A stretch of 25,583 bases of DNA from a virus. Below, piece by piece: positions 1 through 25,583 of the stretch. A program made the position numbers and the translations under genes. The stretch covers positions 1 through 25,583 of the IMG/VR virus record IMGVR_UViG_3300035199_000467; one strand, written 5' to 3'. The notes under the pieces are model-generated. The model was not told the DNA's origin. It did not search any database and was given only the letters and a program-made list of their open reading frames with translations. Each line of letters starts with the position of its first letter. Within the stretch, counting starts at the first letter, position 1.

Positions 1-2242
1 ACGCTGACTGTGAAGGTACCGGAGTAGCTGGACGGGGTGCAGCAGCTACGGCAAGCTTGCTCTCGTCATATTCCACGACGGTGCGCACAAGCTTATCTAC
101 CACGGGGGTGCCCCCTAGTTGTTCAAGCTCAACTACAGCCTTTATTGTATCAGTAAATGGTTTAAAGCCATCTAGCCCTGTGGTTGCTGTCTTCAATTTC
201 TCAAAGGCTGTGGCAAGGTCTTCAATGTCGTCTTCTGCCTCCCAGGCTGCAGTCGAGAACTTTGCTAAATCCCAAGCATGTTGAGCCAAGTTGCTGAGCG
301 CCTTGATCTCCCCTACCGACCCCATTTTGACCAGTGCGTTGGCTAACATCATCGCCGCTTTGGCAGCGACGGCGCCAGAGAGGGAAATGACCATCATCCC
401 GGCTCCAAGGGCGGCTAATCCTAATCCGGCGAAAGCCATGGCTTGGAGCGTCCCGGCGCTACCCAGCGTCGTGGCCATACCCTTAATGCCTGCGCCGGCG
501 ACTGGTGCCATGACGCCCAAAGTGGTGAGACCCGGGGTCAGGGCCCCGATCGCTAGGACCAAGGGTGCAACCACAAAGAGAAGCAGCCCCATACCAACTG
601 CGAAAGGGGCGATCACTGTCATTAAACCACCGACAGATTCGAGCGCTTCGTCGGCCCGGAGGGCGAGGTCGGCGAGTTCTACTACAAACTCTTTCGTCTT
701 TTTAAGGACGGGCGCGATGTTCACAGCAAGAACTCGTAGTGTGTTGCTCCACAATTCTCCAATTTCTTGGGTGGCTTTGGTGTGCTCGCGCAACTCCTCC
801 ATAGATAAAGCGTTGGCTTCTTGTGCCATCCGAGCCTTTTCGAGATCTCCACTAAGAAGAGCAGCTAACTCCCCCACATCTTTAAGTCCTGCGGACTTGG
901 CCATGAAAAGCTTCTGAGCATTGTTCATGTTGTCGAAGGATCCTGCGCCGGCCAATATTGCTTCTTTCATCTGTCGAAGAGCATCCACGGGATCCTCAAA
1001 ACTAGCCTTCATTAGTTCCATGTTATTGATGAAGTCGCCCCCCAGAGCCGCATTCAGTCGACCGGCTGCATTGGTGGCGCCCTCGAAGGTCTGGAACTGT
1101 TCAACAATAGCGACGAGAGAACCCATGCTGATCTTTAAGCTATCTGCCGCCGTGGCCAGTTGAGCGAAGACCTTGCCCCCTTTGTTGCCGAACATTGCCA
1201 AGTAGCCGGCATGCTCATTAAAGTCTTGCATTGCTTTGTTGAGATCAATCTTTAACTTGCCGGCGAGGGCGGCGACTTGCCTCGTAAATTTCCCAGCGCT
1301 AATCTCAGAGATTCCAAACGCAGTGCTCGCAGTCGTCATGGTTCTCGCGACGGTGCCTGCGTCGGCTCCCATAAGCTGTAAGTATGAAGAAGTTTCACCC
1401 AACTCCCTTCGAACGCTGGACTGCAGCGTATCAAATGTAGTTAGCGTATTAGTGAGTGTTGTATACGCAGCACCGATCTTATCAAGTCCCACACCCTGAG
1501 TGCGAAGCTCCATGTTGATACTGATTATTTCATCGTCGTAGAGACCGTATGCTTGCGTGCTCTTGGTTACGCTCGTAATGGCTTTATCTTGAGCGAGTGC
1601 TAAATCCTTAGTAGCGTCTTGTATTTTGCTTACAAGGTTGCCAATAAGCCTCAGAGGATGCATGTTCTTTACCAGTTTTTCACCAACCGCATTCAGGGTA
1701 TTGCCAAGACTCTCGCCCTGTTCGATGGATGATATAAGACCGCCGACCATGCTGTTGCGCCACTCGTCTGCGAGCCCCAACAGTTTATCCTGAGCTTTAC
1801 CAAAGTTGTCTGCTGCATTGGTTGAAGCTCCAAGAGCCTTCTCTTGTAAAGATAGCTGCTCAACCTGCTCTTTTAGGGTAGCTAGGTCTTCCTTTTTGAC
1901 GTCACCGTTTCTCTGCGCCTCGGCTAAGACGCTCTTCAGCGTGCTTAATTCGCTTTGTAGAACCTGAAGATTTTGCTCACCGGCAGTTTTGGTGTGGTCC
2001 AGTTCAACGTTAAACTCAGCCTGTGTGCGTACCGCTTCTCTGAGTTTGTCGACATTCCCTGCGAGCACATGGCCAATTAACTTTTGTTCCTCTTTCATGC
2101 GTTTGGCCGCTGCTTCGGCCTCCTGCGTGGCAGATCTTTGCTGTTCTGGTGTGGAATCATCACCATCCTGAGATGCCAAAACCGGAATGACTCCGGCTGC
2201 TACGATTATCAATGCAAGGTTGAGTAGTAAGTAAAAAGTCAT
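1..2242 (-). CDS. Tail tape measure protein, C-terminus beyond the window
   Basis: The frame is open from an ATG at 2242 to the left edge (747 codons, no stop), so the C-terminus is missing. Residues 3-22 are a hydrophobic segment that looks like a signal anchor. A charged, coiled-coil-like region rich in Glu, Lys and Gln follows, and a long stretch at about residues 530-635 is made of Gly/Ala/Met/Val-rich hydrophobic segments. This mix of helical coils and internal membrane-like helices is typical of tape measure proteins, which set tail length inside the tube and may help open the inner membrane. The last visible part is rich in Pro and Ala. The position after sheath, tube and hub genes fits. 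There is no clear ribosome binding site; the start lies 3 bases after the upstream stop, suggesting coupled translation. No lytic domain is seen in the visible part. The family assignment rests on composition and context, not on a motif. Confidence 0.8.
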   Translation of the reverse strand, partial: MTFYLLLNLALIIVAAGVIPVLASQDGDDSTPEQQRSATQEAEAAAKRMKEEQKLIGHVLAGNVDKLREAVRTQAEFNVELDHTKTAGEQNLQVLQSELSTLKSVLAEAQRNGDVKKEDLATLKEQVEQLSLQEKALGASTNAADNFGKAQDKLLGLADEWRNSMVGGLISSIEQGESLGNTLNAVGEKLVKNMHPLRLIGNLVSKIQDATKDLALAQDKAITSVTKSTQAYGLYDDEIISINMELRTQGVGLDKIGAAYTTLTNTLTTFDTLQSSVRRELGETSSYLQLMGADAGTVARTMTTASTAFGISEISAGKFTRQVAALAGKLKIDLNKAMQDFNEHAGYLAMFGNKGGKVFAQLATAADSLKISMGSLVAIVEQFQTFEGATNAAGRLNAALGGDFINNMELMKASFEDPVDALRQMKEAILAGAGSFDNMNNAQKLFMAKSAGLKDVGELAALLSGDLEKARMAQEANALSMEELREHTKATQEIGELWSNTLRVLAVNIAPVLKKTKEFVVELADLALRADEALESVGGLMTVIAPFAVGMGLLLFVVAPLVLAIGALTPGLTTLGVMAPVAGAGIKGMATTLGSAGTLQAMAFAGLGLAALGAGMMVISLSGAVAAKAAMMLANALVKMGSVGEIKALSNLAQHAWDLAKFSTAAWEAEDDIEDLATAFEKLKTATTGLDGFKPFTDTIKAVVELEQLGGTPVVDKLVRTVVEYDESKLAVAAAPRPATPVPSQSA

Positions 2243-2245
2243 ATA

Positions 2246-2599
2246 TTATTTAAAGGGCCATGTAATTCCTGTCTCTCTTTCGAAACCTCTTACAGCACTA
2301 TTTAGTTCGTATCGACTTTTATACGTCATAGGATTATCTAATCCATATTTCATATACTTTTCAAGATATTTCTTTTCTTGCTGCAGCGCTGCCAAGAAGG
2401 CACCTACTTGTTGTTCCGTACCGCGTACTTTCAAGGGAACCGACGATCCACTGCGATAAGGTCCGCCAAACAATCTTCCCATGATGTACTTCATGTTTGC
2501 AGAAAAGCTCATCCAATCCTCTTCTACCAACATTTTGTTATTGAGGCTGATCACGATAGGAGTGTCTTCGCCAATCAGGCTTTCATCAAGTTTGTTCAT
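2246..2599 (-). CDS. Small conserved-looking protein before the tape measure gene, function unknown
   Basis: This 117-residue soluble protein has no signal peptide or membrane segment. The C-terminal half is helical and charged, with a YGLDNPMTYK segment and a GITWPFK end that look conserved in type. Similar small proteins seem to precede tape measure genes in other T4-like marine phages, but this is from memory and uncertain. It is the first gene after a terminator and after a copy of the ACTAYTTAY motif, so it probably begins a transcription unit shared with the tape measure gene 3 bases downstream. The ribosome site is AGGATAT, 7 bases before the ATG. A role as tape measure chaperone or baseplate component is possible by position only. 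Confidence 0.75.
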   Translation of the reverse strand: MNKLDESLIGEDTPIVISLNNKMLVEEDWMSFSANMKYIMGRLFGGPYRSGSSVPLKVRGTEQQVGAFLAALQQEKKYLEKYMKYGLDNPMTYKSRYELNSAVRGFERETGITWPFK

Positions 2600-2628
2600 A
2601 AGTTCTATATCCTATATAGTTCTACACA

Positions 2629-2637
2629 GTAAGTAGT
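2629..2637 (-). promoter_or_regulatory. ACTAYTTAY motif, candidate promoter element
   Basis: The coding strand reads ACTACTTAC, 29 bases before the 2599 start codon and directly after the terminator at 2644-2675. It is one of five related sites, all in gaps before genes. A role as promoter is inferred from position alone. Confidence 0.4.
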
Positions 2638-2643
2638 TTTTTG

Positions 2644-2675
2644 AAAAATAAAAAAGCCAGCTAAGAAGCTGGCTT
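2644..2675 (-). terminator. Intrinsic terminator after the sheath-tube-hub unit
   Basis: A perfect 9-bp stem (2654-2662 with 2667-2675) closes a 4-base loop and is followed on the minus strand by a run of T broken once by A. It lies 14 bases past the stop of the gene at 2689 and before the gene starting at 2599. Confidence 0.88.
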
Positions 2676-2688
2676 AGGGTGTAGAGGT

Positions 2689-2892
2689 TTACTTCGCTTT
2701 ACGTTTAGCTTTCTCTACTTGTTCTTTTTCGCTCTCAAATTGCTTAACCATTCGATCCAAAAACCAACGTCGTATTGTGACGGGAAGATTGTAAGCCTCC
2801 AGAAAACTCCATCCTCCATGATATTTCATCAAGAAGAATTCTTCATAAACATTTTTTATATAATCGTTATCAAGGCCAAAAGAACTCCGCAT
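2689..2892 (-). CDS. Small protein overlapping the gp26-like gene, possible tail assembly chaperone
   Basis: A 67-residue protein, aromatic in its first half (YEEFFLMKYHGGWSFLEAYN) with a Lys/Glu-rich tail. I chose the ATG at 2892, not the upstream in-frame ATG at 2940, because GGAGG lies 9 bases before it inside the end of the preceding gene. With this start the overlap with the hub gene is 23 bases in another frame. Short ORFs that overlap the gene before them and lie between tail tube and tape measure are often assembly chaperones (as in the G/GT arrangement of lambda), and T4 has the small hub-assembly protein gp51. Those parallels are positional only; I do not recognise a named family. 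A terminator follows. Confidence 0.7.
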   Translation of the reverse strand: MRSSFGLDNDYIKNVYEEFFLMKYHGGWSFLEAYNLPVTIRRWFLDRMVKQFESEKEQVEKAKRKAK

Positions 2893-3736
2893 TAAGCGGA
2901 ACCTCCAGTTCGGTGATAGCACCGCATGGTTCACAGTCAAACTCTTGCTTCAAGTCAACATTAGGAACCAAAGTTGTATAAACGGTCCTAAGGTGTCGCG
3001 AGTCCATCGCAGGCAAGTTCTCCAAAAAGGAGAGAATGTAGTCAGAATCATTATTATCGTTAACGGAAACAATAAAGCTGCTAAGATGCTCCAAATATTT
3101 AGATACTGAAATGTTGTGTTTCTTTTTCTTTTTAAGACGGGAGCGAGTCGTCTTTTCGTCGTGTCCTCTAAGCAACCTCACTTCCACTTTTGCTTGCGTT
3201 CTCGTCAAGCCCGTAATAAAAAAGGTGCCGTGGTCGCTCTCCGATACAAACTCAGAATCGGCAGTGGCAAGACCGCCTGGGTGCTGTGCTACTGTGTCCA
3301 GGTCGAACTGGTGTCGGGAGACCGATAAACAGGCGGGGCATGTAACATTTGTTGTGTATTCGTTACCGTATCCGGTTACCCGGGTGGCGATCAGGAGGGC
3401 GTTCTTATCGCCGATTAACAATGAGTCGAGATTTAGTTTTTTGTCCACCACCACACTTTCGAGAAGCCGGTCGATGGCTAAGCCTTTCTTTAAAAGGGCT
3501 GGTGAGGTGAGAATATCCTCCTCTTTAGCCGTCATAAACTTTATCTCAATGGTCTCCTGTTCGTGGAGAGGGTGATCTTCATCATAAAAACGGCCGCCCG
3601 AAGGCAGTTCTACGAACTCCGTAGGGGTTGTAAAAGTAAAAACTGTTTGCTCTTGATTTGACTGGTGCACCGGTGGGGGTGCAGCATGAGCCGGCGGTGT
3701 TGGGGTACTAAGGCGCTTCTTATTATTGCGTGACAT
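2870..3736 (-). CDS. gp26-like: Baseplate hub protein, T4 gp26-like
   Basis: This 288-residue protein is longer than T4 gp26 (about 208). After a Pro-rich N-terminus comes the recognisable block at about residues 38-100: TPTEFVELPSGGRFY, then a polar stretch with IEIKFMTAKEEDIL, then KGLAIDRLLESVVVD. This pattern is typical of T4-type gp26 baseplate proteins, which help build the central hub of the baseplate. It has exactly four cysteines, as two CxxC pairs at 133/136 and 268/271, which could bind one zinc ion as a split ribbon. A run of five lysines lies at 202-206. The ribosome site AGAGGAGA precedes the ATG. It sits directly after the tail tube gene. Family assignment is from pattern memory and is good; the zinc site is inferred. 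Confidence 0.75.
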   Translation of the reverse strand: MSRNNKKRLSTPTPPAHAAPPPVHQSNQEQTVFTFTTPTEFVELPSGGRFYDEDHPLHEQETIEIKFMTAKEEDILTSPALLKKGLAIDRLLESVVVDKKLNLDSLLIGDKNALLIATRVTGYGNEYTTNVTCPACLSVSRHQFDLDTVAQHPGGLATADSEFVSESDHGTFFITGLTRTQAKVEVRLLRGHDEKTTRSRLKKKKKHNISVSKYLEHLSSFIVSVNDNNDSDYILSFLENLPAMDSRHLRTVYTTLVPNVDLKQEFDCEPCGAITELEVPLNAEFFWP

Positions 3737-3754
3737 ATTCTCCTCTTGTCAGTA

Positions 3755-3769
3755 GTAATATTATATTAC
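3755..3769. repeat. 15-bp palindrome upstream of the gp26-like gene
   Basis: GTAATAT and ATATTAC arms flank a single central base, 18 bases before the gp26-like start codon in the gap after gp19. It could be an operator or a weak RNA hairpin; AT-rich chance is not excluded. Confidence 0.35.
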
Positions 3770-3796
3770 CAATGGGGAGGTTTGTTAAGAGAAATA

Positions 3797-4354
3797 TTAC
3801 CTTGTAACGGGTCCCTGGTGTTGGATGGCATAGTCATATCGTAACTGAAGCGTGATCTCCACGAGTTCGTCAGCGCTATAATCCAAGGTACCAAAATCTA
3901 CGCTTTTGATCCACACATTATGAAGGACCCACGACTCTCGGGTGTCCCCCTCTGCATCTAGCTGGGATATTTTTGCAAACCCCATTACGTCCTGCGTAAA
4001 TTTCTTTTTTGAAATTGTCTGCAACATATCCGGGGTGAGGTCGACGCCCATCCCGCCAGGAGGGAAATAACCAGCATCTTTAATTATCTCTTGGAGAGCA
4101 TTGGCAGCATCTAAGTCAATGGGGTCAACAATTGTAATGCTAACTTCTTGCCACTCCACTCGTCCCGGGTAATAGAATTTATGGTTTAAAAACGTATGCT
4201 CCGATTCAGTGACCTGGAAAGTGGGCTTGTCCACTTTTTTACATATGTAGGCGGGGAGGTCGCCCTTTCCACTACCGCCCTTGTTACCAAACGAGAACAG
4301 CCATCTATACTGTCTCTTTGGTTCTAGCCCCGGGTTGCTCCAAAATTCTGCCAT
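3797..4354 (-). CDS. gp19: Tail tube protein gp19
   Basis: A 185-residue protein, close to the T4 gp19 length of 163. It has the tube-protein outline: an N-terminal YRWLFSFG strand, the turn KKVDKPTFQV, a VEWQEVSITIVDP segment at about 70-82, and a C-terminal part with WVLHNVWIKSVDFGTLDYS followed by a strand LVEITLQLRYDYA. In the family this protein stacks as hexameric rings to form the inner tube through which DNA passes. It lies 35 bases after the sheath gene, the usual gp18-gp19 pair, and has a strong ribosome site (AAGGAG). A small loop insertion around the GGMGVDL region may account for the extra length. Confidence 0.93.
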   Translation of the reverse strand: MAEFWSNPGLEPKRQYRWLFSFGNKGGSGKGDLPAYICKKVDKPTFQVTESEHTFLNHKFYYPGRVEWQEVSITIVDPIDLDAANALQEIIKDAGYFPPGGMGVDLTPDMLQTISKKKFTQDVMGFAKISQLDAEGDTRESWVLHNVWIKSVDFGTLDYSADELVEITLQLRYDYAIQHQGPVTR

Positions 4355-4389
4355 CTTATTATAATCTCCTTAATTATTATTAATTAGTC

Positions 4390-7300
4390 TTAATCCTCAA
4401 AAGATGCTCCACTATCCGTGATTACGAAGTCAAGAGCGATAAACTCAATGGCCTTTGCAGGCTTTAGGAAAATCTTAGCGTACATGATGTTTCTGTCAAT
4501 CAAATCAGGTGTGGTAGTGGACTGATCCAAGATTACCCGATAATCAGATAGACCCAACCCTGTCTTCACACTTGACAAGAAGGGAAGCACCTGAGCCAGG
4601 AATCTGTCCCATGTAGCCTGAACGTTCTGATCAAATAACAGTGTTGCAGAAATTCGAGAGATTTCCTTCTTGAGGAAAATCAGGAGCCTTCTCACGTTGA
4701 TTCGGTCGAGTGCCGAAGGCGTTACCTGTAAGGTCTTCTGACCGAACATTACAATACCTTCTGCTGGGAACGAGGCAATCGGATTAATGTTTGCCTCATA
4801 GAGTGTGTCGCGATTCTTGGCAGTAAGCCGTTGTCTCACGTTCAAAACCGGGAGTCCCGCTGAACCTTCAGTGAGTCCGCCGCGGTTAAAGCCTGCTGGT
4901 GCGAACCAAATTTCACTATTAGCAGCGCTCGAACCTAGGGTACCCAGAGCTACCACCGAAGGGGGCACCCATAAGAGGGCCCCATTAATGTTATCTCTTA
5001 CCTGTACCCATGGATAGTAAGCACACCCATAGCTGCTGTTTATACCGCGATCCTTAAGATTGGTAACCGTAGTGGTAATATTTCCAATCCGCTCGGCTTC
5101 GCTATCAGTATTTTCCGAAGCGGGCTTGTAGTCGCCTAGTAGGTCAAGGATAGCCAAGGAGTCTGCTCTGTCCTCACATACATTAAGCATGTGACTCGTG
5201 AGTGACTCGTACGTGAGCCCGGGCACCGTGAGCATATTCATCTCAACCACTTCCGGGTCAGCGACTGTATCGATTGCCTTCTTCGCAGAGTAGAATACAT
5301 AGCTCGTAGTGTCATCAGCGCCGCCAGGGATACCCGTGTTGCGCAAGGGATCTTTCTCATCAATTCGGAAACCATCGAGTCCACCGAATAATGGCATTGT
5401 GAAACGATCAAACCCTCTATCCAAGACAGCGGTGTAAGAACTTGTCACGCTCGTACAAGATGTTCCTGCAGCCCGAGAGCCTGAAACGTAGTTCATGACG
5501 TTAGCCGAAGAGGCATAGAACAAATCGTCCATAGTGAATGCAACGTTTTGAGTCGAGGCTCCGGCGTCGAAGGTCTGTGCACTGATGTCCGAAGGCTTGG
5601 CTCGCACAACATCCTGGTAACTAGCGTCAAACCTTGTCGAACCACTGTTTACAGTTGTGGTCAATCCAAAGTAAGCATCTGTTTGGTTGCTCAGCGCTCC
5701 ATCAATCGATGAAGATCTCATCGTGATGCTTGGGAACTGAATGGAGCAGGTTGCGGCGCTAGATGCAGAGAAGAACGTGTCACCATTGATCACGCTAGAC
5801 GATATAACCGTCATGCCTCCTGTTACAAACAAAGCTGATTCGTTGCCAGCGGCCGTACCTGAAATCACTGTTACGGGGTTATACTGCGGTGGTCCAAAGA
5901 AGCCAAAGGGAATGTAGGAGGAATCTGCTACTCCATCATCTACGTCTGAGTTCATTTCAACGCGTACAAACTGTGACTTATTATCATACTGACCGTATTC
6001 TTGATACGCTCTGTCAGCATCGATCCATGCCACATATTTATCCCCAACCTTTCTTCCGAGGTAGTTCATAGAGTTAGGGTTCAAGTTGCAGTCACTAAAT
6101 CTTTCAATCGAGCGGACCGCATTATCGGAGTCTTGCGCCTTCCTTACTACAACAGTAAATGTCGGATAAGGATCGTCTAAGCTGGTGGGGGCGGTGAGGT
6201 CCTGAATAGAAACCTTAAGGTTCTTTTGGTCCCACTCGCCACTTCCCACACCTAAACTATGGAGTTTGAAGAGTTTCTTAACACGCGAAGAATCCACTGG
6301 GGTGTAACCCGAACCAGAAGTAGACTGATCCTGAGAGAATACCCAGCCGGATTGGGCGGCCCTGAAAGCCTGTCTGAAGTCGGCTCCATCCTTGCTGGCA
6401 ATAGAGTCGCCCTGAATGGGCACAATCATTCCCAGAACTGTGTCGGACGTATTGTTGGCTATGCGCTCCGTTATATTACGATCAAAGGTCTCGCCAAGCC
6501 AGTAATTCGTCAGTCCAGCGGCGGGCGTGACGGCACTATTGGTGAGGGTGGGATCCGTATTAAACACCTTACGGATATAGTTTGCAGATGAATCGTTAAA
6601 GTTACATACCTGCTTCGTAACGGTGTTTTGACTCGCATCCTGAATTACGACCTGGAACTGTTTGCTATCCCCGGTGGCTTGGAAGAGCCCGCATGAGCCG
6701 GAGGAATTCATACCGAATGCGGCGCCGGGCTCGCCAACGTCGTTAGTACCCGTCAGGACCACGCACCCGCTATTCAAATACCAGATTGCGGCTAGTGTAC
6801 CACTTGCGTTTTGCATCCCGCCTGGACCGCCGGAGCCGGAGGAGAAGTCCATACTAGCGGACGAGAAACCGTTCTCGGTGGCGTGGGCTGTGGTTGTGTT
6901 GCCTCCGGCGCCGCCGACGTCTTGCACTACGGTGACTACCGCGCCGTCGACAGTTGCAGTAAGTGTCGCGCCCTGGCCACCGACAACTGCGTTAATGCAG
7001 TCAGCTAACGACTGCGCTTGCTGCTCGTAGCCGGTCGCATCGTCGGTCGCGGCAAGCTTGTATTCGCTATCGGCGGTGTCCTCGACCGCTTGGGCGGTAT
7101 AAGCGTTACTGCCGCCCACGTAATCTATAAGAGTGAGAGTCGAAGCGGCGACTGCGGCGCCGGTGGAATGGAGAATGAGGGTAGCGACGTCTCCGGCGGC
7201 GGAGGATCCACTATCAAACACGACAAGCCCGAAAGCTCCGCCGTTGGGTCCACCAGCATTCCGACCGACGGCTGCACCTGAACCGTCACCAGCCTGCCAA

Positions 7301-7656
7301 CCTGCTCCTGCAGCAGCGGCAGCGGTCTTGTTGGCGGATTCATCACCAAGGACTCTTACATATGTGATAGGTCCGTTGTTCTTAAGGTATGCCTGCGCAG
7401 CGTAAGCCCCGTATGTGGCCCCTGACTTGTTGCCGTCTCTCCAAGTGTCCGGTGTGCCTTTACCTGGGATGGGGTTACCAAAGATACTAACAAAGTCTGA
7501 GAAGGACTCTACTCTTACGGGACGCATCGCTGGTCCACGCTCTGAGCGTCCTACGATGACGGGTCCCACGTCGGGTGACACCTTTGGTACCTGCGAATTA
7601 TCAATCTCATCGATGAAGATTCCAGGTGAGACGAACTTGAATTTCTTAACAGACAT
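4390..7656 (-). CDS. gp18: Tail sheath protein gp18, enlarged
   Basis: The contractile sheath subunit. At 1088 residues it is far longer than T4 gp18 (659). The N-terminus (FVSPGIFIDEIDNSQ, then VGPVIVGRSERGP) and residues 50-105 (SFSDFVSIFG, AYLKNNGPITYVRVLG) are classical sheath sequence. The C-terminal 100 residues (LLIFLKKEISRISATLLFDQ to the end) form the conserved core that makes the handshake between subunits. Between about residues 110 and 330 lies a Gly/Ala/Ser/Thr-rich insertion with a repeat-like beta domain at about 172-260 (LTLIDYVGG, then SLADCINAVVGGQGATLTA, then VVTVVQD), a type often seen in virion surface proteins. The middle (about 600-780) also looks surface-exposed and Ser/Thr-rich. 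It has its own ribosome site (AAGGAGAAA) and follows a terminator and a candidate promoter motif. Confidence 0.95.
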   Translation of the reverse strand: MSVKKFKFVSPGIFIDEIDNSQVPKVSPDVGPVIVGRSERGPAMRPVRVESFSDFVSIFGNPIPGKGTPDTWRDGNKSGATYGAYAAQAYLKNNGPITYVRVLGDESANKTAAAAAGAGWQAGDGSGAAVGRNAGGPNGGAFGLVVFDSGSSAAGDVATLILHSTGAAVAASTLTLIDYVGGSNAYTAQAVEDTADSEYKLAATDDATGYEQQAQSLADCINAVVGGQGATLTATVDGAVVTVVQDVGGAGGNTTTAHATENGFSSASMDFSSGSGGPGGMQNASGTLAAIWYLNSGCVVLTGTNDVGEPGAAFGMNSSGSCGLFQATGDSKQFQVVIQDASQNTVTKQVCNFNDSSANYIRKVFNTDPTLTNSAVTPAAGLTNYWLGETFDRNITERIANNTSDTVLGMIVPIQGDSIASKDGADFRQAFRAAQSGWVFSQDQSTSGSGYTPVDSSRVKKLFKLHSLGVGSGEWDQKNLKVSIQDLTAPTSLDDPYPTFTVVVRKAQDSDNAVRSIERFSDCNLNPNSMNYLGRKVGDKYVAWIDADRAYQEYGQYDNKSQFVRVEMNSDVDDGVADSSYIPFGFFGPPQYNPVTVISGTAAGNESALFVTGGMTVISSSVINGDTFFSASSAATCSIQFPSITMRSSSIDGALSNQTDAYFGLTTTVNSGSTRFDASYQDVVRAKPSDISAQTFDAGASTQNVAFTMDDLFYASSANVMNYVSGSRAAGTSCTSVTSSYTAVLDRGFDRFTMPLFGGLDGFRIDEKDPLRNTGIPGGADDTTSYVFYSAKKAIDTVADPEVVEMNMLTVPGLTYESLTSHMLNVCEDRADSLAILDLLGDYKPASENTDSEAERIGNITTTVTNLKDRGINSSYGCAYYPWVQVRDNINGALLWVPPSVVALGTLGSSAANSEIWFAPAGFNRGGLTEGSAGLPVLNVRQRLTAKNRDTLYEANINPIASFPAEGIVMFGQKTLQVTPSALDRINVRRLLIFLKKEISRISATLLFDQNVQATWDRFLAQVLPFLSSVKTGLGLSDYRVILDQSTTTPDLIDRNIMYAKIFLKPAKAIEFIALDFVITDSGASFED

Positions 7657-7697
7657 GTAATGTTTCTCCTTGTGAACGGAATAGGTTCTTTTCTTTA

Positions 7698-7706
7698 ATA
7701 AATAGT
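7698..7706 (-). promoter_or_regulatory. ACTAYTTAY motif, candidate promoter element
   Basis: The coding strand reads ACTATTTAT between the terminator at 7754-7788 and the sheath start codon, 41 bases before the ATG. The 9 bases are identical to the copies at 15100 and 18691. Promoter role is inferred from recurrence and position. Confidence 0.45.
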
Positions 7707-7753
7707 AAGTTACGGGTCCAACGACCTAAAAATGAAGATTATTGTATTATTAT

Positions 7754-7788
7754 AAAAAACCCCTCTCCGAAATCAATCCGGAGAGGGG
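7754..7788 (-). terminator. Intrinsic terminator after the long fibre-like gene
   Basis: A perfect 10-bp GC-rich stem (7760-7769 with 7779-7788), a 9-base loop and six T on the minus strand. It begins 31 bases past the stop of the 7819 gene. Confidence 0.93.
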
Positions 7789-7818
7789 GAAAGTTAGAAA
7801 ACTTTTGTTCTTATACTC

Positions 7819-9897
7819 TTACGAATAGAGATAAACGATCTTAACCAAGTCGTCTGTATCAACAGCGTTGTTGAGACCAACCACGCTACCCGACAAGGAG
7901 TAATCACGCACGTCCGTACCGGTCTTGGAGCTACCAGAAGCCTGGAGTTGACCATTGAGGTAAACAAGTACGTTCTGGAGATCTATAGGAGTGCTGCTCA
8001 AACTGCATGAAGGAGCACTAGAAGGTCCAGCAAAGTTTTGGCCTCCTGCAGTTCCTGTCATGAAGGTTTGAGTGATGAAGCCCTTCATGTTGAAGGTACC
8101 GGCACTACTGGTAGCTTGTAGTCCAGCGCCAGCCATGCCTGTTGCGACATCTTCAATGCTATCGCTGTGGACTTTCCCGTCAGTAGCATCTTTGATGTAA
8201 AACGAGTCGGCACCGACAGCGACGACGACTGCGCTCGAACCGAGTTGAACTTCACCAGACACATTAAGTGCACCGGTGACATTCACCTGAGTTCCCGCAG
8301 AGATGTCGATGTAGTTATCTGCATCAGATGAGAGATATTGGCTCGCATCACGTAGATAGAACTTAGCATCACTAGCCAAGGTGACTGCAGTACTGCCAAG
8401 GGTCAGAAGATCCGTGTCAGCATCGCAACCAATGGTTGAGCCGTTGTCAACAGCCAAGCTCTTGAGAGCCGTGTCGCCGTCAGCATCAACTGAGAAGCCG
8501 GTCATAGTGATCGTACCCATGGTAAGGTCACCAGTACCGTCCACACTAGTTGCACCAGCGATTGCACCAGCAGCAGTGATGCCACCAGTTTGGAGTGCCA
8601 GTGAAGTACCAGCGAGTGCATCGAAAGTACCAGCGGCACCAGATACAACGCCTTCAACAGTGAGAGTGCTGTTAGCACCCACAGCACCACTGAGGTTGAT
8701 CTTGGTATCAGCGGTGATGTCTAAATAGCCATCCTTGCTAGAGTTGATCTTAAGACCAGCGTCACGGACGTAGAACGTCGCGTCGGCGGCCAAACTAACT
8801 GCCGTGTTGCCAAGAGTCAGAAGATCTGTATCAGAATCACAACCAATGGTTGAGCTATCATCAACAGCCAAGCTCTTGAGAGCAGTATCGCCATCAGCGT
8901 CAACTGAGAATCCCGTCATAGTAATCGTACCCATAGTAAGGTCACCAGTACCGTCCACACTAGTTGCACCAGCGATTGCACCAGCAGCAGTGATGCCACC
9001 AGTTTGGAGTGCTAGCGAAGTGCCAGCGAGTGCGTCAAACGTACCCGCAGCACCAGACACAACACCTTCGACCGTGACAGTGCCATTAGCACCCACAGCA
9101 CCACTGAGGTTAATCTTGGTATCGGCGGTGATGTCCAAGAAACCATTAGCACTAGAATTGATCTTGAGACCAGCGTCACGGACGTAGAACGTCGCGTCAG
9201 CAGCCAAGGTGACTGCAGTACTGCCAAGGGTCAGAAGATCTGTATCAGAATCACAACCAATGGTTGAGCTATCATCAACAGCTAAGCTCTTGAGAGCCGT
9301 GTCGCCGTCAGCATCAACTGAGAAGCCAGTCATAGTGATCGTACCCATGGTAAGGTCACCAGTACCATCAATGGCGGTTGCGCCGGCGATTGAACCAGCA
9401 GCGGTGATACCACCAGTTTGGAGTGCCAGTGAAGTACCAGCGAGCGCATCGAAAGTACCGGCAGCACCGGACACGACACCTTCAACAGTGGCTGTGCTTG
9501 AAGCAGCAAGAGTGGTTACACCCGTAAGTGCGCCGACGATCGATAGAGCGCCTGCGATGCCGACAGCATCGGTACTAGGGTTTAGAGATAACGTGTCAGC
9601 AATGTAAACTGTTTCGCCAGTTTGGCCAGTTGCCTGGTCGATGAACGGTACATAACGTGTCGCGTTTGTAGCGTCCGTAGTCGTCTTAAGACTATCGGAT
9701 GCAATGTTGGAGATGTTCGAGCCGTCGCCATAGATCGTCGTGAAGTTTCCATTAGCAAAAGCGGCATCGCCTGAACCCGTGATGCTTCGGGTGGCGCCGT
9801 CAATGTCCCCACTCGAATCCAGCTTGACTACCTCTGAGACGGCTGGAGCGCCTGCAGTCCCAACTAGTTGGGCTGCATTAATTTTTGTTGTTGCCAT
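7819..9897 (-). CDS. Fibre-like virion protein with three 138-residue repeats
   Basis: A 692-residue protein, Gly/Ala/Ser/Thr/Asp-rich with almost no Trp, the composition of a beta-structured fibre. The N-terminus (MATTKINAAQLVG) resembles the attachment region of marine phage fibre and structural proteins. Residues 137 to about 550 hold three tandem copies of a 138-residue unit that begins TVEGVVSGAAGTFDAL; copies 1 and 2 are nearly identical and copy 3 diverges in its last third. The C-terminus has the pattern LVYLNGQLQASG, DYSLSG, DLVKIVYLYS, which matches the end of the gp15-like protein here, and may be a shared tip or cap domain. It probably forms a trimeric fibre or tail decoration, perhaps for host binding. 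Ribosome site GGAGGG. It is preceded by a structured 148-base gap and followed by a terminator. Confidence 0.8.
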   Translation of the reverse strand: MATTKINAAQLVGTAGAPAVSEVVKLDSSGDIDGATRSITGSGDAAFANGNFTTIYGDGSNISNIASDSLKTTTDATNATRYVPFIDQATGQTGETVYIADTLSLNPSTDAVGIAGALSIVGALTGVTTLAASSTATVEGVVSGAAGTFDALAGTSLALQTGGITAAGSIAGATAIDGTGDLTMGTITMTGFSVDADGDTALKSLAVDDSSTIGCDSDTDLLTLGSTAVTLAADATFYVRDAGLKINSSANGFLDITADTKINLSGAVGANGTVTVEGVVSGAAGTFDALAGTSLALQTGGITAAGAIAGATSVDGTGDLTMGTITMTGFSVDADGDTALKSLAVDDSSTIGCDSDTDLLTLGNTAVSLAADATFYVRDAGLKINSSKDGYLDITADTKINLSGAVGANSTLTVEGVVSGAAGTFDALAGTSLALQTGGITAAGAIAGATSVDGTGDLTMGTITMTGFSVDADGDTALKSLAVDNGSTIGCDADTDLLTLGSTAVTLASDAKFYLRDASQYLSSDADNYIDISAGTQVNVTGALNVSGEVQLGSSAVVVAVGADSFYIKDATDGKVHSDSIEDVATGMAGAGLQATSSAGTFNMKGFITQTFMTGTAGGQNFAGPSSAPSCSLSSTPIDLQNVLVYLNGQLQASGSSKTGTDVRDYSLSGSVVGLNNAVDTDDLVKIVYLYS
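8248..9489 (-). repeat. Three tandem 414-bp repeats inside the fibre-like gene
   Basis: Matching landmarks (the codons for the LALQTGG segment) fall at 8581, 8995 and 9409 on the plus strand, exactly 414 bases apart. Units are about 9489-9076, 9075-8662 and 8661-8248. DNA identity is high, including many silent positions. Confidence 0.92.
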
Positions 9898-9924
9898 AAT
9901 ATTGTCCCTCCGTAATTATGTGCA

Positions 9925-9982
9925 GTGAAGCGCACACGACTCCGAAGATAACGAGTGCGTTCACACCCCTACATAGCAGGGG
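9925..9982 (-). promoter_or_regulatory. Structured untranslated leader with two adjacent hairpins
   Basis: Upstream of the fibre-like gene the minus strand can form a 5-bp GC-rich hairpin (9966-9970 with 9978-9982) and next to it a 10-bp stem with one bulged base (9925-9935 with 9955-9964). Neither is followed by a T run, so they are not intrinsic terminators. They lie 15 or more bases before the GGAGGG ribosome site and may affect translation or RNA stability. Confidence 0.4.
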
Positions 9983-9998
9983 GAAACCCAAACGACGC

Positions 9999-10028
9999 AA
10001 CTATTTTACAGGAAATGAAAACTATTTT
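9999..10028. repeat. Direct repeat of AACTATTTT, 21 bases apart
   Basis: Plus-strand AACTATTTT at 9999-10007 and 10020-10028, spaced two helical turns, in the gap before the 9897 start. It could be a protein-binding pair or part of a promoter. Function is unknown. Confidence 0.35.
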
Positions 10029-10045
10029 GTAAGCGCTTGATCTGC

Positions 10046-11287
10046 TTAGTGGCCGCCGCTCAAGTCAGCGCTCTGATCCATAAAATTCATCAGGTACCAG
10101 TAGGTGCCATCGTAGACCCACGTTGTTACGTCGCCATCAGCCGTAGTGATGTCAGTGGTTCCTCCCTTGAGGTTCCCGGCGTCCACCATATATGTGAAAT
10201 CGTTGGTCGAAATGATGGTGACGATCTGTCCAGCAACGCCATCGTCGAACGACGTCGCGCCTTGGTAGGTGGCGTCGTAGGTCTTAAACAGGTTGCCATT
10301 GGCAAGGGATGGTGTATAATCGCTATTAGCAAAGGTTTGGAATGTCTTACTTGGGCCCGAAGCAGCAAAGCCGCCGGCCACATTTAGTGTGCAGTCGGGA
10401 CTGCTTGTGCTTATGCCGATCTTATCAGCACTAGAGTCTACAAAAAGTAAATGGGTGTCCGTATCACTCTCTACTCTAAGGTCATTGGATGAATGACCAT
10501 CTTCATTAAAAATGACCCCACTATCGTTCACAGTTATGGCTTCGCCATTTGTGCTGTGAATCTTTGTTTTAAAGCCTGTCTCGCCGTGATTTATATGAAA
10601 GACCTCATTACCGGCGTTTAGATAAAGGGCTAGAGACTCGCTGGGAGATCTTACTATGAAATCTAGGTCTGCACGACCTTCGTTGAAGCTAATTTTATCT
10701 TGGGAATCATCTTCAGTTATGTTGATAAAGCTTACGTTTCCTGCTTTGACGGTTATGTCGTCAGCTTGAAATCTGATGAACGTGTCATCATCCCCTTTAT
10801 GGTAAATGTACTCACCAAGCCCAATATCGCCGTCAACATCTAGTTCATAAGAGGGAGAACCTACTCCATTAATTCCCACCCTGCCTGTAGAGGCATCGCA
10901 TATCAGTAGCGGGTTCCCTTCGTTGGAACCGTTGCCCTTAACAATAAAGTCAATATTGTTACTTCCATCATTAATAGTAGCATAATGAGGAGCAGAGCCT
11001 TGTTTATGAAGAGTGGTGAATGATATATCACCTGCTTTAAGAACTATTTTGTCATCAGTGAATCTGATGTAAGTATCCGTATCGCCGTTGTGAACAATAT
11101 ATTCATTAAGTCCAACGTTTCCTGCTACCTCCAGTTCGTAGGACGACGGCGCAGTACCTATTCCGAGGGCACCCATGGTGAACGAACCGGTTGTGTTGAC
11201 ATCCTGACCTTCGATAGTGTTATCTTTTATATCGTTAGTTTCAATGGTCTCGTCTCTTATCTGAGATCCTTTAATCGTCGGGCTCAT
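10046..11287 (-). CDS. Fibre-like virion protein with SYEL-DG repeats
   Basis: A 413-residue protein. The N-terminus (SPTIKGSQIRDETIETNDI) is a common start for fibre or attachment proteins of marine T4-like phages. Two repeats of about 97 residues begin at 49 and 146, each with SYELxVxGxxGLxEYIxHxG, then DTxIRF, then VKAG or VLKAG and SF. Blocks with VGIN and IGIST motifs resemble the repeats in collar or tail fibre proteins. The last 90 residues (ANGNLFKTYDA, GVAGQIVTIIS, DGTYWYLMNF) form a terminal beta domain often seen in such proteins. The start overlaps the upstream gene by 4 bases (ATGA), so translation is coupled. It is most likely a fibre or whisker-like decoration; receptor binding is not shown. 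Confidence 0.78.
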   Translation of the reverse strand: MSPTIKGSQIRDETIETNDIKDNTIEGQDVNTTGSFTMGALGIGTAPSSYELEVAGNVGLNEYIVHNGDTDTYIRFTDDKIVLKAGDISFTTLHKQGSAPHYATINDGSNNIDFIVKGNGSNEGNPLLICDASTGRVGINGVGSPSYELDVDGDIGLGEYIYHKGDDDTFIRFQADDITVKAGNVSFINITEDDSQDKISFNEGRADLDFIVRSPSESLALYLNAGNEVFHINHGETGFKTKIHSTNGEAITVNDSGVIFNEDGHSSNDLRVESDTDTHLLFVDSSADKIGISTSSPDCTLNVAGGFAASGPSKTFQTFANSDYTPSLANGNLFKTYDATYQGATSFDDGVAGQIVTIISTNDFTYMVDAGNLKGGTTDITTADGDVTTWVYDGTYWYLMNFMDQSADLSGGH

Positions 11288-11667
11288 TCTTCTTCCTCTT
11301 TCTTTGAGAAGTTGGGGAAGATATTATCCTCATCAGGGAAATTAAGTGTCCACCCCGGTTCGTCGGGAACATCACACTCTTCACGAGCCTCTGTAACCTG
11401 CTCACCTAATGCTTTTTGTGCCTCACGCACAAGATCCCATAGGGCTGCCTTCTGCGCCTCAAGTTGGGGGACTAGTGTGTTGTACCGAGATTGTGCCTCC
11501 TGTACGGCGACGTATGCCGCGTTTACTAGTTCAAAGACTTCCTGTGGAATCTCGTGAGCGGGGGGCTCTTCTGGTGGTGGAGACGGTACCAGCTCTTCAA
11601 CCTCATCTTCGTCTAACTCATCCATTAGTAATTCTTGTAGTTTTTCCAGTAATCGCTTTTTTGCCAT
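11284..11667 (-). CDS. Acidic coiled-coil protein of unknown function
   Basis: A 127-residue protein. I chose the ATG at 11667 over an in-frame ATG at 11685 because AGGAGA lies 7 bases upstream of it. The N-terminus is helical (KKRLLEKLQELLMDELDEDE), followed by a Pro-rich hinge (PSPPPEEPPAHE), a predicted helix at about 45-90 (VFELVNAAYVAVQEAQ), and an acidic C-terminus that ends in Glu. It lies between the gp15-like gene and a fibre-like gene and overlaps the latter by 4 bases. A linker or assembly factor for the fibre is possible from context only. No family is recognised. Confidence 0.7.
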   Translation of the reverse strand: MAKKRLLEKLQELLMDELDEDEVEELVPSPPPEEPPAHEIPQEVFELVNAAYVAVQEAQSRYNTLVPQLEAQKAALWDLVREAQKALGEQVTEAREECDVPDEPGWTLNFPDEDNIFPNFSKKEEEE

Positions 11668-11685
11668 TTTTAGTCTCCTATACAT

Positions 11686-13332
11686 TTATGCTGATTTTAC
11701 ATAACTAACTAGTATGAAATCCCCAGTTGTCGGGGCAGCCGTGAAGGTAATCTCGTCGTCGTCTGTCACCGTGTAGTCGTACTCGCCGGCTGATCCAGTA
11801 CGCTGCAAGACCCCATTTTGGAAAACTAGGATCGAACTAGTAAAGGAAGTAGCGCCGAGGGTATACACGGTGTTGGCGCTATTCACAAGACCAGAAGGAG
11901 TTTCATTATATGTCGTACTGTTGATGATAGTGTTGTTGATGGTATCGCCGTCGAGGGCTCCCGTGATGGTTACCGTCAGGGCTGGTCCCGTATTGGTAGC
12001 GGTGACGCCGGCGCCTACAAAGTTAATCGAATCAACACCTGTTGTTAATGCGACGCCCTCGTCGCTAGCTGAGATAGAACTAGCATTCACAGTTACCGTT
12101 ACATCGTTGCCTGAGGTGGTTGCTGTAACGCCGGCGCCAACAAAGTCGAGAGAGGCCATCGCAGTTGTGAGATCACTACCCTCGTCTTTTGCGGTGATAG
12201 CGCTAGCTGGGACGTCAACGGTGACCACATTACCAACGGCTGTAGCAGTCACGCCGACGCCTGTGAAGTCAATCGTCGTCAGAGCAGCCGTGAGGTCAAC
12301 GCCTTCATCTTGTATGGTGATAGCTGAGCCACCACCGCCGGCGGCTCGGGGGCTCGGCATCAGCGGGACCTTAGATCTGTCAGGGGTGATGTCTTTGGTG
12401 CCGTGAGTGACCGTGACTGCTTCGCCGCCGCGGAAGAAGGAGCGATCAGTCCAATCTGGTATATCTCCCACCTGCACGCGCTCGGACGGAAGTACAATCT
12501 CGACAGGGTTTTCTCTCCTAGAAAAATGAGGTCGGTCTCGATTTTTACCCTCGCCGAAGATATATCCCAGAACGTTAATCGTTATTGTGGTATTGTATAT
12601 TCTTTCATCCTCACCTAGATCGGACACATTATTGTCGAATGTAAAATTAGAATCAAAGAACGCCTCATATTTATGTTGGCCATGTTCTATAATGAACTGG
12701 GTCACGGCTCCTGCGTAGGTCATAAAGGGAGTGAGAATCTGGTTCATCTGCTCCTGATAACGAGTGCGGATTTTAATTTCGTATGTTACATTAAGGTAGA
12801 GAGGGGTGGGAATAGAGTAAATGTCATAAACTATCTTTTTTGTCCTTCGTCCGCGTGTGTTAAAATTAACTTTCCCACTTCCCACATCTCCAAACTTTTT
12901 TGCTGAGACGGCGTCTGCATACAGTCCAGTTTTTTCTACATTAATCTGCTTTGCCACCACAAAACGGCCCCCGACACCTCCAATAGGATCGTTCTTCTCG
13001 GGCAGGTTTGCCTGGATTACTCCTTTTCTGCCCATGTCTTTCTCTACGGCAGTTCGCTCAAAGGTCATAATGGGAAGAATTAATGCCCCAAAACTATCCC
13101 GCAATGATTGATCGTGTTTCATCTGGTAGGCGCGCTCAGCGCTCACCCAAAGAACGGGCACTTCTTTCCAATCTTTATGTGTTTCTACAAAGTTTTTAAC
13201 TTTTTGACCAAGCCACTTCCCCATGGCAAAATCAATATTTTCTAGAGACGCAGGACGATAAGGAATTTCGACTGCAGGTTCGCCGCCCTGTATATTAACA
13301 TTAGTGGTAACTAGTTTTTTACTACTCGCCAT
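11686..13332 (-). CDS. gp15-like: Tail sheath stabiliser gp15-like, with fibre-type C-terminal extension
   Basis: A 548-residue protein, twice the length of T4 gp15 (272). Residues 1-285 match the gp15 tail terminator type, with IVYDIYSIPTPLYLNVTYEI then RTRYQEQMNQILTPFMT at about 167-205 and YNTTITINVLGYIFGE near 246-261. In the family this protein caps the finished tail and joins it to the head. After a Gly-rich hinge (332-335) come three tandem repeats of 41 residues (DEG at 342, 383 and 424, each ending GVTATxxGxxxTV) and a C-terminal module (LVFQNGVLQRTG, DYTVTDDDEITF, GDFILVSYV) like the end of the fibre-like protein at 7819. The fusion would place fibre-type domains at the neck. It overlaps the gp14-like gene by 11 bases. 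Confidence 0.82.
   Translation of the reverse strand: MASSKKLVTTNVNIQGGEPAVEIPYRPASLENIDFAMGKWLGQKVKNFVETHKDWKEVPVLWVSAERAYQMKHDQSLRDSFGALILPIMTFERTAVEKDMGRKGVIQANLPEKNDPIGGVGGRFVVAKQINVEKTGLYADAVSAKKFGDVGSGKVNFNTRGRRTKKIVYDIYSIPTPLYLNVTYEIKIRTRYQEQMNQILTPFMTYAGAVTQFIIEHGQHKYEAFFDSNFTFDNNVSDLGEDERIYNTTITINVLGYIFGEGKNRDRPHFSRRENPVEIVLPSERVQVGDIPDWTDRSFFRGGEAVTVTHGTKDITPDRSKVPLMPSPRAAGGGGSAITIQDEGVDLTAALTTIDFTGVGVTATAVGNVVTVDVPASAITAKDEGSDLTTAMASLDFVGAGVTATTSGNDVTVTVNASSISASDEGVALTTGVDSINFVGAGVTATNTGPALTVTITGALDGDTINNTIINSTTYNETPSGLVNSANTVYTLGATSFTSSILVFQNGVLQRTGSAGEYDYTVTDDDEITFTAAPTTGDFILVSYVKSA
11953..12315 (-). repeat. Three 123-bp repeats in the gp15-like gene
   Basis: They encode residues 340-460 as three 41-residue units with the pattern DEGxxLTTxxxxxxFxGxGVTAT. 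Protein similarity is clear; the DNA has diverged more than in the fibre-like gene. Confidence 0.85.
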
Positions 13333-13807
13333 CGAACAAGCCCTCTCTGGCTCTTATACATTGGGCGGATATTTGTACCGGGTTGTCAGGTTGCCCATAC
13401 ATTAAGTCCGGAAGATCCCAGGAAACGATCTCATAAAAATACTCACCAAACTTTATAAAGTCGCCCTCGCGCACATACAAATCTTGGTCTTCTGTCAATC
13501 TCCGATTATGGAAATGAACCGTCAAGGACGCTGTACGATCGACACCAAACGAATCAGACGTAGTTTGGTGCCCTTCCCAATCAACTAGGACGTAAACACG
13601 GATCGGAGGCAAGAAGGTCTTCCTAGGAGCCTCGCCATATAGGGGATGGTAATCGGTATCCTCGATACTGATTGGAAAATATAATATTGGCTGTCCAATG
13701 ACGCGCTCTAGCAGTTCATCGTTGACCTGCTTAGTAAAATCGCGCTCCTTTTTCCCCGTAAACAAAGGAGGAGGAGGGTTCGGAGGTTGAGACCACTCAT
13801 CAGACAT
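13322..13807 (-). CDS. gp14-like: Neck protein, gp14-like, divergent
   Basis: A 161-residue protein, shorter than T4 gp14 (256). It starts with a Pro-rich tail, then a helix (ERDFTKQVNDELLERVIGQP) and a beta-rich body with LYFPISIED at about 43-51, VYVLVDWEGH, a FGVDRTASLTVHF strand and a REGDFIKFGEYFYEIVSW segment near 112-130. The pattern of YxP then an acidic stretch, followed by an FG-x-R-D-like strand and an EGD-x-I-x-F-x-x-x-x-Y-E-I strand, matches the layout of gp14 head-tail connector proteins. Its place between gp13-like and gp15-like genes supports this: the T4 order is 13-14-15. Overlap with the next gene is 11 bases. The call depends partly on synteny. Confidence 0.65.
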   Translation of the reverse strand: MSDEWSQPPNPPPPLFTGKKERDFTKQVNDELLERVIGQPILYFPISIEDTDYHPLYGEAPRKTFLPPIRVYVLVDWEGHQTTSDSFGVDRTASLTVHFHNRRLTEDQDLYVREGDFIKFGEYFYEIVSWDLPDLMYGQPDNPVQISAQCIRAREGLFDGE

Positions 13808-13815
13808 TGATCATG

Positions 13816-15081
13816 TTATCCCTTATACACCAAGTGTGGCATGTTTTTGAATACAGTAGACGCAGACTCCATCTTTTCTGCTTCAAGGGCTGCTAGCTTA
13901 CCATAAGTAAGCTCATCAAGAGTTGTCTTCAGTTCTTCTCTGAGACTCTCCTGTTCTTCCTTGGCCTGCGCAAGAAGATCAGAGGCGTTTAACTGGATAT
14001 CGCTGCCGGGAATTGGAATCGTTGCAAATTTCCCTCTGATTTGTCCAAGCATCTCCTTCGCTAATGACAGGGCGAACCGCCTGATCCATTGCTTACCAAT
14101 GCTATTGATACTGGCATATGGAATGTTCTCGAAAGGAATCGTGTTCATATTATTGATTCCATACGCACCATCTTGTTTATCATCGTCCTGATCCCATGGC
14201 TCTGTTGGGATCGTAAATTGGACCCAATACTTAGAGGGTCCAACGTCTGACGCCAATGGAGGGGGGAACAATCTTAAAACATTATTTCTAATCTCATAAG
14301 AATAATGGGAAGTCCTCGTGTACATAGCGTCTTGGAATGCCATGTTTTGAGCTTTGTTTTGCCATACTGGAATAATTTGATAAGTTGAGTCGTCAGCGAA
14401 CTGCCCATACGTTGATAAGTTCCCAACAACGTTAACTCCTCCGTAGTAGCCGTAGAACCTCCACATGGCGCGGGGGGTTTTATAAAAGACTCTTCTTATT
14501 TTGATACGCTTATTATTAACCAACTCAAAGTACGGCACATCAGAATCGGTCGCAGCCGATGAGGAAATTATATTTTGTAAGTCATAATCCTGGCGCCCGG
14601 CGACTGGAGTTAAAGATGCAGAGTAAATCGTGTCGTCCCCTCCCTCGGCCACCATTGTGCCCACTCCACGACCGATGCGCTGGGCATATTCAAACTTTGT
14701 TCTAGGAAACCGTAACTCTATACCAGAGCCGGATAGGGCATCGGCAGCAACAATTTGACCATCCTCGTTAAAGGAAGCGGTGGCGGCACCAAGAACATCA
14801 GACAAGACATTCTTCGCCTGATGCACATTGACCAAGTAAGAATATTCTAAAACCGATTCTTCATATGCCGCGTAAACCTGGGAGGCTGAGATCTCGACGT
14901 CCAGTATGTCGCCGCCCAACTTCTTGTAGGTGTACGCAACTTGGTCTACTGCGCCAGAAACAAATGGGGCACTGTCATAGATGCCAAAAACTAAATTACC
15001 AATAACATCGCTATGCGTACCAGTAGGTGTAAGCACCACTGCACTGACTTGACTAACGGGAGTTAGGGTCGGAACTGCCAT
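13816..15081 (-). CDS. gp13-like: Neck protein, gp13-like
   Basis: A 421-residue protein, longer than T4 gp13 (309). The C-terminal third carries the feature I rely on: an ALSLAKEMLGQIRGKFATIP helix at about 337-356, then a PGSDIQLNASDLLAQAKEEQ segment and a long helix through LDELTYGKLAALE. In T4-type neck proteins the connector binds below the portal after DNA packaging and receives the tail. The N-terminal half is beta-rich with aromatic residues. It is the first gene after the capsid terminator and a candidate promoter motif. The ribosome site is CGGAGGA. The synteny with gp14- and gp15-like genes supports the call. Confidence 0.75.
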   Translation of the reverse strand: MAVPTLTPVSQVSAVVLTPTGTHSDVIGNLVFGIYDSAPFVSGAVDQVAYTYKKLGGDILDVEISASQVYAAYEESVLEYSYLVNVHQAKNVLSDVLGAATASFNEDGQIVAADALSGSGIELRFPRTKFEYAQRIGRGVGTMVAEGGDDTIYSASLTPVAGRQDYDLQNIISSSAATDSDVPYFELVNNKRIKIRRVFYKTPRAMWRFYGYYGGVNVVGNLSTYGQFADDSTYQIIPVWQNKAQNMAFQDAMYTRTSHYSYEIRNNVLRLFPPPLASDVGPSKYWVQFTIPTEPWDQDDDKQDGAYGINNMNTIPFENIPYASINSIGKQWIRRFALSLAKEMLGQIRGKFATIPIPGSDIQLNASDLLAQAKEEQESLREELKTTLDELTYGKLAALEAEKMESASTVFKNMPHLVYKG

Positions 15082-15099
15082 AAAATTCTATCCTCCGAA

Positions 15100-15108
15100 A
15101 TAAATAGT
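15100..15108 (-). promoter_or_regulatory. ACTAYTTAY motif, candidate promoter element
   Basis: The coding strand reads ACTATTTAT between the capsid terminator and the gp13-like gene, 18 bases before the ATG. It directly follows TATAGATA, which has 7 of 8 matches to the T4 late promoter TATAAATA. If that is the -10 element, transcription would start within or near this motif. Confidence 0.5.
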
Positions 15109-15114
15109 ATCTAT

Positions 15115-15155
15115 AAAAACAAAACCCCGCTCTCTCACGAAAAGAGAACGGGGTT
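15115..15155 (-). terminator. Intrinsic terminator after the major capsid gene
   Basis: A 7-bp GC-rich outer stem (15123-15129 with 15149-15155) and a 5-bp inner stem (15131-15135 with 15143-15147) around one mismatch, followed on the minus strand by TTTTGTTTTT. It lies 25 bases past the capsid gene stop. Confidence 0.92.
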
Positions 15156-15179
15156 CTGATTTTTTATGGTCTCAGACTT

Positions 15180-16976
15180 TTAGATCAAGTCTTCAACAAC
15201 CACCAGACCGTACATGTCGGGTCTAACCATCTTCTTCGCATAGCGAGTCATGACACCCTTGCGAGGCACGAAGTCCTCAGGGCCAAAGATGGTGGGAGTG
15301 ACCTGCAGAGGCACATAAGGTGCATATACAAAGCCGCTCTCTAGGAAGCTGCTGCCTCGACGTCCAACCAGAACGAGGTTCCGGATGAAGTAGGGGTCAA
15401 CAAAGACATCCCATTTCTTGCTGAGGTTACCAGTATTAACGGCACCAACAGTGCCCTTGGTATCATCAGCAGTGACGTTGGCGCGGAAGCCAGACGTGAA
15501 CTCCAGGAGGTTAGCAACCTCAGGAGCCACGACGATGAAGTTCGCACCGCCACGGAGGGTCTTCCGGTGAATACGGGCAGACACATCGTTGATGGTTTCA
15601 ACAAGAGTCTCGTACCACTCGGAAACAGTACCGGTGAACTCCGGGAACCCAGTGGAGTCAGCAGCTTGCTCTAGGCCAGCCCCTGTTTCACGGTTCACAA
15701 AGTTACCGGGCATACGCGACCAGTAGAGAGTTCCAGCGGTAGCGCCCTTGATGAGATCGTTGAGGATCTCTTGGTCAATCTCTAGAGCAATCTGCTCAGA
15801 GAGAATGCTTGTTAACTCAACCTCAGCGTCGAGGTTGTGATAAGCATTTAAGTCCTGACCTAGTTCTGGAGTCCACTTGGCCTTCAGCTTCTTGGTCATG
15901 GCGGTGACACTCACGGAGTCGACCTTGATGTCGATCTCGGGAATGTCCTCGTTGTTTTCTAGCTGCCACACGCTTGTACCAGCAACAGCACCGATAACAC
16001 CGTCGCGACCTTGACCGCTAGCATTGACGAAGTTGTCGTCGATGACAAAGCGGGTGTGGTGGTGACGGTTAGTGCCGGTGAGGCAGTTTAACATGTTATC
16101 CGAATCGATGGGATCATCGAGAGCACCAAGTACCGAAGTACCGGTAGCCTGAATAACAAACCTGAGCCTCAAGTTTGACGCGCTAGGATCAGAGCCGGTA
16201 GAACCGGATGCGATGCTCGTCAAACGACGCACCAAGCGCCCTGGGGCTGAGGTGCTATTGTTCCAGTTGAGTGCAACCAAGTCCTTGAGGTTTAGTTGCG
16301 CAAGGTCGGCCGAGCCTGTCGACTCGAAGACAATGACAACGGAACCGGAAAGGTCTGGGTCGTACTGAGTTAGCTCATTCAGAGTATCCATTTCGGATTG
16401 CAACAGGGTGGTACCTGCGGGGGCCGCTAGGGGGTCACCGATAGTACCAGAGGAAACTACGACAACCGCAGTGCCCATGATTGCGCTACCAGTTGGAGAA
16501 GCATAACCATTGTTGAGGTTATAAAAGCTGCTCTCAGCATTACCACCAGTGAGATCGATACCACCAGTAATCTGATGACCGACCACACCACCACCGTAGA
16601 CCGAGTCATTGGCGGCAATTCCAGCAGCAGCGCGGGCGCTGTTAAACTGGAAGTCTAGGAAGAAAATGAGACCTGATGGCAGGCTCATTGGTTGTACGGA
16701 AACTAGTTCATTAGCAACTAGTCCACCGAAAACACGACGCACGATGGGGAAGGCGACGGCTGCAAAGCCCTCGACATCACCCGCGGCCATGGTTGAAGCC
16801 TCTCGGAGAAGCTCCTTTGCTTGGTTCTCAAGCAGAACGGACATACCGTCCTTTTTACGATCATTGCCCATGCCTTCTAAAAGACCGGTACGCTCCCACT
16901 TATCGCGAAGAGCAGCACCATCCTTAGAGAGATCACGGTTAACAATGCCTTCTGTTAATTTGTTTAGAATAGACAT
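15180..16976 (-). CDS. gp23: Major capsid protein gp23
   Basis: A 598-residue protein that forms the hexamers of the head shell (T4 gp23 is 521). The N-terminal 59 residues look like the removable delta domain, and the site LLRE before ASTMAAG (E59/A60) fits the gp21 consensus (L/I-x-E before A/G); the mature chain would be about 539 residues. After this come FPIVRRVFGGLVANELVSVQ and PMSLPSGLIFFLDF, which are hallmark gp23 segments, and the C-terminal part has YAPYVPLQVTP and ARK-type MTRYAKKMVRPDMYGLV. The spacing and the presence of a matching protease gene agree. The gene has a strong AAGGAGA ribosome site and is followed by a terminator, in line with high expression. Extra length lies in a Ser/Thr/Gly-rich region at about 110-310. 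Confidence 0.95.
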   Translation of the reverse strand: MSILNKLTEGIVNRDLSKDGAALRDKWERTGLLEGMGNDRKKDGMSVLLENQAKELLREASTMAAGDVEGFAAVAFPIVRRVFGGLVANELVSVQPMSLPSGLIFFLDFQFNSARAAAGIAANDSVYGGGVVGHQITGGIDLTGGNAESSFYNLNNGYASPTGSAIMGTAVVVVSSGTIGDPLAAPAGTTLLQSEMDTLNELTQYDPDLSGSVVIVFESTGSADLAQLNLKDLVALNWNNSTSAPGRLVRRLTSIASGSTGSDPSASNLRLRFVIQATGTSVLGALDDPIDSDNMLNCLTGTNRHHHTRFVIDDNFVNASGQGRDGVIGAVAGTSVWQLENNEDIPEIDIKVDSVSVTAMTKKLKAKWTPELGQDLNAYHNLDAEVELTSILSEQIALEIDQEILNDLIKGATAGTLYWSRMPGNFVNRETGAGLEQAADSTGFPEFTGTVSEWYETLVETINDVSARIHRKTLRGGANFIVVAPEVANLLEFTSGFRANVTADDTKGTVGAVNTGNLSKKWDVFVDPYFIRNLVLVGRRGSSFLESGFVYAPYVPLQVTPTIFGPEDFVPRKGVMTRYAKKMVRPDMYGLVVVEDLI

Positions 16977-17002
16977 TTTAAATTATCTCCTTTTTGATTT
17001 TA

Positions 17003-18160
17003 TTAAAGTCCTGCTAACTTTTTCATCCTCGAATACGCAGCCTCAGAATAGTTGTTAGTTTCTCTTTTCTGTGACCGAATAACAGAGGATCTCTTCGTCA
17101 CCACTTCGCTTAGCGTTTCTGGCTTCCTCTTTGAGGGGGAAGCGCTCACCGTGCTCTGAAGGGTATCATATATAACCTTCGCTTCTTGGACCGTCGTCGC
17201 ACCAGACAAAGACTCGACAATTTGATCTCGTTGTCGCTCATTCAGGGAGCTGTTTGTCAAAATACGATTAGTGTATAGAAGCTTAGCGTTAGAAAGATTA
17301 ACTTCTTCAAGCTTCTCTTTCAATTTTAAAACTGCAGTCATCGCCTTATCGTTATTTTCAGATAGGGCAATAACTTTCTCCGTTAACTCTTCATTCTCCT
17401 TATTAAGGAGTTCAAGAGCTTCATCTTGACGCTTGATCTGCAACCTTGGGTCGTTGATCATATTATCAGCATCATGATTCTCGTCTGCTTCGGTTGCCTC
17501 GGCCTGATCAACTGCTAAGTGAATATCAGCAATGGGCCGTTCCATCCAACCAGATTTTTGTGGATCCATATCCACAACTAGTTTTTCAATTATCTTGTTT
17601 ACAAGGTCATCTGAGATGTCGTCTTCTTCGTCATCACCCTCGGTTAGTTCCTCGGTTGTTTCCTCGGTTGTTTCCTCGGTTGTTTCCTCGGTTGTTTCCT
17701 CGGTTGTTTCCTCGGAATCCTCGTCGGTTTCAGTATCAGACTCAGCAAGAATTTGCTGTTCCAACATGTCAAAATCGATCTCGATTTCCTCTCCTAGGGG
17801 GTTAACAGCGTCGATGGAGCTAGTTTGCTTATCGTCGCTACCGTGGCCAATGCTTCCAAGATCAATTTTAACCGGAGTTTGGGCATCGGGATCGTCATCG
17901 TTGTCGATATCAGGACAAGGACATACGCCCTCTGCGGCAGGAACCGTGGGAACAACAGCATCAGGATCTTCTTCCCCTTCTGCTAGATCCTCACCGAGAG
18001 CATCCAAAGCAAAAGGATCCTCCTCTTCGCTAAGCAATGAATCAACAACCTCTTTCATTTCAGCAGAGTACTTCTCAAGTATGGAAGACTCGGCGTTTTT
18101 CATGGCTGCTTCTTTAAGGGCTTTAGCATCAACGATTGCTTGTTCCAGAAGGTTTGACAT
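17003..18160 (-). CDS. gp22-like: Prohead core scaffold protein, gp22-like
   Basis: A 385-residue protein if translation starts at the ATG at 18160, which has GGAG 6 bases upstream; an in-frame ATG at 18172 has none. It is very acidic in the middle, with (ETTE)n repeats at about residues 150-170, a helix-rich C-terminal half (about 220-330, coiled coil: QDEALELLNKENEELTEKV) and a basic end. This build fits the T4 scaffold core gp22, which fills the prohead and is then cut to peptides. Candidate gp21 sites are LKE/A near 17, LAE/G near 61 and LTE/G near 174. It lies directly before the capsid gene, the T4 order. I did not find a diagnostic motif, so the assignment rests on position and composition. 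Confidence 0.8.
   Translation of the reverse strand: MSNLLEQAIVDAKALKEAAMKNAESSILEKYSAEMKEVVDSLLSEEEDPFALDALGEDLAEGEEDPDAVVPTVPAAEGVCPCPDIDNDDDPDAQTPVKIDLGSIGHGSDDKQTSSIDAVNPLGEEIEIDFDMLEQQILAESDTETDEDSEETTEETTEETTEETTEETTEELTEGDDEEDDISDDLVNKIIEKLVVDMDPQKSGWMERPIADIHLAVDQAEATEADENHDADNMINDPRLQIKRQDEALELLNKENEELTEKVIALSENNDKAMTAVLKLKEKLEEVNLSNAKLLYTNRILTNSSLNERQRDQIVESLSGATTVQEAKVIYDTLQSTVSASPSKRKPETLSEVVTKRSSVIRSQKRETNNYSEAAYSRMKKLAGL
17651..17710 (-). repeat. Five exact 12-bp tandem repeats in the scaffold gene
   Basis: The plus-strand unit CTCGGTTGTTTC is repeated five times without change, with an imperfect copy at 17639-17650. It encodes Glu-Thr-Thr-Glu. Copy number could change by slippage without breaking the frame. 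Confidence 0.95.
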
Positions 18161-18192
18161 ATTATTCTCCATGTAAAAAAATTACTTCTCTA

Positions 18193-18201
18193 ATAAGTAG
18201 T
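18193..18201 (-). promoter_or_regulatory. ACTAYTTAY motif, candidate promoter element
   Basis: The coding strand reads ACTACTTAT, 32 bases before the scaffold start. Just upstream on the same strand is TATAAACA (18202-18209), 7 of 8 matches to the T4 late promoter. Promoter role is inferred. Confidence 0.5.
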
Positions 18202-18244
18202 TGTTTATACTTGAAAAGTCTTCAGTTGTGTGTTATTTAACCTA

Positions 18245-18673
18245 CTAGTCGTCCAAGCCAGGACCAGTGAGAGGGAACATACTGGCTGTAAGAATGCCTG
18301 TCAATGCGGCGTATACCTCGACACCGGTTTGCCCAGTGCCAGGTTCTGTAATATATACTCGACTGCATTTTACGTCGAAAGTAAAACGAGATAAACTATT
18401 TCCTGCGACCGGAGCGTCAATTGTAAAGCAGTGCGCCGAGGCGGATCCGGCGGCGTCGGCGGCGAAGTGCACTTGGACCGGGTTTGCTCCAGTAACCGCT
18501 ACTGTAATGTTTTTTGTTACATATTGGAACTCGCAGGTGAGCGTCGTGTCTGCGTCAATCTGGGACGCTGTCAACCAGGGCAGCCCCGCTACCTGATATG
18601 AACCCACTGAGTGGACGCCGGCTTTTGCGCGTATCTGAGTGAGTGGTTGATTGTCTACATTACCTGTCGCCAT
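18245..18673 (-). CDS. Beta-rich protein of unknown function, possible head decoration
   Basis: A 142-residue protein, rich in Thr, Val, Ala and Gly with alternating hydrophobic residues, no signal peptide, no membrane helix. Segments such as DTTLTCEFQYVTKNITVAVT and FTFDVKCSRVYITE suggest a small beta sandwich. It lies between bS21 and the scaffold gene and has its own ribosome site (GGAGA) and candidate promoter motif. In the head module such a protein could be a capsid decoration or vertex protein, but I recognise no family and give that only as a guess from place and composition. Confidence 0.7.
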   Translation of the reverse strand: MATGNVDNQPLTQIRAKAGVHSVGSYQVAGLPWLTASQIDADTTLTCEFQYVTKNITVAVTGANPVQVHFAADAAGSASAHCFTIDAPVAGNSLSRFTFDVKCSRVYITEPGTGQTGVEVYAALTGILTASMFPLTGPGLDD

Positions 18674-18690
18674 TTCTATTCTCCATTGCT

Positions 18691-18699
18691 ATAAATAGT
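18691..18699 (-). promoter_or_regulatory. ACTAYTTAY motif, candidate promoter element
   Basis: The coding strand reads ACTATTTAT directly after the bS21 stop codon and 17 bases before the ATG at 18673. It is identical to the copies at 7698 and 15100. Confidence 0.42.
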
Positions 18700-18909
18700 T
18701 TACTTTTTTTCATTTCTCTCAAGTCTTTTAAGTCTCTTGATTCTCTGCTTGTCTCGATTCCTCTTTACGGAAGGTTTCTCAAAGAATTGTAGATCTCTAA
18801 TTTGTTCCATGATCCTTTCTTTCTTCACCTTCTTAATGAATCGGCGGATAAGACGCTCTGCGTGTTCTCCCTTTCTTGCCTCGACCTCTGCTCTTACTGG
18901 TCTACCCAT
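18700..18909 (-). CDS. rpsU-like: Ribosomal protein bS21 homologue
   Basis: A 69-residue, strongly basic protein that lines up with bacterial bS21 (71 in E. coli): the start RPVRAEVEARKGEHAERLIR matches the [20 protein letters not shown] region, then KKVKKERIMEQIRDLQFFEK matches the C..AGVLAEVRRREFYEKP region, then a Lys/Arg tail. bS21 binds the 30S platform next to the anti-Shine-Dalgarno part of 16S rRNA and aids initiation. Phage copies of bS21 are known in several phage groups and may bias host ribosomes to phage messages. I chose the ATG at 18909, which overlaps the upstream stop by one base (TGATG); the ATG at 18924 sits immediately after GGAGG with no spacer. Position inside the head operon implies late expression. 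Confidence 0.82.
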   Translation of the reverse strand: MGRPVRAEVEARKGEHAERLIRRFIKKVKKERIMEQIRDLQFFEKPSVKRNRDKQRIKRLKRLERNEKK

Positions 18910-19325
18910 CAGATCTGCTTCCATCCTCCACCAGCTAGGTTCAGTATACCGCTAATGTCTACGCCAGAATCGTTGGGATCCACATCTCTCAAGGGGCCCT
19001 GAGAAGAAGCGCCGGTGGAAGGTGCTCCTCCTTTCGTTAGTGGTTGAGTGTTTTCGAAAATATCCACCCCTCCGTAAGAACTCTTGCCTATTGCCTCCAA
19101 CATCTTTTTCTTTGTTTCGTGCAATTTATTCTCTATCTCTTTGTTGTCCCGACGGGGGGGTGGCTGCACAACCTCCTCTTCTTTAGATTCAACGATTGTG
19201 CTAGCACCCAAACCTTTTACGACTTCAGAAATAATTCCGGAAAGAATGCCTTGTTCAAACATCACCTCCTTGACGCATTCTTTAATTAATGGTTTGAGTA
19301 CTTTCTTGAGTTCTGTCTTCTTCAC
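18909..19325 (-). CDS. Protein with a looser leader-type N-terminus, function unknown
   Basis: A 138-residue protein that starts at GTG with AAGGA 6 bases upstream. The N-terminus (KKTELKKVLKPLIKECVKEV) is a helix of basic and hydrophobic residues that resembles the leader of the neighbouring genes, but the match is loose. A second helix (GILSGIISEVVKGLG) follows, then a charged, Pro- and Lys/Glu-rich region and a Gly/Ser-rich C-terminus with no clear fold. No family is recognised. Being in the same cassette, it may also be a core or internal head protein. Its stop overlaps the bS21 start by one base. Confidence 0.7.
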   Translation of the reverse strand: MKKTELKKVLKPLIKECVKEVMFEQGILSGIISEVVKGLGASTIVESKEEEVVQPPPRRDNKEIENKLHETKKKMLEAIGKSSYGGVDIFENTQPLTKGGAPSTGASSQGPLRDVDPNDSGVDISGILNLAGGGWKQI

Positions 19326-19337
19326 TTGTTATCCTTC

Positions 19338-19964
19338 TTATGCATGATAGGCGCCTAAGGCTGCTTCTGCGTCTTCGCGACTATCATAATACGTACACTC
19401 AGCGCCGGGTCCTTTCTTACTACGACCCCAACATTCGCCGGTCTTGTTAGAAATAACTACCCATCCTTTATCACGCTTCTGAACGCAGCCATCCTTGGGA
19501 CACTCTCCCTCTTTGAGGGTCTCTTTCTCAAGCACATCATCACCAAAGAACTCTCTGGCTTCTGCATCAGATAGTACTACTTCTAGTTCTTCTTTGATGA
19601 TTCGCTTAAGTTGTTCTCTTGTTAAATCACGCGTTTGCCGACCTTGTTCGGTTGCTCGATAATCCTCTATACGCTGTGTCACCTCCAGGTCCTCCACTGG
19701 ATGTGCTTCTCCAAGTTCCTCATACGATTCGGTAGCGAGATCATATTCTATGGCTTTGCCCGGGCGGACGCCGGCTGCAACGTAACGTTTATATTCCTTC
19801 GACCCTGGGTCATAGCGAAAGACACCGATTTGATCTGTGCCAGTGTCACCTCCCCCGGCGCGGGGGACGTTGCTCCTTTTCACTAAAACCGTAATCGGAG
19901 GGTTGAGTGTTCGACTTGTCTCCTCCCTGATGATCTGCTTAAGCTGTTGTTTTGTGAGCTTCAT
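19338..19964 (-). CDS. MKLTK-leader protein with a second internal leader copy
   Basis: A 208-residue protein. Residues 1-15 (MKLTKQQLKQIIREE) are the shared leader. A second, close copy lies at 113-127 (DLTREQLKRIIKEEL), so the gene looks like a fusion of two leader-bearing ORFs. The C-terminal part (153-208) has four Cys (155, 160, 178, 190) in a small domain with GWVVISNKTGECWGRSKK and a YDSREDAEAALGAYHA end. Two candidate gp21-type sites exist: LGE/A at 86-87 and LKE/G at 152-153; the second would free the Cys domain. The start lies 2 bases after the stop of the membrane protein gene. The function of the domains is unknown; I infer an internal head protein that may be processed. Confidence 0.75.
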   Translation of the reverse strand: MKLTKQQLKQIIREETSRTLNPPITVLVKRSNVPRAGGGDTGTDQIGVFRYDPGSKEYKRYVAAGVRPGKAIEYDLATESYEELGEAHPVEDLEVTQRIEDYRATEQGRQTRDLTREQLKRIIKEELEVVLSDAEAREFFGDDVLEKETLKEGECPKDGCVQKRDKGWVVISNKTGECWGRSKKGPGAECTYYDSREDAEAALGAYHA

Positions 19965-19966
19965 GT

Positions 19967-20203
19967 TCAGCTATCTGATTTGTCTTTATTGAATAAAGAT
20001 AGTAAAACGCCGACGGCAACAAGACCGACTAAGCCTTCGCTACCAAGTTGCTTTGTCACCTCAATGATGTTTCCTACTACGTCAGGGACGAATGGTTGGC
20101 CACTTCCAAGTAATACTTGGATTACTACAGCTAATGCTAGTAGTGCTATTGAGCCCTCAGTTAGTTTCTTTGTCCAATTTACAATTTTTTCAAGATGTTC
20201 CAT
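19967..20203 (-). CDS. Small two-helix membrane protein, holin-like
   Basis: A 78-residue protein with two hydrophobic segments at about 18-34 (GSIALLALAVVIQVLLG) and 57-71 (GLVGLVAVGVLLSLF), with a charged N-terminus and a Lys/Asp-rich end. Size and layout fit a class II holin or a small membrane anchor. No endolysin is seen beside it, and it lies inside the leader-protein cassette, so a role in delivery or in prohead attachment to the membrane is also possible. It has the ribosome site AAAGGAG. Topology and function are inferred. Confidence 0.68.
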   Translation of the reverse strand: MEHLEKIVNWTKKLTEGSIALLALAVVIQVLLGSGQPFVPDVVGNIIEVTKQLGSEGLVGLVAVGVLLSLFNKDKSDS

Positions 20204-20204
20204 T

Positions 20205-20246
20205 TTATTGTTCTCCTTTAATAGTTTGTTGTTTTGTTAGTTTCAT
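20205..20246 (-). pseudogene. Relic of an MKLTK-leader gene start, 13 codons
   Basis: An ATG at 20246 opens a frame reading MKLTKQQTIKGEQ and then a stop. The first 18 bases equal those of the leader gene starting at 20505, and the codons after them run into the ribosome site (AAAGGAGA) of the next gene. It looks like the 5' end of a copy whose remainder was lost when the membrane protein gene was joined here. A short leader peptide that is still translated is an alternative. Confidence 0.6.
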
Positions 20247-20250
20247 TTTA

Positions 20251-20505
20251 TTAATAATCCTCCGAACTCAGGGGATTCTCGAAGTCAACAATCGCTTCTT
20301 CTGCGGTTTGCAAAAGATCTAGAAGTTCTTGGTCTGTTGAGTATCGCGACTGCGTACGTATATATGTAGCAAGAGCTTCCAACGCTGCGGTATGGGGTTC
20401 TGGCACGGATCTTGTGGAGCCTCCCAGCCAATCGTCCCCATACTTCCCTACCTCATTTAGCTCTTCTTTGATGATTTGCTTAAGCATTTGTTTTGTTAGT
20501 TTCAT
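20251..20505 (-). CDS. MKLTK-leader protein, 84 residues
   Basis: It starts with the shared leader MKLTKQMLKQIIKEEL, then a short hydrophilic linker (GKYGDDWLGGSTRS) and a helix-rich domain of about 45 residues (PHTAALEALATYIR, QELLDLLQTAEEAIVDFE). It has no Cys and no membrane segment. The start overlaps the stop of the upstream leader gene by one base (TAATG), so translation is coupled. No family is recognised. A role as internal head protein or effector is inferred from the leader and place. Confidence 0.75.
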   Translation of the reverse strand: MKLTKQMLKQIIKEELNEVGKYGDDWLGGSTRSVPEPHTAALEALATYIRTQSRYSTDQELLDLLQTAEEAIVDFENPLSSEDY

Positions 20506-20927
20506 TATTTTGGTCCCATTAAGATACCAGCAACAACAGTGGCTACATCGCGATCGCCACCCCCTTGAAGTGGCCAGCCGGCTGCTGCCAAAGTATTTCT
20601 GTCTAAATAATCATGTCCCATAATTGACTGTTTAAAATGATCAGGAGTAATGTTGTTTTTCACCAAATAACCTGCTACTCCTGCTACATTTCGAGGGGAT
20701 GCTTCATGTGTTAGGGTGAGGTCTTTTTGTTGCAATATATTATTTAAAAGTTCTGTCCATTTTTCTACTGTCCAATCAGAAGAAGGATCGTCGCGACGGG
20801 GTCCGTAGGGGCGGATGTCGGGATAATCGTCGTAGTCTTCGTAGTTGTACCCGGGCTTCCAAGCTTCTGTCACGCTATCAAGTTCTTCTCTGATAATCTG
20901 TCTAAGCTGACTCTTTGTTAGTTTCAT
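20505..20927 (-). CDS. MKLTK-leader protein, 140 residues
   Basis: It starts with the shared leader MKLTKSQLRQIIREEL; shortly after follows VTEAW, close to the gp21 site type (P3 is V here instead of L or I). Then comes an Asp/Tyr/Pro-rich linker at 26-50 and a C-terminal domain of about 90 residues with WTVEKWTELLNNILQQ, NVAGVAGYLVKNNI and VATVVAGILMG segments. The last segment is Gly-rich but too short for a confident membrane helix. It is the first gene after the prohead protease, 7 bases from its stop. No family is recognised. Confidence 0.75.
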   Translation of the reverse strand: MKLTKSQLRQIIREELDSVTEAWKPGYNYEDYDDYPDIRPYGPRRDDPSSDWTVEKWTELLNNILQQKDLTLTHEASPRNVAGVAGYLVKNNITPDHFKQSIMGHDYLDRNTLAAAGWPLQGGGDRDVATVVAGILMGPK

Positions 20928-20934
20928 TGCCCGT

Positions 20935-21543
20935 TTAATCTCCCAATACGTCGTTTAGCGCTCTATTGATTCTATCTGCTTTTGTGAACACGTCTTGTGT
21001 TCTTAACTTGCTCTCCGCCAGATTCATGTAAGCACCTGGGGTGGAGGGCTCGGAGACCATGTCGAAGCAAATCAACTGAAAGTCTTCGTTAACTGTTACC
21101 GCACCTTGAGCTTCCGTGACAGATCCAAGTCCTCTGGAAGAAATGCCTAGTTGGACTCCTCCGTCAACGAGTGAACGCAACGTCTGACCTGCAGGAGTGT
21201 CAAGGACTTTAATCTTGCCCATGACTGATGTCTCCTCCATCCAAACGTCAGTAACCATATGGGAAGCGTTTCTAAGGTTGATCACTGAATCATCAGGATG
21301 GTCTAGTTCACCTACTGCACGACGATCTTGGACGACCTTTTGGTAGTTTGTGATCTCTCGCTCTAGTATTGCATGCGGGTATACTCGGCCGTTGCCGTTT
21401 TGGACGTCGGACTCTTGGAGTTTACCGGATAGGATCATGCCGCCGCTTTTAACAAAGGACTTTTCTTCCTCGGTTAAAAGGTCTTGGCAGACTCCGCCTT
21501 CGCATAGGGCGTAATATTCTCTAAGTACGTATTTCTTGTTCAT
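20935..21543 (-). CDS. gp21: Prohead core protease gp21
   Basis: A 202-residue protease, about the T4 length (212). It has the two landmark blocks of the T4 prohead protease family: GELDHPDD with the likely catalytic His at 82, and GISSRGLG with the likely catalytic Ser at 135 or 136. ILSGKLQESDVQNGNGRVYP near 37-56 and LICFDMVSEPSTPGAYM are also typical. In the family it assembles in the core, activates itself and then cuts the scaffold and capsid protein at L/I-x-E sites. No good ribosome site is seen (AGAAAAATATT before the ATG), so coupling to the tiny ORF 9 bases upstream is possible. It is the link between portal and leader-protein cassette. Confidence 0.93.
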   Translation of the reverse strand: MNKKYVLREYYALCEGGVCQDLLTEEEKSFVKSGGMILSGKLQESDVQNGNGRVYPHAILEREITNYQKVVQDRRAVGELDHPDDSVINLRNASHMVTDVWMEETSVMGKIKVLDTPAGQTLRSLVDGGVQLGISSRGLGSVTEAQGAVTVNEDFQLICFDMVSEPSTPGAYMNLAESKLRTQDVFTKADRINRALNDVLGD

Positions 21544-21552
21544 AATATTTTT

Positions 21553-21630
21553 CTAAGCGGGCACAACCCGCGTGACTATCGATCCTTTGCAGCAATGTCT
21601 TACTGGTTGAATCATCCAACGCTTGGTCAT
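21553..21630 (-). CDS. 25-codon ORF coupled to the CxxC membrane protein gene
   Basis: A start ATG at 21630 overlaps the upstream stop (ATGA) and has GGAG 9 bases before it; the frame ends in TAG at 21553. The peptide starts MTKRWMIQPVRHCCKGSIV and is basic with a Cys-Cys pair. It fills most of the 83-base gap before gp21, whose own ribosome site is poor. A hairpin (21557-21561 with 21567-21571) lies in its last codons. It may be a real small protein or only serve coupling. No homologue is recognised. Confidence 0.4.
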   Translation of the reverse strand: MTKRWMIQPVRHCCKGSIVTRVVPA

Positions 21631-21938
21631 ATCACTTTTCTCCCATTATTCTGTATTTTCAAACCGCAATCGCCAAAAAGCTCATTTAAGATGTAAGAGG
21701 TTCCAGAACTCAGGCAGCTTAATATGAGCAAATTTGCGATATTATAATCAAATGTAAATAGTTCTGTAAATTTGTTTATTCCAAAAAGAAAGGCGCCGCT
21801 CCAGAAGCCCATACAGAGGCTACAATGGAATAATTCACCAAGCTTTCCGTTAAGAGGACGGATTGCATCGAAGATAGAACCGTATACCAGTATTTGAGTC
21901 AAGCCGCTTGCGGCAAGAATGAAATAGAGCAGGTCCAC
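21627..21938 (-). CDS. Small CxxC membrane protein, DUF1360-like
   Basis: A 103-residue protein that starts with GTG immediately after the upstream stop. Hydrophobic segments lie at about 4-20, 44-60 and 66-88. FHCSLCMGFWSG at 38-48 holds a CxxC pair (39, 42) followed by GFWSG, a pattern I associate with small membrane proteins of the DUF1360 type in phages and bacteria. The function of that family is not established. In the head operon it may sit at the host membrane during prohead assembly, but that is a guess. Confidence 0.72.
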   Translation of the reverse strand: MDLLYFILAASGLTQILVYGSIFDAIRPLNGKLGELFHCSLCMGFWSGAFLFGINKFTELFTFDYNIANLLILSCLSSGTSYILNELFGDCGLKIQNNGRKVI

Positions 21939-22511
21939 TTAGTCTTCCTGTTGCTCGTACAACTTGTACATCAAGTCAAACGGGCGAGCGTAGGAGGACA
22001 TCGAGCCTTTGCGTGGCTCTTGAGGCACTTTGCCCAGAGCCGTCGACTCATCTGGCGGCGGATCAGACATCTCGCTTTCCAGATAATCATCGAAGTCCTT
22101 GGGGAACATGAAGTGTGGGCGCTCTTTGTCCATGTAGCGGCTGATTGAGTAGATCGCTAGTTGAAGCGGATCAACAGCTTCGTCAATGGACTTGGCTAGC
22201 ACACCTTCGATGGCCCCATATACGTTACCACCTTGAACACTGTCCCTGTCCACGATCCCTCTTCTAGCAAGGAAATGGAATAGTCTATTCTGAGCGTCAT
22301 ATACGTGCTCATTCATGTTCTTCTTGGGAAATGTAACAACTTTCCGCTCTTTCGGCATAATAACGATATCCATGTCGATATGATCTAGAATCAGGAAGTG
22401 TCCTGCGATCGTTTGACGAGCATCTAGCTCGACAGTCGCTTGAATAGTGTCTCCGGTTGAGGTTAGCCCAAAAGCTTTGGGGTTTTTAATGGTAATGTCG
22501 AAGTTAGCCAT
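21939..22511 (-). CDS. Protein of unknown function between portal and protease
   Basis: A 190-residue soluble protein. The N-terminal half is beta-rich (ANFDITIKNPKAFGLTS, TIQATVELDARQTIAGHFL); the middle is helical (VYDAQNRLFHFLARRGI); the last 40 residues are Pro/Ser/Glu-rich and probably flexible. Its start overlaps the upstream stop by one base (TAATG). T4 has the small core genes 67 and 68 in the matching place, but I see no sequence likeness. Structural or core role inferred from position only. Confidence 0.72.
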   Translation of the reverse strand: MANFDITIKNPKAFGLTSTGDTIQATVELDARQTIAGHFLILDHIDMDIVIMPKERKVVTFPKKNMNEHVYDAQNRLFHFLARRGIVDRDSVQGGNVYGAIEGVLAKSIDEAVDPLQLAIYSISRYMDKERPHFMFPKDFDDYLESEMSDPPPDESTALGKVPQEPRKGSMSSYARPFDLMYKLYEQQED

Positions 22512-23338
22512 TATTCTTCAATCTCTTTTACTAGATTCTGAACCCTTAAGACTTTCTTAATCATGGTTTCAGTAATGCTCTGTCCTGCAAACGATTCCAG
22601 CAGTCCTATAACATCTTTGGTCTTCTCAATCATCTTGTCATCCGACTGAATCTCTTGAGTTGTCATTGAATCGCTTAGAAGCCCTTTTAGTCTCCCAACT
22701 TCTTCGTTTAGGTGTATCTTTAGCTCTACACCGTTGTCGAGGAACGACATTATGAACTTGTTAAGCAGTTCTTTCTGTTCATTCAACAAACTATTTGAAT
22801 ATTCCTCGTTAAACTTCTTAACGAAGGTGGTATAAAGCAGATTGTCTACTGGCTTCATTAAAGCAGCTTCCCTTTCCTCGGGCCGAGACGAAATACGTGT
22901 AACCAAGCGTTCTTCAAGAACGATCTTTGTGTTTAAGGGAGTCTTTTCATTGAAAATCTGGTACAGTGTTGCCAAATTCTTATAATTTGGAGCAAAGTTC
23001 GTAAAAACATCCTTACTCACCTCTTTGTTCACGCGGTTAATCAATGCAGTCTGCTCATTGAACAGATCCTTCTTATCAACTTTGGCGTGCATCTCTTTTG
23101 TGGCGTGTAACAGCTTCTCAGCACTGTAGGGTGTCAGATTTTTGACTTCCATCAGATTCTTGTAGCATGATAACTCACGTCGCAGTTGAGTTCCTTCTTT
23201 GAAGTGTTCTTTGATGATTGCAAGGATTGTTTCCTTTGACTTGTCGCTTTTACCCATAACACTCTTTGTTACTTCGCGGACTAAAGCTTCGTAAAGAAAA
23301 GCGGTATTTCTTTTCTTATTATGTCTCAGTTTTTTCAT
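22511..23338 (-). CDS. Helical protein of unknown function after the portal gene
   Basis: A 275-residue, Lys/Glu-rich and mostly helical protein without membrane segments. Its start (KKLRHNKKRNTAFLYEALVR) looks conserved and basic; coiled-coil-like parts are at about 40-110 and 185-235. It overlaps the portal gene by 20 bases, which points to coupled synthesis. A role in the prohead core or in portal assembly fits the position, and the basic N-terminus could bind nucleic acid or the acidic portal tail, but neither is shown. I do not recognise a named family. Confidence 0.75.
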   Translation of the reverse strand: MKKLRHNKKRNTAFLYEALVREVTKSVMGKSDKSKETILAIIKEHFKEGTQLRRELSCYKNLMEVKNLTPYSAEKLLHATKEMHAKVDKKDLFNEQTALINRVNKEVSKDVFTNFAPNYKNLATLYQIFNEKTPLNTKIVLEERLVTRISSRPEEREAALMKPVDNLLYTTFVKKFNEEYSNSLLNEQKELLNKFIMSFLDNGVELKIHLNEEVGRLKGLLSDSMTTQEIQSDDKMIEKTKDVIGLLESFAGQSITETMIKKVLRVQNLVKEIEE

Positions 23339-25310
23339 CTTTTTCCTGCTCCGTGTTGTTATTGTTCTTGTTCATGGTCTCTATCAAGACTTTAATGTCG
23401 TGATTTACTTCGAAGACTTTCCTTTCTTCCTTGTAATTAGGATCCATTTCGCTATAATGTCCTTCTTTGTAGAGAGACTCCATGTCAAAGTATCCTTTAT
23501 ACACGTTTTTCCTGCCTCCAGGAGACTTGCCACCTAGCGATGAGAAGTTCCTTTTGCGTGCACCCATGTCCCTGGTGTCGGTCGTGACGGGATCATACCA
23601 TTTCCCCTTAGATTTAGAAGTCTTGGTAGATTTTGGGCGTCCTAGAGCGTCCTTCTTGGTCGTCTTATACCAGTCGGCGTCTCGTTTGGCTGGCGGCTCG
23701 GCCAATAACGAAGTTTCCGGCTCTGCAGCCTCTTCACCGCCCAAGTCTCCGCCTAGATCTTCACCGCCCAAGTCTTCACCGCCGAGATCACCGCCGAGAT
23801 CACCACCTAAGTCTCCTCCTAGATCTCCACCTAAGCCTGAGCCATCAGCACCTGCCTGGACCTCTTGAGCAATCTGCTCAATCTTTGAAGTATAGCGAGC
23901 GTCAAAGACGATCTCTCTTTGGTTCCTGACAATCTCTTCGTCTGAGAGCTTGAAGAGCTTTTTGGCAACCCAGCGCTTGCTGAAGAAGCCTTCGGTTGCA
24001 GATGCAGCCACATCGAACTTCGTTCGCCAGTGCTCTAGCTCTTGCAGTTCTGCAAGTTTTGAAGGGTTGGCGAGTGAAAGACCGAACGATAGAAGATCAT
24101 GCCCTCTGAACCCCAATGTGTACAAGTGAATGATACCGATCTTTTCTAGTTCAGAGATAACAGACCTTTGTAGTCTCTGGATTGTACGAGCGAACCTAAT
24201 ATCCTTCTGTGATAAGGTTGTCTTGTCCTCTTCTGCTCCCTCACCTCTTGAGAGATAGGACTGTGGAACCTTAAGTGCAGAGAACAGCTTGTCTCTGAGG
24301 TATTTAACGTCGTCAATGTCACCAGTGTATGTTCCCCCAGGGAGGCTTTCAACTCGTGATGACTGTCCACCACGAATAGGGATGAAGTAATCCTCATCAA
24401 TACTCATTGGATTGTAGCGCAGGTCAACACGCCCTGTTCCAGGATCGATGACTTGGTTTCTCTTCATCTGTGTAACAACGCTTTGCATGTGTTGATCAAC
24501 GTCTTCAACGGCAATGTTTCCAACGTCGATGTAAAAAACGCGTCGCTCAGGAGAGCGGACGATCCGGTATGCCATCATGGCATCTTCTAGGAGTAGCAAC
24601 TGTCTCCAAATTCTTCTAGCTGGTTCTAAAACCGATGTGCCATATGGTGCATACTTGTCATTCCCTAGAATACGGAAGTGACCAACCTGCCAGTTCTCAA
24701 ATGTGAGCCCACCAGAGTTCCACTGGAATTGGACATAGTTTGGGTTGGCTGGATCTTCCCCTTCCAATCTTTCAATCTCGCCAGTTGGCAATCCGATCAC
24801 GTTCTGAATACCTTTGTTCTCATCGATGTCGAGGTAAAGGAAGTAGTCACCATTCTTACACATGGAGCGACACCAGCCGAAAAGGTTGAAATCTATGTTC
24901 AGGATGTTGTGATACAATGTATCCAAAAGCGACTTAATCTCTTCGTTGTGACAATCGATCAGTAACAATGGGTTAAGCATTGTTGATGTTGTCATTTCGT
25001 CAGCGTAAATGTCAAGAGTTGATGCAATTTCTGGGGTGTATTCCATTTGATCAAAGTCGACATAACGATCTGCACGACTTTGGTTTTTTAGGAAGTTCCC
25101 CTGCATTCCAGAAAAGGGATTGTATTCCGCTTTCTTGAATGATAGTCCGCCCGCAGATTGAAATCTACTGCTATATTTGTCTAGTTGAACCCTTCTCAGT
25201 TGTCGTGGGTTCTGCCGCTTGTATGTGGTTAGAGGCCCCGATAATAGCCTTGTTAACTTCCGGAATAATTCGGAGTTGGCGTTCCTGGGATTCTTTTTCT
25301 TGTCTGCCAT
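23319..25310 (-). CDS. gp20: Portal protein gp20
   Basis: A 663-residue portal, longer than T4 gp20 (524). Conserved segments include SGPLTTYKRQNPRQL near 24, MEYTPEIASTLDIYADE at 89-105, PYGTSVLEPARRIWRQLLLL at 222-241, YRIVRSPERRVFYIDVGN near 248-265, a VDLRYNPMSIDEDYFIPIRG block, and KVPQSYLSRGEGAEEDKTTL near 347-366. The dodecameric portal is the DNA gate, nucleates the head and binds the terminase. The extra length is a C-terminal tail: acidic GGDL repeats at 491-527, then a basic Lys/Gly-rich part (about 540-615). It starts 8 bases after the terminase stop, a different order from T4, where 18 and 19 lie between. Confidence 0.95.
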   Translation of the reverse strand: MADKKKNPRNANSELFRKLTRLLSGPLTTYKRQNPRQLRRVQLDKYSSRFQSAGGLSFKKAEYNPFSGMQGNFLKNQSRADRYVDFDQMEYTPEIASTLDIYADEMTTSTMLNPLLLIDCHNEEIKSLLDTLYHNILNIDFNLFGWCRSMCKNGDYFLYLDIDENKGIQNVIGLPTGEIERLEGEDPANPNYVQFQWNSGGLTFENWQVGHFRILGNDKYAPYGTSVLEPARRIWRQLLLLEDAMMAYRIVRSPERRVFYIDVGNIAVEDVDQHMQSVVTQMKRNQVIDPGTGRVDLRYNPMSIDEDYFIPIRGGQSSRVESLPGGTYTGDIDDVKYLRDKLFSALKVPQSYLSRGEGAEEDKTTLSQKDIRFARTIQRLQRSVISELEKIGIIHLYTLGFRGHDLLSFGLSLANPSKLAELQELEHWRTKFDVAASATEGFFSKRWVAKKLFKLSDEEIVRNQREIVFDARYTSKIEQIAQEVQAGADGSGLGGDLGGDLGGDLGGDLGGEDLGGEDLGGDLGGEEAAEPETSLLAEPPAKRDADWYKTTKKDALGRPKSTKTSKSKGKWYDPVTTDTRDMGARKRNFSSLGGKSPGGRKNVYKGYFDMESLYKEGHYSEMDPNYKEERKVFEVNHDIKVLIETMNKNNNNTEQEKDEKTET
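23730..23840 (-). repeat. GGDL / GGEDL low-complexity repeat in the portal gene
   Basis: Short tandem units of 12-15 bases encode residues 491-527 of the portal as repeated Gly-Gly-Asp-Leu and Gly-Gly-Glu-Asp-Leu. It is a flexible acidic linker prone to copy-number change. Confidence 0.9.
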
Positions 25311-25317
25311 TTATCTT

Positions 25318-25583
25318 TTATCCTTTATAAAGCCACGGGTATGGCGCAACTTTTTTATGATGTTCCTCTGCTTCCTTTCTTACGCGATCGTATCCTATCA
25401 TCCCAGGAATTCTAGTATCGAGGGTAGTCTTTGATACTCTCATCGAGTTTAAGAACGCTTTCTTATATTGTACCTCTCTTTTGTTCACAGTTAAAACAGT
25501 ATCTTTCACCCAGCACGCAATTGCAATGCTCATAACGAGATCGTCGTTATAACCGCGCATAGCTTTTGCCCTTCCGTGGTTCC
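25318..25583 (-). CDS. gp17: Terminase large subunit gp17, C-terminal end only
   Basis: The frame is open to the right edge; only the last 87 codons are inside. The segment RGYNDDLVMSIAIACWVKDT is typical of the end of the RNase H-like nuclease domain of T4-type large terminases; the paired Asp probably includes the third metal-binding acid of the active site. The rest (IPGMIGYDRVRKEAEEHHKK) is a basic, helical C-terminal tail like that of cyanophage and T4 gp17. In the family this protein is the ATP-driven DNA packaging motor and cuts concatemers. The in-frame ATG at 25560 is internal, because the upstream codons (NHGRAKA) are in frame and lead directly into the conserved motif. Confidence 0.92.
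   Translation of the reverse strand, partial: NHGRAKAMRGYNDDLVMSIAIACWVKDTVLTVNKREVQYKKAFLNSMRVSKTTLDTRIPGMIGYDRVRKEAEEHHKKVAPYPWLYKG

What the first reader, a model, noticed from the sequence alone, without database searches (positions are those of the whole stretch)
11686..13332. Tail terminator gp15-like protein fused to fibre-type repeats
Residues 1-285 look like gp15, but about 215 extra residues carry three 41-residue DEG repeats and a terminal module that also ends the fibre-like protein at 7819. Such modules on the neck could act as whiskers or host-binding elements at the head-tail joint, and the shared end suggests module exchange between virion genes.
Basis: partly seen in the sequence, partly recalled or inferred. 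Interest (0 to 1): 0.5.

Follow-up and report, generated by a model that had tools for sequence, protein, structure and literature searches.

The report
Tail terminator fused to neck-fibre module
In a group of marine viruses of bacteria, the ring protein that closes the top of the contractile tail carries an extra fibre-like arm with an attachment-type end domain, and this form occurs almost only where fibre genes have been inserted next to it, which suggests a fibre built into the virus's neck.

Summary
ORF 13332..11686 (minus, 548 aa) is a T4 gp15-type tail terminator (residues 1-300; Pfam PF16724; T4 gp15 4hud Z 13.0) followed by a disordered linker, three 41-residue DEG repeats and an 85-residue terminal module (TM). 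It is not an assembly join: four further complete IMG/VR ORFs (L002-L005) have the same architecture. The same kind of module ends the fibre at 7819 and most neighbouring-cassette fibres elsewhere.

Beyond the finding: among distinct gp15s with readable downstream DNA, TM-bearing gp15 is followed by a coil-plus-fibre cassette in 36 of 36, and TM-less gp15 directly by the sheath in 116 of 119 (not phylogeny-corrected). gp15 is duplicated or fused in tandem only in TM/cassette genomes, and the downstream copy bears TM. Silent sites show that extension and gp15 core have recombined. TM folds like virion-attachment domains (T7 gp17 N-terminus, CBA120 XD2, T5 adaptor p144), so I favour an assembly/docking or trimer-capping role in a neck fibre over a host-binding tip. 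New variant of a known kind. Fibre stoichiometry, location and function are inferred, not shown.

The parts
11686..13332 (-). gp15-TM fusion ORF, 548 aa (stop 11686-11688)
12433..13332 (-). gp15 tail-terminator domain, residues 1-300; residues ~269-288 correspond by alignment to the P1 terminator C-terminal segment that inserts into the top sheath ring
   Evidence: model 4-300; P1 8jan_A Z 10.9, model 19-288 against chain 18-260; PMC10304247 passages
12322..12432 (-). flexible linker, residues 301-337; begins where plain gp15 proteins end
   Evidence: AF2 pLDDT under 50 over 294-336; C-terminal comparison
11953..12321 (-). three 41-residue DEG repeats, residues 338-460
11689..11943 (-). terminal module (TM), residues 464-548
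   Evidence: HMM 2.1e-34; AF2 pLDDT 84.5, pTM 0.73; fold matches
11284..11685 (-). acidic, probably coiled-coil ORF, 133 aa, first gene of the cassette between gp15 and sheath
   Evidence: gene order; coiled coil judged by eye from the sequence
10046..11287 (-). fibre-like protein, 413 aa (cassette)
   Evidence: homologue in L028; no TM
7819..9897 (-). fibre-like protein, 692 aa (cassette); TM-like end at residues 643-690 (7828-7971)
4390..7656 (-). tail sheath, 1088 aa; directly follows gp15 in relatives without TM
   Evidence: phrog_23 E 4.4e-68
13322..13807 (-). 161-aa protein between gp13-like and gp15, gp14/stopper-like by position only
   Evidence: no Pfam or PHROG match
13816..15081 (-). 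head-tail adaptor (gp13-like)
   Evidence: phrog_211 E 4.2e-12

Best explanation
This is a T4 gp15-type tail terminator that also serves as the anchor of a neck fibre. SHOWN by sequence or model comparison: a gp15 domain, an extension added after the native gp15 C-terminus, fibre-type repeats, an end module with an attachment-domain-like fold, and strong linkage of that end module to an adjacent fibre cassette. INFERRED: six gp15 subunits cap the tail; after the C-terminal strand that locks into the top sheath ring, each chain leaves the ring on a flexible linker into a short beta-repeat arm ending in TM. TM domains associate, probably as trimers, to cap the arm and/or dock the fibres encoded directly downstream, giving whiskers or collar fibres rooted in the tail terminator instead of in gp13 as in T4.
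For: gp15 fold and position. Plain gp15s end at '...GDIP..FYRE' and the window continues after '...GDIPDWTDRSFFRGG'; in P1 the terminator C-terminus inserts into the top sheath ring (passages of PMC10304247), so an addition there should leave at the sheath/neck junction. TM-bearing gp15 followed by a cassette in 36 of 36 distinct readable cases, TM-less gp15 followed directly by sheath in 116 of 119 (Fisher 4e-32; 18/0/2/75 after 80% clustering). Example: L196 (TM, cassette) among relatives at 36-55% identity nearly all with no TM and sheath next. TM ends gp15 whatever lies between: Gly-rich linker only, 1-6 DEG repeats, or a collagen-like stretch plus many fibre repeats. Cassette fibres end in a homologous TM. 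TM profile matches two tandem domains of a K1 capsule depolymerase, residues 113-171 and 189-245 (9k4a, E 8.6e-7); TM fold resembles T7 gp17 N-terminus (Z 8.3, rmsd 2.3 over 65), CBA120 TSP4 (Z 8.0), LME-1 (8.4), T5 portal complex 170-residue chain (8.5); CBA120 XD2/XD3 mediate trimeric protein-protein binding (passages of PMC8825819); the attachment domain of T5 p144 (170 residues) sits on the portal's outer surface (passages of PMC11313276). A BFVD entry named 'Neck protein', 408 aa, carries the TM fold (E 5.6e-5).
Against: No virion, proteomic or binding data. The TM-cassette link is not phylogenetically independent: only 2-4 independent pairs, and one origin of TM is not rejected (AU p 0.192). 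L159/L161 have the cassette without a TM on gp15; two cultured relatives left out of the count, Mel-JY01 and immuto, have no TM yet have ORFs other than sheath next. TM structural Z scores of 8.0-8.6 are only just above the stated background of 7-8, and no Foldseek PDB hit reached E 0.001. The T7 gp17 domain it resembles is at the virion-proximal N-terminus; here the module is C-terminal. The full-length model is weak (pLDDT 63) and no oligomer was modelled.
Confidence: 0.62

Rival explanations
1. The extension is a host-binding whisker: repeats are a spacer and TM is a receptor- or glycan-binding tip at the neck.
For: C-terminal position at the end of a fibre-like shaft; recombination between core and extension, a pattern known for receptor-binding proteins (recalled); TM relatives lie in a capsule depolymerase.
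Against: The extension is more conserved in protein sequence than the core in WIN-L005 and WIN-L006 comparisons; one TM family serves distant phages and both gp15 and cassette fibres; the depolymerase match is to residues 113-245 of 922, far from its C-terminus. The distal carbohydrate-binding module of the A-1(L) neck fibre did not bind its host (passages of PMC10966104).
Confidence: 0.2
2. The extension is a neck-stabilising decoration (collar clamp) with no fibre function, holding terminator, stopper and sheath together.
For: Phage 812 has a terminator with an extra beta-sandwich domain that binds sheath, and separate neck decoration proteins (passages of PMC12886913).
Against: Near-exclusive coupling to a fibre cassette; very long, fibre-like extensions in relatives, to 1778 and 1892 aa.
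Confidence: 0.13
3. The apparent fusion is an assembly or sequencing join of gp15 and a neighbouring fibre gene.
For: L128/L129 have TM in a separate ORF after gp15; repeats and TM also occur in other fibre proteins.
Against: Four closed full-length orthologues L002-L005 in contigs whose names carry four different IMG dataset numbers, 81-87% identical over 1-548, and 36 distinct TM-bearing gp15s with readable downstream DNA.
Confidence: 0.02

Closest known systems
T4 gp15 tail terminator (PF16724; PDB 4hud, 9mkb_AB)
   Same: Fold (Z 13.0), family match, gene position between neck genes and sheath
   Different: T4 gp15 is 272 aa (target length of 9mkb_AB) with no fibre-type extension; here 248 extra residues
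T4 fibritin (wac) collar/whiskers
   Same: Would be a fibre at the neck
   Different: Fibritin is a separate trimeric coiled coil; one source has its loop contacting gp15 (passages of PMC3004832), a later one has it bound by gp13 domain III (passages of PMC12270204). Here the arm is covalently part of gp15 and modelled as beta strands and loops
A-1(L) neck fibres gp82-gp81-gp80
   Same: Neck fibres from an operon of several fibre genes
   Different: Anchored on the gp5 pentadecamer, not on the terminator (passages of PMC10966104)
XD2/XD3 domains of CBA120 TSP4 and T4 gp10; T7 gp17 N-terminus; T5 adaptor p144 attachment domain
   Same: Similar fold to TM (Z 8.0 for 7rfv, 6.8 for 5iv5, 8.3 for 7boz, 8.5 for 9ilp)
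   Different: Low identity (14-20%); in gp17 the domain is N-terminal, here C-terminal
A0A6J5M2L2 'Neck protein', 408 aa, uncultured Caudovirales phage (BFVD)
   Same: Contains the TM fold; about the length of short gp15B-TM proteins (407-425 aa)
   Different: Its gp15 part was not examined here; the name is an annotation only
Flavobacterium phage immuto gene 213 (463 aa) and Microcystis phage Mel-JY01 gp15 homologue (333 aa)
   Same: Cultured relatives; immuto's gp15 homologue is also extended and followed by ORFs of 373 and 380 aa rather than sheath
   Different: No TM found by HMM in immuto; Mel-JY01 shows no TM and has a 104-aa ORF and then sheath

Membership tests
T4 gp15 tail terminator | Sequence match to PF16724 above curated cut-off | tested here: met
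   29.7 bits against 25
T4 gp15 tail terminator | Terminator fold | tested here: met
   4hud_A Z 13.0, 160 aligned, rmsd 4.2; 9mkb_AB E 4.4e-9
T4 gp15 tail terminator | Encoded between neck genes and sheath/tube | tested here: met
   Adaptor phrog_211 upstream, sheath phrog_23 and tube phrog_4542 downstream
T4 gp15 tail terminator | Hexameric ring on the last sheath ring | not testable with these tools
   Only single chains can be modelled
T4 fibritin (wac) whiskers | Segmented coiled-coil shaft | tested here: not met
   No helix of 4 or more residues after residue 206 in the model; the model's confidence there is low to middling
Virion-attachment jellyroll (T7 gp17 N-terminus / XD2-XD3 / T5 p144) | Fold | tested here: inconclusive
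   Z 8.0-8.6 for the best eight, many phage attachment domains below; background 7-8; Foldseek PDB best E 0.021
Virion-attachment jellyroll (T7 gp17 N-terminus / XD2-XD3 / T5 p144) | Sequence relation to a solved member | tested here: inconclusive
   9k4a residues 113-171 and 189-245, E 8.6e-7 (A4) and 1.3e-4 (A5); whether these domains of 9k4a belong to this fold group was not tested
Virion-attachment jellyroll (T7 gp17 N-terminus / XD2-XD3 / T5 p144) | Trimeric assembly and partner docking | not testable with these tools
   No oligomer modelling; read for CBA120 only (PMC8825819)

The most novel reading that the evidence does not exclude
The tail-terminator ring in these phages has been turned into a fibre platform whose symmetry is tuned by gene duplication. 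Where gp15 exists as a plain copy (A) and a TM-bearing copy (B), as neighbours or fused in one chain (L008, L188), A and B alternate in one ring (3A+3B), giving three arms that fit trimeric shafts (collagen-like stretches in L012-type gp15B) instead of six. Duplication arose more than once, each time on a TM background.
Probability: 0.28. Interest if true: 0.72.

Novelty: new variant of a known kind. Interest (0 to 1): 0.56.

Why it matters
If right, a protein regarded as a pure tail cap is a recurrent anchoring point for fibres in a group of uncultured marine T4-like phages, and the neck becomes a second, exchangeable fibre platform besides the baseplate. It gives a genomic marker (gp15-TM plus cassette) for phages with neck fibres, and natural covalent gp15-gp15 dimers that would test ring symmetry directly.

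Tried and rejected
Assembly artefact: rejected. Fibritin fusion: rejected for lack of helix. Pfam gave no useful family for repeats or TM; PHROGs gave weak fibre families (phrog_8745 E 3.3e-4, phrog_18673 E 3.7e-6). PDB sequence search with the gp15 profile and with the whole protein found nothing; fold search did. TM in the immuto extension: not found. Coil ORFs: no informative family. A single origin of TM could not be rejected (AU p 0.192), and the independent-pairs test had too few pairs, so I do not claim multiple origins of TM. For duplications: L008's copies are sisters (support 100) and L188's copies lie with L028 inside the window clade, both apart from the tandem clade (FastTree); gene conversion between tandem copies could mimic this. 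Neurexin hits to TM were set aside as short matches. Genome-contig scan with the gp15 alignment: no relative, so no host was inferred. Paper listings for terminator/neck/fibre terms (open-licence PMC only) showed no title or abstract start describing a tail terminator fused to a fibre; passages only were read in eight papers, none in full.

Rows dropped before the count: 21 locus ids (the same contig or stretch fetched twice, sub-loci of handles, and named phage records), last gp15 matches under 200 residues, and identical gp15 domains. Two of the dropped named records, Mel-JY01 (L023) and immuto (L024), are gp15 relatives without TM and without sheath directly next; counting them would make 5 exceptions of 121. 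Of the 175 rows tallied, 8 with open 3' end and no TM seen, 9 TM-less and 3 TM rows had no readable downstream gene and are not in the 155. The tally deduplicates by whole protein and also counts a TM ORF next to gp15 as TM, so its numbers differ; it has 6 rows with two gp15 domains, no TM seen and no downstream gene, and one sheath-next row with no domain of 150 residues or more. In some searches and 72 gene names such as sheath are by similarity to window ORFs. The Fisher values use counts rounded from the percentages.

Full report
OBSERVATION. The window's 13332..11686 minus ORF (548 aa) lies in a T4-type structural block: portal, prohead protease, major capsid protein, adaptor phrog_211, gp15, then three ORFs, then sheath and tube. 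Residues 157-263 match PF16724 (E 4.7e-7). The AF2 model (51-row alignment of window and IMG/VR sequences, pLDDT 63, better in the gp15 part) finds T4 gp15 as best solved structure (9mkb_AB E 4.4e-9; 4hud_A Z 13.0 over 26-268), followed by other tail terminators. Residues 338-460 are three 41-residue repeats (25, 22, 18 identities; shuffles mean 4.6, max 13). Residues 464-547 form the terminal module, TM.

NOT AN ARTEFACT. A viral-contig scan gave 21 loci. L002, L003, L004 and L005 encode closed ORFs of the same architecture, 81-87% identical; L006 and L007 are cut by contig ends; L009, L010 and L013-L018 have unextended gp15 proteins of 273-320 aa.

ARCHITECTURES. With a gp15 model (A1) and TM models over 259 loci: (a) plain gp15; (b) single gp15-TM: window group, L028 (626 aa), L060/L196 (382), L080 (415), L140-L150 and L232 types (413-424); (c) plain gp15A followed by gp15B-TM: L040, L070, L072, L084 and many more (gp15B 407-425 aa, or longer: 624 in L154-L156, 1778 in L012); (d) both domains in one chain with TM: L008 (1038 aa, six DEG repeats) and L188 (802 aa, one DEG repeat). 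L012-type gp15B has a collagen-like stretch and then many fibre repeats before TM. Exceptions: L128/L129 have TM in a separate 126-aa ORF after gp15; L157 has a 1892-aa gp15B and then a 631-aa ORF with two TMs; L159 and L161 have the cassette and no TM on gp15 (L160 has the same order).

LINK TO A FIBRE CASSETTE. For distinct gp15 domains with readable downstream DNA: TM and cassette 36, TM and sheath next 0, no TM and cassette 3 (L128, L157, L159), no TM and sheath next 116; Fisher 4e-32. At one row per 80% cluster: 18, 0, 2, 75; p 1.7e-17. These P values ignore relatedness; TM needs 5 changes and cassette 3 on that tree, with only 2-4 independent pairs, so the association is strong in count but weak in independent events. 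A single origin of TM is not rejected (AU p 0.192). Two cultured relatives outside the count go against the rule (Mel-JY01, immuto: no TM, sheath not directly next). The cassette is an acidic, probably coiled-coil ORF, often a 71-86-aa ORF (DUF5659 in L084), and one or two fibre ORFs. Of 33 distinct C-termini of ORFs of 400 aa or more downstream of gp15 where sheath is not next, 29 form one family that matches TM (97.3%, E 1.9e-11), and L157's 631-aa ORF matches it outright; the two 413/430-aa proteins and immuto's do not. The window's 7819 protein is in the family of 29, by elimination from the other clusters printed.

DUPLICATION. In the whole-protein tally, 26 of 40 rows with TM and cassette have two gp15 domains; 0 of 118 sheath-next rows do. 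In the FastTree tree L008's copies are sisters (100), L188's copies lie with L028 (95) in the nine-row window clade (100), and the tandem pairs lie in a separate 61-row clade (99). L188's first copy keeps 'DRSFLRGGDLTPTH', resembling the start of the extension linker in its second copy and in L028, as expected if an already extended gp15 was duplicated. Both copies keep the conserved C-terminal strand region in the aligned examples, which fits one shared ring, but this is inference.

FUSION POINT AND EXIT. Plain gp15s end at '..GDIP..FYRE' and the window continues directly after the same place. In P1 the terminator's C-terminal domain (245-260) is inserted into the top sheath ring (passages of PMC10304247), and P1's chain aligns to model residues 19-288. 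In phage 812 the terminator likewise gives a C-terminal strand to the sheath (passages of PMC12886913). Hence the extension should leave at the sheath/neck junction (inference).

MODULE EXCHANGE. At four-fold degenerate sites L002-L004 agree in 123/131 in the gp15 core but 84/123 in repeats plus TM (p 1e-7); L005-L006 100/127 against 26/53; WIN-L002 29/111 against 59/120; WIN-L005 24/93 against 61/116. Opposite directions in different pairs argue for recombination rather than base composition alone. Protein identity of the extension stays high (WIN-L005: core 76%, repeats 87%, TM 90%), which speaks for constraint.

WHAT TM IS. TM alone gives a good model (pLDDT 84.5, pTM 0.73, 30 rows). Solved matches are dominated by phage attachment domains: DT57C and T5 neck (chain of 170 residues, the length given for T5 adaptor p144 in PMC11313276; Z 8.6 and 8.5), KP1 baseplate (8.5), LME-1 (8.4), T7 gp17 N-terminus (8.3), CBA120 TSP4 (8.0), HRP29 (8.0); T4 baseplate 5iv5_AC 6.8 (that chain AC is gp10 is recalled). 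These Z values are only slightly above the tool's stated background, and Foldseek's best PDB E is 0.021. In BFVD, 18 matches reach E 0.001, among them a 408-aa 'Neck protein' and the P-SSP7 T7-like fibre. The TM profile finds two tandem domains of a K1 depolymerase (E 8.6e-7). CBA120 XD2/XD3 are trimeric docking modules (passages of PMC8825819). I therefore read TM as an assembly or docking module.

MECHANISM, with status. gp15 cap with fused arm: shown by homology. Arm outside the neck: inferred. TM trimerises and/or docks the downstream fibres: inferred; about 0.55 on its own. gp15A/gp15B alternate: speculation with indirect support. Host binding by TM: possible, less likely.

NOVELTY. The parts are known kinds; the combination, its recurrence and its coupling to gp15 duplication were not seen in the paper searches named under Tried and rejected. 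Filed as a new variant of a known kind.

Noticed in passing
window 19338-19964, 20251-20505, 20505-20927 (minus): Three neighbouring ORFs between capsid and protease genes start with nearly the same 15-residue peptide (MKLTKxxLkqIIrEE), repeated in similar form inside the first one.
   Followed up: no
window 4390-7656 (minus): Tail sheath of 1088 aa whose Pfam sheath domains match only residues 790-1080.
   Followed up: no
window 23319-25310 (minus): Portal protein with a C-terminal run of GGDLGGDLGGEDLGG-type repeats.
   Followed up: no
window 7819-9897 (minus): The 692-aa fibre holds about three long near-identical internal repeats (VEGVVSGAAGTFDALAGTSLALQTGG...).
   Followed up: no
L012 1030-2640: gp13-like adaptor of the 192.6-kb contig is 536 aa, against 421 aa in the window, with a Thr/Asn-rich stretch not in the window protein.
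   Followed up: no
L157 12658-14553: A 631-aa ORF after a 1892-aa gp15B ends in two tandem TM copies, as if the fibre part had split from gp15B.
   Followed up: partly
L159 8001-8900: gp15 without TM in a genome that has the coil-fibre cassette; the clearest exception to the association.
   Followed up: partly
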